Part shown: positions 1-64,000 of the stretch, piece after piece
Numbering within the stretch: position 1 is the first letter of the stretch
Layout: each line of letters opens with the position of its first letter
Assembly: GCF_040546685.1 (NCBI RefSeq)
Contig: NZ_JBEPOH010000001.1
Coordinates: 1,860,001-1,924,000, forward strand
DNA length: 64,000 bases
Origin: Variovorax sp. OAS795
GTDB taxonomy: Bacteria > Pseudomonadota > Gammaproteobacteria > Burkholderiales > Burkholderiaceae_C
Direction of reading: 5' to 3'
Made by a program: the position numbers and the translations under genes
The notes under the pieces: model-generated
Told to the model about the DNA's origin: nothing
What the model saw: the letters and a program-made list of their open reading frames with translations, nothing else
The model's database searches: none

Positions 1-460
1 GGAGCGCGGCTACAAGGGCCAGATCTACGGCATGCATGCGCTCATCAACCCGGACTTCGTGCGCGTGGGCGGAGCCTCGGTCGAAGGCCTGCTCGCCCCC
101 ACCGGCCCGGTGATCGTGGCCGAGCAGCTGCCCAACGAGAACCCGATCCGCAAGGTGTCGATGGACTTCCGCGCGGCCTACCAGAAGGCCAACGGCGCAC
201 CGCCGACCGATGCCTTCTCTGCCTACAGCTTCGACGCGTGGCTCCTGTACCTGGACGCGGCACAGCGCGCGCTGGCCACCAAGGCCGAGCCCGGCACACC
301 GCAGTTCCGCCTGGCGCTGCGCGACGCGATCGTGAGCACCAAGGAGCTCGTGGGCACGCACAGCGTCTACAACTTCAAGCCGACCGATCGGTACGGGTCG
401 GACGAGCGTTCGCGCGTGGTCGTGAAGCTTGAAAAAGGCCAATGGAAGCTGGTTCCCTGA
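1..460 (+). CDS. ABC transporter substrate-binding protein, branched-chain/aromatic type (5' truncated)
   Basis: The C-terminal 152 or so residues of a periplasmic binding protein of the Leu/Ile/Val-benzoate class (type 1 periplasmic fold). The frame is open from base 2 and the start lies outside the window. It is closely related to the two complete binding proteins downstream: shared stretches include NPDFVRVGGAS, PTDAFSAYSFD and the C-terminal GQWKLVP. It would capture a small carboxylate in the periplasm and deliver it to the LivHMGF-like transporter at 4661-8326. The next gene begins two bases after its stop, so the two are probably co-transcribed. The ligand cannot be read from sequence; the neighbouring Rieske oxygenase suggests an aromatic acid. 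Confidence 0.9.
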   Translation, partial: ERGYKGQIYGMHALINPDFVRVGGASVEGLLAPTGPVIVAEQLPNENPIRKVSMDFRAAYQKANGAPPTDAFSAYSFDAWLLYLDAAQRALATKAEPGTPQFRLALRDAIVSTKELVGTHSVYNFKPTDRYGSDERSRVVVKLEKGQWKLVP

Positions 461-461
461 C

Positions 462-1604
462 ATGAAAAATCTCACTCGCATCCTGGGCGCGACAGCCGTC
501 GCACTGGCTGCCGCCCAAGCCATGGCGGCCGATCTGAAGATCGGCTTCATCAGCTCGCTCTCCGGGCCGGTGGCCGCTCTCGGCGTGCCGTACGAGAAGG
601 GCATTCGCGCGGCCATTGCCGAGCATCCGGAGATCGGCGGCCGCAAAGTGCAGCTGATCGTGCTCGACGACGCGTCGGATCCCACCACCGCGGGGCGCAA
701 TGCGCGCAAGCTGGTGACCGAAGACAAGGTCGACGTGCTCATCGGTACGTCTGGCGTGCCGGGCGCGATGGCCATTGCCTCGGTGGCGCGCGAACTCAAC
801 ACGCCGCTGATCTCGCCGACGCCGGTCACCATCCCGGGCCCCGAAGGGGCATGGACGGTGACGGTGTCGCAGCCGTTCCCGTTGATGGTCGCGGGCGTGG
901 TCGACCGCATGCAGAAGTCGGGCGTGAAGACGGTGGCCTTCATCGGCTTCTCGGACGCGCTGGGCGACCTGGCCTACGACTCGCTGGTGAAGAGCGCCGA
1001 CAAGGCGGGCATCACGGTGGTGGCCAACGAGCGCTATGCGCGCAGCGACTCCTCGGTGGCCGGGCAGGTGCTGAAGATCGTCGCCAGCCGCCCCGACGCG
1101 GTGTTTGCCGGCAACTCCGGCACGCCGGGCGCGCTGCCCTATATCGCGCTGGCGGAACGTGGCTACAAGGGCAGGATCTACGGCACGCACGGGCTCATCA
1201 ATGCCGACTTCGTGCGCGTGGGCGGTGCGTCCATCGAAGGCCTCCAGGTGCCCAGCGGCCCGGTGCTGGTGGCCGACCAGCTGCCCGACAGCAACCCGAT
1301 CAAGAAGGTGTCGATGGCCTTCCGCAACGCCTACCAGAAGGTGAACGGTGCGGTGCCGACGGATGCCTTCTCGTCCTACACCTACGACGCCTACCTGCTG
1401 CTGGCCGATGCCGCTTCGCGCGCCAAGGGCGAGCCGGGCACGCCGCAGTACCGCACCGCGCTGCGCGACGCCATCGTGGCCACCCGCGAGCTGGTGGGCA
1501 CGCACGGCATCTACACCTTCAAGCCCGACGACCGCTACGGGTCCGACCAGCGCGGCGTGGTGATCGTGCAGATGACCAAGGGCAAGTGGAAGCTGGTGCC
1601 CTGA
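462..1604 (+). CDS. ABC transporter substrate-binding protein, branched-chain/aromatic type
   Basis: A complete periplasmic binding protein of 380 residues. The ATG at 462 is chosen because it gives a typical signal peptide (MKNLTRIL, hydrophobic core, cleavage after AQAMA-A) followed by the mature start DLKIGFISSLSGP; an upstream in-frame start would bury it. Later motifs DDASDPTTAGRNARKL and GTSGVPGAMA are typical of the family. It is the second of three paralogous binding proteins here and sits between the truncated copy and the Rieske oxygenase genes. It is inferred to bind an aromatic acid or related carboxylate. Duplication with divergence of ligand range is the simplest explanation for having several. 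Confidence 0.95.
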   Translation: MKNLTRILGATAVALAAAQAMAADLKIGFISSLSGPVAALGVPYEKGIRAAIAEHPEIGGRKVQLIVLDDASDPTTAGRNARKLVTEDKVDVLIGTSGVPGAMAIASVARELNTPLISPTPVTIPGPEGAWTVTVSQPFPLMVAGVVDRMQKSGVKTVAFIGFSDALGDLAYDSLVKSADKAGITVVANERYARSDSSVAGQVLKIVASRPDAVFAGNSGTPGALPYIALAERGYKGRIYGTHGLINADFVRVGGASIEGLQVPSGPVLVADQLPDSNPIKKVSMAFRNAYQKVNGAVPTDAFSSYTYDAYLLLADAASRAKGEPGTPQYRTALRDAIVATRELVGTHGIYTFKPDDRYGSDQRGVVIVQMTKGKWKLVP

Positions 1605-1623
1605 AAAGAGCCAGAGCCAGAAG

Positions 1624-2949
1624 ATGACCAGCTACCGCCACCATCCGGACCGGATCGCCGCCCTGGTGCAGGAAGACCGCGTGCACCGCGACCTGTACCT
1701 CTCGGACGAGATCTTCGCGCTCGAACAGGAGCGCCTGTTCGCGAACACCTGGGTGTTTCTCGGCCATGCGAGCCAAGTGCCGGAGGCGGGCGACTTCGTG
1801 GCGCAGGACATCGCGGGCCGGCCTTTGCTCATGGTGCGGCAGCCCGATGGCGCGGTGCATGTGCTCTACAACCGCTGTGCCCACAAGGGCACGCAACTGG
1901 TGACCGACGAGTGCGGCAACACCGGCCGCTTCTTCCGCTGCCCGTACCACGCCTGGACCTACAAGCTCGACGGCGCGCCGCTCGGGCTGCCGCTGAAGAA
2001 CGGCTACGAGGGCACGCGGCTCAAGGCCTGCGAGTCGGGGCAGGGGCTGTCGGTGGTGAAGCATGTGAAGGTGTACCGCGACTTCGTGTTCGTGCGGCTC
2101 TCCGACACCGGCCCTTCGTTCGAGGACTACTTCGGCGAGGTGCTCGGGGCCATCGACAACATGGTCGACCGTTCGCCCGAGGGCAAGCTGGCCGTGGGCG
2201 GCGGCGTGTTGCGCAACATCGTCCACTGCAACTGGAAGATGTACCTCGAGAACATCAACGACACGGTGCATCCGATGTCGACGCACGAGTCCGCCACCAA
2301 GGCGGCCGAGGCGCTGTGGGACGGCCATGCGCCGACCGATCCCAAGCCGATGGCGATGGAGCAGATCCTGCCCTTCGGCTCGAGCTATGAATTCTTCGAC
2401 AAGATGGGCGGGCGGGTGTTCGCCAACGGCCACAGCGTGCTGGGCGTCAACTTCAGCATCCACTCCAACTATGCGCAGCTGCCCGACTACGAGGCCGCGA
2501 TGCGCGCCGCGCACGGCGAAGAGCGCGCGGCCGAGATCCTGCAGCGCTCGCCGCAGAACTCGGTGCTGTATCCGAGCCTGTCGGTGAAGGGCTCTCCGCA
2601 GGCCATCCGCGTGATCCGGCCGCTGGCCGCGAACCGCACGCTCATCGAGGCCTGGAGCTTTCGCGCGGCGGGCGCGCCCGAACTGCTGTTCGAGCGCGCG
2701 ATGAGCTACAACCGGCTGGTGTTCTCGCCGATGTCGGTGGTCGCGCACGACGACGTCCACCTGTTCGAGAGCATCCAGCAGGGCCTGCGGGCCGGCGGCA
2801 ACCAATGGGTCAGCCTGCACCGCAACTACGACCCGGCCGAATGCGCGCAGGAGACCGTGACCACCAACGGCACCAACGAACTGCTCATGCGCAACCAGTT
2901 CCGCGCCTGGGCCAAGGCGATGGCGGTGGGCGTGGAGGCCGCGCCATGA
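1624..2949 (+). CDS. Rieske aromatic ring-hydroxylating dioxygenase, alpha subunit
   Basis: A 441-residue large subunit of a Rieske non-haem iron oxygenase. The [2Fe-2S] ligands are visible as CAH and CPYH (about C85, H87, C106, H109). The mononuclear iron site is supplied by two histidines in TVHPMSTH (about H216 and H221) and a downstream aspartate near 376 in VVAHDDVH; the bridging aspartate is in NINDT near 213. The enzyme would add O2 across or onto an aromatic ring in the cytoplasm, taking electrons from a reductase or ferredoxin that is not encoded in this window. It overlaps the beta-subunit start by four bases (ATGA). The substrate is not determinable; an aromatic acid is likely from the neighbours. 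Confidence 0.94.
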   Translation: MTSYRHHPDRIAALVQEDRVHRDLYLSDEIFALEQERLFANTWVFLGHASQVPEAGDFVAQDIAGRPLLMVRQPDGAVHVLYNRCAHKGTQLVTDECGNTGRFFRCPYHAWTYKLDGAPLGLPLKNGYEGTRLKACESGQGLSVVKHVKVYRDFVFVRLSDTGPSFEDYFGEVLGAIDNMVDRSPEGKLAVGGGVLRNIVHCNWKMYLENINDTVHPMSTHESATKAAEALWDGHAPTDPKPMAMEQILPFGSSYEFFDKMGGRVFANGHSVLGVNFSIHSNYAQLPDYEAAMRAAHGEERAAEILQRSPQNSVLYPSLSVKGSPQAIRVIRPLAANRTLIEAWSFRAAGAPELLFERAMSYNRLVFSPMSVVAHDDVHLFESIQQGLRAGGNQWVSLHRNYDPAECAQETVTTNGTNELLMRNQFRAWAKAMAVGVEAAP

Positions 2950-3413
2950 ACGCCGACCCGCGCGATTTTGCAGCACACGAGGCGGCGCTGCTCGACGAGC
3001 GGCGTTACGACGACTGGCTGGCGCTGTTCGCCGAAGACGGCCACTACTGGGTGCCGCTGCTCGGCGCGGCGCAGGCCGATCCCTTTTCGCACAACTCGCT
3101 GGCCTACGAAGACCGCTTGCTGCTCCAGCTGCGGGTCGATCGGCTGAAGAATCCGCGCGCGCATTCGCAGCACCCGGCCAGCCACAGCCAGCATGTGCTG
3201 CAGCCTTCGCGCATCGAGCACCAGTCCGATGGCGAAGCGCGCTTGCGCACCCCCTTCATCTACATCGAGTCGCGCGGCGGAAGCCAGGTCTTGCTGACCG
3301 GCACCGCGCGCCACCACCTGGTGCGCACGCCCGCGGGCTGGGCCATTCGCGAGAAGCGCATCGACCTGCTCGAGGCTCCCCGCGCGTTGCCGGCGATCCA
3401 GTTGTTCATCTGA
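2946..3413 (+). CDS. Aromatic ring-hydroxylating dioxygenase, beta subunit
   Basis: A 155-residue small subunit with the NTF2/scytalone dehydratase-like cone fold typical of the structural beta subunit of three-fold symmetric Rieske oxygenases. Recognisable parts are the N-terminal LDERRYDDWLALFAEDGHYW and the later strand segments around RTPFIYIESRGG and WAIREKRIDLL. The ATG at 2946 overlaps the alpha stop codon, implying translational coupling and a 1:1 complex. It has no catalytic centre of its own. The third binding-protein gene begins 40 bases further on. Confidence 0.92.
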   Translation: MNADPRDFAAHEAALLDERRYDDWLALFAEDGHYWVPLLGAAQADPFSHNSLAYEDRLLLQLRVDRLKNPRAHSQHPASHSQHVLQPSRIEHQSDGEARLRTPFIYIESRGGSQVLLTGTARHHLVRTPAGWAIREKRIDLLEAPRALPAIQLFI

Positions 3414-3453
3414 GTTTCCCGTTCCTTTCATCCTTCCTCACTGGAGCTACGAC

Positions 3454-4617
3454 ATGAAGAGCCTGATGCAGACCTTGACGCGCGGTGCCCTTGCCGCGGC
3501 GCTGACCGCCTGTGGTGTTGCGAGCGCGTTCGCGGCCGACCTGAAGGTCGGCCTGAGCGTGTCGCTCTCGGGGCCCAACTCCTCGCTGGGCGTGCCCTAT
3601 GCCAAGGGCATGCAGGCCGCGCTCGCCTACAAGCCCGAGATCGACGGCCGCAAGGTGCAGCTCATCGTGCTGGACGACGGCTCCGACCCGACCACCGCCG
3701 GGCGCAATGCGCGCAAGCTCATCGAGGAAGACAAGGTCGACGTGCTCATGGGCACCTCGGGCGTGCCCGCCGCCATTGCCATGGCGCAGGTGGGCAAGGA
3801 GGCCAAGGTGCCGATGATCGGGCTCACGCCCATCCTGCTCGATCCGGCCGAGAACCCATGGGTCATGACGGTGGCGCAGCCCACGCAGCTCATGATCGAT
3901 GCGGTCGTCGAGCGCATGAAGCGCAACAACGTGAAGACCGTCGGCTACATCGGCTTCACCGATGCCTGGGGCGACCTGGTCTACAACGCGCTCATGAAGG
4001 CCGCGCCCGAGGCCGGCATCAAGGTGGTGAGCAACGAGCGCTATGCGCGGGCCGATGCCTCGGTGACCGGGCAGGTGCTGAAGATCGTGGCCCTGCGGCC
4101 CGACGCGGTGATGACCGGCGGCGCCGGCACCCCGGGCGCATTGCCGTTTCTCGCGCTGCAGGAGCGCGGCTACAAGGGTGGGGTGTATGGCCAGCACGGG
4201 CTGATCAACCCCGACTTCGTGCGCGTGGTGAGCGCTTCGGGACAGAACGCGCTGATGCCCACGGGGCCGGTGATCGTCGCCGAGCAGCTGCCGGACAACT
4301 ACCCGACCAAGAAGATCGCGACCGACTTCCGCGCGGTGTTCCAGAAGGTCAACAACGCGCCGACCAGCGATGCCTTCTCGGCCTACTCCTTCGATGGCTG
4401 GCTGGTGTTTGCCGATGCCGCGTCGCGCGCGATGAAGAAGGCCGAGCCGGGTACGGCGGAATTCCGCGTGGCATTGCGCGACGCCATCTTCAGCACCAAG
4501 GAGGTGGTGGGCACGCACGGCGTCTACAGCTTCAAGCCCGGCAGCCTCTATGGCGTGGACGAACGGGCCCGCGTGATCGTCAAGCTCGACAACGGCCAAT
4601 GGAAGCTCGCACCTTGA
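3454..4617 (+). CDS. ABC transporter substrate-binding protein, branched-chain/aromatic type
   Basis: A 387-residue periplasmic binding protein and the third paralogue in this cluster. It has a signal peptide (MKSLMQTLTRGALAAALTA, cleavage near AFA-ADLKVG) and the family motifs GPNSSLGVPYAKG, DDGSDPTTAGRNARKL and GTSGVPAAIA. It differs from the 462-1604 protein mainly in the ligand-facing central lobes (for example GLTPILLDPAENP against SPTPVTIPGPEGA), so it may recognise a different but related acid. It directly precedes the permease genes and is the most likely primary receptor for them. Confidence 0.95.
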   Translation: MKSLMQTLTRGALAAALTACGVASAFAADLKVGLSVSLSGPNSSLGVPYAKGMQAALAYKPEIDGRKVQLIVLDDGSDPTTAGRNARKLIEEDKVDVLMGTSGVPAAIAMAQVGKEAKVPMIGLTPILLDPAENPWVMTVAQPTQLMIDAVVERMKRNNVKTVGYIGFTDAWGDLVYNALMKAAPEAGIKVVSNERYARADASVTGQVLKIVALRPDAVMTGGAGTPGALPFLALQERGYKGGVYGQHGLINPDFVRVVSASGQNALMPTGPVIVAEQLPDNYPTKKIATDFRAVFQKVNNAPTSDAFSAYSFDGWLVFADAASRAMKKAEPGTAEFRVALRDAIFSTKEVVGTHGVYSFKPGSLYGVDERARVIVKLDNGQWKLAP

Positions 4618-4660
4618 ACCGCTTCATGCCGACGACAACGACTCCGCCAGAGGCTTTTCT

Positions 4661-5716
4661 ATGACATGGGACGTGGCGCTGATTCTCGTCACCGATGGCC
4701 TTGCCAACGGTGCCGTCTATCTGCTGGCCGGCCTCGGGCTGGTGTTGATCTTTTCCGTCACCCGGGTGGTGTTCGTCCCGTTCGGCGACATCGCGGCCTT
4801 CGCGGCCCTGTCGCTGGCGGCCTTCGAAACCGGCCGCGTGCCCGCGACCATCGGCATGGTGGCGGTGCTCGCCGCACTGGCGTTGGCCACGGAGGTCGGC
4901 AGCCTGCTGCGGCGCGGTGAAGCCTCCCGCATTCCCAAGGCGGTGCTCATGTGGGGCGTGCTGCCCGCGATTCCGTGCCTGCTTGCGTGGCTTGCGGCGC
5001 GGCCGGGTGTGCCGGTGGCGGTGCACATTGCGGTGGCCGTGCTGCTGGTGGTGCCCATTGCGCCGCTGCTCGCGCGGGTGGTGTTCCAGCCGATCGCCGA
5101 TGCCTCGGTGCTGGTGCTGCTGATCGTGTCCCTCGCACTGCACTTTCTCCTGTCGGGCCTCGGCCTGCTGTTCTTCGGGCCCGAGGGCTCGCGCACCACG
5201 CCGCTCACGAGCGCCGTGTTCACGCTGGGCGACGGCTTCACGGTCAGCGGCCAGGTGGTGCTGATGGTGGGGGCGGCCATCGTGCTGAGCGGGCTCTTCT
5301 TCCTGGTGTTCGAGCGCACGGTGGCGGGCAAGGCGCTGCGCGCCACGGCGGTGAACCGCATCGGTGCGCGGCTGGTCGGCATCCGGCCGGTGCGCACGGC
5401 ACTGCTGGCGTATGGCTGTGCCTCGCTGCTGGCCGGACTGATCGGCGTGCTGATCGCGCCGGTGACGACCATGTACTACGACTCGGGCTTCATCATCGGA
5501 CTGAAGGCCTTCGTGGCCGCCATCATCGGCGGGCTCGTGAGCTACCCGATGACGGCGTTGGGCGCGCTGGCGGTCGGCGTGGTCGAGAGCTTCGCCTCGT
5601 TCTGGAGCGGCGCGCTGAAGGACGTGATCGTATTCAGCCTGCTGATCCCCGTGCTCATGCTGCGCTCCTTTCTTGCGGCCCACGCCGAAGAGGAAGAAGA
5701 CGAGGTGGACCAATGA
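4661..5716 (+). CDS. Branched-chain amino acid/aromatic acid ABC transporter permease (LivH family)
   Basis: A 351-residue, very hydrophobic inner-membrane protein. The N-terminus (VTDGLANGAVYLLAGLGLVLIFSVT) is typical of LivH permeases, as is the loop near the C-terminus reading AFVAAIIGGLVSYPMTALGALAVGVVES. It has about eight predicted membrane segments, slightly longer than the usual 290-310 residues because of an insert near residues 75-130. It ends in a charged EEEEDEVDQ tail. The stop overlaps the next start (ATGA). With the following fusion protein it forms the transmembrane channel. Confidence 0.93.
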   Translation: MTWDVALILVTDGLANGAVYLLAGLGLVLIFSVTRVVFVPFGDIAAFAALSLAAFETGRVPATIGMVAVLAALALATEVGSLLRRGEASRIPKAVLMWGVLPAIPCLLAWLAARPGVPVAVHIAVAVLLVVPIAPLLARVVFQPIADASVLVLLIVSLALHFLLSGLGLLFFGPEGSRTTPLTSAVFTLGDGFTVSGQVVLMVGAAIVLSGLFFLVFERTVAGKALRATAVNRIGARLVGIRPVRTALLAYGCASLLAGLIGVLIAPVTTMYYDSGFIIGLKAFVAAIIGGLVSYPMTALGALAVGVVESFASFWSGALKDVIVFSLLIPVLMLRSFLAAHAEEEEDEVDQ

Positions 5717-7512
5717 ACGACAACAACAACATCGATCGCAAGCGCATGGCCTGGATTGCCGCCGTGGTCGCCGTGCTGGCGCTGGTGCCGGCCGTGGCGG
5801 GCAGCTTCACGGTCTCGCTGCTCAACGACATCGGCATCGGCGCGCTGGTGGCGCTCGGGCTGGTGCTGCTCACCGGCGTGGGCGGCGCCACCTCGTTCGG
5901 CCAGGCCGCGTTCGTGGGCATTGCGGCCTACGCCACGGCATGGCTCACCACCACGCAGGGCATGTCGCCATGGATCGGGCTGCTGTTCGCGCTGCTGCTC
6001 ACGGGCCTGTCGGCACTGGCCATCGGCATGCTCACGCTGCGGCTGGGCGGGCACTTCCTGCCGCTCAGCACCATCGCGTGGGGGCTGTCGATCGCCATGC
6101 TGTTCGGCAACGTCGACGCGCTCGGGCGGCACACGGGCCTGTCGAACATTCCGGCGCTGCGCATCGCGGGTTGGTCGCTGGCCGATCCGCGTTCGATGTA
6201 CTACCTGATCTGGGCGGTGGTCGGGCTGGCCTGCCTGTTCAGCCACAACCTGCTGCAATCGCGGCCGGGCCGGGCAATCCGCGGGCTGCGCGGCGGTGCC
6301 ACGCTGCTGGCCAGCGTCGGTGCCGACGCTTACCGCGTGCGGCTCACGCTGTTCGTCACGGCCGCGCTCTTCGCGGGGCTCGCGGGCTGGCTCTATGCGC
6401 ACATGAACCGGTTCGTGAGCCCCTCGCCGTTCGATGTGCGCGCGAGCATCGAGTACCTGCTGATGGCGGTGGCCGGCGGGCTGGGGCAGCTGGCGGGCGC
6501 GCTGGTGGGTGCGGCGCTGGTTCTGGTGCTGAAGAACGGACTGCAAGACGTGCTGCCGATGCTCACGCAGCGCGCGGGGCAGCTGGAGGCCGTGGCTTTT
6601 GCGGCGCTCTTCATCCTCCTGCTGCACTTTGCGCGCGGCGGGCTCATGGGCCTGCTGCGCCGTTGGACGCGCCGCCGTGCCGGCGTGCCGGGCGCATCGC
6701 GCTACCAGCCGCCTGCGGTCGATCCGCTGCCGCATCGCCAGCTGCCGGAGCGCGGCACGCAGGTGCTGTCGGTGAAGGGTGCGGTCAAGCGCTTCGGCGG
6801 CCTGGTGGCGGTCAACGACGTGAGCTTCGAGGTCAACGCGGGCGAGATCGTCGGGCTGATCGGGCCCAACGGCGCGGGCAAGTCGACCATGTTCAACCTG
6901 CTGACCTGCACGCTGCCGATGACCTCGGGGCAGGTGCGATTCCTGGCGCACGACATCGCCGGCATGCCGCAGCGGCAGGTCGCGCGGCTCGGGCTGGCGC
7001 GCACTTTCCAGCACGTGAAGCTGCGCCCGCACATGAGCCTGCTGGACAACGTGGCGCTGGGTGCGCACTCGCGCACGCGCTCGGGCATCCTCAAGGCGGG
7101 CCTGCGGCTCGACCGCACGGAAGAAAGGCAGATCCTGCAGGAGGCGCAGCGGCAGCTGGACCGCATCGGCCTGGGCGACCGCGCGCACGAACTCGCGGGC
7201 AGCCTGCCGCTGGGGACGCAGCGCATTCTCGAGATTGCGCGCGCGCTGGCCGCCGACCCGGTGCTGCTGGTGCTCGACGAACCCGCGGCGGGCCTGCGCC
7301 GCAAGGAAAAGATGGCGCTCGGCGACCTGCTGCGCAAGCTGCGCGAGGAGGGCGTGACCATCCTCATCGTCGAACATGACATGGACTTCGTGATGAAACT
7401 GGTGGACCGGCTGGTGGTGATGAACTTCGGCTCCAAGCTCGTGGAGGGCGCGCCCGCAGCGGTGCGTGCCGACGAGCGCGTGCAGGCGGCCTACCTGGGG
7501 AGCGTTGTATGA
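5713..7512 (+). CDS. ABC transporter fusion protein: LivM permease plus LivG ATPase
   Basis: One 599-residue reading frame joins a LivM-type permease (about residues 1-320, motifs [15 protein letters not shown] and [14 protein letters not shown]) to a LivG-type ATPase (about 350-599). The ATPase has Walker [11 protein letters not shown] near 382, a signature variant [15 protein letters not shown] near 497, and Walker [12 protein letters not shown] followed by the H-loop VEHDMDF. The linker at about 320-350 is proline- and arginine-rich. The ATG at 5713 overlaps the LivH stop and fits the usual LivM start. Fusion fixes the stoichiometry of one half-channel and one ATPase; such fusions are known in Burkholderiales. 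Confidence 0.93.
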
Positions 7513-7594
7513 GCGCCGCACGGCCGCCCGAAGGCGCGGGCCCCCTTCAGGGGGTGCGCGAAGTACACGAAGTGACAAGCCTGGGGGTGACGAA
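7513..7594 (+). repeat. Possible interspersed repeat in the livMG-livF gap
   Basis: This 82-base spacer interrupts an otherwise tightly overlapping operon. It contains a G/C hairpin (CCCCC-TTCA-GGGGG at 7541-7554, extended by GCGC/GCGC arms) followed by CGAAGTACACGAAGTGAC, in which CGAAGT is repeated, and AAGCCTGGGGGTGA. From memory, similar GC-rich spacers are common in Comamonadaceae genomes, which would make this a REP-like element. No second copy was seen in this window. The G-rich end also supplies the ribosome binding site for livF. Confidence 0.35.
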
Positions 7595-8326
7595 ATGACC
7601 GCGATGCTGGAGATCGGCGACCTGCATGTGTCCTATGGGCAGGTCGAGGCCGTGCGCGGCGTGTCGCTCGAACTGCAGCCGGGCCAGATCATCTCGGTGA
7701 TCGGGCCCAACGGCGCGGGCAAGACGACGCTGCTCGCGGCGGCCATGGGCCTCCTGCCTTGCAAAGGCCAGCTCCGCTTCGAGGGCGAGGACCTTCAAGG
7801 GCTCGACGTCGAGGCGCGCGTGGAGCGCGGCCTGTGCCTCGTGCCCGAGAAGCGCGAGCTGTTCGGCGAGCTCACGGTGCTCGACAACCTGCAGCTCGGT
7901 GCCTATGCCAAGCGGCTGCGCAGCGATGCGATGAAGCGGCAGCTGCAATCGGTGTACGACCGCTTTCCGCGCCTCGCCGAGCGCCGCTCGCAGCGTGCCG
8001 ACACGCTCTCGGGCGGCGAGCGGCAGATGCTTGCGGTGGGCCGCGCGCTCATGTCCGCGCCGCGCCTCTTGATGCTCGACGAGCCGAGCCTCGGCCTGGC
8101 GCCGCTCATCGTGCGCGACATTCTTTCGATCGTGCGCAAGCTGCGCGACGATGGTGTGTCGATCCTGCTGGTGGAGCAGAACGCACGCGCCGCGCTCGAA
8201 ACGTCGGACCACGGCTACGTGCTCGAAACCGGCGAGATCGCGCTCTCGGGCGCTTCGGGCGAACTCGCGAACGATCCGCGTGTGCAGGCCACCTACCTCG
8301 GCGGGGGCACGCACGATGACGAGTAG
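7595..8326 (+). CDS. Branched-chain amino acid/aromatic acid ABC transporter ATPase (LivF family)
   Basis: A 243-residue ATPase with Walker [12 protein letters not shown], signature [15 protein letters not shown], Walker [14 protein letters not shown] and the H-loop in [11 protein letters not shown]. The last is typical of LivF rather than LivG. The ATG at 7595 ([15 protein letters not shown]) follows a GGGGGTGA ribosome binding site; the frame is open further upstream but gives no family-like sequence. It pairs with the ATPase half of the preceding fusion to power import. It overlaps the next gene by 11 bases. Confidence 0.93.
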
Positions 8327-9917
8327 CCCGCGCACCGTTGCGGCCGCCGAGCGCACCTTGCCCGACATGCTGCGGCGGCAGGCGGCGCTGTTCGGCTCGC
8401 GCCCGCTGCTGCGCGTTGCGGGCCGGCGCTGGTCGCATGCCGATGCGGCTGAAGCCGCGGGCGTGCGCGCCGGCGCGCTGGCCCAGGCCGGCGTGCGGCG
8501 CGGCGACCGCATCGCCGTGATGTGCGGCAATCGCATCGAGTTTCTCGAAACCTTTTTGGGTGCGGGTTGGCTTGGCGCTGCCACGGTGCCGGTCAACACC
8601 GCGTCCATGGGGCCCCAGATCGGCTACTTCCTCGCGCACAGCGAGGCCAGGCTACTGGTGATCGAAGCGGGCTTTCTGGGCCGCCTGCAGACGACGGAGC
8701 TCGCGCAGACGAAGCTCGAAGAGATCTGGGTCATCGGCGATGAGCCTGCCGCATGGCAGCCGCCAGCCGGTGTGCGCATGCGCGCCTATCCACCGGGCGG
8801 AGCAGCCATTGCGTCCGCTCGGGTTCAGCCCGGCGACCCGCTCGCGATCCTGTACACCTCCGGGACCACCGGCCCGGCCAAGGGCGTGATCTGCCCGCAT
8901 GCGCAGTATTTCTGGTGGGGCGTGAACAGCGCGGAGGTGCTGGGCGTGGGCGCGGACGACGTGCTGTGCACCACCTTGCCGCTGTTCCACATCAACGCGC
9001 TCAACACCTTTGCGCAGGCCTCGCTCATGGGTGCCGAGGTGGTCTTCGAAACGCGTTTCTCGGCTTCGGGCTTCTGGCCTTCGATGCATGCGAACGGCGC
9101 CACCGTGGTCTATCTGCTGGGCGCCATGGTGCCGATCCTGCTTGCGCAGCCCGCGGGCGAGGCGGAGCGCAATCACCGCGTGCGCACCGGGCTCGGCCCT
9201 GGCGTGCCGGAGGCTGCGGGCAGGGCGTTCTTCGAACGCACCGGCGTCCGCCTGCTCGAAGGCTACGGCTCCACCGAAACCAACTTTGCGATTGCCACCG
9301 CGCCCCATTCGCCGCGTGGCGGCGTCATGGGATGGCTTCGGCCCGGATTCCAGGCGCGCGTGGCCGACGACAGCGACGTGGCGCTGCCCGCCGGAGAGGC
9401 CGGCGAGCTGCTGCTGCGCGCCGACGAGCCTCATGCCTTTGCGAGCGGTTACTTCAACATGCCCGACAAGACGGTCGAGGCCTGGCGCAACCTCTGGTTC
9501 CACACCGGCGATCGCGTGGTGCGCGACGCCGACGGCGCCTTTCGCTTTGTCGACCGCATCAAGGATGCGATCCGCCGGCGCGGCGAAAACATCTCCTCTT
9601 TCGAAGTCGAGCAGGTACTGCTGAGCCACCCCGGCGTCGCGTCGTGCGCGGTGTACCCGGTGCAATCCGAGCTGGCCGAAGACGAGGTGATGGCCGCGCT
9701 GGTGCCGCGCGATGGCGAGCGCATCGACCCCGCCGAGCTGGTTCGATTCTGCGAAGGCCGGCTGCCTTACTTTGCCGTGCCGCGATACATCGACGTGCTG
9801 CAAGACCTGCCGCGCACCGAGAACGGCAAGGTCCAGAAGTTCAAGCTGCGCGAGCGCGGGGTCGGCACGCAGACCTGGGACCGCGGGCCCGCCGCTCGTT
9901 CGCCGGCCAAGGCATGA
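8316..9917 (+). CDS. ATP-dependent acyl/aryl-CoA ligase (AMP-binding family)
   Basis: A 533-residue adenylate-forming enzyme. The P-loop motif [14 protein letters not shown], the A5 motif [10 protein letters not shown], the A7-A8 motifs [14 protein letters not shown] and [15 protein letters not shown], and the C-terminal catalytic lysine region [12 protein letters not shown] are all present. It should activate a carboxylic acid to its CoA thioester via an acyl-AMP. Overall style is closest to the CaiC-like ligases, not to benzoate-CoA ligase, so the substrate is uncertain. It starts inside the livF gene, so uptake and CoA activation appear coupled in one transcript. Confidence 0.9.
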
Positions 9918-9975
9918 GTTCGTCCGCACGCTTGCAGCGCGTTCGCCGGTCGACGAGGCGATAGGTCACAATCGC

Positions 9976-9996
9976 TAAAATCGTTCAGAACTAAAC
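9976..9996 (+). promoter_or_regulatory. Probable promoter and MarR-type operator of the SDR-marR-thioesterase operon
   Basis: A 14-base imperfect palindrome GTTCAGAACTAAAC (9983-9996) matches its own reverse complement at 10 of 14 positions, with the form GTTnAGnnCTnAAC. It lies 9 bases before the ATG at 10006 and just after a possible -10 box TAAAAT (9976-9981). No good -35 was seen. The size and symmetry suit a MarR dimer, and a MarR gene is the second gene of this operon, so autorepression relieved by an aromatic or CoA ligand is inferred. Confidence 0.55.
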
Positions 9997-10005
9997 ATTT
10001 CAGGT

Positions 10006-10782
10006 ATGTACGCAAATTCACTGACCGGCCGCCATGCCCTCGTCACCGGTGCCGCGCGCGGCATCGGCGCCGAGATTGCCCGCACCCTGGCCGCGGAGGG
10101 CGCCACGCTGACCTTGCTGGGGCGCGACGCCGATGCGCTCCGGCGCGTGGCCGGCACGCTCGCGGGCCAGGGCCACGGTGTTGCCGCTGCCGACGTGGCC
10201 GACGCGCAGGCGGTGCAGTCCGCCTTTGCGGCGGCCCGCGCCGAGCGCGGACCGGTCGCCATCCTCGTCAACAACGCCGGCGCGGCCGAGAGCGCGCCGT
10301 TTCTCAAGACCTCGGTCGAGCTCTGGCAGCGCATGCTGTCGGTGAACCTGACCGGCAGCTTTCTGTGCGCGCAGGCGGCGCTGCCGGACATGCTCGAAGG
10401 CGGCTGGGGCCGCATCGTCAACATCGCCAGCACCGCGGGCCAGAAAGGCTATGCCTATGTGGCGGCCTATTCGGCGGCCAAGCAAGGCGTCATCGGGCTC
10501 ACGCGCTCGCTCGCGCTCGAAGTGGCGCGCAAGGGCATCACGGTGAACGCGGTGTGCCCCGGCTATACCGACACCGACATCCTGCGCGCGAGCGTGGCCA
10601 ATGTGGTGGGCAAGACGGGGCGCAGCGAGGCTGATGCGCTGGCCGAGTTCTCCAGCGTCAATCCGCAGCGCCGCATCGTGCAGCCGGCCGAGGTGGCCGA
10701 TGCGGTGCGCTGGCTCTGCGGCGATGGTGCGGCGTCGGTGACCGGGCAATCCGTCTCGGTGTCGGGCGGGGAGGTGATGTGA
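10006..10782 (+). CDS. Short-chain dehydrogenase/reductase (SDR family)
   Basis: A 258-residue classical SDR. It has the NAD(P)-binding GAARGIG, the structural NNAG, and the catalytic triad in NIAST and YSAAK (Ser at Tyr-13). The C-terminal SVSGGEVM is typical of 3-hydroxyacyl or cis-diol dehydrogenases and FabG-like enzymes. It opens a three-gene operon with marR and a thioesterase. A role in oxidising or re-aromatising an aromatic or cyclic CoA intermediate is an inference from context; the substrate is unknown. A MarR-like palindrome lies immediately upstream. Confidence 0.9.
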
Positions 10783-11309
10783 TGCGCAACGACGCCTCGC
10801 ACGCCGCGCTCAGCGACGCCGAAGAACTCGGCCACGAGGCCCGCGCCGGCCGCGAAGACCACGCCATGCTCCGCCTCTGGCTGCGCATGCTTGCCAGCAC
10901 CACGCAGATCGAAGCCGAGATCCGGCGCCGGCTGCGCGAGCGCTTCGGCATCTCGCTCGCGCGCTTCGACTACATGGCCCAGCTCTACCGCTATGAAGAA
11001 GGCCTCAAGATGCGCGTGCTGTCGCGCTACCTGATGGTGACCGGCGGCAACGTCACCGGCTTGACGGACGAGCTTGAGCGCGACGGCCTGGTGGCGCGCG
11101 CACACAGCCCCGACGACCGGCGCTCGTGGATCGTGAGCCTCACGCCCAAGGGCCGCGCAAGCTTCGAGACCATGGCCAAGGAACATGAGCAATGGATCCT
11201 CGAGATGTTCTCGGGCCTGGACATGAAGATCGTCAAGCAGATGCACACGCAGCTCGGCCAGCTGCGCGTGCACGTGATGCGCGGCGAGCCTTCGGGCGAG
11301 GAGGGCTGA
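10782..11309 (+). CDS. MarR family transcriptional regulator
   Basis: A 175-residue winged-helix regulator. The recognition region is around MRVLSRYLMVTGGNVTGLTDELERDGLV and the wing is HSPDDRRSWIVSLTPKG, as in MarR proteins. The ATG at 10782 overlaps the last base of the SDR stop codon; a GTG three bases earlier is an alternative. MarR members in aromatic degradation clusters usually repress their own operon until a substrate or its CoA ester binds. The palindrome at 9983-9996 is the obvious target. Confidence 0.92.
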   Translation: MRNDASHAALSDAEELGHEARAGREDHAMLRLWLRMLASTTQIEAEIRRRLRERFGISLARFDYMAQLYRYEEGLKMRVLSRYLMVTGGNVTGLTDELERDGLVARAHSPDDRRSWIVSLTPKGRASFETMAKEHEQWILEMFSGLDMKIVKQMHTQLGQLRVHVMRGEPSGEEG

Positions 11310-11311
11310 AC

Positions 11312-11776
11312 ATGACGGGTCCGGCAGCGCAGCCGCAACAAGCCTCGGGCGCCGAGTTCCAGCGCCCGCGGATGATCCGCTTTTCCGATTGCGACCCCGC
11401 CGGCATCGTCTTCTATCCGCAGTACTTCGTCATGCTCAACGGCCTGGTGGAAGACTGGGTGAGCGAAGGGCTGGGCATCGACTACCACGCGTTCATCAGC
11501 GAGCGGCGCATCGGCTTGCCGACGGTGCGGCTCGAGGCCGACTTTCGCGCCGTGAGCCGCATGGGCGACCGCGTCGTGCTCGGCCTGGCCGTGGAGCGGC
11601 TGGGCTCGCGCTCCATGACGCTCGCGCTGCGCTGCTTCGATGCGGCCAGCGGCGAACTGCGCATGCAGGTGAAGCAGGTGCTCGTGACCACTTCGCTGGA
11701 GAGCCATCGCGCCGTCGAGATTCCGCAGGATATGCGTGCGGCCATGCTGCGCGGTGCCGCTCCGTTGCGCGCTTGA
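11312..11776 (+). CDS. Acyl-CoA thioesterase, 4-hydroxybenzoyl-CoA thioesterase type (hotdog fold)
   Basis: A 154-residue hotdog-fold protein with the 4HBT signature RFSDCDPAGIVFYPQYF, in which the aspartate is the usual catalytic residue. It would hydrolyse an aryl- or acyl-CoA, releasing CoA, as the product step or as a safety valve that prevents CoA depletion. It is the last gene of the SDR-marR operon, two bases after marR. Its 3' end faces the convergent tssJ gene 32 bases away, with no obvious terminator between. Confidence 0.88.
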   Translation: MTGPAAQPQQASGAEFQRPRMIRFSDCDPAGIVFYPQYFVMLNGLVEDWVSEGLGIDYHAFISERRIGLPTVRLEADFRAVSRMGDRVVLGLAVERLGSRSMTLALRCFDAASGELRMQVKQVLVTTSLESHRAVEIPQDMRAAMLRGAAPLRA

Positions 11777-11808
11777 GGACAAGCGGACCCAGAACGGTTC
11801 ATGCGAGG

Positions 11809-12642
11809 TCACGGCGGCATTGGGGGGTTTTCAATTCCTCTAATCGAGCCTTTTCCAAGGTCTCCCAATGCAGGTTTGCTCGGCAATTGTGTGCCGCTGC
11901 TCTCCGGATTGAGTGACCCGCGGAGCGGATGCTTCTTGCCGTCTGAAGGGTTTTGGTCCAACCCCTTTGCCGACTCATTCGCGTATTGAACGGGCCTTTG
12001 CCCCGCCTCTTCATCAGTCAACAAGATGGCGTTGGATTGAAGGCCGACTTTGAGCTTCGCCTTGTTAGCCGGAATCACCACCCGATACCAGCTCGATTCG
12101 GGCGCAGCGGGCAGCTTATGAATGACCCGCCACACTGCGTTCGGTAGATCTCGATAGCCCGCGAAAAAACCGATGGCAGTGGTTTCAGGATTCGACTTTC
12201 GCCGGATCTCGCGTTTTTCTCCTGGGCGGATCACGAATTGGTCGACTGCAAGCAAGTCAGCACCGAGAGCCGCTTTGTCTGAATTCTGAAGAGCGAAGAA
12301 ATCGGCATCCTGAAAAGCGACGTCGGATTTCAGTTCGTAGACCCGAAGCAGCATGGGGGCGCCCCGACCTTTCAGATCCAGATTCAAGTCGCGATTGGCC
12401 TCGATTGAGATCTCCAGGCGTGCTTGCTCCTTCTGTGGGGGGGAGTTGCCTGCTGACAAGCTGCCACAAGCTGCCAAGACCAATGGCGACAAGAGGGCGA
12501 GAACTGTTTTGCTTGCATCCCGATTGAACGAGGCGACACGTTTTTTTGCTCGTGAGCTTGCGGCCGCCGAGTTGAAAGGGGCTTCTCGTCGGCTGGTTGG
12601 CTCGTGGCAAAAGTTCGACTCACTTGCATGGGTGTTCGGCAT
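11809..12642 (-). CDS. tssJ: Type VI secretion outer-membrane lipoprotein TssJ
   Basis: A 277-residue protein containing a TssJ domain (about residues 70-200: MLLRVYELKSDVAFQDADFFAL and VIRPGEKREI are typical). The lipobox LVLAAC puts the lipidated cysteine near residue 59. TssJ anchors the TssLM membrane complex to the outer membrane. The ATG at 12642 has a CAGGGA ribosome binding site, but this leaves an unusually long, arginine-rich 45-residue region before the hydrophobic core; no later ATG, GTG or TTG exists in frame. The C-terminus also runs about 75 residues past the usual end as a Pro/Ser/Gly-rich tail. It is divergent from the rest of the locus. Confidence 0.85.
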   Translation of the reverse strand: MPNTHASESNFCHEPTSRREAPFNSAAASSRAKKRVASFNRDASKTVLALLSPLVLAACGSLSAGNSPPQKEQARLEISIEANRDLNLDLKGRGAPMLLRVYELKSDVAFQDADFFALQNSDKAALGADLLAVDQFVIRPGEKREIRRKSNPETTAIGFFAGYRDLPNAVWRVIHKLPAAPESSWYRVVIPANKAKLKVGLQSNAILLTDEEAGQRPVQYANESAKGLDQNPSDGKKHPLRGSLNPESSGTQLPSKPALGDLGKGSIRGIENPPMPP

Positions 12643-13104
12643 GGATTCCCTGATGTTTGGTGCTGCTCGAAGATTCAATTACAACACCAACTTTCAGGTT
12701 GTCTGACTGAAAAAACACGACACTAAGCTGAAGTGTTTTCGGGTGCGAATGTGTCTTGATATTTGACAAAGATCAATTCAATTAGCCAACGTAAATTAGA
12801 ATTATTTTGAGGATTGTCAGCCATTGTTAGATCAAAGTAATACTTTGGATTTCTTGGGCGAGCGACTCACGGAGAGAAGTCACGATTTAAAATCAAATAT
12901 TGAAAATTGGGATGCGGGCCGTCGCTTTTGTTATTGACGGTGAAGCAGAATGCCGAGCAACTAAATGGCGGACAGGGAGTTCTCTAATGGCTTGCGGCAG
13001 ACTTTCCATGACAACAGGTGCGATGTCACCGTGTGAGCCACGCGTTCCGGGAGGTAGTTGGGGGCGCCACAACCCGTCACAAATGTGCGATCTGGTTGGG
13101 TGAG
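12643..13104. promoter_or_regulatory. AT-rich divergent promoter region between tssJ and tssH with FNR/ANR-like site
   Basis: This gap of 462 bases is much richer in A+T than the rest of the window, especially 12700-12910. TTGAC-AAAG-ATCAA at 12763-12776 matches the FNR/ANR consensus TTGAT-N4-ATCAA at 9 of 10 fixed positions. On the plus strand a -10-like TAGAAT lies at 12797-12802, placing the site near -40 from a start around 12809, as in class II FNR-activated promoters. That would give tssH a leader of roughly 295 bases. Short open frames here look non-coding. On the minus strand no convincing tssJ -10 box was found. Confidence 0.5.
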
Positions 13105-15819
13105 GTGGCCATCGCTCGAAGAGTCTTGTTCGGCAAGCTCAACCCCACACTTTTTCGCGCCGCCGAGTCGGCAACTGCATTCGCAAAGCTGCGCGGTAAT
13201 CCATACGTCGAGCTCACGCACTGGATTCATCAGCTTTGGCAGCTTAGCGACAGCGATTTCCACCGGATCTGCCGCTACTACCAAATCGAAGCGCAGGCCA
13301 TGGAACGGGATCTGGCCCTGGCGCTGTCGGCACTGCCTGCAGGCGCCACTTCGTTGAGTGATTTCTCGCATCACATCGCGTCAGCAGTCGAGCGGGCATG
13401 GATTCTCTCCAGCCTGGAGTTTGGCGACAACCACATTCGCGGTGCGTGGTTGCTGACAGCTTTGGCGCAAACGCCTGAGCTGCGCGCGGTCTTGATCGGC
13501 ATATCGCCGCAGTTCCGAAAAATCCCCGCCGATCAGGCGTCGGATGCACTGGCCGCCGTCATTGCAGGATCGCCTGAAGAACGCGAGGGGCCTTATGAGG
13601 GGGCGGGCTTGGGTGCCGCCGTGCCGGGCGAGGCGAGCGGTGCAGTCTCGGACGCGTCGCAAGAGGGGTCAGCGCTCACCAAGTACTGCGTCGATCTGAC
13701 CGAACGTGCCCGTTCGGGAAAGATTGACCCGGTGATTGGTCGCGCGTACGAGATTCGCACGATGGTCGACATCTTGCTGCGGCGCCGTCAGAACAATCCA
13801 CTGCTCACCGGTGAAGCTGGCGTGGGCAAGACGGCGGTGGTGGAGGGCCTTGCGCTGGCCATTGCGGCCAGCGAGGTGCCCCCGGCGCTGCGCAAAGTTC
13901 GACTTTTGAGCCTGGACGTAGGGGCCCTGTTGGCGGGGGCGAGCATGCGCGGCGAATTCGAAGCGCGGCTCAAAAGTTTGCTGACCGAGGCGGAGCAATC
14001 GCCCGAGCCGATCATCCTCTTCGTGGACGAGGTCCACGCGCTGGTCGGGGCAGGCGGACAGGCCGGCACCGGCGATGCCGCCAATCTGCTCAAGCCTGCA
14101 TTGGCGCGCGGCACGCTGCGTACTGTGGGCGCCACCACCTGGACAGAATACAAGCGCCACATCGAAAAGGATCCGGCACTCACGCGGCGTTTTCAAGTGC
14201 TGCAGGTCATGGAGCCGGAAGAAGCTTCGGCGGTGGAAATGGTGCGGGGGTTGGTGCCGACCTTCATGCGGCATCACGGGGTTGCGGTGCTGGACGAAGC
14301 AGTGCGGGCAGCCGTCGTTCTGTCGCACCGGTACATTCCCAGCCGCCAACTTCCTGACAAGGCCATCAGCCTGTTGGACACCGCATGCGCCCGCGTGGCG
14401 ATGTCATTGCATACGCCGCCCCTTGCCGTTGAAAACCTACGCCAGCGCTTGGCGGGCCTGCTGACCGAGCTGGAACTTCTGGCGCAGGAGGGCGTGGTCG
14501 CCCATGGGGCCTCGGAGCGTTCGGAGCGTGTTGCCGCTGCCGCAGCGCGAATGGACCAGACGCGCGCCGATCTCGAAATCCAGGAGGCCCGATGGCAGGA
14601 CGAGCTCTCGCTGGTCCAGCAAATACTGGTGCAGCGGGTGCTCGAAAACGACGGTGCGATCAAAAATCAAGAACGCAACCCCAGCCCTGCTCCCTCGGCT
14701 GAACTGGCGGCGCTTGAAGCGGCGCTGATCGAGCGCCAGCAGGATCATCCATTGATCTTTCCGCAGGTGGACGAGGCGGTCGTCGCTTCCATCATCGCGG
14801 ACTGGACCGGCGTGCCGGTAGGACGCATGGTCAGGGACGAGGTCGCGGCGGTTTTCGAGCTTCACGCCACGCTCGACCGCCGTGTGATCGGGCAGGGAAC
14901 TGCGTTGGCAGCCATTGCCGAGCGCGTGCAGACGGCACGTGCGCGTCTCACCGATCCCGGCAAGCCGGTTGGGGTTTTTCTGTTGGTTGGGCCCTCAGGG
15001 GTCGGCAAGACGGAGACCGCACTCGCCTTGGCCGAAGCGATGTATGGCGGCGAGCAGAACCTGATCACCATCAACATGAGCGAGTTTCAGGAGGCGCACA
15101 CCGTATCCACGCTCAAGGGATCCCCGCCCGGGTATGTCGGTTACGGAGAGGGCGGCGTGCTAACCGAGGCCGTGCGCCGCAAGCCCTATAGCGTGATCCT
15201 GCTCGATGAGGTCGAGAAGGCGCATCCCGATGTGCATGAAATCTTCTACCAAGTCTTCGACAAAGGCTGGATGGAAGACGGTGAAGGACGCCGCATCGAT
15301 TTTCGCAATAGCACGATTCTCCTGACCAGCAACACGGGCTCGGAGTTGATTGCGAACCTTTGCGAGGATCCGGCCTTGATTCCCGATACCGCGGGCTTGC
15401 GCGAGGCGTTGCAGCCATTGTTGCGCAAAGTGTTCCCCGCGGCTTTCATTGGCCGGCTCTCGGTCGTTCCGTACCTGCCCTTGGAAGAGGCCGCGCTCGC
15501 GCAGATCGTTGCCCTTCATCTGGGGCGTGTGGTGGCGCGCATGAGAGAGCAGCACGGCATCGCATTGACCTGCACACCCGCTTTGGCGGCGCACATCATC
15601 GCCCAATGCGGCACCCACGAAACCGGTGCCCGCCGCCTGATCGGGTTCATCGAGCAGCGATTGCTCCCTGTGCTTGCGCGCCACTGGCTGGAAGCCCTGC
15701 AAGGCAAGCGCCAGATCGTCCGGATCAATGCGGATGCAGGGGATACCGCATCCGAGCACGGCTCGCTCCAGGCTTCCGAGGGAGGAGATGCCATCGCCTG
15801 TCAGATCGAATACGCATGA
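13105..15819 (+). CDS. tssH: Type VI secretion ATPase TssH (ClpV)
   Basis: A 904-residue Hsp100/Clp ATPase that disassembles the contracted TssBC sheath. The N-terminal domain (LFGKLNPTLFRAAESATAF, KLRGNPYVELTHW) is the ClpV type that recognises TssC. First AAA domain: Walker A GEAGVGKTAVVEG near 234 and Walker B ILFVDEVHAL. Second AAA domain: Walker A GPSGVGKTETALALAEA near 628, and VILLDEVEKAHPDVHE. The GTG at 13105 is preferred because homologues begin within a few residues of ARRVLFGKLNP; the upstream in-frame extension is not family-like. Confidence 0.94.
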   Translation: MAIARRVLFGKLNPTLFRAAESATAFAKLRGNPYVELTHWIHQLWQLSDSDFHRICRYYQIEAQAMERDLALALSALPAGATSLSDFSHHIASAVERAWILSSLEFGDNHIRGAWLLTALAQTPELRAVLIGISPQFRKIPADQASDALAAVIAGSPEEREGPYEGAGLGAAVPGEASGAVSDASQEGSALTKYCVDLTERARSGKIDPVIGRAYEIRTMVDILLRRRQNNPLLTGEAGVGKTAVVEGLALAIAASEVPPALRKVRLLSLDVGALLAGASMRGEFEARLKSLLTEAEQSPEPIILFVDEVHALVGAGGQAGTGDAANLLKPALARGTLRTVGATTWTEYKRHIEKDPALTRRFQVLQVMEPEEASAVEMVRGLVPTFMRHHGVAVLDEAVRAAVVLSHRYIPSRQLPDKAISLLDTACARVAMSLHTPPLAVENLRQRLAGLLTELELLAQEGVVAHGASERSERVAAAAARMDQTRADLEIQEARWQDELSLVQQILVQRVLENDGAIKNQERNPSPAPSAELAALEAALIERQQDHPLIFPQVDEAVVASIIADWTGVPVGRMVRDEVAAVFELHATLDRRVIGQGTALAAIAERVQTARARLTDPGKPVGVFLLVGPSGVGKTETALALAEAMYGGEQNLITINMSEFQEAHTVSTLKGSPPGYVGYGEGGVLTEAVRRKPYSVILLDEVEKAHPDVHEIFYQVFDKGWMEDGEGRRIDFRNSTILLTSNTGSELIANLCEDPALIPDTAGLREALQPLLRKVFPAAFIGRLSVVPYLPLEEAALAQIVALHLGRVVARMREQHGIALTCTPALAAHIIAQCGTHETGARRLIGFIEQRLLPVLARHWLEALQGKRQIVRINADAGDTASEHGSLQASEGGDAIACQIEYA

Positions 15820-15963
15820 CCTCCTGTGATCTGCCGGCTGACCGGCGCTACCGCCGTTCTCCGCACGGGCGCGAGTGCTGTCCGTCGCCGCCGCTGGATT
15901 GAAGCGGCATTTTTTACTTTCGGTTCTCGTCATCCACTTTCTTGCCATCCAGTTGGGACTTCC

Positions 15964-16500
15964 ATGATCAACAACAGCAGCCAAAAATTCATCGCCCGCA
16001 ACCGGGCACCCCGCGTGCAGATCGAGTACGACGTGGAGATCTACGGCTCGGAGAAAAAGATAGAGCTTCCCTTCGTGATGGGCGTGCTGGCGGACCTGTC
16101 GGGAAAGCCGGTTCAGTCCTTGCCCTCGGTCAGCGAACGCAAGTTTCTCGACCTCGATATCGACAACTTCGACGAGCGCATGAAGGCGATCCAGCCGCGC
16201 GTGGCTTTCGCCGTGCCGAACACGCTTTCAGGTGAGGGCCAGCTGATGGTCGACATCACGTTCGAAAGCATCGACGACTTCTCGCCGGCCGCCGTGGCTC
16301 GCAAGGTCGAGCCGCTGCAGCGCCTGCTGGAGGCGCGCACGCAACTGTCCAACCTTCAAACCTATATGGACGGAAAGGCCGGCGCCGAAAGCCTCATCAA
16401 CAAGCTCATGCAGGACCCTGCGCTGATGAAGTCGCTGGCCGCGGCGCCGAAGCCGGAGTCTGTCGCGGACAAGGATGGCTCAGAAGCAGCTGCGGCATGA
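15964..16500 (+). CDS. tssB: Type VI secretion contractile sheath small subunit TssB (VipA)
   Basis: A 178-residue sheath protein. Typical motifs are NRAPRVQIEYDVEIYGSEKK, LPFVMGVLADLSG and ERKFLDLDIDNFDERMKAI. TssB and TssC co-assemble into the contractile sheath around the Hcp tube in the cytoplasm. The ATG at 15964 fits family starts. A 144-base gap separates it from tssH, and it is followed 43 bases later by tssC. Confidence 0.95.
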   Translation: MINNSSQKFIARNRAPRVQIEYDVEIYGSEKKIELPFVMGVLADLSGKPVQSLPSVSERKFLDLDIDNFDERMKAIQPRVAFAVPNTLSGEGQLMVDITFESIDDFSPAAVARKVEPLQRLLEARTQLSNLQTYMDGKAGAESLINKLMQDPALMKSLAAAPKPESVADKDGSEAAAA

Positions 16501-16543
16501 CCTCAGGGTCGATTGCTCCTCAAATCAAAGGGAAGGAATACTC

Positions 16544-18040
16544 ATGAGATCAAACACCAAACAGGCCGCATCCGTTTCGACGCAAATTGCGGACGCTTCG
16601 GACTTTTCCTTGTTGCTCGACAAGGAGTTCAAGCCCAAGACTGAAGAAGCCCGCGGTGCTGTGGAAGCCGCCGTTCGCACGCTGGCCGAGCAGGCACTGG
16701 TCAACGCCTCCACCATGACAGACGATGCCTACAGCAGCATCGAAGCCATCATTGCCGAGATTGATCGCAAGCTCTCGGAGCAGATCAACCTCGTGCTGCA
16801 CAAGGAAGAGTTCCAGAAGCTCGAATCTGCCTGGCGCGGCATGCATCACCTGGTGTCCAACACGGAGACCGACGAGAAGCTCAAGATCCGCTTCATGGAC
16901 GTATCCAAGGACGAGTTGCGCCGCACGATGCGCCGCCACAAAGGCATCGCCTGGGACCAGAGCCCGGTGTTCAAGCGCATCTACGAAGAAGAGTACGGCC
17001 AGCTGGGCGGAGAACCCTACGGTTGCCTCGTCGCCGACTACTACTTCGATCACACGCCCGCCGACGTCGAATTGCTGGGCGCGATCGCCAAGATCTCGGC
17101 AGCCTCGCACGCTCCTTTCATCGCCGGTTCGGCCCCGTCGCTGCTGGGCATGGAGTCGTGGCAGGAACTGGCCAATCCACGCGACCTTGCAAAGATCACA
17201 TCGAACCTCGAGCACGCCCCCTGGAATTCGCTGCGTGACACCGAAGACTCGCGTTACGTGGGCCTTGCCATGCCGCGCTTCCTCGCGCGCCTGCCCTATG
17301 GCGTGAAGACCAACCCTGTCGACGAGTTCGATTTCGAAGAAGAAACCGACGGCGCCGATCACAAGAACTACGTATGGAACAACGCGGCCTACGCAATGGC
17401 CGTCAACATCAACCGCAGCTTCAAGCTCTACGGCTGGTGCACGATGATCCGTGGCGTGGAGTCGGGCGGCACGGTGGAGAACCTGCCTTGCCATACCTTC
17501 CCCACCGATGACGGCGGCTTCGACATGAAGTGCCCGACCGAGATCGCAATCTCGGATCGCCGTGAAGCCGAACTCGCCAAGGCGGGCTTGATTCCGCTGG
17601 TGCATCGAAAGAACACCGACCACGCCGCCTTCATTGGCGCGCAGTCGATGCAAAAGCCGCAGGAGTACATGGACCTCGACGCGACAGCCAACGCCAACTT
17701 GTCGGCGCGGCTGCCGTATCTCTTCGCTAGCACCCGTTTTGCGCACTACCTCAAGTGCATCGTGCGCGACAAGATCGGCACGTTCAAGGAGCGCGACGAC
17801 ATGCAGCGTTGGCTCAACGAATGGATCATGCATTACGTCGATGCCGACCCCACCAACTCGTCGCAGGATACCAAGGCACGTCGTCCGCTGGCCGCCGCGG
17901 AAGTGGTGGTCGAAGACATCGAAGGCAATCCCGGCTTCTATAGCGCGAAGTTCTTCCTTCGTCCGCACTTCCAACTCGAAGGCCTCACGGTTTCATTGCG
18001 GTTGGTGGCCAAGCTGCCATCGCTGAAGGAAGCCGCCTGA
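16544..18040 (+). CDS. tssC: Type VI secretion contractile sheath large subunit TssC (VipB)
   Basis: A 498-residue sheath protein with the hallmark FRPHFQL-type end (FFLRPHFQLEGLTVSLRLVAKLP) and the central LGMESWQELANPRDLAKI and RFLARLPYG segments. Length is normal for the family. A strong AAGGGAAGGA ribosome binding site precedes the ATG at 16544. It partners TssB and carries the ClpV-binding N-terminal region that is exposed after contraction. Confidence 0.96.
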   Translation: MRSNTKQAASVSTQIADASDFSLLLDKEFKPKTEEARGAVEAAVRTLAEQALVNASTMTDDAYSSIEAIIAEIDRKLSEQINLVLHKEEFQKLESAWRGMHHLVSNTETDEKLKIRFMDVSKDELRRTMRRHKGIAWDQSPVFKRIYEEEYGQLGGEPYGCLVADYYFDHTPADVELLGAIAKISAASHAPFIAGSAPSLLGMESWQELANPRDLAKITSNLEHAPWNSLRDTEDSRYVGLAMPRFLARLPYGVKTNPVDEFDFEEETDGADHKNYVWNNAAYAMAVNINRSFKLYGWCTMIRGVESGGTVENLPCHTFPTDDGGFDMKCPTEIAISDRREAELAKAGLIPLVHRKNTDHAAFIGAQSMQKPQEYMDLDATANANLSARLPYLFASTRFAHYLKCIVRDKIGTFKERDDMQRWLNEWIMHYVDADPTNSSQDTKARRPLAAAEVVVEDIEGNPGFYSAKFFLRPHFQLEGLTVSLRLVAKLPSLKEAA

Positions 18041-18169
18041 TACGAGGTCGCCCAATGCAGGTTTGGCCGAAGTGGCACTCAGACGCCGCTCGGCACAGCG
18101 TTTTTGGATGCAACGGCGTCCCAACGTCAACTTGGCCGACAGGTTTTTTCAACGCAAGGGAGTTTTTAT
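18041..18169 (+). promoter_or_regulatory. Spacer upstream of hcp with possible leader elements
   Basis: The 129 bases between tssC and hcp contain a 21-base sequence (18045-18065) that recurs with one mismatch inside the tssJ coding region (11858-11878). The octamer TTGGCCGA also occurs twice here, near 18063 and 18133, and a T-rich stretch and AAGGGAG ribosome binding site precede hcp. No clear promoter was identified, although hcp usually needs higher expression than its neighbours. Confidence 0.3.
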
Positions 18170-18655
18170 ATGTCTCAGGATATCTTTCTCAAGATCAACG
18201 GAATCGAAGGCGAGTCGCTCGACTCGGCGCACAAGAACGAGATCGAGGTGCTGGCCTTCAATTGGCGCGCGCTGCAAGAGTCGACCATGCACGCGGGCTC
18301 TGGCGGCGGCGCCGGCAAGGCGACTGTGGAGGATCTGGAGTTCGAACATTTCGTCGATCGCGCCAGCCCCAACTTGATGAAGTATTGCCTTACCGGAAAG
18401 CACGTGCAGGAAGCCAAGCTCACGGTGCGCAAGGCCGGCGGCAACCCGCTGGAGTACCTCAAGTTCACGTTCACCGACGTCATCATCACGAGCATCCAGC
18501 CCTTCGGTTCCAACTCGGATGAACTGCGAGTCAAGGAACGCGTGCGCCTGTCGTTCTCTAAGATCAAGCAGGAATACGCCGTGCAGAACGCACAGGGTGG
18601 AAGCGGCGGTGCCGTCACCGCGGGCTACGACATCAAGGGCAACAAGGAGTCCTGA
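18170..18655 (+). CDS. hcp: Type VI secretion tube protein Hcp (TssD)
   Basis: A 161-residue Hcp. Typical segments are MSQDIFLKINGIEGES, VEDLEFEHFVDRASPNLMKY, GKHVQEAKLTVRKAGG and EYLKFTFTDVIITSI. It forms stacked hexameric rings that make the inner tube and may carry small effectors. The ATG at 18170 is preceded by AAGGGAG. Placement after tssBC is normal. Confidence 0.96.
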   Translation: MSQDIFLKINGIEGESLDSAHKNEIEVLAFNWRALQESTMHAGSGGGAGKATVEDLEFEHFVDRASPNLMKYCLTGKHVQEAKLTVRKAGGNPLEYLKFTFTDVIITSIQPFGSNSDELRVKERVRLSFSKIKQEYAVQNAQGGSGGAVTAGYDIKGNKES

Positions 18656-18783
18656 TCTGTGAGGCTCTCATGAGCCTCTTCCGGGCATTGAAGCCGGGCC
18701 TCGATGCGCAGACGGCTGCATTCGAGGTCTGGCGCGCTTGCCAAGCGTCTTTCCTTTCCACTTATTCAGCGGCGGTTTCATAC

Positions 18784-20139
18784 ATGAGTTGGTACAACAA
18801 GGTCGCCTGGAGCGAAGGCCTGTTTCTGCGACCGCAGTTGTTTCAGCAGCAGGAGCGGTATCTGGAGCATCTCTCGCACAAACGTGCGGCTGCGCTCAGT
18901 CCGTTCTACTGGGGCTTCAGCCATTTCGCCATCGATGCCGAATCTCTGTCGCTCGGCAAGGTCGTGCTCGCCAGCGCGGCCGGCATCTTTGCCGACGGAA
19001 CACCGTTCGACACGCCCGGACAAACGCCGCCACCGGCGCCGCTCACGATTCTCCCTGAGCATCTGGAGCAGATCATTCATCTCGCGGTGCCGATCCGCAC
19101 GCCCAACGGCGAAGAGACCAGCTTCGACGAGCCGGGGGCGGCTACCGCGTCTTTGGCGCGCTTCTCTGTGTTCGATACCGAGTTGCGCGATGCCAACTCC
19201 ATTGGACAGGGATCGAAGACGGTTCAGTTGTCTCGCCTGCGCCTGCGCCTTCTGCCGCAGCGCGAACTGACCGACGCTTGGATCGGTCTTCCTCTTACCA
19301 GGGTGACCACACTGCGTTCGGATGGCAGCATAGCCTTGGACACCACGCTCATTCCGCCCGTTGCAGGTTATGCCGGCAGTACGCTGTTGAAAGACTGGCT
19401 TACCAACCTGCACGGCCTGTGCCGGCTTCGCGCCGAATCGCTCGCCGCCCGGTTGAGCGGCAACGATGGAAAGTCGAGCGAGGCGGCCGAAGTTTCCGAC
19501 TTTCTGCTGCTGCAAATCCTCAACCGCTACGAACCCTTGTTCGAGCATTGGCTGCGTGTCGGCGACACGTCGCCCGAGCAACTCTACACAGCGCTGCGTA
19601 CCTTGAGTGGAGAGCTTGCAACCTTCGTGCGGGCCAGTACCCGGCGTCCGCGGCCGCATCCTGCCTACGAACACGCCAACCCTTACTTGTCATTCAAGGA
19701 ACTGATTGGCGATGTGCAATCGCTGCTCAATGACGTGCTGGTGCGCAGTGCGCAAAGTATTCCGTTGGCCAATCGCGCCAATGGCGTGCGCGTGGCCAGC
19801 GCCGAGCCGTCGGAACTTCAGGCCTTCTCAAGTCTGGTGTTTGCGGTCGCGGCGCATGTGCCACTCGATCAACTCGCTACGCAATTTCCGGCGCGCTGCA
19901 AGGTGGGACCGAGTGATCGATTAAGCGAACTCATTCGGTCGCACTTGCCCGGAATCCCTTTGCAGACCCTGCCTGTGCCTCCGCGACAGATCCCTTTCAA
20001 CGCCGGCTTTGTGTACTTCCAGCTCGATCCTCGCGGACCGCTGTGGGAGCACATGGTCAAGCACGGCGGGCTCGCATTGCATGTGGCCGGGGAATTCCCC
20101 GGACTGCGCATGGAGTTGTGGGGAGTGAGGGAGAAATGA
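18784..20139 (+). CDS. tssK: Type VI secretion baseplate protein TssK
   Basis: A 451-residue baseplate adaptor. The diagnostic start MSWYNKVAWSEGLFLRPQLFQQQERYLE fixes the ATG at 18784; the frame is open about 114 bases upstream but that extension is not family-like. The C-terminal part (GFVYFQLDPRGPLWEHM) is also typical. TssK trimers connect the TssEFG wedge and sheath assembly to the TssLM membrane complex. Confidence 0.95.
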   Translation: MSWYNKVAWSEGLFLRPQLFQQQERYLEHLSHKRAAALSPFYWGFSHFAIDAESLSLGKVVLASAAGIFADGTPFDTPGQTPPPAPLTILPEHLEQIIHLAVPIRTPNGEETSFDEPGAATASLARFSVFDTELRDANSIGQGSKTVQLSRLRLRLLPQRELTDAWIGLPLTRVTTLRSDGSIALDTTLIPPVAGYAGSTLLKDWLTNLHGLCRLRAESLAARLSGNDGKSSEAAEVSDFLLLQILNRYEPLFEHWLRVGDTSPEQLYTALRTLSGELATFVRASTRRPRPHPAYEHANPYLSFKELIGDVQSLLNDVLVRSAQSIPLANRANGVRVASAEPSELQAFSSLVFAVAAHVPLDQLATQFPARCKVGPSDRLSELIRSHLPGIPLQTLPVPPRQIPFNAGFVYFQLDPRGPLWEHMVKHGGLALHVAGEFPGLRMELWGVREK

Positions 20140-20218
20140 ATTCCCAGGCAACTCGCGCGGCGCACGCATGCTCGCGCGCCCGTTCGATCAACCGTCATTG
20201 TTCATTGAAGGAGCAGCC

Positions 20219-22798
20219 ATGCTGCTGACCAGCCGAACCCTGCGCGTGGAGTCCCCCGCAATTCCCGTTGTCCTGGGCCGCCCGGCGCTCGAACCGGTGC
20301 GCCTGTCCGGCCGCGAAGGCCTGAACAGCCTGTTCGCGTACGACCTCTTCCTGAAGACCCCCGATGACCTGAACCTCGGCGCCAGCGGCGCGGCCGACTG
20401 GGACCTGGACAGCTTCATCGGCCGCGAGATCAGCTGCACCATCCAGCTGGACGGCATGGGCGAGTTCCTGCCCGGGGCCGTCGGCGCCTCCGTCGACCAC
20501 CTGGGCGCCGGCGAGCGCCACATCAACGCCCTCGTCACCGGCGCCTGCGTCTGGGGCGAGGAGGGCCGCCATGTGCAGTACAAGCTCACCCTGCGCCCCT
20601 GGCTGCACCTGGCCACCCTGAGCACCGACTGCAGGATCTTCCAGAACAAGAGCGCCATCCACATCCTGGACGAACTGCTGGCCGACTATGCGTTCCCGGT
20701 CGACAAGCGCCTCATCGAGACCTACCCCAGCCGCGACTACCAGACCCAGTTCAACGAGAGCGACTTCGCGTTCTTCAGCCGCCTCACCCAGGAATGGGGC
20801 ATCAGCTACTTCTTCGAGCATTCCGCGACCGAAGGGGCCTCCGGTCCCGGCAAGCACCGGCTCGTGCTCATCGACAACATGGGCGCGTACAAGCACAACG
20901 ACAGCGCCGCCTACCGCGAGGTCCAATACCACGCCCCGGGCTGGAAGACCGATGCCGAATATCTGCACAGCTTCGTCCCCGCGAACCACCTGACCAGCGG
21001 CCAGTATGCCAGCCGCGACTACGACTACACCCGGCCCAAGGCCGACCTGACTCAGGGCCGCAAGGACCCGCGCCCGACCGGCCAGGCCGACGCCGAGGTC
21101 TACCAGTGGCATGCAGGGCAGGCTGGCAGCCACTACGCCCAGCCCAAGGCCGGCAGCGCCCAGGCCAACGACCCCCAGGCCGAAGGCCGCCAGCTCGCCC
21201 TCTTGCGCATGCAGGCCCTGCGCACCCATGGCGCCCGCGCCCAGGCCAGCGGCAACCTGCGCGGCATGGTCCCGGGCTGCACCTTCAGGCTTCAGAAGCA
21301 TCCGCGCCAGCAGGCCAACGCCGAGTACCTGATCCTGGACACCCGCCTGATGATCGAGGACGTCGCGCAGGACAGCCAGATCCGGGAGGCGGCCGACGGC
21401 CGCAAGCAGCACTGGAAGGTCGAGGTCGACTTCACCGCCCATCCGATGTCCGAGCCGCTGCGCCCAGCGCTCACGCAGGCCAAGCCCTTCACCCACGGCC
21501 CGCAGACCGCGCTGGTGGTCGGCCCCGAAGGCCAGAACCTGTGGACCGACGAGCTCGGCCGCATCAAGGTGCAGTTTCCCTGGGACCGCATCGGCCAGAA
21601 GAACCAGCACAGCACCTGCTGGCTGCGCGTTGCCAGCCCATGGGCCGGCAACCAGCTGGGCGGCGTGCAGCTGCCGCGCATCGGCCAGGAGGTGATCGTC
21701 GACTGCATCGGCGGGGACCCGGACCTGCCGGTGTGCACGGGGCGGGTGCACAACCAGAGCAACCTGCCGCCCTGGGCGCTGCCGGGGCAGAGTGCGTTGT
21801 CGGGCTTCCGCTCGAGGGAACTCACCAAGGAAGGCGGCAACAGCGCTGCGGGCCGCAGCAATCACCTGATCCTCGATGACACCGAATCGAAGATCCAGGT
21901 GCAGCTCAAGAGCGACCACCAGCACAGCCAGCTGAGCCTGGGGCACATCACGCGCATCGAGGACAACGCAGGGCGCAAGGACCCGCGCGGCGAGGGCTAT
22001 GAGCTGCGCACGGACGGCCACGGCGTGCTGCGCGCCGGCGAGGGCATGCTGATCAGCACCGAGCCGCGCGGCAATGCCCTCCGTCACGCCAAGGACATGG
22101 GCGAGACCGTGGCGCGCCTGACGCAGGGCTGCGATCAGCACGAGGATCTGTCCACAGCGGCGAAGCAGGCCGAGGCCCATGAAGCCGGCGATCAGGACGA
22201 GGTCGCAAAGGTGATCAAGACGCAGACCGATGCGATCAAGGGGCAAGGTGGCAGCAAGGCCGAAGGCCGGTTCCCCGAACTGGCCGAGCCGCACCTGGTG
22301 CTCGCAAGCCCGGCGGGCATCGAAACCACCACCGCCCAATCGACACACATTGCCAGCCTCGAGCACAACGCGCTCACCAGCGGCGGGCACACCAGCATCT
22401 CGGCGGGCAAGAGCCTGCTGGCGAGCGCCAAGGAAGCCATTCGCCTGTTCGCCTTTAAGGCCGGCATCAAGCTTGTGGCCGCCAATGCCGACGTCGACAT
22501 CAAGGCACTGAAGAAGAACATCCACTTGCTGGCCAAGCTGGACATCACGCACACCGCCAACAAGATCACCATCACCGCCAAGGAAGAGGTACAGATCAAC
22601 GGCGGCACCAGCTACAGCCGCTGGAACAACGCCGGCATCGAGCACGGCACACAGGGGCTCTGGCGGGAGCATGCCAGCATCCACAGCATGGTCGGGCCCA
22701 AGAGCCTGCCCGTGCCGGACTCCAATTTTCCTGAGCCGGTGTGCAAGGAATGCCTGCTCAAGGCGCAGGCGGCGGCCGCCGCATTTGGAACCCGCTGA
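20219..22798 (+). CDS. vgrG: Type VI secretion spike protein VgrG (TssI)
   Basis: An 859-residue spike protein. The gp27/gp5-like core includes YPSRDYQTQFNESDFAFFSRL and the later segments KVQFPWDR and RVASPWAGNQLG. A DUF2345-type C-terminal extension follows (from about residue 600, with ISAGKSLLASAKEAIRLF). The last residues contain VCKECLLKAQ. The ATG at 20219 has a GAAGGAG ribosome binding site five bases upstream; an upstream start at 20168 is less likely. It overlaps the DUF4123 gene by one base. No toxic enzymatic domain was recognised at the C-terminus, so it probably carries the effector encoded downstream. Confidence 0.94.
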   Translation: MLLTSRTLRVESPAIPVVLGRPALEPVRLSGREGLNSLFAYDLFLKTPDDLNLGASGAADWDLDSFIGREISCTIQLDGMGEFLPGAVGASVDHLGAGERHINALVTGACVWGEEGRHVQYKLTLRPWLHLATLSTDCRIFQNKSAIHILDELLADYAFPVDKRLIETYPSRDYQTQFNESDFAFFSRLTQEWGISYFFEHSATEGASGPGKHRLVLIDNMGAYKHNDSAAYREVQYHAPGWKTDAEYLHSFVPANHLTSGQYASRDYDYTRPKADLTQGRKDPRPTGQADAEVYQWHAGQAGSHYAQPKAGSAQANDPQAEGRQLALLRMQALRTHGARAQASGNLRGMVPGCTFRLQKHPRQQANAEYLILDTRLMIEDVAQDSQIREAADGRKQHWKVEVDFTAHPMSEPLRPALTQAKPFTHGPQTALVVGPEGQNLWTDELGRIKVQFPWDRIGQKNQHSTCWLRVASPWAGNQLGGVQLPRIGQEVIVDCIGGDPDLPVCTGRVHNQSNLPPWALPGQSALSGFRSRELTKEGGNSAAGRSNHLILDDTESKIQVQLKSDHQHSQLSLGHITRIEDNAGRKDPRGEGYELRTDGHGVLRAGEGMLISTEPRGNALRHAKDMGETVARLTQGCDQHEDLSTAAKQAEAHEAGDQDEVAKVIKTQTDAIKGQGGSKAEGRFPELAEPHLVLASPAGIETTTAQSTHIASLEHNALTSGGHTSISAGKSLLASAKEAIRLFAFKAGIKLVAANADVDIKALKKNIHLLAKLDITHTANKITITAKEEVQINGGTSYSRWNNAGIEHGTQGLWREHASIHSMVGPKSLPVPDSNFPEPVCKECLLKAQAAAAAFGTR

Positions 22799-23736
22799 TG
22801 AGCAGCTCTACTTATCTGCAGGAAGCATTCGCGCCCGAGTTTGCCCAGCAGCTTGTGCGCTGGCAAGAAGCGATGGGCGGCGACTCGTGCTGGGCACTGG
22901 TCGACGGCGCACTTGCCGGGGCCGAACGCATCCTGCATCTCTCGGCAGCCTATGGCGATCCTGTCCATGCCTTCGAGGCGACGCATCTCCATGCTTATGA
23001 CGAACTGGGCCTTTTTCTGTGGCCGCTGGCGTCATTGCTGGAGCGCGACGATGCAGGCGCGCTCCTGAGCGAATTGACGACAGTGCCGGCGGTCAGCTTC
23101 ATCGCCACATCGATGCCGGCAGGACCGACCGGCGACGCCCTCGCGTGGCTGGCTGGCGCGACCACCACGGACGGATTGCAGTTGTACCTGCGCATCGGTG
23201 ACTCCCGCGTGCTGGCACCCGCATTGGCCAACCTGACGGTGCAGCAAATGGCGCGGCTCAAGCGCTGCGTCACAGCGTGGGCCGCAACGGACCGTGCGGG
23301 CCGACTGGCGCCGCTGCCGCTGGTTGCTACCAGGTCCGGCCCGGAAGTGCCATCAACCGCAAACAGCATCGTGCTCGACAACAGTGCCTACAACAGCATC
23401 CTGTCGGCATGCCTGCCCGACATGCTGCACGCCGAACTGTGCCGGGCCGACCCTGAATTCATCGGCGCGGGCGTGCAGGCGGTATCCGCTCATGAATGGT
23501 TCACCAACACCCTGGAACGTGCCCGGACCAAGGGCGCCAGCCAGTTCCCAGACCAGGTCGAGTTCACGCGCATTGCCCGGTGGAACTCCGAGACCTTCGA
23601 GAACCTGCCGGAACTGGCCTCGACCTGGGAGGCGTTGCGCCAGGGCGGCGTCTCGCTGACCTTACTGCGCCAGCAATGGACTGATGCGCAATGGCACGCC
23701 ATCGAAGTGCTCACGCAACGCGAGGCGCAAGGCTGA
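22798..23736 (+). CDS. DUF4123 type VI effector adaptor/chaperone (Tap/TEC family)
   Basis: A 312-residue protein beginning in the vgrG stop codon (TGATG). The DUF4123 features are the early CWALVDGA strand, the middle LFLWPLASLLERDDA segment, and the WNSETFENLPEL part after residue 260. DUF4123 proteins load an effector onto the cognate VgrG C-terminus and are not themselves secreted. Position directly between vgrG and a probable effector agrees. The likely client is the DUF2235 protein at 25673-27814. Confidence 0.8.
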   Translation: MSSSTYLQEAFAPEFAQQLVRWQEAMGGDSCWALVDGALAGAERILHLSAAYGDPVHAFEATHLHAYDELGLFLWPLASLLERDDAGALLSELTTVPAVSFIATSMPAGPTGDALAWLAGATTTDGLQLYLRIGDSRVLAPALANLTVQQMARLKRCVTAWAATDRAGRLAPLPLVATRSGPEVPSTANSIVLDNSAYNSILSACLPDMLHAELCRADPEFIGAGVQAVSAHEWFTNTLERARTKGASQFPDQVEFTRIARWNSETFENLPELASTWEALRQGGVSLTLLRQQWTDAQWHAIEVLTQREAQG

Positions 23737-23820
23737 AGTGCGCAAGGCCGAATTGCAAAGGTCGGGTCGGTGCACAGCGTCAAAGCCCCGTCGCGCCGAC
23801 TTCACGAGGAAAGACTGTTG

Positions 23821-25104
23821 ATGACTGACTCTCCACACCCCATCGAGCCGGCTTCTGCCACGACCAGCAAGAAGGCATCGCTAATAGCTTTGTTCGCATG
23901 GGCTGCCTATCTGCCCGTGGTGACCTGGCGGATTGCGACGGCCAATCCGTCCGGAGGCGCAGCCTACGCCATGGCAGCAGCCCTGCCGATTTTGTTTGGT
24001 GGGGCGTTGTTTATCGGGGTGATCGCCGCTTCGATCATTGGCGCGTGTACCAAGACGGTCCGGGCAAGCCTCTCTGGGCTTCTATTGGGAGTGCCACTTT
24101 CCGGTTTTGTCTATGGAGCCATCGATGAAATGGAGCAATCAAAGCAGCAGGCCATCTCGGCACAAAACGATCGGGAGAGGGCTGCCATTGCTCAGCGCGC
24201 TGCTGCCATTGCTCGGCTCGTTGCGGCCGGCGACCGTGAGCCACTACGCGAGGCGTTGGCCAAACCTCCCGTCGAGGCGGAGCTTGTTTGCAAATTGGGC
24301 AACCTACAGAGCGATGAGTACGGCAACTCACGTTCGCCACGGGCTTTGAACGCCGCTGGCATGTTGCTTTTCGCGGAGTTGGCCACTGAAACGGACATTT
24401 CGATCAGGCAGAAGCAGGTGATCATGTTCGCCACATTGGTGGTATTGGCGGATCGGAATGTGGAGGGGGATGTCGGCCTGCTAGTCGATTGGCTGGCGTT
24501 GTGGCGCAAAGCCGTACTGGGCGGGGCCGAGACACTCATGCTCGATACGGAATGGGTGGGCGGGCTCAATTACGGTGACGGTTGTTCGACATATAGCCAG
24601 GCAACCCTTGTCGAACAGGTTTTTCGCGGGTGGAAGGATAGCGGAGTTACGGCGTGGTTGGAGGCCGGATTCACATTCACGCCGCTGCAGTTCCGGGTGG
24701 TACGCAATACCATCGAATCCGCGGAGATTCTGGAGCGTGTGGTGGAGTCTGGCGTCGACGTGCGTGCTCCCATTCCCGTCTCCCTCGATCCCCGCGCGGC
24801 ACGTTTCCAGCCTGTACTTGTCGAGCGGGCAGCTCAGTGGACTCGACAACTGGATAACGTCGATCACCCCGAAGAAATCGTAAAGCTGGCCACGGTTCTG
24901 GTGAAGCTGGAAGAGGAGGGCGAAGCAAGAAAGGAAGCTTGCAATGCGTTTTTACGGAGTGAGCGTTCCCGTGTTAACGCGTTGGCAGCCAAGGATCATC
25001 CCTACTTTCCGTCTGTTGGCATCAAGGATGACACGCCAGAGAGGCTGAGAAGCGGCGCAGCGCTTCGTTTGGTGCTCTGCCCAACCAATCCGCAGGGGAA
25101 ATGA
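23821..25104 (+). CDS. Unrecognised membrane-anchored protein in the T6SS effector island
   Basis: A 427-residue protein that I do not recognise. The ATG at 23821 follows GAGGAAAGA. Residues about 17-39, 45-76 and 82-102 are hydrophobic and could make two or three membrane helices. A Glu/Gln/Arg-rich helical segment (about 105-150) and a large soluble domain follow, with Leu-rich helical pairs around AWLEAGFTFTPLQ and EILERVVESGVDVRAPIP that faintly recall ankyrin-like repeats. Codon use is less GC-biased than in the tss genes. Lying between the DUF4123 adaptor and DUF3304, it may be an immunity or effector component. Its stop overlaps the DUF3304 start. Confidence 0.6.
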   Translation: MTDSPHPIEPASATTSKKASLIALFAWAAYLPVVTWRIATANPSGGAAYAMAAALPILFGGALFIGVIAASIIGACTKTVRASLSGLLLGVPLSGFVYGAIDEMEQSKQQAISAQNDRERAAIAQRAAAIARLVAAGDREPLREALAKPPVEAELVCKLGNLQSDEYGNSRSPRALNAAGMLLFAELATETDISIRQKQVIMFATLVVLADRNVEGDVGLLVDWLALWRKAVLGGAETLMLDTEWVGGLNYGDGCSTYSQATLVEQVFRGWKDSGVTAWLEAGFTFTPLQFRVVRNTIESAEILERVVESGVDVRAPIPVSLDPRAARFQPVLVERAAQWTRQLDNVDHPEEIVKLATVLVKLEEEGEARKEACNAFLRSERSRVNALAAKDHPYFPSVGIKDDTPERLRSGAALRLVLCPTNPQGK

Positions 25105-25676
25105 TGGCAATCGACCCCATGCGCCGAGCCGTGTCTCTTGGCCAGATGTTCGGCCGCTTGCTGCAGCTTGCGATGGCTCTTGCGCTGCTGGCGCTTGCCA
25201 GCGCGTGCCAGCCGGCGGAACTCACCGAACCGGCCAAGCCCGCGTCCTACGCCGCAGGCATCACCGGCTACAACTTCACGTCGGAGGGCGTGCAGGAGTT
25301 CTACGTCAACGGCCAATGGGGCTCGAACCTACCGCCGTATGGCGGAGGCGGCGGTACGACGTGCTGCGTCAACGTGCTAAAGCACTGGCGCCCTGGCCTG
25401 GTCGCCAAGATCGATTGGACGATGGGCCGATGGACGACCCCTTACGAGAGCAGAAAACACCTGCCCATAAGAGAGCAAATTGCGTGCTGCTCGGCCGAGC
25501 GCACCCTCTCCAAAACCGTCCCCATAGAGCGCTATGACCCTGAAGGCGGCGGACTGCAGGTGTTCTTTCTGCCCAACGACGAAATCAAGGTGTGGGTCAG
25601 CAACTACGACCTTGGCCATGAGAAACATCCTTCCGGGATGGCCTATCCCAAGAACCCCGATCCCAAGGAGCAATGA
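25101..25676 (+). CDS. DUF3304 lipoprotein, candidate immunity protein
   Basis: A 191-residue secreted lipoprotein. The N-terminal hydrophobic stretch ends in a lipobox-like LASAC near residue 36. The DUF3304 core is GYNFTSEGVQEFYVNGQWG, followed by PPYGGGGGTTCCVNV and LPNDEIKVWVSNYDLG. DUF3304 lipoproteins commonly sit next to T6SS lipase effector genes. The overlap with the following DUF2235 gene (ATGA) suggests an effector-immunity pair that protects the periplasmic face of the membrane. Two in-frame ATGs (25101 and 25104) are possible starts. Confidence 0.78.
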   Translation: MMAIDPMRRAVSLGQMFGRLLQLAMALALLALASACQPAELTEPAKPASYAAGITGYNFTSEGVQEFYVNGQWGSNLPPYGGGGGTTCCVNVLKHWRPGLVAKIDWTMGRWTTPYESRKHLPIREQIACCSAERTLSKTVPIERYDPEGGGLQVFFLPNDEIKVWVSNYDLGHEKHPSGMAYPKNPDPKEQ

Positions 25677-27814
25677 TGGCTGTAGAAGCAATCCCCGAAG
25701 TGATCCTTGCCGGCTCGCGCCCGCTGAGCGTGAGGGAGAAGATCCAGCGTTCGGACGCCACCGCGTGTATCGACCGCACCGACAAGCACACCTTGTGCGA
25801 TAGCCACGTCCATGTTGGCATCTTCTTCGACGGCACCAATAACAACATGGAGCGCGATCGGCCCAAGCTAGGCCACAGCAATGTGGTTGTGCTGCATGAC
25901 GCCTACAAAAATGAGCCGGGTAACGGCTACTACCGGTTTTATGTTCCGGGTGTAGGGACCAAGTTCGAGGCCATCGGCGAGAAAACCGAGACGGCTGATG
26001 GCAAAAGTAAGGCCACCGGTGGCGATGCGCGCATCAACTGGGCGTTGATTCAGATGCTCAATGCGATGCATAGAAGCATAGTGGGAGAACGCCTCGTCTC
26101 CGACGAACAAGCCAAGATCGACGTCAAGAACGGCCCCATGCACAGGGACACGGATTCCGGGGTCACGACGGCCAACCTCCCGGGCAAGCAGCAGTACTTC
26201 ATTGCCAGCGGGTTGCTGGACCGGCTGGAGGTCGCCCTGAAGTCGCGCCCGCCCAAGAAGCTGACGCTGGTCAATGTCTCCGTCTTTGGCTTCTCGCGCG
26301 GCTCGGCGCAGGCACGCGCTTTTTGCTACTTCGTGCAGCAGCTATTGCTCAAGCGCGGCGAAGGCGGCCAAGGCTATACCCTGGCGGGCGTGCCCTTTCG
26401 GTTGCAGTTTCTGGGCCTCTTCGACAGCGTGGCCTCGGTCGGGCTGGCCAACGCCACGCCGGGCTTCAAGGGCCTGGGTGGCTGGGCCAATGGCACGCAG
26501 GAGATCGTGGACTGCGTGGAGCGCACCGTGCACCTGTGCGCGGCGCATGAGATACGCACCAACTTCCCCTCGTCGACGGTGCGCATCGGCAACAAGTACC
26601 CCTCCAACGCGGTGGAAAAGGTTTACCCCGGCGCCCATTCGAACGTGGGCGGCGGCTATGCGCCGCGCGACCAGGGCAAGAGCATCAACGGTCGCAGAAC
26701 GCTGCTGTCGCAGATACCCTTGCGCGACATGTACGACGAGGCGCGGGCAAGCAAGGTGCCGCTGCTGAGTGAGATCGAGCTATCCAAGGTAGATGGCGGC
26801 ACCAAGGTGGTCGCCGATCTCGACATCGCCCCCGAATGCGCCGACCTGTTCAACGCCTACCGCGCCTGGGCCATGCCCGCTGCGGCGGCGGGCAACGTGG
26901 AGAAGACGCTGCAGGCCCACATGCGCTACTACTGGCGCTGGCGCATCCAGCATGCCAATGGCATTCACAAGCTGCCCAGCTACGCGCTGGCACTGCGGCA
27001 AGACCAGATCGACCTCTGGGAGAGCAACGGCGACTTTCTTTCCGACTGGCAGCAGGCCGAGGGGTTGCAGGCGGCCGCGGAAACCAAGGTCATGGGCTTG
27101 GATCCGTCCATCGACCCCAATGCGGGGCTGCCTTCGATGACGCAGGCGCGGCACGATTTTCTGAAGGTGCTGCGTGACTTCAAGCTCAAGGAGTCGGGCA
27201 GGGTTCCGCCGCTGGTGGACCGCTTCTTCGACGAGATGGTCCACGACTCCCACGGCTCGTTCTACATGGCCGGGCCGGTGACCGAGTTCGATCGCCAGGA
27301 AAAGATCAAGCAGATCGATAAGAAACTCGAAGCCACGCGCCTGAAGATGGGCAACGTTGCTGCCATGCACGGCAAGCGCAAGGTGTTCACGCGGGAGGAC
27401 GTGGTGTGGACGCTGTCGGACCTGGAGCGCCGGATCTACGAAATCCAGAAGCAGCCGGACAGCAAGGACGACAAGGGCAACCTCTTGGGCATCTATCCGC
27501 TGGTAACCGATGCGGACCGAGATCAGCTGCTTGAAATGGAGAACACCGAAACCTCCCTCGCGGTGCGGGCGGTCACGCGCAAGACGCGCCGCGAACTGGG
27601 CGGGCATGTTTGCTACCGGGACGTGTTCAACCGGAGCGCAGGGGTGGACGCGACGATCGAACGGGCCGCAACCCCTGCGCAGGTTGCCAGCCCCGCCGAG
27701 AAGGCCCTGGCCAGGCAGGCCAGGCCTGCCGAAGAGGCCCTGGCCAGGCAGAAGAAGCAGTGGGAGGCCGAGTCCAGGGAGTTCCAGCGTACGCAGCTGG
27801 TCTGGAAGCGCTGA
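25673..27814 (+). CDS. DUF2235 phospholipase-like type VI effector (Tle type)
   Basis: A 713-residue alpha/beta-hydrolase-like protein of the DUF2235/Tle class. It starts with VGIFFDGTNNN, the standard DUF2235 strand. The nucleophile elbow is GFSRG (serine about residue 208); the acid is probably the Asp in LGLFDSV near 251, and the histidine that in YPGAHSNVGGGY near 322. It would cleave membrane phospholipids in rival cells. The C-terminal 60 residues are charged, helical and internally repetitive (EKALARQ, EEALARQ). It lies downstream of vgrG, an adaptor and a candidate immunity lipoprotein, which supports T6SS delivery. Confidence 0.86.
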   Translation: MMAVEAIPEVILAGSRPLSVREKIQRSDATACIDRTDKHTLCDSHVHVGIFFDGTNNNMERDRPKLGHSNVVVLHDAYKNEPGNGYYRFYVPGVGTKFEAIGEKTETADGKSKATGGDARINWALIQMLNAMHRSIVGERLVSDEQAKIDVKNGPMHRDTDSGVTTANLPGKQQYFIASGLLDRLEVALKSRPPKKLTLVNVSVFGFSRGSAQARAFCYFVQQLLLKRGEGGQGYTLAGVPFRLQFLGLFDSVASVGLANATPGFKGLGGWANGTQEIVDCVERTVHLCAAHEIRTNFPSSTVRIGNKYPSNAVEKVYPGAHSNVGGGYAPRDQGKSINGRRTLLSQIPLRDMYDEARASKVPLLSEIELSKVDGGTKVVADLDIAPECADLFNAYRAWAMPAAAAGNVEKTLQAHMRYYWRWRIQHANGIHKLPSYALALRQDQIDLWESNGDFLSDWQQAEGLQAAAETKVMGLDPSIDPNAGLPSMTQARHDFLKVLRDFKLKESGRVPPLVDRFFDEMVHDSHGSFYMAGPVTEFDRQEKIKQIDKKLEATRLKMGNVAAMHGKRKVFTREDVVWTLSDLERRIYEIQKQPDSKDDKGNLLGIYPLVTDADRDQLLEMENTETSLAVRAVTRKTRRELGGHVCYRDVFNRSAGVDATIERAATPAQVASPAEKALARQARPAEEALARQKKQWEAESREFQRTQLVWKR

Positions 27815-27942
27815 TCGATCTTCGCCATCGCAATTGCTCCTTTTCCTTCTCCCGCTCCTTCTACTTTTCATGAGTTCTCTTCAGATCATCCGGGGCCACG
27901 ACAAATGGCGCCTCTTCCAGTTCCCTTTACTCCTGGATCCCC

Positions 27943-29295
27943 ATGCTTGAAACAAACGCATCCGGTGAAAAGCCCGATGCAACCGAGGCAGCCCCGCAGG
28001 CCGATGCCGAGAGCAGTTTTCGGCATACCCCGCCCCTGGGTGACTTGCCTGCAGGCGTGCAACTGGCGCCCGAACCATCGACCCAAGAGCGGCTGGCCGC
28101 GATCAGGACTGCCCAGAATCCCTTGCTCGAAGCTGCGCAGCCGCTGCTGCGCGCGCTGGCAGACATGCCAGCCACACTCGACTATGACGGCATCAAGGTC
28201 TTCCACAACCTGCTGGCGCGCGAGGTCCTGGCCTTCCAATCGCTTGGGAACATTGCGCAGATCAGGAACGAGCATGTGGTGGCGGCGAGCTATTCGCTGT
28301 GCACCGCGCTGGACGAGGCGGCCAACAGCACGCCATGGGGTGGGGGCAAGGGCAGCGAAGCGGGTGTCTGGTCGAACCAGCAGCTGGCGGCGCAGTTCCA
28401 CGGCGATACCAAGGGCGGAGACAAGTTCTTCCTGCTTGTAGGGCGCATTGCGGCCAGCCCGCAGGAGCACACCGATCTGCTGGAGCTCATGTACCAGATT
28501 CTCGGCCTGGGTTTCGAGGGCCGCTACAGCACGGCTAAAGACGGGCGCCGCCAACTCGAAACCATCCGGCATCGCCTTCTCGCCTTGCTGGCATCCGCGC
28601 GTGGCGAAGTGCCCACCGACCTGTCACCCCATTGGAAGGGTGCCGGAGCAGAAAAATCCAGTCTGCTGCGCAGTCTCCCGGTATGGGTGACCGCCTCGGT
28701 TCTGGCGCTTGTGCTCGTGGGGCTTTTCGCCTGGTACAAATACCAGCTGCTCAGCGCCAGTGCCGATGTGGAGCAGCGTATTGCCGCCATCGGGCGCCTG
28801 CGCGCGCCACCATCGCCCGCCGCCAAGCCACTGCGCCTCAAGGAACTCCTGAGCGCAGAGATCGCCCGCGGTACCGTGAGGGTGGAGGAAGACGATCACC
28901 AGAGCGCCGTGACCTTCAAGGGCGACGATATGTTCGTGCCCGGCCAAGCCCGACTCAATCCGAAGATCCTGCCCGTGCTCGCCAAGGTGGCGGACGAGAT
29001 CAATCAGGTCACCGGCACGGTGCGGATCACGGGGCATTCCGACAACCAGCCCATCAAGACCCGCGAGTTTCCGAACAACCAGGTTCTGAGCGAGAAGCGG
29101 GCGGCCGCAGCGGCGCAGATTCTGCAAGACAAGGGCGTGGCAGCCTCGCGCATGAAGGTCGAGGGGCGCGGCGACACCGCACCGTTGGACGACGGCAAGA
29201 CGGCCGCCGCACGTGCGCGCAATCGCCGCGTGGATATCGTCGTCACGCAAGGCGGCGTTACTTCCGCGCCAGCCGCGCATGCCGCCGGCCGCTGA
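27943..29295 (+). CDS. tssL: Type VI secretion membrane protein TssL with C-terminal OmpA domain
   Basis: A 450-residue inner-membrane component. The cytoplasmic DotU domain spans about residues 50-220 (NPLLEAAQPLLRAL, LCTALDEAANSTPWG, GRYSTAKDGRRQLE). One membrane helix follows (LPVWVTASVLALVLVGLFAW, about 246-265). A periplasmic OmpA-like peptidoglycan-binding domain ends the protein (TGHSDNQPIKT, NQVLSEKRAAAAAQIL). The long form anchors the complex to the cell wall by itself. Upstream is a 33-base pyrimidine-rich tract and only a weak ribosome binding site. Confidence 0.94.
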   Translation: MLETNASGEKPDATEAAPQADAESSFRHTPPLGDLPAGVQLAPEPSTQERLAAIRTAQNPLLEAAQPLLRALADMPATLDYDGIKVFHNLLAREVLAFQSLGNIAQIRNEHVVAASYSLCTALDEAANSTPWGGGKGSEAGVWSNQQLAAQFHGDTKGGDKFFLLVGRIAASPQEHTDLLELMYQILGLGFEGRYSTAKDGRRQLETIRHRLLALLASARGEVPTDLSPHWKGAGAEKSSLLRSLPVWVTASVLALVLVGLFAWYKYQLLSASADVEQRIAAIGRLRAPPSPAAKPLRLKELLSAEIARGTVRVEEDDHQSAVTFKGDDMFVPGQARLNPKILPVLAKVADEINQVTGTVRITGHSDNQPIKTREFPNNQVLSEKRAAAAAQILQDKGVAASRMKVEGRGDTAPLDDGKTAAARARNRRVDIVVTQGGVTSAPAAHAAGR

Positions 29296-29317
29296 GTGCG
29301 GCAGTTCAGGAAATTTC

Positions 29318-32300
29318 ATGCAATACCTCAAAGAGTTCTTGGCCTTTGTTTTCTCGCGGCAGATGCTGGTCTTTCTCGCGGTCGCCTTGCTGTGCCTCGT
29401 GATCTGGTTCGTGGGGCCGCTGCTTGGCGTGAACGGCCTGCGGCCGCTGGCATCCGTCAGCGTGCGGGTGACATTCATCGTGCTGCTGCTGGCATTGAGC
29501 GTGTTGTGGCTCCTGTCGTGGCGTCTCACCCCGGTGGCCTTGGCCGCGGCATGCCTGCTTGTGTGGCATGCCGGCCCGCTGCTGGCGGTGGGCGCGGCCA
29601 GGCCGCTTGCACCGGCGTGGATCCGTGCTGCGGTCATCGCGACGCTGGTGCTGGCGTACACGGCGTACTGGCTCTATCGGCTGCTCAAGGCCATGCAAGA
29701 AAACCAGAACTTTCTGGACAAGTATCTGAGCTTCGGCAAGGACCCCGCCAAGGAAGAGCCGGCCCGGGCGCAACTCAAGACAGTCGCAGCGGCCGTCGAC
29801 CGCGCACTCGAGCAACTGAAGAGCCTGCGTGCCCGCGGCGGACTGGGTCGCCTGTTCGAGGGCAAGCGCTACTTGTACGAACTGCCCTGGTACATGATCG
29901 TCGGCACTTCCGAAGCGGGCAAGACGACGGCAGTGCGAAACTCCGGCCTGCAATTTCCCGTGGCCCGCAAGATGGGCAATGCGCCGCGCAGCACGACCCT
30001 TGGCGCAGAGGACGGAACCGTTCATTGTGACTGGTGGTTCACCAACGACGCGGTGTTGATCGACACCGCTGGCCGCTACGTCGCGCAGGAAAAAAATTCC
30101 GCCGCTGACCCTGCCGAATGGACCGGCTTCCTCGGCTTGCTCCGCAAGCACCGCGCCCGCACACCCGTCAACGGTGTCATCGTTGCGATCAGCGCGGAAG
30201 AACTGTTGACCATGGACCCGGCTGCACGCACCGCGCATGCCGGCATGGTCCGCGACAGGCTGGCCGAGTTGCGGGAGGAACTTGGCATTCGCTTCCCGGT
30301 TTACGTGGTGGTCACCAAGATGGACCTGCTGCGCGGCTTCGGCGAATATTTCAGTTCACTCACGAGCGAGGGGCGGACCCAGGTCTGGGGGTTCACCCTG
30401 CCGTCGGATGGAATGAAGAGCGGCCGCGAGGCCGACATCGCGGCGAATCGCGAAACGCTGCGTGTACGAGTGGGAACCGAACTCGCGCTGCTCAAGCATC
30501 GGCTTGCCGCCGGTTTGCGTGCGCGCCTGTGCGAAGAGTTCGACGTCGATCGCCGGCGCAGGCTTTTCGCATTGCCCCAGGAGCTTGCCGGCTTGGCGAC
30601 GCCATTGGAACAAGTGCTCGACGAGGTGTTTCTCGATTCGCGTTTCGACGACACCCAACGGCACAACACCCTTCGCGGTGTGTATTTCACCAGCGGTGCC
30701 CAGGCCGATGTCGATCTGCCGGCCAACCTAGACACGCTGGTGCAGCGCTTGTGGCGCAGCCTGTGCATTTCGCAGCCCGGCGGCGCGCCCGACCGTAGTG
30801 CCAGGAACACGGACGCGGTCCGAGGCTCCCCGGCATCGGTTCCCAGCGAATTGGCGCAGCAGCCCAAGGGGCGCGCGCCTTCCGAGGTCGCGGCCGATGC
30901 TGAGCAGCCCATAGTTTCGGTGGCAAAAGCCCAAGTCGCTGCCATAGAGGGAGTCGACACGTCGCCGAACCGCGGTCAGCAAGGCTTCTTCATTCAGGAC
31001 TTGCTGACCAAGGTCATCATTCCGGAGGCGCATCTGGTCCGGCCCAATCTGCGCTGGATACACCGCAATCGCCTGTTGTTGCTGCTGGGGCATTCGTTGG
31101 CGGTGGTGGTCTTCGTATGGCTGGCTTTTGCGCTGGTACTGAGCTTTGACAACAACCGGCAATACCTTGCCACCGTGGGCCAGCGCGCCGAGGCTTTGAC
31201 TGCGCAGGTGCGCGGCTTGTTCGTCAACTTCAAGCCCACGGGCGTACCCGATGTGCTCAATGGTGCGCGCGAGTTGCCGGGCTATGCGGGGCTGGACATC
31301 GACAACCCGCCAGTGAGCTTTCGGTACGGGCTCTACACCGCGCCGCCTATCCTGAATGCCTCCGCCGAAACCTATGCGCAATTGCAGGAGCACATGCTGC
31401 TGCCGCCCATCCTGCAACGCATGGAGGCGGTGCTGACCCAAAGCCTGCAAGCGCGCGATGCCAAAACATCCTACGAGACTTTGCGGGCCTACAAGCTCCT
31501 GCACGACAAGGAACGCTACATGAAGGACGGTGGCGCCCGCGATGTACGCAACTGGGTGTTCAAGGACTGGGAGACGGCCGACAGCGCCGCGGTGTTCGGC
31601 GGCCGTGCCTCCATGGTGGGCCACGTGGAGGCACTGTTTTCAGGCGCAAGGCCAGTGCAATCCGCGTCGCTACCCAAAGAGGCTCTGGTGCGCGATGCGC
31701 AGCATTTCCTCAATAGCAATACCTCGACCCAGCGTGTCTACGAGCGCGCCAAGACAGCCATGCTGCCCGAGGCGCCGCAGGAGTTCACCCTGGTGCGTGC
31801 GGTCGGCCCGCAAGTGGGCACGGTCTTCTCCCGCGTTGACGGATTGCCGTTGGAAAAAGGCGTGCCGGGCTTGTTCACCTATGAGGGCTACCACGATCTT
31901 TTCAACAAACGACTGCCCGAATTCGTGAACAGCGCACTCGAAGACGATGCCTGGGTCATGGGACGCGGTGGTCGCTTGGGAGGCGTCGATCAAAAAAAAA
32001 CGCTGCTGGATGACGCGGCGCGCAAGCTTCAAAGCGATCCATTGCTTGAGGACATCCGTCGTCAGTACCTGACCGAGTATGCGCAGCAATGGGAAAGCTT
32101 TCTTGATTCGGTGCGCACGGTGGGCGGGGCGGACACAACCGGCGCCAGCCTTGGGTTCGACCTGAACGTGCTTCGCCAGCTCGCCGCGCCAGACTCGCCT
32201 CTGGCGCGCCTGGCGCGTGCAGCGGCGCGGGAGACCACGCTGTCGCGACCTTTGGTCACGCGCTCGCAACAGGACAAGAGCTTTCTGGACAAGGCGACGG

Positions 32301-33508
32301 ACGAGCTGAACAATCAGACCGCCGCGATCGGCAAGAACTTCGGCATCCGTCCCGAAGAACGTCTTGAAAGGCAGATTGTCGACAACCGCTTCGCCGCCTT
32401 GCGTGAAGTCGTCACGGGGCAGCCCGACATCGCACTGGGGAGTGCAGGCGCAGCGGGCGCCAAGCCCGGTCTGGAAGCCATATCGGGGCTGCTCAACGAG
32501 TTCTATACCCTGTTAGTGGTCGCTGATACGGCCCTTCAGGCCGGAAGTCTTCCGCCGGGCGGCGCCGAGGTCGGCGCCAAGCTCAAACTGGAGGCAGGCA
32601 AGTTGCCGGCGCCTTTTCGCGAGGTGTTGAGTGCACTGGCCGCCAGCGGCGGCGACAAGGTCGGTCAGGGCTCGACCGATATTCTGCGCAAGCAGGCGCA
32701 ACTGCAGCTGGACCGCATCATGGGCCTGATGGCCATGCAGGTGAGTGAGCCGTGCAAGCGGGGTCTCGAGGGCAGGTATCCGCTGGCAGCAGTCGCCCAG
32801 GATGCCTCGGTGGAAGACTTCACCTTGGTGTTCGCGGTGGGCGGGGCGGCGGATGAGTTTTTCACCAGGTACCTCATGCCCTTTGTCGACACGAGCGTTC
32901 GCCCCTGGCGCTACAAGAGCCCCGACTCTGCCAGTGCCATGGTTGGCGCCGAGAGTGTCGCGCTGGGCGTCGCACCGGCGCCCGCAACCACCGGTCCCAC
33001 CCTGCTGGGCGAGTTGCTCAAGTTGTTGACGCAGAACGGACCCAATCTCGAGGCGTTCTACAGGGCGCGCCAGATCCGCGATTTGTTCTTTCGCGAGGCG
33101 GGCGGCAAGAAGCTCGCGTGGAAGATGGAAATGAGAGTGCTCGACCTCGATCCGACCATCAACGAGTTGATGATCGACATCGATGGCCAGGGACAGCGCT
33201 ACATCCACGGCCCGGTGCAGCCGATCACCGTCAACTGGCCGGGCCCCCGCGGCGGCTCGATGGCCGAACTCGGTGCCATACCGCGCATTTCGAGTGCCAC
33301 CTCCAGCGTGACCGCGGTCGGGCCCTGGGCGCTGTTCCGCATGTTCGACAAAGGTCGTGCGATAGATACCGCCACACCGGGGCGGCAGACCATCGAATAC
33401 AGCTTCGATGGGCGCAAGGCGCTTGTCGACATCAGTTCCGGCACTCAACCGAACCCCCTCAATAGCGATCTGCTGAGGGGATTTCGCTGCCCGGGCCGGG
33501 CTGGTTGA
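29318..33508 (+). CDS. tssM: Type VI secretion membrane protein TssM (IcmF)
   Basis: A 1396-residue inner-membrane protein, longer than most TssM. Several N-terminal hydrophobic segments (about residues 10-130) precede an NTPase-like domain with Walker A GTSEAGKTT near 206 and the segment DTAGRYV. A further membrane helix lies near residue 590 (LAVVVFVWLAFALVLSF). The large periplasmic part ends in a TssJ-binding beta domain (VNWPGPRGG, PWALFRMF). The ATG at 29318 is chosen because MQYLKEFLAFVFSRQMLVF is a natural start. A poorly conserved, Ala/Ser-rich linker lies around residues 490-555. Confidence 0.94.
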   Translation: MQYLKEFLAFVFSRQMLVFLAVALLCLVIWFVGPLLGVNGLRPLASVSVRVTFIVLLLALSVLWLLSWRLTPVALAAACLLVWHAGPLLAVGAARPLAPAWIRAAVIATLVLAYTAYWLYRLLKAMQENQNFLDKYLSFGKDPAKEEPARAQLKTVAAAVDRALEQLKSLRARGGLGRLFEGKRYLYELPWYMIVGTSEAGKTTAVRNSGLQFPVARKMGNAPRSTTLGAEDGTVHCDWWFTNDAVLIDTAGRYVAQEKNSAADPAEWTGFLGLLRKHRARTPVNGVIVAISAEELLTMDPAARTAHAGMVRDRLAELREELGIRFPVYVVVTKMDLLRGFGEYFSSLTSEGRTQVWGFTLPSDGMKSGREADIAANRETLRVRVGTELALLKHRLAAGLRARLCEEFDVDRRRRLFALPQELAGLATPLEQVLDEVFLDSRFDDTQRHNTLRGVYFTSGAQADVDLPANLDTLVQRLWRSLCISQPGGAPDRSARNTDAVRGSPASVPSELAQQPKGRAPSEVAADAEQPIVSVAKAQVAAIEGVDTSPNRGQQGFFIQDLLTKVIIPEAHLVRPNLRWIHRNRLLLLLGHSLAVVVFVWLAFALVLSFDNNRQYLATVGQRAEALTAQVRGLFVNFKPTGVPDVLNGARELPGYAGLDIDNPPVSFRYGLYTAPPILNASAETYAQLQEHMLLPPILQRMEAVLTQSLQARDAKTSYETLRAYKLLHDKERYMKDGGARDVRNWVFKDWETADSAAVFGGRASMVGHVEALFSGARPVQSASLPKEALVRDAQHFLNSNTSTQRVYERAKTAMLPEAPQEFTLVRAVGPQVGTVFSRVDGLPLEKGVPGLFTYEGYHDLFNKRLPEFVNSALEDDAWVMGRGGRLGGVDQKKTLLDDAARKLQSDPLLEDIRRQYLTEYAQQWESFLDSVRTVGGADTTGASLGFDLNVLRQLAAPDSPLARLARAAARETTLSRPLVTRSQQDKSFLDKATDELNNQTAAIGKNFGIRPEERLERQIVDNRFAALREVVTGQPDIALGSAGAAGAKPGLEAISGLLNEFYTLLVVADTALQAGSLPPGGAEVGAKLKLEAGKLPAPFREVLSALAASGGDKVGQGSTDILRKQAQLQLDRIMGLMAMQVSEPCKRGLEGRYPLAAVAQDASVEDFTLVFAVGGAADEFFTRYLMPFVDTSVRPWRYKSPDSASAMVGAESVALGVAPAPATTGPTLLGELLKLLTQNGPNLEAFYRARQIRDLFFREAGGKKLAWKMEMRVLDLDPTINELMIDIDGQGQRYIHGPVQPITVNWPGPRGGSMAELGAIPRISSATSSVTAVGPWALFRMFDKGRAIDTATPGRQTIEYSFDGRKALVDISSGTQPNPLNSDLLRGFRCPGRAG

Positions 33509-33607
33509 TTGGCTTTTGCATGCTCGTCAATTCATCGCTCAGCAGGATACCGACGGTGGTTTCATCCACGCGGCCAGCGGGTTGCAGACATTGTGGGGTA
33601 GCTCGCC

Positions 33608-34717
33608 GTGACGCCTGAAGATTCTTCAACTGGCGCACGCCATCGCGCCAATGGCATGGTGCCGCTGCAGCTGCGGCTGGTCCGCAGTCATGGCAATGCA
33701 CGGGACGGGGTCCTTCAGCTCGCCGCGGGCGGTGTGGGCATGGCCGATGCTCTCGAACTCGGCGGCGAGCGGCTGAATGACATGCAATGGCGCGCCGTCA
33801 ACCTCTGCCGCATCGCTTGGCAAGGCCTCGGCAACAGCTGGCAACTCTCGAATGGCAGCCGAACGCTCGTTTGCGCGCTGAACGGCGCCCGGGTCATGCC
33901 CCATGGCCCTGTGAACATCGCGCCTGGTGACGTCTTGGAGTTGGGACTTCTCCGATTCGTAGTTGAAGCGGCCGAAGAAAGTGAGTTCGCCGGCAGGGAG
34001 CGTCGAGATGCACCCCACCACAGTGGCTCCCTCGCCGACCCTCCGGACCGACTGCCGTTTCAGCCGAGCGGCAGCGCGGGCGACGATGCCTTCTTCGATC
34101 TGCGTGACCTGGTTCCTCGGACCGATCTTGAAGAGCAGCTGTTGAGTACGCAGGAAGACCCTTTCGCCATACTCGATATCGATGGCGCCGGGGCCCGGCC
34201 TCCGACCGAGATCCTGTCGGGGCTGTTGGAAGAGGCGCCTGCGCTTCCGATTCCGCGTGTGCATGCAGGTTGGGGGAGGATCGCTCGCCATCCGAAGCAC
34301 TCCGACGCGGCGTTGTTCGACGAGCTGCACGACGAGTTCGAACGCGTCGTACGTGATCCGACACAACTTGCCGGGCGGACCGACTGGGAAGGGTTTCTGG
34401 CGCCCGGCGGAGAACGGACTGCAGACGGGGAGGAGTCGAGCCGGAAGGCGGGAAGCCTCTGCCGGTTGCTGCAGGGCATCTTGCCGATGGGCGAAGACAT
34501 CGACCAGGTGATCGATGATTTCGATCCGCTTGGCAGGTCGAATCTGCTCGACGTCGATGAACCCGGCGACGTGCTGCGCTTGTTCGCGCCCGAAGTTGCC
34601 CGCAATACCAGGGTCTCCGTCCCCAGCTTGACGCGGCGCGAACACCATGAGCTTTCACCCGACAGTCACGTCCAGATGGGCGGGGCCTATTCCAGGGACG
34701 AGGACGTATCACGATGA
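33608..34717 (+). CDS. Type VI secretion-associated FHA-like protein (TagH-like, degenerate)
   Basis: A 369-residue cytoplasmic protein. The first 120 residues look like a worn FHA domain (SWQLSNGSRTLVCALNGAR, GDVLELGLLRFVV) without the usual GR and SxxH phosphothreonine-binding residues. The rest is acidic and low in recognisable motifs, with DPFAILD and DDFDPLGRSNLLDVD. The GTG at 33608 is the longest start; ATG at 33656 (MVPLQLRLV) is an alternative. The next gene overlaps by four bases. FHA proteins relay PpkA/PppA threonine phosphorylation in some T6SS, but no such kinase or phosphatase is present here. Confidence 0.6.
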   Translation: MTPEDSSTGARHRANGMVPLQLRLVRSHGNARDGVLQLAAGGVGMADALELGGERLNDMQWRAVNLCRIAWQGLGNSWQLSNGSRTLVCALNGARVMPHGPVNIAPGDVLELGLLRFVVEAAEESEFAGRERRDAPHHSGSLADPPDRLPFQPSGSAGDDAFFDLRDLVPRTDLEEQLLSTQEDPFAILDIDGAGARPPTEILSGLLEEAPALPIPRVHAGWGRIARHPKHSDAALFDELHDEFERVVRDPTQLAGRTDWEGFLAPGGERTADGEESSRKAGSLCRLLQGILPMGEDIDQVIDDFDPLGRSNLLDVDEPGDVLRLFAPEVARNTRVSVPSLTRREHHELSPDSHVQMGGAYSRDEDVSR

Positions 34718-35592
34718 GCTCACCCGGAACACCCACTGGCCCAGGGCTCCCTCCAAGCACCGGCCAATCCTTTCGAGACTGGGCCCATGCCAGGCCGTTG
34801 AGCGAGGCACTGGCGCGCAGCGAAGCCACAGTGCGAGCAGAGCCGCAGAAGGCATCGGCGCGCTGGCTGCTGTTCGAACTGCTGTGCATCCTCGGCCAAT
34901 GGGAGCGCGCTCTCAAGCAATTGCAGACATGGGCCGAGCTCTCCAAGGACAACGACGGAACGGCGCATGTGATGCGCGGTTTGATCCGCGGCGAGCACCA
35001 GCGCATTGAAGTGTTCGCAGGTCGTGCTGATCCCGCGACCGTCACGGCCGACTCGATGCAGGCATCTTCATGGATTTCGGGTTTGAGCGAAGCATTGAAA
35101 TTGGGCAGTGCGAGCGGGCCAGGCGCAGTGGAGTCCCTCGAAGCGAGCGATCTGGCGCGCGAAGCAGCGCTTGCGCAAGCGCCGGACACGCCCGGCAGGT
35201 GCGGACCGCAGACCTTCGCATGGATCACCGATTCCGACTCGCGCCTCGGCCCCGTGTGCGAGGTCTTCCTGATCGGTGCCTACCGGTGGCTGGCGCTTGC
35301 CGATCTGGCGAGCGTGACCAAGGCGGCGCCGGCCGGGCTGCTCGACCTGGTCTGGGCGCAGGTTGATCTGGTGCTTCGCGACGGCACGGCTCTCAAGGGC
35401 TACATGCCAGTGCGCTACCCCGTGCATGTGGGCGATCGCGATGCCCTGCTGATGGCACGCGAAACGGTCTGGACCGACGTCGGCCGTACGGGTGTGACGG
35501 CGCGTGGTCAGAAGATGTGGACGACCGACAGCGGCGACATTGCGTTGCTCGATGTGCGCCACTGCGAGTTCCAGCCCCATGTCGCAGGCTGA
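34714..35592 (+). CDS. tagJ: Type VI secretion accessory protein TagJ (ImpE family)
   Basis: A 292-residue protein. The N-terminal tetratricopeptide-like helices (ARWLLFELLCILGQWERALKQL) and the C-terminal ImpE strands (PVRYPVH, WTTDSGDIALLDVRHCEF) are typical. TagJ binds the TssB sheath subunit and modulates ClpV recognition. It overlaps the FHA-like gene (ATGA) and its 3' end overlaps tssE by 14 bases, so the block is translationally coupled. Confidence 0.88.
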   Translation: MSSPGTPTGPGLPPSTGQSFRDWAHARPLSEALARSEATVRAEPQKASARWLLFELLCILGQWERALKQLQTWAELSKDNDGTAHVMRGLIRGEHQRIEVFAGRADPATVTADSMQASSWISGLSEALKLGSASGPGAVESLEASDLAREAALAQAPDTPGRCGPQTFAWITDSDSRLGPVCEVFLIGAYRWLALADLASVTKAAPAGLLDLVWAQVDLVLRDGTALKGYMPVRYPVHVGDRDALLMARETVWTDVGRTGVTARGQKMWTTDSGDIALLDVRHCEFQPHVAG

Positions 35593-36187
35593 AGCAATCG
35601 ATTCCGGCGCAGCACCGCATGGCGTCTACGCCGGCATCCGGTCGCCCCGGCCGGTGGACGAGAACGTGCAACGCGCCAATGCGCAACTGATGCCAACGCT
35701 ATTCGACCGCCTTCTGGACGAGGCGCCTGGCCGCGCCAACGAGGCGCCGTCCGAATACACCGTTTCGCCTTCGCAATTGCGCGACATCATCCAGCGCGAT
35801 CTGGCTTTTCTGCTGAACACCACCAACGCTGAAGACCTGATCGACCGCGAGCGGTATCCCGAGGCCGCTTCATCGACCGTGAATTTTGGCGTGAAGCCGC
35901 TGGCGGGCAGCTACCTGTCGGAGCGCAAGTGGGCGGACATCGAACGCATCATTCGCCGCGCCATCACAGACTATGAGCCGCGCCTGCTGCCCGACACCGT
36001 CACCGTGCGGCCGCTGATGAGGGAGAGCGCGAGCGATGAGTACAACGTCTTGCTGTTCGAGATCCGAGCCATGATCAATCTAAGGCCTTATCCGCTGGAG
36101 CTTACGGTGCAAAGCTCGGTCGATCTGGAGACCAACCGCATGAACATCACCCGCATGTCGCGGGGGCCGACCCGCGCGCTGCGCTGA
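35579..36187 (+). CDS. tssE: Type VI secretion baseplate protein TssE (gp25-like)
   Basis: A 202-residue baseplate wedge protein. The gp25/GPW domain is clear: RDIIQRDLAFLLNTTNAED, TVNFGVKPLAG and the C-terminal EIRAMINLRPYPLELTVQSS. The ATG at 35579, which lies inside tagJ, gives MSQAEAIDSG; an upstream extension in frame is unlikely. The N-terminal 50 residues are less conserved. TssE initiates sheath polymerisation. Confidence 0.92.
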   Translation: MSQAEAIDSGAAPHGVYAGIRSPRPVDENVQRANAQLMPTLFDRLLDEAPGRANEAPSEYTVSPSQLRDIIQRDLAFLLNTTNAEDLIDRERYPEAASSTVNFGVKPLAGSYLSERKWADIERIIRRAITDYEPRLLPDTVTVRPLMRESASDEYNVLLFEIRAMINLRPYPLELTVQSSVDLETNRMNITRMSRGPTRALR

Positions 36188-36220
36188 CCCACCGCGCCGC
36201 ACGTCTCAAAAAGGCTTTCC

Positions 36221-38101
36221 ATGGATCCTCAACTTCTCGCCTACTACAACAAAGAGCTGGTCTACATGCGCGAAATGGCGGGCGAGTTTGCCGCCTCGCA
36301 TCCCAAGATCGCGCGCCGGCTGGGCATGCGCGGTATCGAGGTCGACGATCCTTACGTAGAGCGGCTGATCGAATCGTTCAGCTTTCTTTCTGCACGCATG
36401 CAGATCAAGCTCGATGCCGAGTTCCCGCGCTTCACGCAGCGCCTGCTCGAGGTGCTGTACCCAAACTACCTGAGCCCGACGCCATCGATGGCGGTGGCGC
36501 AATTGAACCCGAGCGTGAAGGAGGGCGATTTCACGCGCGGTTTCGTGGTCCCGCGCGACACGGCCTTTCATGCGCGAGTGCCGGCCGGCGAGCAGACGCC
36601 TTGCGAGTTCCGCTCGAGCCAGGACGTCATGATGTGGCCGATCGAAATCGTCGACGCCAGGCTGACGGGTGCGCCGCCAGACATTCCTGCGCTCGAACGT
36701 TACGTGCCGCCGCACGTGCAGGTCACGGGCGCACTGCGCTTGCGGCTGCGTACCATGGGCGAGCTGAACTTCAGCGCGTTGGTGGGGCTCGACCGCGTGC
36801 CGGTGTACCTGCAAGGCAATGAGCAGGTGGCCTCCCACCTGTTCGAGCTGCTGCACACCTCCGCGGTTGCCACCTTCACAGGCGAGCCGGGCAACCTGAT
36901 GCATCGGCCACACGTGGTGACCGAGGGCGCGCTGGTGCACGAGGGGCTGGCGCCCGGGCAGGGCCTGCTGCCGCTGGAGTGGAACACCTTCCATGGTCAC
37001 AACCTGCTGCACGAGTACTTTGCCTGCCCCGAACGCTTCTATTTCTTCACGCTGACGCAACTGGCAGCCGGCCTGTCGCGCGTGGCCGGCAAGGAGGCCG
37101 AGATTCTGATTCTGTTGACCAAGCCGCCTGGTCCGCTTGGCGGCCTGGTCGACGTCGGGCAGTTTGCGTTGTTCTGCACGCCGGTCGTCAACCTTTTCGA
37201 GCGCCGCACCGATCGCATCGAACTCGACACCGCACAGCCGGAGTTCCACATGGTGCCCGACCGCTCGCGCCCGCTCGACTTCGAGGTGTATGCGGTCAAA
37301 GCCCTGTCGGGGCAACAGTCGCAGACCACCGCCGCCATGGAGTTTCGCCCGCTCTATCAGACGCTCAACGAAGACGAAGGCAACTACGGCCGCTACTTCT
37401 CGGTGCGCCGCGAGCCACGCCTGGCCTCCGACACCGCACGCAAATATGGGACACGGACGCCTTACATCGGGACCGAGGTGTTCGTCTCGCTGGTAGACCA
37501 GAACGAGGCGCCCTATGCCGACACCATCCGCTATCTGTCGGTGAAAGCGCTTCTGACGAATCGCGATCTGCCTTGCTTGGTGCCGCGCAATGGCAAGACC
37601 GATCTGGCCGTAGCCGATTCGATCCCCGTTTCCGGTGTCGGCCTGATCCGTCCGCCGAGCACGCCAAAGTCGCCCTTCGCGCAACGTGAAATCGCCTGGC
37701 GCCTGATTCGCCAGCTCGGCTTCAACCACCTGCCACTGGCCGACATGCCGCATCGTCCGGGCGCGCAGGCACTGCGCGACATGCTGCGTCTGTTCGTCAC
37801 CACCGACAACGACGTGCAATTGCGGCAGATCGAGAGCCTGGTGGGCTCGCGCATCACGCCTGCCACGCGGCGCCTGCCTGGCGCGGGTCCGCTGATCTAC
37901 GGCCGCGGTGTGCAATGCACGCTGAGCGTGGACGAAGAAGGCTTCTCCGGTACCAGTCCCTACCTGTTCGGCCTGGTGCTGGAGCACTACCTCGCCCGGC
38001 ACGTGAGCATCAACGTCTTTACCCAGACTGTGCTGGAGTCCATGCAGCGGGGCACCGTGGCGCGCTGGCCGGTGCGCATGGGTGGCCGGGGAATTGCCTG
38101 A
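36221..38101 (+). CDS. tssF: Type VI secretion baseplate protein TssF
   Basis: A 626-residue baseplate wedge protein. The start MDPQLLAYYNKELVYMREMAGEFA and following HPKIARRLGM are diagnostic. RLIESFSFLSARMQIKLD and the C-terminal FGLVLEHYLARHVSINVF are also typical. It forms the TssE-TssF2-TssG wedge. It overlaps tssG by one base. Confidence 0.96.
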   Translation: MDPQLLAYYNKELVYMREMAGEFAASHPKIARRLGMRGIEVDDPYVERLIESFSFLSARMQIKLDAEFPRFTQRLLEVLYPNYLSPTPSMAVAQLNPSVKEGDFTRGFVVPRDTAFHARVPAGEQTPCEFRSSQDVMMWPIEIVDARLTGAPPDIPALERYVPPHVQVTGALRLRLRTMGELNFSALVGLDRVPVYLQGNEQVASHLFELLHTSAVATFTGEPGNLMHRPHVVTEGALVHEGLAPGQGLLPLEWNTFHGHNLLHEYFACPERFYFFTLTQLAAGLSRVAGKEAEILILLTKPPGPLGGLVDVGQFALFCTPVVNLFERRTDRIELDTAQPEFHMVPDRSRPLDFEVYAVKALSGQQSQTTAAMEFRPLYQTLNEDEGNYGRYFSVRREPRLASDTARKYGTRTPYIGTEVFVSLVDQNEAPYADTIRYLSVKALLTNRDLPCLVPRNGKTDLAVADSIPVSGVGLIRPPSTPKSPFAQREIAWRLIRQLGFNHLPLADMPHRPGAQALRDMLRLFVTTDNDVQLRQIESLVGSRITPATRRLPGAGPLIYGRGVQCTLSVDEEGFSGTSPYLFGLVLEHYLARHVSINVFTQTVLESMQRGTVARWPVRMGGRGIA

Positions 38102-39267
38102 TGAAGCGCGATCGCGAAACTGCCGCATTCGGCTTGCAGGTACTGCTGGTTCGCTTGCGCAAGGCGCCGTGGAATTTCGGCTTCACGGTGCTGATGCGGC
38201 GGCTTGGCGCATTGCACACGGCGCAACCGCGCATCGGCCTTGCAAGCCGGCCGCAGCAAGAGGCGTTTCGACTGGGCCAGACGGCCGCGCTCACCTTTGC
38301 GCCGCGTGAGATTGCGGAAGCGGTGTTGCCCGGCGAGACCGTTCCTTCGCCGGGCACCGGCAGCCCACCGGCCCGGCACGGCAACAACCCGCGGGTCCCG
38401 ACAGTGCGTCTTTTTGGGCTTGGTCTGCTCGGCCCCAACGGGCCGCTGCCGCTGCATTACACGGAGCTGGTGCGCGATCGCACCGAGAACCATCACGACA
38501 GCACGCTCGCCGACTTTCTAGACATCTTTCATCACCGTTACCTCACGCACATGTACCGCGCGTGGGCGCAAAGTCAGGCCGCGGCCGGGCTCGACCGCAA
38601 GGATGACGAGACCTTCAGCCGCTACATTGCGCGCCTGACGGGCCATGACCCGCTGGAAATCCACGATTCCGTGCTGCCTTCGCATGCACGGCTGGCTGCG
38701 TCGACCCATCTGAGCCGCGAGGCGCGCAACCCCGATGGCCTGGCCGCCACGCTGGCGCGTTTCTTCGCGGTGCCTGTGCAGTTGCAGGAATTCGTGATGC
38801 ATTGGATTCGCATCGATGACGAAGACCAGAGCCATCTGGGGAAGGCACGCACCTCCAGCGTGATGGGCGTGGGCGCGATTGCCGGTGAAGTAGTGCCCGA
38901 CCGGCAGAACAAGTTCCGGCTCGTGCTCGGGCCGCTTCATCTCGACCAATACCTGCGCTTCACGCCACAGGGCAAAGACCTTCCGCTGCTGGTCGAATGG
39001 GTGCGCGGCTTCGTCGGCTACGAGTTCGTCTGGGAGGTCGAGTTGCGCGTGCGCAACGACAGCGCGCCACCGGCGCGCCTGGATGACAAGGAGAAGCTCG
39101 GGTGGTCGACCTGGCTGGGCGGTTCCCAAAGCGCAGGCTTGGGCGTGGATGCAAGGCGGCCAGCCGCGAATGCCCGCGACTATGCCGTGGGCATGGTGTT
39201 CGAGCCCGAGGAATACATGGGCACGCGCTACCGCACCAGTGCCGCAGCCCGAACAGCCGCTTGTTGA
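38101..39267 (+). CDS. tssG: Type VI secretion baseplate protein TssG
   Basis: A 388-residue baseplate wedge protein. Typical features are APWNFGFTVLMRRLGAL near the start, FGLGLLGPNGPLPLHYTEL, LADFLDIFHHRYLTHMYRAW and the late GPLHLDQYLRFTPQG. The ATG at 38101 overlaps the tssF stop. It bridges TssF, TssK and the VgrG spike. Confidence 0.95.
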   Translation: MKRDRETAAFGLQVLLVRLRKAPWNFGFTVLMRRLGALHTAQPRIGLASRPQQEAFRLGQTAALTFAPREIAEAVLPGETVPSPGTGSPPARHGNNPRVPTVRLFGLGLLGPNGPLPLHYTELVRDRTENHHDSTLADFLDIFHHRYLTHMYRAWAQSQAAAGLDRKDDETFSRYIARLTGHDPLEIHDSVLPSHARLAASTHLSREARNPDGLAATLARFFAVPVQLQEFVMHWIRIDDEDQSHLGKARTSSVMGVGAIAGEVVPDRQNKFRLVLGPLHLDQYLRFTPQGKDLPLLVEWVRGFVGYEFVWEVELRVRNDSAPPARLDDKEKLGWSTWLGGSQSAGLGVDARRPAANARDYAVGMVFEPEEYMGTRYRTSAAARTAAC

Positions 39268-39290
39268 ATCCGCTTCATACCTTTGCGACT

Positions 39291-40376
39291 ATGACCCACA
39301 TTGCCCGTCCCATCCCATCTTGTGATTTTCGTCTGTCAGCGGGTCCCACGCCCGACTGGCTCCTGCCCATCAGCGACGAGGAGCCTTGCGGCGCCAGCCT
39401 CGAATACGACGCGGAATACGCCGTGCTTCTTTCGAGCATGACGCCGCGCGGTGAAGCGCAATATGGCAAGTTCGTCGGCACATCCGAGATGCCCAACTGG
39501 GCGGAGATCGAGCGCGATTGCCGCCGCCTGTTGCTGCGTACCAAGGACATCAACCTCTATCTGTGGCTGTGCCGTGCCCGCACCCGGCTCGCGCAGGCCG
39601 CCGGGCTGGTGCAGGTGCTGGCCATCCTTGCGGACGTGCTGCAAGCATGGCCTGCAGCCATTCATCCGCAACTCGTGGTCGAGGGCCAGGTTGATCCGGA
39701 CGTGCGCGCCAATGCACTCGCCGCACTGGTCGATCCCGAGGGTTTGATGAGCGACATACGGGATATTGTGGTTGCCTCCAGTACCGCCATGCGGCTGACC
39801 GTTCGTGACGTGGACCGGGCCTTTGGCATGCCACGGCCGGCCGATGCGCCGATTCCGGAAACTGTCAGCCTGCAACTGGCTGCACTGCGCACCGCTGCCG
39901 CGGGTGACGCCAAGGCACCCGTCAACCTGCTGGCGCAAGCTGCGCGAGAGGTGCAGGTGATCGATGCATGGTGCAAACAACAGCTGGGCGATGCCGCTCT
40001 TTCACTGGGGGCCTTGCATCGTTTGCTGGGGCTGTTCGCCGCACCCGAGACGCCGCACGATGCAGAAGCCTCAGCTCCGGCGGTTCATGAGGCCTCGCAG
40101 GCTGGAGTGGCCCATCAGCATTCGCCAAACCTCGGCATGCCACTGCAACCCGTCGCAAGAGTCGCCACGCGCGACGATGTCCTGGGCGGCATTCGCGCGG
40201 CCCGCGAGTGGTTTGAGATCCATGAGCCAAGCAGCCCCGTCGCCGTGCTGCTCAAGCAGGCCGAGCGCATGGTTGGCAAGCGCTTCTCCCAGGTGGCCGA
40301 TTCGATCCCACTGGATCTGCTGCAAAAGTGGGAGTCCGAACAGGTTGCCGCGACGGCAGGAGCGAGCGAACGATGA
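39291..40376 (+). CDS. tssA: Type VI secretion sheath-assembly protein TssA
   Basis: A 361-residue protein with the ImpA_N domain (WLLPISDEEPCGASLEYDAE, then DINLYLWLCRARTRLAQ). A shorter C-terminal part contains EPSSPVAVLLKQAERMVGKRF, the typical short-form TssA ending. TssA coordinates baseplate priming and tube/sheath extension. The ATG at 39291 suits family starts; the frame continues open upstream. Its stop overlaps the next start (ATGA). Confidence 0.92.
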   Translation: MTHIARPIPSCDFRLSAGPTPDWLLPISDEEPCGASLEYDAEYAVLLSSMTPRGEAQYGKFVGTSEMPNWAEIERDCRRLLLRTKDINLYLWLCRARTRLAQAAGLVQVLAILADVLQAWPAAIHPQLVVEGQVDPDVRANALAALVDPEGLMSDIRDIVVASSTAMRLTVRDVDRAFGMPRPADAPIPETVSLQLAALRTAAAGDAKAPVNLLAQAAREVQVIDAWCKQQLGDAALSLGALHRLLGLFAAPETPHDAEASAPAVHEASQAGVAHQHSPNLGMPLQPVARVATRDDVLGGIRAAREWFEIHEPSSPVAVLLKQAERMVGKRFSQVADSIPLDLLQKWESEQVAATAGASER

Positions 40377-41263
40377 CACCAAGTCCAATTGAGTTACTGT
40401 TCGGTTCCTTGCTGCTCGGCATGCTGGGCGTGATGGTGGTTGCCTGGATGCTTTCGCGCAGTAATCGCCGGCAATTGGAAGCGAAACTGAACGCGCAACT
40501 TCAAGCGCATCTGCGCGTTCTCGATGCTCTAGCCGAACGACACGCGCAGCAGCCTCAGCAACTCCTGTCCGTGCTGGAAGCGTGGAAGCAGGAGCTTTGC
40601 GGGACCCTGCACATAATCGTGCGAGCGCTGCCGCAAAGCCCGCCATCATCGTTGTTACCGGCTCAGGGCATGGATGCTGTTGTGCTTGTCGAGCAACTGC
40701 ACACGCGAATTGGCAACGAGCTCGAGGCGCAGCGCCAGGCGATCGAGCAGGCGAACGCACAGGCCGATCGGGCACTGCAGCAGACCCTTCAGCGCGTGCC
40801 GCCACTGGTGCAGCAGGCCATCCAGGTCGAACTCGAATTCCAGGCCCAGCAACAAGCCTATCGCGAGGAAGCCCGTGCAAACGAGCGGCAGCGTTGGCAG
40901 GCCGAACAGGATGAGCGCCGCGCGGCGGAACTGCAACTGCTGCTTCGCGCTTTGGCCGCGCAGCCACGCAAGGCGCAACAAGCGGTAGCGGCGGAACCAT
41001 CCGGACCCGTGCAGCATCCAACGGTGCCGCCGCCGGGCACCTCGGCGGCCCCGGTTCTCGCGGTGTCGGCCCGACCGCCCGAACTGTTGCATACGCCGCT
41101 GCCGCGGCCGCAGCCCACCTACGAGCAAGTGGAGCCTGTGCCGGAACTCAGCGACGAAGAACTCGACGCGCTGCCACCTGAACTCCCGGAGCTAGGCAAA
41201 CCGCGAAAGCGGGTCTTGCCCGCACCCAAGAAGCCCAGCTTGCGCAGTTTGCGCAGTTTGTGA
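40373..41263 (+). CDS. Unrecognised T6SS-linked membrane/coiled-coil protein
   Basis: A 296-residue protein I cannot place in a family. One N-terminal membrane helix (about residues 5-25, LLFGSLLLGMLGVMVVAWML) is followed by about 180 residues of Gln/Ala/Arg/Glu-rich predicted coiled coil. A Pro/Ala-rich linker comes next, then an acidic patch (ELSDEELDALPPELPEL) and a basic tail (KKPSLRSLRSL). It starts within the tssA stop codon and ends the T6SS operon just before a strong terminator, so it is expressed with the system. A scaffolding or positioning role in the inner membrane is conceivable but unproven. Confidence 0.7.
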   Translation: MTPSPIELLFGSLLLGMLGVMVVAWMLSRSNRRQLEAKLNAQLQAHLRVLDALAERHAQQPQQLLSVLEAWKQELCGTLHIIVRALPQSPPSSLLPAQGMDAVVLVEQLHTRIGNELEAQRQAIEQANAQADRALQQTLQRVPPLVQQAIQVELEFQAQQQAYREEARANERQRWQAEQDERRAAELQLLLRALAAQPRKAQQAVAAEPSGPVQHPTVPPPGTSAAPVLAVSARPPELLHTPLPRPQPTYEQVEPVPELSDEELDALPPELPELGKPRKRVLPAPKKPSLRSLRSL

Positions 41264-41324
41264 ATGGCGACCACCGGTAGAGGCGCCGTCGTCAGTACTT
41301 CACGCCAGCAACCGCCCAATGAAA

Positions 41325-41357
41325 AAAAGCCCGCTACCGATGAGGTAGCGGGCTTTT
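41325..41357. terminator. Bidirectional intrinsic terminator between the T6SS operon and tRNA-Lys
   Basis: A 14-base-pair perfect stem (AAAAGCCCGCTACC / GGTAGCGGGCTTTT) with a GATGA loop. The flanking A run (41322-41328) and the T run (41354-41357) allow function in both directions. It would end the T6SS operon on the plus strand and tRNA-Lys on the minus strand. Confidence 0.9.
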
Positions 41358-41379
41358 CAAGCGTTTCCGCGATGTTGGT

Positions 41380-41455
41380 TGGTGGGCCCTGAGTGACTCG
41401 AACACTCGACCTACGGATTAAGAGTCCGCTGCTCTACCAACTGAGCTAAGAGCCC
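41380..41455 (-). tRNA. tRNA-Lys (anticodon CTT)
   Basis: A 76-base cloverleaf read on the minus strand, starting GGGCTCTTAGCTCAGTTGG and ending in encoded CCA. The anticodon loop is ACTCTTAAT with CTT at its centre, decoding AAG. The acceptor stem GGGCTCT pairs with AGGGCCC with one G-U. The T-loop TTCGAGT is normal. Its 3' end faces the T6SS locus. Confidence 0.96.
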
Positions 41456-41597
41456 TTGCACAAAACGTTTTGCGTTTTTTGGCAAGACCGCAAGTATAGC
41501 CCAAAAATTCCGGGATTCAACGGTTTTGTGCGCGGCGGCGTTAGCATCGACCCTCATCGACGGGCCCCCGGGGCCGCTTCCACCAGGAGAATCTTCC

Positions 41598-42305
41598 ATG
41601 ACAGATATAACCGCCATGCCCCATGTTGTGATCACCGGGGCCGCCGGCGCGCTGGGGCGCGCAGTGGCACAGCATTTTCTGGCACAGGGCGCGCGCCTTG
41701 CGCTGGTCGATCACCGCGCCGACCACCTGGCCGAGGTCTTCCCGGGCCTGGACAATTCGCAGCACCTGTTGCTCGCAGGCGATGTGACCTCGGCGTCCGA
41801 GATGTCCGATCTTGCGGGGCAGGCGCTCAAGGCTTTCGGCCGCATCGATGCGCTGGTCCATATTGCCGGCGGCTTCGAAATGGGCGAGGCAACCCACGCA
41901 CTCACGCGTGCGAGCTGGGACCGCATGATGAATCTCAACGCCTGGTCGTTCGTGGCGGTCACGCAGGCAGTGCTGCCTTCGATGATCGAGCACGGCGCCG
42001 GCCGCATCGTGGCGGTCACGGCCAAGGTGGCGGCGCGCGGCTTGCCGGCCATGGCGGCGTATATCGCGTCGAAGAGCGCGCTGCAGCGCCTGGTCGAGGC
42101 CATGGCGGCCGAAGCGGCGCCGCACGGCGTGGCCGTCAACAGCGTGGCGCCCAGCGTGCTCGACACGCCGGCCAACCGGCAGGCGATGCCTGACGCGAAC
42201 CCGGCCGAATGGGTGTCGACGGCGGTCGCGGCGCAGACCATCGCCTTTCTGGCATCCCCCGCCGCCGCCGCGCTGCACGGCCAGCACCTGACGCTCGACA
42301 CCTGA
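41598..42305 (+). CDS. SDR family oxidoreductase with atypical active site
   Basis: A 235-residue Rossmann-fold SDR. The nucleotide motif GAAGALG and the YxxxK pair (YIASK) are present. The usual NNAG is replaced by HIAG. The position 13 residues before the catalytic Tyr, normally Ser, is Ala, with Thr one residue earlier (VTAKVAARG). Catalysis may therefore be altered. The ATG at 41598 has a CAGGAGA ribosome binding site. It stands alone between tRNA-Lys and a terminator, so its substrate cannot be inferred. Confidence 0.85.
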   Translation: MTDITAMPHVVITGAAGALGRAVAQHFLAQGARLALVDHRADHLAEVFPGLDNSQHLLLAGDVTSASEMSDLAGQALKAFGRIDALVHIAGGFEMGEATHALTRASWDRMMNLNAWSFVAVTQAVLPSMIEHGAGRIVAVTAKVAARGLPAMAAYIASKSALQRLVEAMAAEAAPHGVAVNSVAPSVLDTPANRQAMPDANPAEWVSTAVAAQTIAFLASPAAAALHGQHLTLDT

Positions 42306-42337
42306 TCCGGCGATCCGTTCGATCAACGGGTTAGCAG

Positions 42338-42368
42338 GGCCCTGGCGCAACGCCAGGGCCTTTTTTTT
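42338..42368 (+). terminator. Intrinsic terminator after the SDR gene
   Basis: A 10-base-pair stem GGCCCTGGCG / CGCCAGGGCC with a CAA loop, followed by eight T residues (42361-42368). It lies 33 bases after the SDR stop and insulates the Tad locus. Confidence 0.92.
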
Positions 42369-42576
42369 GCCCTTTTGGGCCGCCATGGCGGGCCGGCCCG
42401 GGGCAGGCGGTTTGTCATGGGTGCGGCCGGGGCGGGCGGGGCGCTTGTCTCGCTTCGGAAGGGGCGCACCGCTCATGTGCACGGGCAGGCCAATTCCTAC
42501 AGTGACCCCACGGCGAACCATTTGAGCCCGAGGAGGGCAGCAGGCGGCGCCGGTCGGCCACATCACTGGGGACACC

Positions 42577-42723
42577 ATGGAACCGCACGACTTGCTGCCT
42601 AGGAATTTCACGAACCTGCTGCGCGAAGACGCGGGGATGTCGTTCATGGAAGTCGCGTTGCTCGGTTCGCTCGTGGTGGTGGTGGGCCTGCTGCTGCTGC
42701 TCGCGGCGCGGCGCGGTGCCTGA
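42577..42723 (+). CDS. Short Flp-like pilin or pseudopilin
   Basis: A 48-residue reading frame. It has a charged leader (LLREDAG), then MSFMEVALLGSLVVVVGLLLLLAARRGA, matching the prepilin pattern of a Gly cleavage site followed by a Glu at +5 and a hydrophobic helix. The glutamate (position 5 after the glycine) supports processing by the TadV peptidase encoded 36 bases downstream. It is shorter than the two other Flp-like proteins in the locus and lacks a C-terminal head. It could be the first gene of the tad operon; the upstream 210 bases hold no clear promoter. Confidence 0.62.
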   Translation: MEPHDLLPRNFTNLLREDAGMSFMEVALLGSLVVVVGLLLLLAARRGA

Positions 42724-42758
42724 CCACACAGATCAACAACGCGATACGGAGCAGCCCA

Positions 42759-43343
42759 ATGCGTGAATTCGATGCCTTTCTCGAACTGCTGTTGATGCTG
42801 GCGACGGATCTCCGCATGTGCGGCCTCCTTGTCCTGCTGGTGATCGCAGCGGTGAGCGATTGGCGCTTCTATCGCATTCCCAACTGGCTGACGTTCGGTG
42901 GCATGGCCTTCGCGGTGGTCTACGGAACCATCGCGGCGCGCACGCCGATGGCGGGACTGACGCAGGCCCTGGGAGGCCTCGCAACGGGCCTGGTGATCCT
43001 GCTGCCGTTCTATGCGCTGGGGATCATGGGGGCGGGCGACGTCAAGCTGATGGCCATGGTGGGTGCCTTCATCGGCCCCTACCAGACGCTCTGGGCCATT
43101 CTCTTCACGTGCATTGCGGGCGGCGCCGCCGCCGTGATCTTTGCCATGCACCGGCGCCGCCTCGGCCACATGCTGACCAACGTGAAGGACACCGTGCACG
43201 GCATGGCGATGTCCGGCATGTCCGGCTTTCGGCCCAACGGAACCATCGATACGCGGCAATCCATTGGAAAGCTGCCTTACGGCATCTGCATTTGCGCAGG
43301 GACGGTCGCAGAGGTCCTGGCGCACCAACTGGGCTACGTGTAG
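42759..43343 (+). CDS. tadV: Flp prepilin peptidase TadV (CpaA)
   Basis: A 194-residue membrane aspartic protease. The two catalytic aspartates are in AVSDWRFYRIPNWLT and GAGDVKLMAMVGAF, the type A24 peptidase motifs. Several hydrophobic helices surround them. It cleaves and may methylate the Flp and TadE/F/G-type prepilins encoded nearby. The length is typical of the short TadV form without an N-terminal methylase domain. Confidence 0.93.
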   Translation: MREFDAFLELLLMLATDLRMCGLLVLLVIAAVSDWRFYRIPNWLTFGGMAFAVVYGTIAARTPMAGLTQALGGLATGLVILLPFYALGIMGAGDVKLMAMVGAFIGPYQTLWAILFTCIAGGAAAVIFAMHRRRLGHMLTNVKDTVHGMAMSGMSGFRPNGTIDTRQSIGKLPYGICICAGTVAEVLAHQLGYV

Positions 43344-43379
43344 CCCGCTTCTTTCATTCCACCGCACTCGGAGATTCGC

Positions 43380-44225
43380 ATGAAAAACATCAAGGCACTC
43401 GGGCTGCTGCTGTTGGCCCTCCTGACTGGCCTGGCCGCCGCGGTCTATGCGGCGGGATGGGTCTCGCGACAAGGTGGAATCGCCTCGAACAAGGTGGTGG
43501 TTGCCGCAGTCGACATCGAGCTTGGCAGCCGGGTCAATCCCCAGATGCTGTCGCTGGTCGACTGGCCCAGCGGCTCGCTGCCGCCGGGTTCGTTCAAGGA
43601 TGCCAAGTCGCTCGAGGACCGGGTGGTCAAGGTCGGTGTGCTGCGCGGCGAAGCCATCCTGGAGGGCAAGCTCGCGCCCGTGGGCACTCAGGGCGGTCTC
43701 TCTGCGGTCATTGCCAGCGGCAAGCGCGCCATGACCGTGCGGGTGAACGACGTGGTGGGCGTCGCGGGCTTCGCATTGCCCGGCAACTACGTCGATGTGA
43801 TGGTCAACGCGCAGCAGGACAAGAACCGCGGCGGCGAGGAAGGCCGCCAGATCAGCAAGACCGTGCTCGAGAAGGTGCTGGTGCTGGCAGTCGCCCAAGA
43901 AGCCAACCGCGACGACACCAAGCCGAAGGTGGTCAGCGCCGTGACGCTGGAGCTCTCGCTCGAAGATTCCGAAAAGCTCGACCTGGCGCGCAGCGTGGGA
44001 ACCCTTTCGCTGGTGCTGCGGAACCAGATGGACAAGACCACGGTGGCCACCGCCGGCATCACCAAGGGCCAGTTGTTCGGTGAGAAGGAGATCCTGCCGA
44101 TCGCCACCACCGTGGCGGCGCGGACGGCTCCCGCGCGAGTGCCGCGTATCGGCCCGATGGCGCCGCGCCAAACAGAGTGCGTGGAAGTGATCCAGCACGC
44201 AGCCCGCACGCTCAACTGCTTCTAA
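43380..44225 (+). CDS. rcpC: Flp pilus assembly protein RcpC (CpaB)
   Basis: A 281-residue periplasmic or membrane-linked protein. After an N-terminal helix (LGLLLLALLTGLAAAVYAAGW) come the SAF domain (VVVAAVDIELGSRVNPQML) and the CpaB domain with GKRAMTVRVNDVVGVAGFALPGNYVDV. It is thought to support secretin function. It precedes rcpA by 23 bases. Confidence 0.92.
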   Translation: MKNIKALGLLLLALLTGLAAAVYAAGWVSRQGGIASNKVVVAAVDIELGSRVNPQMLSLVDWPSGSLPPGSFKDAKSLEDRVVKVGVLRGEAILEGKLAPVGTQGGLSAVIASGKRAMTVRVNDVVGVAGFALPGNYVDVMVNAQQDKNRGGEEGRQISKTVLEKVLVLAVAQEANRDDTKPKVVSAVTLELSLEDSEKLDLARSVGTLSLVLRNQMDKTTVATAGITKGQLFGEKEILPIATTVAARTAPARVPRIGPMAPRQTECVEVIQHAARTLNCF

Positions 44226-44248
44226 ATACAACGCAGGAGGAACCACAA

Positions 44249-45772
44249 GTGCAACATCTCTCTTCTTCTTATTCTTCGCCCGCCTGGCTGATGGCGGCGC
44301 TCATTGCGCTGGCGGGGCCCGCGATGGCCGCGGACGTGGTGGCTGTGGCGCCGGCGGCGGCTGCAGCAGCCGCGCCAGCTGCGGCGGCGGTGGCGGCACC
44401 GGCCGCACCTGCCACCCGGCGCTGCACCGCGATCATCCCGGACGACCAGCCGACCTACGCCGTGCTCGGCAAGTCGGTGGTCATCCCCCTGAAGTCGCGC
44501 GTTGCGCGCATCGTGGTCAGCGGGCAGCCGCCGAACCGCGCGTCGGCCGCCGCACCGGCAGCCGCGGGGCAGACGGCCCCCGCCACGGCGGCGACCGCAG
44601 GCGACGCCGTCGCCGATGTCGACGTCACGCTGCTGAGCCCCACCGACCTGTTCTTCCGCGGCCGCCAGGCGGGCTCGATGAACGTCGTGCTGCAGAGCGT
44701 CGACGGCACCTGCTACATCAAGGACGTGATCGTCACCATCGATCCGGGCGCACTGCAGTCCAAGCTCGCCGAGCTCATGCCGGAGGAGAACCGCATCCGC
44801 GTGCGCAGCGCCGAAAAATCGATCGTGCTCACCGGCGAGATCAGCGATGCGCTCAAGCTCGACGATGTGATGAGCCTGGCCATGGCCTACGGCGCCGACG
44901 GCAAGAAGGTGGTCAACCTGCTGCGCGTGACGGCGCCGCAGCAGGTGATGCTCGAAGTCAAGATCGCCGAGGTCAGCAAGACGCTGCTCGACCGCCTGGG
45001 CGCACGCGTCGGCCTGCAGCGCACGGCCAGCAGCGGGCTCAACACCTATTCGCTGATCTCGGACTTCCTGAGCAGCGGCGCGGGGCTTCTGGACGCATTC
45101 CGTATCGGCCGTGCCTCGATCTCCATCGACGGCCAGAAGGACGACGGCCTGGTGCGCATCCTGGCCGAGCCCAACATCATGTCGATCAGCGGCCAGCAGG
45201 CCAGCTTCCTGTCGGGCGGCAAGATATTCATCCCGGTTTCGCAGAACTCCAACGGCCGCGCCGGCTCGACCATCACGCTGGAAGAAAAGGAGTTCGGCAT
45301 CGGCGTGAAGTTCACTCCGACGGTGCTCAACGGCGGACGGATCAACCTCAAGATGGTGTCCGAGGTGTCGGACCTGTCGCAGACGGGGTCACCTTTCACT
45401 ACCGTGGGCGGTGTGACCGCCGTGCTGCCCTCCCTCACGGTGCGCCGCGCGGACACCACCGTGCAGCTCAATGACGGGCAGAGCTTTGTCATCGCAGGGC
45501 TCATCAAGAGCAACTCCACCGAAACCGTCAAGCGTTACCCCGGTCTGGGCGAGGTTCCCGTCATGGGAGCGCTGTTTCGCAGCACCGAGTTCCAGAACGA
45601 CCAGACCGAGCTGATGTTCGTGATCACGCCGCGCCTGGTCAAGCCGCTGGGCGAATCGCCCCGCATTCCGAACGACAACCACGTGCTCCCGAGCCGCGCC
45701 GAGATCTACCTGAACGGAGCCCTCGAAAGTGCCACCCCGGCCCCGCCCGCACCCGCCCGCAACGCCCAGTAA
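44249..45772 (+). CDS. rcpA: Flp pilus outer-membrane secretin RcpA (CpaC)
   Basis: A 507-residue secretin. The GTG at 44249 has AGGAGG eight bases upstream and gives a signal peptide ending in AGPAMAA. An Ala/Pro-rich stretch (about 25-55) precedes the periplasmic domains (RCTAIIPDD, SPTDLFFRGRQAGSMNVVLQ). The secretin core includes VMLEVKIAEVSKTLLDRLG and the C-terminal RYPGLGEVPVMGALFRST and ELMFVITPRLVKP. It forms the multimeric pore for the pilus. Confidence 0.94.
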   Translation: MQHLSSSYSSPAWLMAALIALAGPAMAADVVAVAPAAAAAAAPAAAAVAAPAAPATRRCTAIIPDDQPTYAVLGKSVVIPLKSRVARIVVSGQPPNRASAAAPAAAGQTAPATAATAGDAVADVDVTLLSPTDLFFRGRQAGSMNVVLQSVDGTCYIKDVIVTIDPGALQSKLAELMPEENRIRVRSAEKSIVLTGEISDALKLDDVMSLAMAYGADGKKVVNLLRVTAPQQVMLEVKIAEVSKTLLDRLGARVGLQRTASSGLNTYSLISDFLSSGAGLLDAFRIGRASISIDGQKDDGLVRILAEPNIMSISGQQASFLSGGKIFIPVSQNSNGRAGSTITLEEKEFGIGVKFTPTVLNGGRINLKMVSEVSDLSQTGSPFTTVGGVTAVLPSLTVRRADTTVQLNDGQSFVIAGLIKSNSTETVKRYPGLGEVPVMGALFRSTEFQNDQTELMFVITPRLVKPLGESPRIPNDNHVLPSRAEIYLNGALESATPAPPAPARNAQ

Positions 45773-45783
45773 GGAGCACCACC

Positions 45784-46077
45784 ATGATCAAGTCGACGAT
45801 TCTTGCGCTCACGCTGCTCGTGGCCACCGGCTGCTCCCACGTGACGCCCAACTACGACGCGCGCTTCGGCAATGCCCTGCGCGATGCCAAGAGAGACATG
45901 ACCATCAACCCCGATGCGGGCAAGGACGGGGACCCGGTCGTGGGCATGGACGGACGGGCTGCACGCGAGTCGATGGTGCAGTACCAGAAGTCCTACAAGG
46001 CGCCGCCGCCGGCAGTGAACGTCATCAACATCGGTGGCGGGATCGGTGGTGGAAGCGGCGGTGGTGACGGCCACTAG
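45784..46077 (+). CDS. Small Tad-locus lipoprotein
   Basis: A 97-residue lipoprotein with the signal MIKSTILALTLLVATGC, whose lipobox ends at Cys17. The mature part contains YDARFGNALRDAKRDMTINPDA, a segment shared with small lipoproteins found after CpaC in many Tad loci, and ends in a Gly-rich tail. A role as pilotin or RcpB-like partner of the secretin is possible. It follows rcpA after 11 bases. Confidence 0.75.
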   Translation: MIKSTILALTLLVATGCSHVTPNYDARFGNALRDAKRDMTINPDAGKDGDPVVGMDGRAARESMVQYQKSYKAPPPAVNVINIGGGIGGGSGGGDGH

Positions 46078-46200
46078 GCGCCATCGAATGATTCCTGGAT
46101 TCGAACAGAAAGGAGTTGCCTCACGAAGAAAGCAGTCAACCAACCCAGAACCCAACACTAGTTTTCTTGTTCTCTTACTGCAATTTAAAAGGTGAAAAAA

Positions 46201-46416
46201 ATGAACCAACTTTTTGTCCGTGCCGGCAACTTCATGTCCTCGTTCGTCAAGGAAGAGGACGGCGCGCAGGTGATCGAGTACGCGCTCATCATCGCAGTCG
46301 TGTCGATTGCGCTCGTCATTGCACTGCAGGGCCTGACCACCGGAGGCTACTTCACAACCTTCATTACCCGCGTGGGCGCCTGCCTCTCGGGCAACATGGC
46401 TGTCTGCAATCCCTGA
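46201..46416 (+). CDS. flp: Flp family type IVb pilin
   Basis: A 71-residue pilin. The Flp processing site is DGAQVIEYALIIAVVSIALVIAL, with cleavage after Gly and the conserved Glu-Tyr pair. A short head with two cysteines (ACLSGNMAVCN) closes the protein. The ATG at 46201 is spaced properly from an AAAAGG site; GTG at 46192 is possible. The 123-base AT-rich leader suggests a separate strong promoter, as is common for the major pilin. It is the best candidate for the main pilus subunit. Confidence 0.92.
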   Translation: MNQLFVRAGNFMSSFVKEEDGAQVIEYALIIAVVSIALVIALQGLTTGGYFTTFITRVGACLSGNMAVCNP

Positions 46417-46529
46417 GCCCGGTATTCGCATTCGCATTGACTGGAACGATGGCGGTGGCGGAGCCGGCTTGTCCGTTGCCCGCCGTCCGTCGTCCCCATG
46501 AAGGTCGGGCACAGAGCGAGGTACTCATC

Positions 46530-46715
46530 ATGTTCAAGTTGCTCGTTCGGGATGAAAGCGGTACCCGGGTGGTGGAGTACGCGCTTGTCATCGCCGTGAT
46601 CTCGATCCTGCTGATCGTCGCATTGCGTCCATTGGTATCGGACACCGGCATCAGCGATCTTGTCGATCTTGTCGATCTTGTCCGCACCTGCCTCGGCGGC
46701 GTGACCTGCGGTTGA
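46530..46715 (+). CDS. Flp family type IVb pilin with internal 9-base repeat
   Basis: A 61-residue Flp-like pilin: MFKLLVRDESGTRVVEYALVIAVISILLIVALRPLV, with the Gly cleavage site and Glu-Tyr motif. The head contains a tandem Asp-Leu-Val repeat encoded by three exact copies of GATCTTGTC (46656-46682), then RTCLGGVTC. It is a second pilin paralogue, perhaps a minor subunit. The ATG at 46530 follows GCGAGG. Confidence 0.85.
   Translation: MFKLLVRDESGTRVVEYALVIAVISILLIVALRPLVSDTGISDLVDLVDLVRTCLGGVTCG
46656..46682 (+). repeat. Tandem repeat, GATCTTGTC x3, within a pilin gene
   Basis: Three perfect, adjacent copies of a 9-base unit that keep the reading frame and encode (Asp-Leu-Val)3. Copy-number change by slippage would alter the pilin head in steps of three residues without a frameshift. 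Confidence 0.9.
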
Positions 46716-46762
46716 AGCGCAGGGTTTTTCTCGAACCGAAATCACTGCACAGGAAGCCGATC

Positions 46763-47992
46763 ATGAAAGTCCACACTTCGGGCCATCGCCAGAGCGGCGC
46801 GGTGATCGTCACCGTCGCGCTGGTCCTGCTGTTCCTTCTTGGATTCATGGGCATTGCGCTGGACTTTGGCCGGCTCTTCATCGTGAAAACCGAGCTGCAG
46901 ACCGCGCTGGACAGCTGCGCCCTGTCTGCCGCGCAGGAACTCGACGGCGCCAGCGATGCATTGACGCGAGCCACAAGCGCAGGCAAGACGGCGGCCGATC
47001 TCAACAAGATCAATTTTCAAGGCCAAGCGACTGGCATCGCCCCCGCCGAGGTCGTGTTCAGCGACTCGCTGATCGGCACCTACAGCCATACTTTCACGCC
47101 CGTGGCGAATGCCAAGTACGTCAAGTGCCTGCACACCAAGTCGGGCCTTGCGCCATGGATCCTCCAGGCCATGAGCGCCGTCAATGGCGACGCCACGTAC
47201 GCGGCCTCGCAGAGTGTGGCCGCTGTCGCTGTGGCCACCAGGGCGCCGTCGCAGACCAACTGCCTGGTTCCCGTTGGCGTCTGCCAAAAATCGACCGCGC
47301 CCGGCTGGGGGTTCGTCCGAGGTGAATGGATCGAGGGCGTGACCAACAGCAATGACGATGTGGAATCCGGCCAGTTTCGCTGGGTGGACTTCACCGGCAG
47401 CGGCGGCGGGGCGCGCGAGGTCAAGGATCTGCTGACGAGCAGTGGGCAATGCGGCCTTCCCGGCCTGGCGACAGGCGTCGGCAAGGCGGGCAAGACCAAT
47501 GGCGCGGTCGCCGCCTGGAATACCCGCTTCGGTATCTATCAGGGCAGCCTTACCGCCGCGGCGGCAGTTCCCGACCAGACCGGTTACGCCTGGTATGCCG
47601 ACAGCGCCGCCGTCAAAAAGCCGGGTCGGTACGACGACCCCGGTCCCAACGGATTTGCCGCGAAGCGCAATGCATTCGCGCCCTACGAAGGGGACAACAA
47701 GAATCCCGACACCTTGAATCTCAAGACCCAGGGAAGTTTCAGTTCCACGGACTACACCAAAGGCGCCAATCGACGCGTGGTCACGACCGCCGTGGTCGAT
47801 TGTCCGGCGATCACGCTCAAGGGCTTTGCCTGCATGCTGATGCTGCATCCGCTGGAGAAGAACGCGAGCGGAAAGCAGTCGAAGATGTGGCTCGAGTTCA
47901 TCGGCAGTGCAGAGGCTGCCGGCAGCCCTTGCGCCACCGCAGGGCTGGCTGGCGGCACCAGCGGCCCCAAGGTTCCTACGCTCGTGCAGTAG
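46763..47992 (+). CDS. tadG: TadG-like pilus assembly protein
   Basis: A 409-residue protein with the N-terminal Flp-domain signature (SGAVIVTVALVLLFLLGFMGIALDFGRLFIVKTELQTALDSCALSAAQELDG), a membrane anchor followed by a large exported domain. Eight or so cysteines in the exported part could form disulphides. It lacks an obvious von Willebrand A domain, so it is the shorter TadG form. The ATG at 46763 has an AGGAAG site. Confidence 0.86.
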   Translation: MKVHTSGHRQSGAVIVTVALVLLFLLGFMGIALDFGRLFIVKTELQTALDSCALSAAQELDGASDALTRATSAGKTAADLNKINFQGQATGIAPAEVVFSDSLIGTYSHTFTPVANAKYVKCLHTKSGLAPWILQAMSAVNGDATYAASQSVAAVAVATRAPSQTNCLVPVGVCQKSTAPGWGFVRGEWIEGVTNSNDDVESGQFRWVDFTGSGGGAREVKDLLTSSGQCGLPGLATGVGKAGKTNGAVAAWNTRFGIYQGSLTAAAAVPDQTGYAWYADSAAVKKPGRYDDPGPNGFAAKRNAFAPYEGDNKNPDTLNLKTQGSFSSTDYTKGANRRVVTTAVVDCPAITLKGFACMLMLHPLEKNASGKQSKMWLEFIGSAEAAGSPCATAGLAGGTSGPKVPTLVQ

Positions 47993-48002
47993 GAGAGATG
48001 CC

Positions 48003-48461
48003 ATGAAGAAGAAGCAGAACGGGGTGGCGCTGGTCGAGTTTGCCCTCGTCCTTCCATTGCTGCTCATCCTGACGTTCATCACCACCGAGTTCGGACGAGC
48101 GCTCTATCAGTACAACACCATCGCGAAGTCCCTGCGCGATGCCTCCCGCTATCTTTCCGCCCAGGACCCGTCGATCGCAACCACGGATCCCACCAAGATC
48201 ACGGCTGCCAAGAACCTCGTGGTCTATGGCAATCCGGCCGGCGGTACCACGCCATTGGTGCTGGGCCTCAGCACATCCCACGTCCCGACCCCGACCTGGC
48301 AATTCAAGGGCAGCGCCCCGGCCATCAATGCCGTCACCATCAAGGTCACGGGATACAAGTTCCGCCCGCTCCTCACGGGGTTTTTCGGGCTCACGTTCGG
48401 CGATGCGAACGGAGACATCCCGTTCGGGGACATCAGCGCCACGATGCGAGGCCAATCATGA
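48003..48461 (+). CDS. tadE: TadE-like pseudopilin
   Basis: A 152-residue TadE family protein: MKKKQNGVALVEFALVLPLLLILTFITTEFGRAL carries the pseudopilin cleavage glycine and Glu+5. ASRYLSAQDP is typical of the following segment. It is a minor pseudopilin needed for pilus assembly. It overlaps the next gene by four bases. Confidence 0.9.
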   Translation: MKKKQNGVALVEFALVLPLLLILTFITTEFGRALYQYNTIAKSLRDASRYLSAQDPSIATTDPTKITAAKNLVVYGNPAGGTTPLVLGLSTSHVPTPTWQFKGSAPAINAVTIKVTGYKFRPLLTGFFGLTFGDANGDIPFGDISATMRGQS

Positions 48462-48907
48462 ATCGAACAAGGCAGGCCGGGGCGACGGCGGTGGAATTCG
48501 CGCTGGTGCTGATGATCTTCCTGACATTCCTGCTGGGCATCATGGATTTCGCACGCATGCTGTGGACCTGGAACGCAGCGGCCGAAGCAACGCGCTGGGG
48601 CGCTCGCGCCGCCGTGGTGTGCGACCGGAACGCCACCGTCGTGCTTTCCAACATGCAGAAGTTCCTGCCTCAGTTGACGGCAGCCAACGTGACCATCGAC
48701 TGGTACGACGCGGCAGGCAACGTCAGCGCAAGCTGTACCTCCGCCAACTGCAGCGCGGTGAATGTCGGCATCGTCGACCTTGACTACCAGTGGATCTCGC
48801 CGATCGGATTCGGATCGCATGCCCCGATCCCGATGCCGAGTTTCTCCACCTACCTGCCGCGCGAAATCATGGGGCAGGACCCGAACAGCGCCGCTGTCTG
48901 CTCCTGA
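48458..48907 (+). CDS. tadF: TadE/TadF-like pseudopilin
   Basis: A 149-residue paralogue of TadE. RQAGATAVEFALVLMIFLTFLLGIMDFARMLWTWNAAAEATRWGAR has the prepilin site and helix, and the exported part has several cysteines. It overlaps the upstream tadE-like gene (ATGA), so they are coupled. The exact TadE or TadF assignment is by position. Confidence 0.87.
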   Translation: MNRTRQAGATAVEFALVLMIFLTFLLGIMDFARMLWTWNAAAEATRWGARAAVVCDRNATVVLSNMQKFLPQLTAANVTIDWYDAAGNVSASCTSANCSAVNVGIVDLDYQWISPIGFGSHAPIPMPSFSTYLPREIMGQDPNSAAVCS

Positions 48908-48936
48908 TCCGCATCCAACCCCCGAGCCAAAACATC

Positions 48937-50088
48937 ATGAAAATCGCCATCATCTCTCCCAATCCCGCCCATCTGCAGGACATGCGCAAGGTGCTGGAGG
49001 TCCGTTCCCACGTGGTGTCGGTGTTCGAAGGGGGCAAGAGCCGGATGCAGTGGGTGGTCGAGCAGTCGGCGCCCGAACTGCTGCTGGTGGACGGCATGTG
49101 CTGCGATCCCCATGAGGTGGCAATGGTGGAGCAGCTCACGCTGCGCAATCCCTCGATTGCGGTGGTGCTGCTGTGCGCGATGCAGACGCCCGAGTTCCTG
49201 ATTCTTGCGATGCGTTCGGGCGTGCGCGAGGTGCTGCCTTCGCCCCCCGAGCCGGCGGCGCTGGAAGCGGCCGTGGAGCGCATCGCGCTCAAGATGGCCG
49301 GCACGCAGTCGCGCGAGACGGGCCAGGTGGTCGCGTTCATGCCGTGCAAGGGCGGCAGCGGCACGACCTTTCTTGCAACCAATATCGGCCAGCAGCTTTC
49401 GATGCGCCGCTCGGTGCTGCTGATCGACCTGAACCTGCAGTTCGGCGACGCGCTGTCCTATGTGAGCGACCTGCGACCCACCTCCACGCTGGCCGACGTG
49501 GCGCGCGACATCGGCCGGCTCGATGCCTCGCTGCTGGCTGCAAGCACGGTGAAGGTGGCGCCGGGCTTCAGCATTCTTGCCGCGCCCGAAGATCTCTCGC
49601 GCGCGCTGGAGGTCAAGGCCGAGCACATCGATGCCATCCTGCAGGTGGCCGCGGCGCAGTACGACTTCGTGCTGTTCGACCTGGGCCTGCGCATCGATCC
49701 GCTGGCCATTCGCGTGCTGGACCGCGCGGACCGGATCTTTCCGGTGCTCCAGCCCAGCCTGCCGCACATCCGCAACGTCACGCGGCTGATCCAGGTGTTC
49801 AAGTCGCTCGGCTATCCGGCCGGCAAGGTCGAGCTGCTGGTCAACCGCAGCGCCGGCGGCACCGAGATCGGCTTGTCCGACATGCGCCGTTCGCTCGGCG
49901 GTGCCACGCTGGTCAGCGTGCCCGACGGAGGCAAGGACGTGGACGCGTCGATCAACCGCGGCGTGCCGCTGGCCGAGATGTCGCGCAGCAGCGCGCTCTG
50001 CAAGCGGCTCGTGGAAATCGCCCACACGCTCAGCCCGCGCAAGGAGGAAGCGGCAGGCTTCATCGGCCGGCTCTTCCGCCGAGCCTGA
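48937..50088 (+). CDS. tadZ: Pilus assembly protein TadZ (CpaE)
   Basis: A 383-residue protein. An atypical receiver-like domain (about 1-125, KIAIISPNPAHLQDM) precedes a MinD/ParA-like ATPase domain with deviant Walker A KGGSGTTFLATNIG, which lacks the usual Lys before the Thr pair as in many TadZ proteins. YDFVLFDLGLRIDPLAIRVLDRAD is the later ATPase segment. It localises the Tad machine to a cell pole or assembly site. The ATG at 48937 is preferred over upstream in-frame starts. Confidence 0.9.
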   Translation: MKIAIISPNPAHLQDMRKVLEVRSHVVSVFEGGKSRMQWVVEQSAPELLLVDGMCCDPHEVAMVEQLTLRNPSIAVVLLCAMQTPEFLILAMRSGVREVLPSPPEPAALEAAVERIALKMAGTQSRETGQVVAFMPCKGGSGTTFLATNIGQQLSMRRSVLLIDLNLQFGDALSYVSDLRPTSTLADVARDIGRLDASLLAASTVKVAPGFSILAAPEDLSRALEVKAEHIDAILQVAAAQYDFVLFDLGLRIDPLAIRVLDRADRIFPVLQPSLPHIRNVTRLIQVFKSLGYPAGKVELLVNRSAGGTEIGLSDMRRSLGGATLVSVPDGGKDVDASINRGVPLAEMSRSSALCKRLVEIAHTLSPRKEEAAGFIGRLFRRA

Positions 50089-50140
50089 CACCGCACTGCG
50101 CCCTGCGCATCTTCATCCTTCAACAGCAAGGCAGGTCCAC

Positions 50141-51514
<1,374 letters not shown>

Positions 51515-51522
51515 GAGGCTCC

Positions 51523-52515
51523 ATGTTCGAGAACCTGGTTGGAGACACGCTCATCACGCTGTCGGTGCTGGTCTTCGTGACGGTGCTGATGGTGATCGAG
51601 GCGTTGTACATGCTCTGGCGTTCCTACAGGGGCCCCGGAGTGCAGAAGATCGGCAAGCGGCTGCAGGCGCTGTCGGCGGCCACCGACCGCATGGCGCAAG
51701 CGCGGCTCGTGAAGGACCGCGTGCTCAGCGAGGCGCCATGGATGCAGCGCGTTCTGTTGAAACTGCCGCGAGCCCATCGCCTGGACCGCTTCATTCTCCA
51801 GGCCGGGCTGGAGTGGACCGTGTCCCATGTGCTGTTGGCGTGCGCGCTGTCCGGCACGCTTGTTTTCTTTGCCATGTCTTCGCTCGCGAACCAGCCCGCA
51901 TGGATTGCGGCGCTCGCAGGCGCCGCCGGTGCGGCGGTGCCGATGCTCTATCTGAGCTACCGGCGCGGCCGGCGCCTGGAGCATCTCGAAAGGCAGCTGC
52001 CGGACGCGCTGGACCTGGTGACGCGCGCCCTGCGGGCCGGCCATTCGTTCGCGAGCAGCGTGCAGATGATCGGCGAGGAAATGTCCGAGCCTATTGCAGG
52101 CGAGTTCCGCATGGTGGCCGACGAGGTCGGCTTCGGCGTTTCGCTGCAGCAGGCGCTCACGAACATGAGCGAGCGCGTGCCGCTCACGGACTTGCGCTAC
52201 TTTGTGGTCTCCGTGCTGATCCAGCGCGACTCTGGCGGCAACCTGACCGAAGTTCTGAGCAACCTCAGCGGGCTCATCCGCAACCGCCTCAAGCTGCTGG
52301 CGCGGGTGCGCGTGCTGTCCGCGGAAGGGCGGCTGTCGGCCTGGATCCTCGGCCTGATGCCCTTTGCATTGGCGGCGCTGATGAATGCCTTCAACCCGCA
52401 GTTCATGTCGCCCTTGTGGACCGACCCGATGGGCATCACGGTCGTCAAGTACATGCTCGGCCTGATGGTCATCGGTGTGCTGATCCTGCGCAAGATCGTG
52501 AAGATCCGAGTCTGA
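51523..52515 (+). CDS. tadB: Tad inner-membrane platform protein TadB
   Basis: A 330-residue GspF-type membrane protein. The cytoplasmic T2SSF domain contains ERQLPDALDLVTRALRAGHSF and RDSGGNLTEVLSNLSGLIRNR, flanked by helices near residues 10-30, 110-145 and two at the C-terminus. It forms the platform with TadC. It begins eight bases after tadA. Confidence 0.95.
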   Translation: MFENLVGDTLITLSVLVFVTVLMVIEALYMLWRSYRGPGVQKIGKRLQALSAATDRMAQARLVKDRVLSEAPWMQRVLLKLPRAHRLDRFILQAGLEWTVSHVLLACALSGTLVFFAMSSLANQPAWIAALAGAAGAAVPMLYLSYRRGRRLEHLERQLPDALDLVTRALRAGHSFASSVQMIGEEMSEPIAGEFRMVADEVGFGVSLQQALTNMSERVPLTDLRYFVVSVLIQRDSGGNLTEVLSNLSGLIRNRLKLLARVRVLSAEGRLSAWILGLMPFALAALMNAFNPQFMSPLWTDPMGITVVKYMLGLMVIGVLILRKIVKIRV

Positions 52516-52527
52516 AGGAGAAATGCC

Positions 52528-53433
52528 ATGCTGTTCCCTGTTCTCGTTTTCGTGGCCGTTTCCCTCGCCATCGGCGGGTTTGCGGTCTGGATGATGCCCT
52601 CGCGCACGGCGCAGCGCCTCCAGGCCGTGGCGCCTGCGACCAAGTCGGCCTGGACTGAAACCGCGGTCAAGATCGTCGGGCCCTTCGCCCAGCTGTCTTC
52701 GCCCACCGGCGAAGGCGATACCTCGCCGCTGCGCCTGAAATTCCTGAGTGCGGGCGTGCGCCACCCGGACGCGAGCCTCTTCTACTTCGGCCTGAAAACG
52801 CTGCTGCCGCTCGGTTTCGCCGGCCTGGCCTTCGTGGCGATGCGCGCGGCGGGGGCGGACAACGGGCTCACCACGCTGCTGTGGCTCGCCATCGCTGCGC
52901 TGCTCGGCTGCTATCTGCCCAACATCGTGCTGCGCACGATGATCAAGAGGCGCCAGCGCGAGATCTTCGAGAACTTTCCCGACGCGGCCGACCTGATGCT
53001 GGTGTGCGTCGAGGCCGGCCTCGGGCTCGATGCCGCCCTTGTCAAGGTCACCGAGGAGATCCGCGTCAAGAGCGAAGCACTGGCACAGGAACTGCACTGG
53101 ACCAATCTCGAGATGCGCGCCGGCGGCACTCGCGAAAAGTCTCTGCGCAACCTCGCGCTGCGCACCGCGGTGGAAGAAATCGGAACCTTTGCCACCATGC
53201 TGACCCAGGCCGACCGGTTCGGCACCAGCATCGGCGAATCGCTGCGCGTGTTCTCGGACGACCTGCGCCACAAGCGCCAGGTTCGCGCCGAAGAGCTGGC
53301 CGCCAAGGTGCCAACCAAGATGCTGTTGCCGCTGGTGCTGTGCATCTTTCCGTGCATCTCGATGGTCATCCTGACGCCGGCCATCATCCGCATGGCCCGC
53401 GTCATCGCGCCGATGCTCGGCGGCGGGCAGTGA
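52528..53433 (+). CDS. tadC: Tad inner-membrane platform protein TadC
   Basis: A 301-residue GspF-like paralogue of TadB. FPDAADLMLVCVEAGLGLDAAL and GTREKSLRNLALRT typify its cytoplasmic domain, and ELAAKVPTKMLLPLVLCIFPCI begins the C-terminal helices. It is the last plus-strand gene of the tad cluster; only 18 bases separate it from the convergent regulator gene. Confidence 0.94.
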   Translation: MLFPVLVFVAVSLAIGGFAVWMMPSRTAQRLQAVAPATKSAWTETAVKIVGPFAQLSSPTGEGDTSPLRLKFLSAGVRHPDASLFYFGLKTLLPLGFAGLAFVAMRAAGADNGLTTLLWLAIAALLGCYLPNIVLRTMIKRRQREIFENFPDAADLMLVCVEAGLGLDAALVKVTEEIRVKSEALAQELHWTNLEMRAGGTREKSLRNLALRTAVEEIGTFATMLTQADRFGTSIGESLRVFSDDLRHKRQVRAEELAAKVPTKMLLPLVLCIFPCISMVILTPAIIRMARVIAPMLGGGQ

Positions 53434-53451
53434 GCCCGGCGCCTCCGTTCT

Positions 53452-54147
53452 TCAATGCGGCGTGAGATCCAGCTGGTGCTTGATCGCGTAGATGTAAAGC
53501 TCCAGCCGGTTCGCCACACCCAGCTTCTGGTAGATCGACGTGAGGTGATTGCGGAACGTGTGTTCGGTGACGAACAGCCGTGACGCCAGCGTCTTGTTCG
53601 GAGCGCCGCTTCCCTCGACCACGGCACGGATCACGTGCCGCTCCTTTTGGGTCAGGCTCGCGAGCTTGGCCGCTTCGGGGCTCACCTTCGCGGGCTTCTT
53701 GGGGGAGGTCAGCTCGGAAAACACGCGGCCCATCGCCTGCGCATCGATGCACAGCTCGCCCTTGTGGACGCGCTCGATCGCATCGATCACCTGCTCCGCG
53801 GAGGCGTCCTTGCCCAGCACGCCCCTCGCGCCGCGCAGCACGGCAAGGTCCAGTGTCTGCTGCCTGCGCTCCGCGGTGAGGACGAGCGCGCGTGAAATGT
53901 CGTTCGACAGCAGCTTCGGCAAGATGTCGAGCGAGCACTGGCCGGCCAGGTCGAGGTCCAGCACGATGACGTCGGGCACGCAATGCTCGGTGTGCTCCAG
54001 CGCCTGCTCGAAACAGCTCGCGGTCGCAACGACCTTCATGCGGGGCTGCTCCCCGTCGATGAGCCTGGACAACCCCCACAGCATCGTCTGGTGGTCGTCG
54101 ACGAGCATGACCCCGATGGGATGACGCGTCATTGCAATGGGTTGCAT
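53452..54147 (-). CDS. NarL/LuxR-type response regulator at the Tad locus
   Basis: A 231-residue two-component regulator. The receiver has the acidic pair MLVDDHQT, phospho-acceptor aspartate in VIVLDLDLAG, and the switch Thr and Lys (LVLTAERR, VLGKDAS). A linker leads to a LuxR-type helix-turn-helix, LTQKERHVIRAVV to FVTEHTFRNHLTSIYQKLGV. ATG at 54147 or at 54132 is possible. It follows the histidine kinase gene by 24 bases on the same strand, so they form an operon. Control of the pilus genes is inferred from location. Confidence 0.9.
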   Translation of the reverse strand: MQPIAMTRHPIGVMLVDDHQTMLWGLSRLIDGEQPRMKVVATASCFEQALEHTEHCVPDVIVLDLDLAGQCSLDILPKLLSNDISRALVLTAERRQQTLDLAVLRGARGVLGKDASAEQVIDAIERVHKGELCIDAQAMGRVFSELTSPKKPAKVSPEAAKLASLTQKERHVIRAVVEGSGAPNKTLASRLFVTEHTFRNHLTSIYQKLGVANRLELYIYAIKHQLDLTPH

Positions 54148-54171
54148 GTGTGTGCCCCTTGTTCGTCTTCT

Positions 54172-55863
54172 TCAGATTGGGATTTCGACCAGTACCGCGG
54201 TCGAGCCGCCGCTGCCTTGGGTCACCTCGGCGATTCCTCCGAGGGCGGCTGCGCGTTCGGTGATCGAGCGCGGGCGGAAGCTGGAGAAATCCGTCCCGCT
54301 GGCTTCGTTCTCGATCCGGATCTGCAGCTTGCCGTCCGTGCAGCCGATGCGGACGCGGCCGCGGTGCGCATGGGTGTGCTTGCAGATGTTGTTGAGGCCT
54401 TCGCGCACCAGCTGGAGCACTTCGGCCGTCATGCGGTCGTCCAGGTGGAAGTCGCCGTCGACGACGATCTGGATGTCGATGCCGTAGAGCGTCTTGATGC
54501 GCGTCGCCTGGCGGTGCAGGTGCGGAAGGATGAACTCGCAGCGGCTGTCGCCGCCCTGCTTCATGGTCCCCGCAAAGTGGCGCAGGTCCGCCACCACGCT
54601 CTCGGCCATGGCCGCCAGCTTGTCCAGGTCGCCGACCAGCGGGTTGTCGGTGGACGCCTTCTTGCGAATCGCGTGCAACCCGAGCTTGAGCCCGATGTAG
54701 GGCTGGATTGCGGTGTCGTGCAGGTCCAGCGAAAGCTTCATGCGCTCCTTGGAGGCGGCCTCGGAGGCCATGCCGTCGAGCACCCTGATGGTCTCGATGA
54801 CCGGAAAGACCTGGTTCACGAGGTGCGCCAGGAAAATCGCATCGGACTTGCGGAACAGTGCTTCGTGGGACGACAGGAAGATCCGTCCCTCGCCCTGGCG
54901 CATCGGCAGGGGCGCCGACATGAAGCTGCGTGCCTCCAGCATCGCGGCGACTGCCGCGCTGCGCCGCAGGCCTTTGTCGTCCTGGGGCTGCCAGCGCTGC
55001 GAACGGACGTCGAAGGCATGCCCGTCGGCGCTCAGGAAATTCAATGGCCATGCCAGGCGGTTGCTCAGCACGATCTCATCGGCCTCCAGCGCCATCAACG
55101 GGGATTCGCAGACATGGTCGATCGTCTCGACGTGGACCGGCTCGCCGTGTTCGCTTTTTCCGAGAGAGCGCAGCACCCAGGAGCTGCCTTCCGTCTCGCG
55201 CATCAACAGGATGCAATGGGTTGCATCGAAGAAGGCCAGCGCTTTTTCCATCGTGCTGGCGATCGTGCGGTTGACGCCGAATCTCGGGTTCGACAACCGG
55301 CTGACCTGGCTCAGGAGCGCGAGGCGCCGGCGCAGTTCGACCTTCGAGCCGCCCCAGTGCCCGATCATGTGCCCGAGCGCCAACATGAAGGTGGTGCGCA
55401 TGAGCAGTTGCGGCGTGTCGCTCCCCGTGCCCGTCGCAAGTCCGCATGCGGCGAACGACGCGACCGAGGCCATGGTCATGCGCGCACCTTCTTCATAGCC
55501 CCACCGGAAGGACGAGGTGAGAATGGCGAAGAAGTAGAAGAGAAAGTAGAGGCTGCCGCCGCCGCCGGTCACGACGACGATCAGCGTGAACCACAGGATG
55601 TCGATCCAGTGGATGGCCTTGCCCTGGAAATACGGCTGGCCCGAGCGCGTACAGACGTAGACGCCGAAGCTGTAGACCACGAACCCCGAAAAGACCAGCC
55701 AGATGGTCCTGCCTACCTGCTCCGGGTCTGGATCGCCGGTGTCAACCCCAACCGCCAGCAGCGCCGACACCGACAGCACCAGCCGCATCCGCGCCACCAT
55801 CAGTGCATCGGCGGTCAGGCTGGAGTCGGGTCCGGAATCCGGGTCGATGGCGGTGGCGGGCAT
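54172..55863 (-). CDS. Membrane histidine kinase, NarX/DesK-like, with unusual ATP-binding boxes
   Basis: A 563-residue kinase. About five membrane helices lie within residues 25-165. A GAF-like region spans roughly 185-340. The HisKA_3 dimerisation motif KLSLDLHDTAIQPYIGLKLGL carries the phospho-histidine. The C-terminal ATPase domain has an N box (LVREGLNNICKHTHAHRGRV), but the expected DxGxG is NEASG and the expected GLGLxGM is replaced by FRPRSIT before ERAAALGG. ATP binding may therefore be weak or lost. It is the first gene of a two-gene operon with the response regulator. Confidence 0.86.
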   Translation of the reverse strand: MPATAIDPDSGPDSSLTADALMVARMRLVLSVSALLAVGVDTGDPDPEQVGRTIWLVFSGFVVYSFGVYVCTRSGQPYFQGKAIHWIDILWFTLIVVVTGGGGSLYFLFYFFAILTSSFRWGYEEGARMTMASVASFAACGLATGTGSDTPQLLMRTTFMLALGHMIGHWGGSKVELRRRLALLSQVSRLSNPRFGVNRTIASTMEKALAFFDATHCILLMRETEGSSWVLRSLGKSEHGEPVHVETIDHVCESPLMALEADEIVLSNRLAWPLNFLSADGHAFDVRSQRWQPQDDKGLRRSAAVAAMLEARSFMSAPLPMRQGEGRIFLSSHEALFRKSDAIFLAHLVNQVFPVIETIRVLDGMASEAASKERMKLSLDLHDTAIQPYIGLKLGLHAIRKKASTDNPLVGDLDKLAAMAESVVADLRHFAGTMKQGGDSRCEFILPHLHRQATRIKTLYGIDIQIVVDGDFHLDDRMTAEVLQLVREGLNNICKHTHAHRGRVRIGCTDGKLQIRIENEASGTDFSSFRPRSITERAAALGGIAEVTQGSGGSTAVLVEIPI

Positions 55864-56141
55864 GGCTGGTTCTGCAATGCATGGAACGGCTCATGCCTCG
55901 CCGGCTGTACACACCGAAACGCCCCTGCGCCGGGAATGGCTGCTTGGAGACGTAACACCTTGGTTCACTTTTGCGCCACCGTTAATATTGTGAGGATTTC
56001 ACATTACTACTTTGGTAGTCGAAAGCAATACTTTTTGTTAAGACCCCCGGTGAGTGTGTACTTTTGTTACTAGTTGATGCAGATTGCGAGTTCTGGGCGG
56101 CGGATGTATCAGGGGCGATCCGCGCCGTGTTGAGGCCCAGA
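55864..56141. promoter_or_regulatory. Regulatory region upstream of the kinase/regulator operon: palindromes and repeats
   Basis: This region has no gene. The AT-rich part (about 55975-56090) contains a perfect 15-base dyad TGTGA-GGATT-TCACA (55989-56003), resembling a CRP half-site pair with a 5-base rather than 6-base spacer. A second dyad ACTAC-TTTG-GTAGT (56006-56019) follows. Three related blocks, TACTTTGGTA (56008), TACTTTTTGTTA (56029) and TACTTTTGTTA (56059), are spaced 21 and 30 bases apart. These are candidate sites for the NarL-type regulator or a CRP-family protein controlling the minus-strand operon. Confidence 0.45.
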
Positions 56142-56169
56142 AAAAAGGGCCCGGAATGCTTCCGGGCCC
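56141..56169 (-). terminator. Intrinsic terminator of tRNA-Ala
   Basis: A 10-base-pair stem GGGCCCGGAA / TTCCGGGCCC with a TGC loop. On the minus strand it is followed by six T residues (plus-strand A run 56141-56146). It lies ten bases beyond the tRNA 3' end. Confidence 0.9.
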
Positions 56170-56178
56170 TCGAATGGT

Positions 56179-56254
<76 letters not shown>

Positions 56255-56343
56255 AACGCAGGCCGGATTTTAACCAGAACATGTCTCCGCGCGCAGGGGC
56301 CGTGCCAAGATCCGCGCCTCAGGAAAAAAGGAGCAGGAACCGC

Positions 56344-57210
56344 ATGGCCTCGTACGAACCCGCCTGGCTGGAAGGCATGTACAACAATCTTGCAAGGGTG
56401 AAAGACCACCCCGCCTACTTCGCCCGCTGGGCCGGGGATTCCGAAGCCGCACGCGAGAGGCTGCCGGGCCGGATCGACGTGGCCTATGGCCAGGGCGTGA
56501 ATGAAACGCTCGACATCTTTCCCGCACCCGTGCCCGGCGCGCCGGTGCTGGTGTTCATTCATGGCGGCTACTGGCGCGCCATGGACAAGCGGGATCATTC
56601 CTTCATTGCGCCCGCGTTCAACGACCGCGGCGTGTGCGTGGTGGTGCCCAACTATGCGCTGTGCCCCGGCACGGCCGAGCGGCCGGTGACGGTGCCGGAC
56701 ATCGTCATGCAGATGGCGCGCGCGCTGGCATGGACCTGGCGCAATGCCGCGAGCTTTGGTGCGGATCCCGCGCGCATCACGGTGGCAGGCCACTCGGCCG
56801 GCGGCCACATGGCGGCGGCACTGCTCGCGTGCGACTGGAAGGCGCTCGCGCCCGACCTGCCGGCGCAGCTGGTGCGCAACGCGCTGTCGATCTCCGGCCT
56901 CTACGACCTTCGGCCGTTGCAGCGCACGCCCTTCCTCGAACACGCGCTGAAGCTCAGCGATGCGGATGCGCTGCGCGCCAGCCCGGCGCTGTGGCCGGCG
57001 CCCGCGCGAGGCCAGCTGCATGCGGTGGTGGGAGGCGACGAGAGCGAGGAGTTCCTGCGCCAGAACACGTCGATCCGCGAAGCCTGGGGCCGCAACAGCG
57101 TGCCGGTGTGCGAGGCGCTCGACGGGCTGAACCACTTCAGCATCGTCGATGCACTGGCCGACGGCGACCACCGGCTGCACCGGCAGGCGGTGCAGTTGCT
57201 CGAAGCCTGA
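56344..57210 (+). CDS. Alpha/beta hydrolase, hormone-sensitive lipase/arylformamidase-like
   Basis: A 288-residue cytoplasmic hydrolase. The oxyanion motif HGGYW and the nucleophile elbow GHSAGGH place it in the HSL/kynurenine formamidase-like esterase group. The acid is probably in VVGGDES and the histidine in GLNHFSIVDAL. The N-terminus ASYEPAWLEGMYNN resembles bacterial arylformamidase-like esterases. The ATG at 56344 is chosen after a GGAGCAGGA ribosome binding site. It is convergent with guaC, 20 bases apart. Substrate unknown. Confidence 0.86.
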   Translation: MASYEPAWLEGMYNNLARVKDHPAYFARWAGDSEAARERLPGRIDVAYGQGVNETLDIFPAPVPGAPVLVFIHGGYWRAMDKRDHSFIAPAFNDRGVCVVVPNYALCPGTAERPVTVPDIVMQMARALAWTWRNAASFGADPARITVAGHSAGGHMAAALLACDWKALAPDLPAQLVRNALSISGLYDLRPLQRTPFLEHALKLSDADALRASPALWPAPARGQLHAVVGGDESEEFLRQNTSIREAWGRNSVPVCEALDGLNHFSIVDALADGDHRLHRQAVQLLEA

Positions 57211-57230
57211 TCCGGCTGCGGCAGGGGCGC

Positions 57231-58208
57231 CTACATCAGCAGGTGTTCGCCCGCGTTGTCGCCGCCCAGCGTGACGTAGTTGACCTTGCGGATGTCCATC
57301 AGCGTGCGGCCGCCGGCGTAGCTGATGGAGCTCTGCACGTCCTGCTCCATCTCGACCAGCGTGTCGGCCAGCTTGCCCTTGATCGGCTCGAGGATGCGCT
57401 TGCCTTCGACGTGCTTGTACTCGCCCTTGTTGAAGTCGCTGGCGGAGCCGTAGTACTCCTTGAAGAGCGCACCATCGACTTCGACCGTGCGCCCCGGCGA
57501 CTCCTCGTGGCCCGCGAACAGCGAGCCGATCATCACCATCGAGGCGCCGAAGCGCACGCTCTTGGCAATGTCGCCGTGGTCGCGGATGCCGCCGTCGGCA
57601 ATGATCGGCTTGGTGGCCACGCGCGCGCACCACTTGAGCGCGCTGAGTTGCCAGCCCCCGGTGCCGAAGCCGGTCTTGAGCTTGGTGATGCAGACCTTGC
57701 CCGGGCCGATGCCGACCTTGGTGGCGTCCGCGCCCCAGTTTTCCAGGTCGATCACCGCTTCAGGCGTGCCAACGTTGCCGGCAATCACGAACGAGGCGGG
57801 CAGCTTCTGCTTGAGGTAGCCGATCATGTTCTTCACGCTGTCGGCATGGCCGTGCGCAATGTCGATGGTGATGTACTCGGGCACGAGGCCCTCGGCCGCG
57901 AGCTGGTCGACCGTCTCGTAGTCCGGCTTCTTGACGCCCAGCGAGATCGAGGCGAACACGCCCTTGCCGTGCATCTCCCTGACGAACTTCACGTTGTCCA
58001 GGTCGAAGCGGTGCATCACATAGAAGTAGCCGTTCTGCGCGAGCCAGAGGCAGATCGGCTCGTCGACCACGGTCTTCATGTTGGCCGGCACCACCGGCAG
58101 CCGGAAGCTGCGCGCGCCCAGCGTCACGCTGGCGTCGCATTCCGATCGGCTTTCCACGCGGCACTTGCGCGGCAGCAAAAGGATGTTGTCGTAGTCGAAA
58201 ATCTGCAT
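57231..58208 (-). CDS. guaC: GMP reductase
   Basis: A 325-residue IMPDH/GMPR-family barrel enzyme that reductively deaminates GMP to IMP with [21 protein letters not shown] is the standard start. The catalytic loop [17 protein letters not shown] contains the active cysteine, and [18 protein letters not shown] is the phosphate-binding part. There are no CBS domains, which separates it from IMP dehydrogenase. The gene is preceded on its own strand by the structured leader at 58209-58399. Confidence 0.95.
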
Positions 58209-58399
58209 GAGAAACCAAGCTCCTGTGAAGGTGCGCCGAGGAACGATTTCCGTCGGCGTGGGCGCTTGGTCCCGCCCCGGTCATCGATGCCCATGCAGGC
58301 ATAAAAAAACCGGGCGACAAGAATCTTGGGCCCGGTAACTGATTATAGGGATGCGCCGAATCGCCTTCTTCCGGGCTTTCGTATAAACCTTATTCGGCG
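58209..58399 (-). promoter_or_regulatory. Candidate attenuator/riboswitch leader of guaC
   Basis: Reading the minus strand: a stem CGCCGAAT/ATTCGGCG (58399-58392 with 58361-58354) encloses a 30-base loop containing GCCCGG (58376-58371). A terminator-like hairpin ACCGGGC...GCCCGGT (58336-58330 with 58315-58309, plus an inner CAAG/CTTG stem) then runs into seven T residues. The loop GCCCGG could pair with the terminator 5' arm as an antiterminator. A further nested hairpin (58270-58264 with 58220-58214; inner 58259-58253 with 58239-58233) lies just before the start and flanks the GGAG ribosome binding site. No minus-strand gene lies upstream to need a terminator. A -10-like TATAAT is also present at 58347-58342, which is a competing interpretation. 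Confidence 0.45.
58302..58336 (-). terminator. Intrinsic terminator in the guaC leader
   Basis: Minus-strand hairpin ACCGGGC / GCCCGGT with an inner CAAG/CTTG stem, directly followed by TTTTTTT. It lies 94 bases before the guaC start. There is no T run on the plus strand, so it does not serve the opposite direction. Confidence 0.75.
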
Positions 58400-58465
58400 G
58401 CCGGTCTGTCCGCCGGCGGAGGGCATGGCCGGGCTGGTGGCGGGCGCACCGCGGGTGGGGGCTCT

Positions 58466-58506
58466 TTGATGCAGATCAGTGCCGCGCGGTGGGCGCGTCC
58501 GACAAT
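58466..58506 (+). promoter_or_regulatory. FNR/ANR-like site and -10 box of the azurin gene
   Basis: TTGAT-GCAG-ATCAG (58466-58479) matches TTGAT-N4-ATCAA at 9 of 10 fixed positions. A -10-like GACAAT lies at 58501-58506. A start near 58514 would put the site centre at about -41.5, the class II activator position. Azurin is under ANR control in Pseudomonas aeruginosa, so oxygen-limited activation is a reasonable inference. Confidence 0.6.
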
Positions 58507-58559
58507 GGGGCAACCGCACACACCGGGTGCGGCGTCCCTTTTTCTTGGAGACCGTTTCC

Positions 58560-59012
58560 ATGCTTCGCCACCGCCTCGCTGCCATCGCCACCCTGGCGTT
58601 TGTTTCTTCCTCCGCGTTTGCCGCCGACTGTTCCGTCGAGATCGAGGCCAACGACGCCATGCAGTTCAACAAGCCCGCCCTCGAGGTGGGCAAGGGCTGC
58701 AAGGAATTCACCGTCAAGCTCAAGCACGTGGGCAAGCTGCCGAAGCAGGCCATGGGCCACAACTGGGTGCTCGCCAAGACCGCCGATGTGCAGGCGGTCG
58801 CCGCCGACGGCATTGCTGCCGGCCTGCCGCAGAACTACGTCAAGCAGGGCGACGCGCGCGTCCTGGCGCACACCAAGATCATCGGGGGCGGTGAAAGCGA
58901 CAGCGTGACCTTCCCGGTCGCCAAGCTGGCCGCAGCCGACAGCTACACCTTCTTCTGCTCGTTCCCGGGCCATTCCTCGATCATGAAGGGCACGCTGAAA
59001 CTCGCGAAATAA
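58560..59012 (+). CDS. azu: Azurin, periplasmic blue copper protein
   Basis: A 150-residue cupredoxin. The signal peptide [21 protein letters not shown] is cleaved before [11 protein letters not shown]. Copper ligands are the His in GHNW, then the Cys, His and Met in [12 protein letters not shown]. The Cys3-Cys26-type disulphide pair (DCS and GKGCKEF) is present. It carries electrons between respiratory components such as cytochromes and nitrite reductase. The ATG at 58560 fits the signal peptide; the frame is open upstream. Confidence 0.95.
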
Positions 59013-59069
59013 GGCGGCGGGGCGACCCTGCCACCGCGTCGGGCCGTGCCGGCTTCCTACAATGCCGGG

Positions 59070-61502
<2,433 letters not shown>

Positions 61503-61520
61503 GCACTGCCACGTTGCGAT

Positions 61521-61567
61521 GACATTTGCTACCAAACAAATAGCTTAGGCCGTAATAACCACGGGCG
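61521..61567. repeat. Possible Comamonadaceae interspersed repeat after uvrD
   Basis: The spacer contains TTTGCTACCAAACAAATAGCTTAGGCCGTA-like sequence with GCTA / TAGC arms (61528-61542). From memory, short elements of the type TTTGCTA...AATAGCTT are common between genes in Comamonadaceae genomes. No second copy is seen in this window. Confidence 0.3.
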
Positions 61568-61635
61568 TTCGGGCCGGTTCCTGGGGAAGCAACCGCCTTA
61601 CACTCCCTGCTCGCGAAAAACGAGGGGAGTTAGGG

Positions 61636-64000
61636 ATGTGGTTCCTTGGAATGATTGCCGGCCTCTTCATCGGGGCCCTGGCCGAGTCGCTGCCGGCTGC
61701 GCTGATCCTCGCGGTGGTCGGCGCGTTCGCGTTGCCCCGGATCGTCGGCAAGAAGAACCGCGCCGGGCCCGCCCGCACCGAGGCCGAGAGCGCGGCACCA
61801 CCTTCCACCGGCACGCCCGCGGGCGGCATGCTGGCGTTGCAGCATCGCGTTGCCGAACTGGAACAGCGCGTGAGACTGCTCGAGCAGCGCACAGGGCAGG
61901 GTGCCGCCGGGCCCGCGATGGAGCCGCTGCCTTCGCGAGCGCCTGAGCCCGCCGGCGCAGATCTCCACGTCGCGCAGCCGGTACCCATCCCCGTACCCGT
62001 ACCCATGCCTGTCCCGCGGCCCGCGGCACAGGCCGCTGCGGGTGTCGCTGCCGTGCACGTGCCGGTGCCCGCCGCCATCGGGGCGACCAGGACCGTTCCC
62101 GAGCCCGCCGCACCGGTGGCCGCCAAGCCTCCTGCGCCGGTGCCGCCGCCACCGCGGCCCGCTCCGCCCCCGCCTCCCGCGGTCCCCCTGCGCGAGCGGC
62201 TGCCCGCGCCCATCGCCAACCTGATCTTCGGCGGCAACATGCTGGTGAAGCTCGGCGTGCTGATCCTGTTCCTCGGGCTGGCCTTCCTGCTGCGCTACAC
62301 GGCCGAGCGCGTCACGGTGCCTATCGAGCTGCGCTACGCGGCGGTGGCGCTCGTCGGCGCGGGGCTGCTGGCGCTGGGCTGGTTCCTGCGCCGCAAGCGC
62401 ACCGGCTACGCGTTGATCCTGCAGGGCGCCGGCATCGGCGTTTTCTACCTGACGACGCTGGCGGCGATGAAGGTGCACGAGTTGCTGCCACCCACAGCGG
62501 GCTTCGTCTTCCTGTTCGGGGTGGCCGCGCTGAGCGCGGTGCTGGCGGTGCTGCAGAACGCGCCCATGCTGGCCATCGTGGCGGTCCTCGAAGGCTTTGC
62601 CGCACCGGTGCTCGCATCGACCGGGCAGAACCGGCCGGTGGGGCTTTTCACGTACCTGCTGGTGCTCGACGTCGGCATCGTGCTGATCGCGTGGTTCAAG
62701 GCGTGGCGGGTGCTGAACCTGATCGGCTTCGTCGGCACCTTCACGCTGGCCGCGGGCTGGGCGCACAAGTACTACACCGATGACCAGTACGGCATCGTGC
62801 AGCCCTTCCTGCTGGTGTTCTTCCTGATGTTCGTGGCCATCGGCCTGCTGTTCGCGCGCCGCACGCTGTTCGATGCGCCTGTGCAGCCCGCGCAGCCGCT
62901 GGCCGCGCGCGCCCTCGACACCTTGCGCCGCGCGGGCCGGGTCGACAGTTCGCTCGTGTTCGGCACGCCCATGGTCGCCTTCGGCATGCAGGTGCTGCTG
63001 ATGCAGCCCCGGGAATACGGCGCAACGTTCTCGGCCATGGCGCTCGCGGCCTTCTACCTGGTGCTGGGCCGGCTGGTGTTCGCCACGCAGCCGAAGGGCC
63101 TGGCACTGCTGGCGGAGGCCTATGCGATCGTCGGCGTGATCTTCGGCACGCTCGCCATTCCGCTCGGCCTGGAAGGCCGGTGGACCGGCGCGGCCTGGGC
63201 CGTGGAAGCGGCCGGCATGTACTGGCTCGGCGCGCGGCAGGCTCGCGTGTATGCGCGGGCCTTCTCGTTCCTGGTGTTTGCCGGCGCGGTCTGGAAGCTG
63301 CTCGAAGCCACGCAGCTCGATGCGGCCGCCGGCCATCCGCTGCTGCAGGGCTCCGTGATCGGTCCGCTGCTGGTCACGGTCAGCGCCTTCGCGATGTGGA
63401 CCATTCACCGCCGCGCCAAGCTCGACGAAGGCGGCTGGGAAGCGCTGGTGGGCACCGCGCTGCCGTGGCTCGGCATGGGGGCGCTCACGCTGCTGCTGTG
63501 GCAGTGGCTCACGCCGCCATGGGCAGCGGCTGCAACGGCGGTGCTGGCGTCGGCCACGTTCGCATTCGCGGTGCGCTTCAAGCTCCGGCTGCTGGCCTTC
63601 GTGACCTACGGCATGCAGGCATTGGCCGTGGCCGGCTTCATCGCAACGCTGCACCGCGTGGCCGAGGGCACCGACGGCGGGCAGGTGCTCGCAAGCGGGT
63701 GGCAGGGCGCCGTGGCGGCGAGCCTGATCGCACTCAGCGTGCTCGGCAGCGCCGGCTGGTCGATGCTGCAGGCGCACCGCGCGGCATTGGCGCGCGGCAT
63801 CCAGCCGGCGTGGTCGGCGGGCAATGCCGTCGCGGTGATCGCGGGCGTGAGCCTGCTGCACCTGGCAATGCTGTTCCAGGTGAGCCTGGCGCAAGCCGCG
63901 CTGCTGTGGCCGCTCACGGCCACGGTCGTGCTCTGGGTCGCGCTGCGCCTGGCGCACCGACCGCTGGCGGCGCTGGCAGGCGTGCTGCAGGTCATCTCGG
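61636..64000 (+). CDS. DUF2339 polytopic membrane protein (3' truncated)
   Basis: A large membrane protein running off the window; 788 residues are visible. The ATG at 61636 has a GGGAGTTAGGG site. One N-terminal helix (LGMIAGLFIGALAESLPAAL), a short coiled coil (LQHRVAELEQRVRLLEQR, about residues 66-83) and a Pro/Ala/Val-rich linker precede RLPAPIANLIFGGNMLVKLGVLILFLGLAFLLRY, the DUF2339 hallmark. At least fifteen hydrophobic helices follow. Function is unknown; links to cell-envelope functions are suspected. The complementary strand also has long open frames, which I regard as shadows. Confidence 0.85.
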   Translation, partial: MWFLGMIAGLFIGALAESLPAALILAVVGAFALPRIVGKKNRAGPARTEAESAAPPSTGTPAGGMLALQHRVAELEQRVRLLEQRTGQGAAGPAMEPLPSRAPEPAGADLHVAQPVPIPVPVPMPVPRPAAQAAAGVAAVHVPVPAAIGATRTVPEPAAPVAAKPPAPVPPPPRPAPPPPPAVPLRERLPAPIANLIFGGNMLVKLGVLILFLGLAFLLRYTAERVTVPIELRYAAVALVGAGLLALGWFLRRKRTGYALILQGAGIGVFYLTTLAAMKVHELLPPTAGFVFLFGVAALSAVLAVLQNAPMLAIVAVLEGFAAPVLASTGQNRPVGLFTYLLVLDVGIVLIAWFKAWRVLNLIGFVGTFTLAAGWAHKYYTDDQYGIVQPFLLVFFLMFVAIGLLFARRTLFDAPVQPAQPLAARALDTLRRAGRVDSSLVFGTPMVAFGMQVLLMQPREYGATFSAMALAAFYLVLGRLVFATQPKGLALLAEAYAIVGVIFGTLAIPLGLEGRWTGAAWAVEAAGMYWLGARQARVYARAFSFLVFAGAVWKLLEATQLDAAAGHPLLQGSVIGPLLVTVSAFAMWTIHRRAKLDEGGWEALVGTALPWLGMGALTLLLWQWLTPPWAAAATAVLASATFAFAVRFKLRLLAFVTYGMQALAVAGFIATLHRVAEGTDGGQVLASGWQGAVAASLIALSVLGSAGWSMLQAHRAALARGIQPAWSAGNAVAVIAGVSLLHLAMLFQVSLAQAALLWPLTATVVLWVALRLAHRPLAALAGVLQVIS

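Follow-up and report, generated by a model that had tools for sequence, protein, structure and literature searches.

In yeast, the IMD2 gene, whose product is an enzyme of the GMP pathway, reportedly combines a GTP-tied choice of transcription start with a short, terminated product, and the pyrG gene of Bacillus subtilis is said to be controlled by reiterative attenuation, which involves a G-run at the start of the transcript and a terminator in the leader. According to the passages of the bacterial literature on which we draw, RNA may start 6-9 nt downstream of the -10 box, a purine that follows a pyrimidine is preferred and the initiating nucleotide matters (PMC5730371), and the order of preference among start positions is 7>8>9 (PMC2613000); the choice of start by NTP level is also in print, in passages of the same kind (PMC5730371, PMC7818426). 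For pyrC and pyrD, the start-switching genes of E. coli and Salmonella, the corresponding passage describes how low GTP/CTP shifts the start to CTP, with the result that a hairpin then blocks the ribosome (PMC7818426).

We describe here the leader of the guaC gene in a 64,000-nt stretch of DNA from Variovorax sp. OAS795 (contig NZ_JBEPOH010000001.1), the whole of which was analysed and is referred to below as the window. The gene that the leader would control (57231..58208, minus strand), recognised from its open reading frame and from profile matches, encodes a GMP reductase of 325 amino acids that scores 592.8 bits against NF003966 (cut-off 344) and 539.5 bits against TIGR01306 (cut-off 465.65). 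The next named gene upstream encodes azurin and sits on the plus strand, in agreement with a preliminary description of this DNA, which had noted that no gene precedes guaC on its own strand. Some 30-40 nt ahead of the guaC -10 box, at 58376-58389, there is a block like GGTCTATACGAAAG or GGGTTATACGAAG, which is also present in L003, L011, L017, L025, L082-L085, L087, L088 and L106, and its plus-strand TATAAA, TATAGA or TATAAC is perhaps the -10 box of a divergent promoter (that of azurin in the window).

The ATG of guaC is at 58208, and a hairpin with a run of T lies approximately 100 bases before it. Read along the minus strand, the order of elements is TATAAT, CAGTT, ACCGGGCCCAAGATTCTTGTCGCCCGGT, T7, a spacer, ACCGGGGCGGGACC, CCAAGCGCCC, a spacer with a dyad, AGGAGCTTGG and the ATG. 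The conserved unit is wider than the one first delineated and comprises positions 58347-58303 together with 58281-58260 and 58224-58215, and matches to this DNA at the level of the genus mostly start near the TATAAT and stop at the U run. Judged by its sequence, the leader has the appearance of an on/off switch not described before, one that could serve to sense purine nucleotides. We propose tentatively, and with somewhat less than an even chance of being right, that it is an attenuator close to the promoter, where the terminator forms or fails to form according to which transcription start is used.

The leader is widespread in the host family. Among guaC loci retrieved through the protein only, of which the 80 best out of 559 were taken, ACCGGG[C/A]CCAAG lies upstream in 79/80, as does the spaced pattern TANNNT-N5-ACCGGG; the contig of the 80th, L070, ends too early. 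A covariance model built from 44 leaders matches 239/399 sampled genomes of the family, in 98 of the 141 sampled genera, whereas samples drawn from the order and from the class gave matches in 14/399 genomes (11 of them in the host family) and 4/274 genomes (3 in the host family). Each matching genome holds a single match, and the 67 fetched matches that were checked all run into the start of guaC, so that a regulon was rejected. Weak matches in G601, G672 and G1011, which are outside the 67, are taken as chance, and no close guaC match was found in G601 or G672. The leader in G604, a genome of another family (assembly 89% complete, 6% contamination), is real and stands before guaC. When 20 family genomes without a model match were checked for the protein, 11 had guaC and 9 had only a match of ~40% identity, the level expected of the related GuaB. 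Five of the 11 (G069, in diverged form, G071, G084, G092 and G106) have a visible hairpin with the usual spacing from a -10 box; in G089 other parts are retained, G100 is incomplete, and no trace of the leader appears in G081, G095, G103 or G105. A more generic pattern that does not require CCGGG (TANAAT-N5-ACC-N17..25-GGTTTTT) occurs at 81 places in 81/150 family genomes as compared to 0 in the reversed control, and 80/81 of these places are guaC leaders by sequence, G087 being the exception. In 274 genomes of the class it occurs at 30 places, 3 of which are guaC leaders from the family, while the other 27 are to be set against 26 in the reversed control. One locus carries a discordant label: L033 (CALQKH020000015.1), from a MAG labelled Akkermansia muciniphila, encodes a GuaC 91% identical to that of the window behind the same leader, and the label of the bin is probably wrong or the bin contaminated.

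For the comparisons that follow, overlapping public contigs and sampled genomes were pooled into a set of 250 leaders (248 distinct in their first 90 nt), and counts over this set are not independent, since the leaders are related and their sources overlap. L202 and L206, which are GuaB loci caught by the motif, were dropped before counting, and L183, L187, L196, L304, L306, L340 and L341 are outside the set. One mismatch in ACCGGG[CA][CT]CA was tolerated by the motif finder, and where a short stretch had no recognised start codon a TANNNT had to lie within 11 nt, at no set distance; because of the tolerated mismatch, the invariance of individual letters among the 250 arises in part by selection.

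The leader keeps a fixed spacing. The end of the TANNNT is separated from ACCGGG by exactly 5 nt in 250/250 pooled leaders, with 33 different 5-mers in between, while the length of the hairpin (26-29), the distance from the U-tract to the downstream segment called d below (13-94) and the distance from A6 to the ATG (49-220) all vary. The TATAAT that the preliminary description had mentioned as a possible promoter (58342..58347, minus strand) keeps this spacing in the window and has the invariant position of a predicted -10 box. As this distance is fixed while the others are not, the probable start of the guaC RNA is the hairpin foot, either A6 (58336) or, three bases on, G9 (58333). Across the four positions A6 C7 C8 G9 (58333..58336, minus strand) the letters are kept in 250, 250, 249 and 250 of the 250 leaders, respectively, and a C precedes A6 in 242/250 leaders although it is outside the stem, which gives A6 the same pyrimidine-purine step as G9. 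By start position and by the pyrimidine-purine rule, A6 and G9 would be the likely starts and C7 and C8 poor ones. The place of CCGG, 7-10 nt after the -10 box, is also kept in 250/250, its letters varying in L267, L185 and L297. No clear -35 box was found by the window scan or among the pooled leaders, and no published transcription start maps for the host family were found in a limited literature search.

The hairpin itself (P1, ACCGGGCCCAAGATTCTTGTCGCCCGGT, 58309..58336, minus strand) runs directly into T7 (58303..58309), the first T of which pairs with A6, and the terminator hairpin with seven U residues claimed before guaC is thus present and strongly conserved. As a 28-nt element read from A6 it is predicted at -14.8 kcal/mol, an energy reached by 1/200 shuffles, and with its tail (35 nt) at -14.9 kcal/mol, reached by 0/200, whereas the fold of the whole leader is unremarkable (z -1.37, with 23/200 shuffles equally good). 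RNAalifold recovers P1 as the sole structure in the first 44 leaders. A simple terminator scan of the window left the hairpin unflagged, and the same scan gave no promoter. At least 5 T within 8 nt follow the hairpin in 244/250 leaders, so that a G+C-rich stem passing directly into a U-tract in a gene leader, the usual mark of an intrinsic terminator, is what the family carries; termination itself is predicted from this arrangement. The pairs of P1, counted from the foot over the 250 leaders, are A-U in 250, C-G in 250, C-G in 247, G-C in 247, G-C in 239 and G-C in 203. Where they change it is mostly the 3' arm that drifts, to a U that keeps a G-U pair (8 and 45 cases at the last two pairs), and the 5' arm hardly changes; ACCG is kept even where its partner has been lost (L185). 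The covariation check suggested for this leader gave a divided answer. Standard counting over the first 44 leaders finds no two-sided change in P1 or in the Shine-Dalgarno helix (P3), since their 5' strands hardly vary, but two-sided changes do occur in L297 (ACCGAGC/GCUCGGU) and in the inner stem of L340 (CTC/GAG), and there are compensatory changes in the alternative helix discussed below.

These features also bear on two other explanations of the palindrome. ACCGGG and CCCGGT lie directly after the -10 box and might be the half-sites of a repressor overlapping the start, a DNA operator; we consider this very improbable, as the distance between the arms varies with the hairpin (26-29), changes in the 3' arm mostly preserve an RNA G-U pair, and a U-tract follows nearly always. 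Chance pairing in GC-rich DNA, against which the preliminary description had itself warned, is a negligible explanation for a hairpin and downstream segments conserved in so many genera. The warning is justified for a second dyad, a stem of 8 bp whose 30-base loop contains GCCCGG. This dyad is present as described (58399-58392 with 58361-58354, minus strand) and had been put forward as the source of an antiterminator. An 8-bp dyad with such a loop appears in 3.2% of shuffled segments of equal length and 66 times in the window, and at the same place the longest perfect stem reaches 6 bp in one of 11 relatives and 5 bp in six others, while four have none. The -10 box would place the start of the RNA at or just inside the hairpin, so that the upstream stem would be absent from the transcript altogether. 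Preceding the TATAAT, lacking in relatives and of a common type, this stem leaves the GCCCGG with no standing as an antiterminator; the upstream antiterminator was rejected, and we judge the whole element (58354..58399) to be outside the device. What endures of the suggestion of an attenuation-type leader is the conserved hairpin, the U run and a competing fold; the antiterminator that it named does not, the actual competitor of the 5' arm being downstream of the U run.

On the proposed attenuator, drawn by analogy with pyrC, RNA polymerase would have two start sites to choose from, A6 (6 nt downstream of the -10 box) and G9. An RNA begun at A6 (or C7) would open with ACC, which can pair with the GGU directly before the U-tract; the full P1 would then form and transcription would stop at about +34. 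High GTP would favour the start at G9, whose RNA lacks the ACC, and the stem, deprived of the three pairs next to the U-tract, would let the polymerase read through, after which the freed 3' arm would pair with a downstream segment (c) in a helix that we call P2. Read-through would allow GMP reductase to be made and to drain GMP to IMP, and a rise in GMP reductase at high GTP appears biologically sensible in sign. Predicted energies are consistent with this order of events: the median for P1 is -16.5 kcal/mol from A6 as compared to -10.9 from G9 (249 leaders, ~8 of which folded into a longer stem), and in the window P1 from G9 falls to -9.1 kcal/mol. The weakening from a downstream purine start is of the pyrC type, but any trim of 3 nt from a stem would weaken it, and two considerations weigh against start choice, namely that a terminator ending at about +34 is unusually close to the start and that the G9 stem retains -9 to -11 kcal/mol. 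L183, whose hairpin begins at G9, is for that reason unfit for the GTP logic. It is possible, with somewhat more doubt than attaches to the attenuator as such, that the leader represents a bacterial RNA switch not described before, an intrinsic terminator initiated at +1 in which the first nucleotide (A6 or G9) would set termination some 34 nt on, acting as a sensor of GTP:ATP that needs no protein and that is in most species joined to a second, possibly ligand-binding, fold governing ribosome access through the same 5' strand.

The candidate for the alternative helix is segment c (ACCGGGGCGGGACC, 58268..58281, minus strand), and on pairing energies it is the competitor of the P1 5' arm for the 3' arm (segment b). 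Over 75 distinct classes of b, own b:c pairings average -14.4 kcal/mol as compared to -12.2 (sd 0.24) when partners are permuted, with 0/5000 permutations as strong, and over all 216 distinct b:c pairs the values are -13.5 and -12.1, with 0/2000 as strong; these statistics ignore kinship among the leaders. An alternative structure that excludes the terminator is thus present as P2. In the predicted ensembles of 224/250 leaders, P1 and P2 have probabilities of 0.63 and 0.31 from A6 and of 0.24 and 0.63 from G9, P1 exceeding 0.5 in 149 leaders from A6 as against 67 from G9, and P2 in 64 as against 138. In the window P2 is favoured even from A6 (P1 0.15, P2 0.78), so that P1 would have to act during transcription, before equilibrium is reached. 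P2 for its part cannot act as a classical antiterminator because it is made after the U-tract. A stem at the 5' terminus that protects the mRNA or lowers expression constitutively, without regulation, would agree with a start predicted at the foot of the stem and with leaders that contain little else; the conserved U-tract and the competing helix would be superfluous to it, and we think it improbable.

Next comes segment d (CCAAGCGCCC, 58260..58269, minus strand), near-invariant and recognised in 242/250 leaders, whose CCAAGC is complementary, in the alignment, to the Shine-Dalgarno region (AGGAGCTTGG, 58215..58224, minus strand); it can pair with that region (P3) and perhaps with the 5' GGGC (P0). 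Segments c and d and the Shine-Dalgarno helix make up a second module of most collected leaders, which on our reading would add a layer of control at translation. The cells of P3 are paired in 95.1% of cases in 44 leaders, without covariation, and the helix is significant by shuffling in only 118/235 leaders. No release of the Shine-Dalgarno region by the G9 start is seen in the ensemble, its predicted access going from 0.18 (A6) to 0.16 (G9).

The same module invites a different explanation, in which the aptamer of a metabolite-binding riboswitch consists of P2 with CCAAG (segment a) and YCAAGC (segment d) on its flanks and GGGC:GCYC (P0) as its closing helix; the ligand, naturally a purine, would free the Shine-Dalgarno region from d, and P1 would be the competing ligand-free fold. 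Several observations favour it. The invariance of the leader extends past ACCG to CCCAA and d, beyond what pairing needs, and the CAA in a accompanies d in 242/242 leaders as compared to 3/8 leaders without d (Fisher 7e-9, which among related sequences is not a true probability), or 3/15 once 7 more diverged leaders are added by hand. Segments b and c co-vary, and P1 and P2 are close in energy. L185 (from G089), which has lost the P1 3' arm and the U-tract, retains segments a and d with a replacement hairpin between them, as well as the -10 distance and a perfect GAGC:GCUC. The invariance of CCCAA and d is unexplained by start choice and counts, together with L183 and the leaders without an intact U-tract, toward the riboswitch. 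Among the proposed stems, P2 coevolves, P3 does not covary, and P0 shows, with few exceptions, C/U changes that leave the pairing with G intact. On the other side, the ensemble prediction gives P0 a probability close to 0, its pairing is broken in L040 and L044, some leaders hold the promoter, P1 and U-tract without c or d, and Rfam, searched at gathering score with the window and 10 related loci, returned only tRNA, which also upholds the earlier remark that the classical purine riboswitch is not matched. Such an aptamer, moreover, cannot control termination at P1, as its 3' half is made after the polymerase passes the U-tract. We regard the riboswitch as unlikely, and as the main rival of start choice. 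Below the gathering score, hya (17.2 bits, E 1.5), ncS16 (13.5 bits, E 4.6) and GlsR4 (12 bits, E 8.6) were rejected as chance-level matches far short of their gathering scores.

An RNA-binding protein or chaperone that has P1 and P2 as its switch and acts on either the repeated CCAAG sites or the U-tract would account for two near-identical conserved strands (CCAAG and YCAAGC) and the U-tract, and would leave the short leaders, which have no second site, without explanation; we rate this as quite unlikely, if marginally less so than the constitutive stem. A leader-peptide attenuator was rejected, for an ATG-initiated ORF of at least 5 codons is closed inside the leader in only 18/241 leaders, a count restricted to ATG starts and to ORFs that end before guaC.

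The two modules of the leader can be lost separately. L147, L171/L343, L187, L302, L304, L306, L308, L340, L341 and others have a promoter, hairpin and U-tract but no c or d that can be recognised, and, reciprocally, d is present and the U-tract missing or broken in L044, L148, L185, L195 and L288; the tract is also missing or broken in L198, which has no d. Termination cannot be the whole function of the leader, given those without an intact U-tract. L185 is naturally suited to testing the second module. In a second clade, made up of L152, L155, L157-L159 and other TCAAGCGCTCGCAGCC leaders, d is extended to GTCAAGCGCTCGCAGCC; a conserved GCACTGC...CAACGC comes after it, often together with a weak Shine-Dalgarno sequence. 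L012 and L020 share a similar GC-rich insertion of ~85 nt between d and the Shine-Dalgarno region (GCCGCCGGGCCGCC...GTGGCGAAGCACACG...AGTGGC...AGCCGGGGGGC) that resembles a dispersed repeat.

Judging by titles and abstracts, with subscription papers and supplements outside the scope, the literature on guaC regulation does not describe this leader; guaC is absent from the main text of a 50-genome survey and has 0 occurrences in the portions available of two earlier surveys. A leader that 98/141 sampled genera carry and that no Rfam family matches is, whatever its mechanism, a new element of RNA-based regulation. If start choice is confirmed as its basis, nucleotide-sensed initiation would reach beyond pyrimidine genes and translational control to include termination and a purine gene, RNA polymerase alone would be the sensor, the setting of GMP reductase in much of a bacterial family would be explained, and a short, easily built test system would be at hand for termination very near the start.

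Each of the known systems shares some features with the guaC leader and lacks others. The HMP-PP (thiS) riboswitch is reported to be, likewise, very small and to have its sensor inside the terminator, but in the guaC leader conservation of the terminator is confined to the 5' strand and the loop varies. With the purine riboswitch family the leader has in common a purine gene and alternative folds, and it differs in drawing no match from Rfam at gathering score. The B. subtilis pyrG leader likewise has a G-run at the start (GGGC in guaC) and a leader terminator, which for guaC is predicted; the guaC terminator would begin at the start itself and would need no extra G-tract. The yeast IMD2 system differs in its RNA polymerase II, its other terminator machinery and the step catalysed by its enzyme. 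In pyrC of E. coli K-12, TATCCT (assigned here as the -10 box) is followed by TTGTGT and CCGGC, which can pair with GCCGGAG before the start codon. The two leaders are alike in having a CCGG-led 5' hairpin with CCGG 7-10 nt after the -10 box, in serving an enzyme of nucleotide metabolism, and in having alternative starts, predicted in the case of guaC, at the same place. They differ in gene, lineage and downstream switch, and A6 replaces T6. The pyrC hairpin includes GGAG near the start codon, whereas P1 of guaC abuts a U-tract and the Shine-Dalgarno region lies elsewhere; because P1 does not cover that region, we have not filed the guaC leader as a member of the pyrC type.
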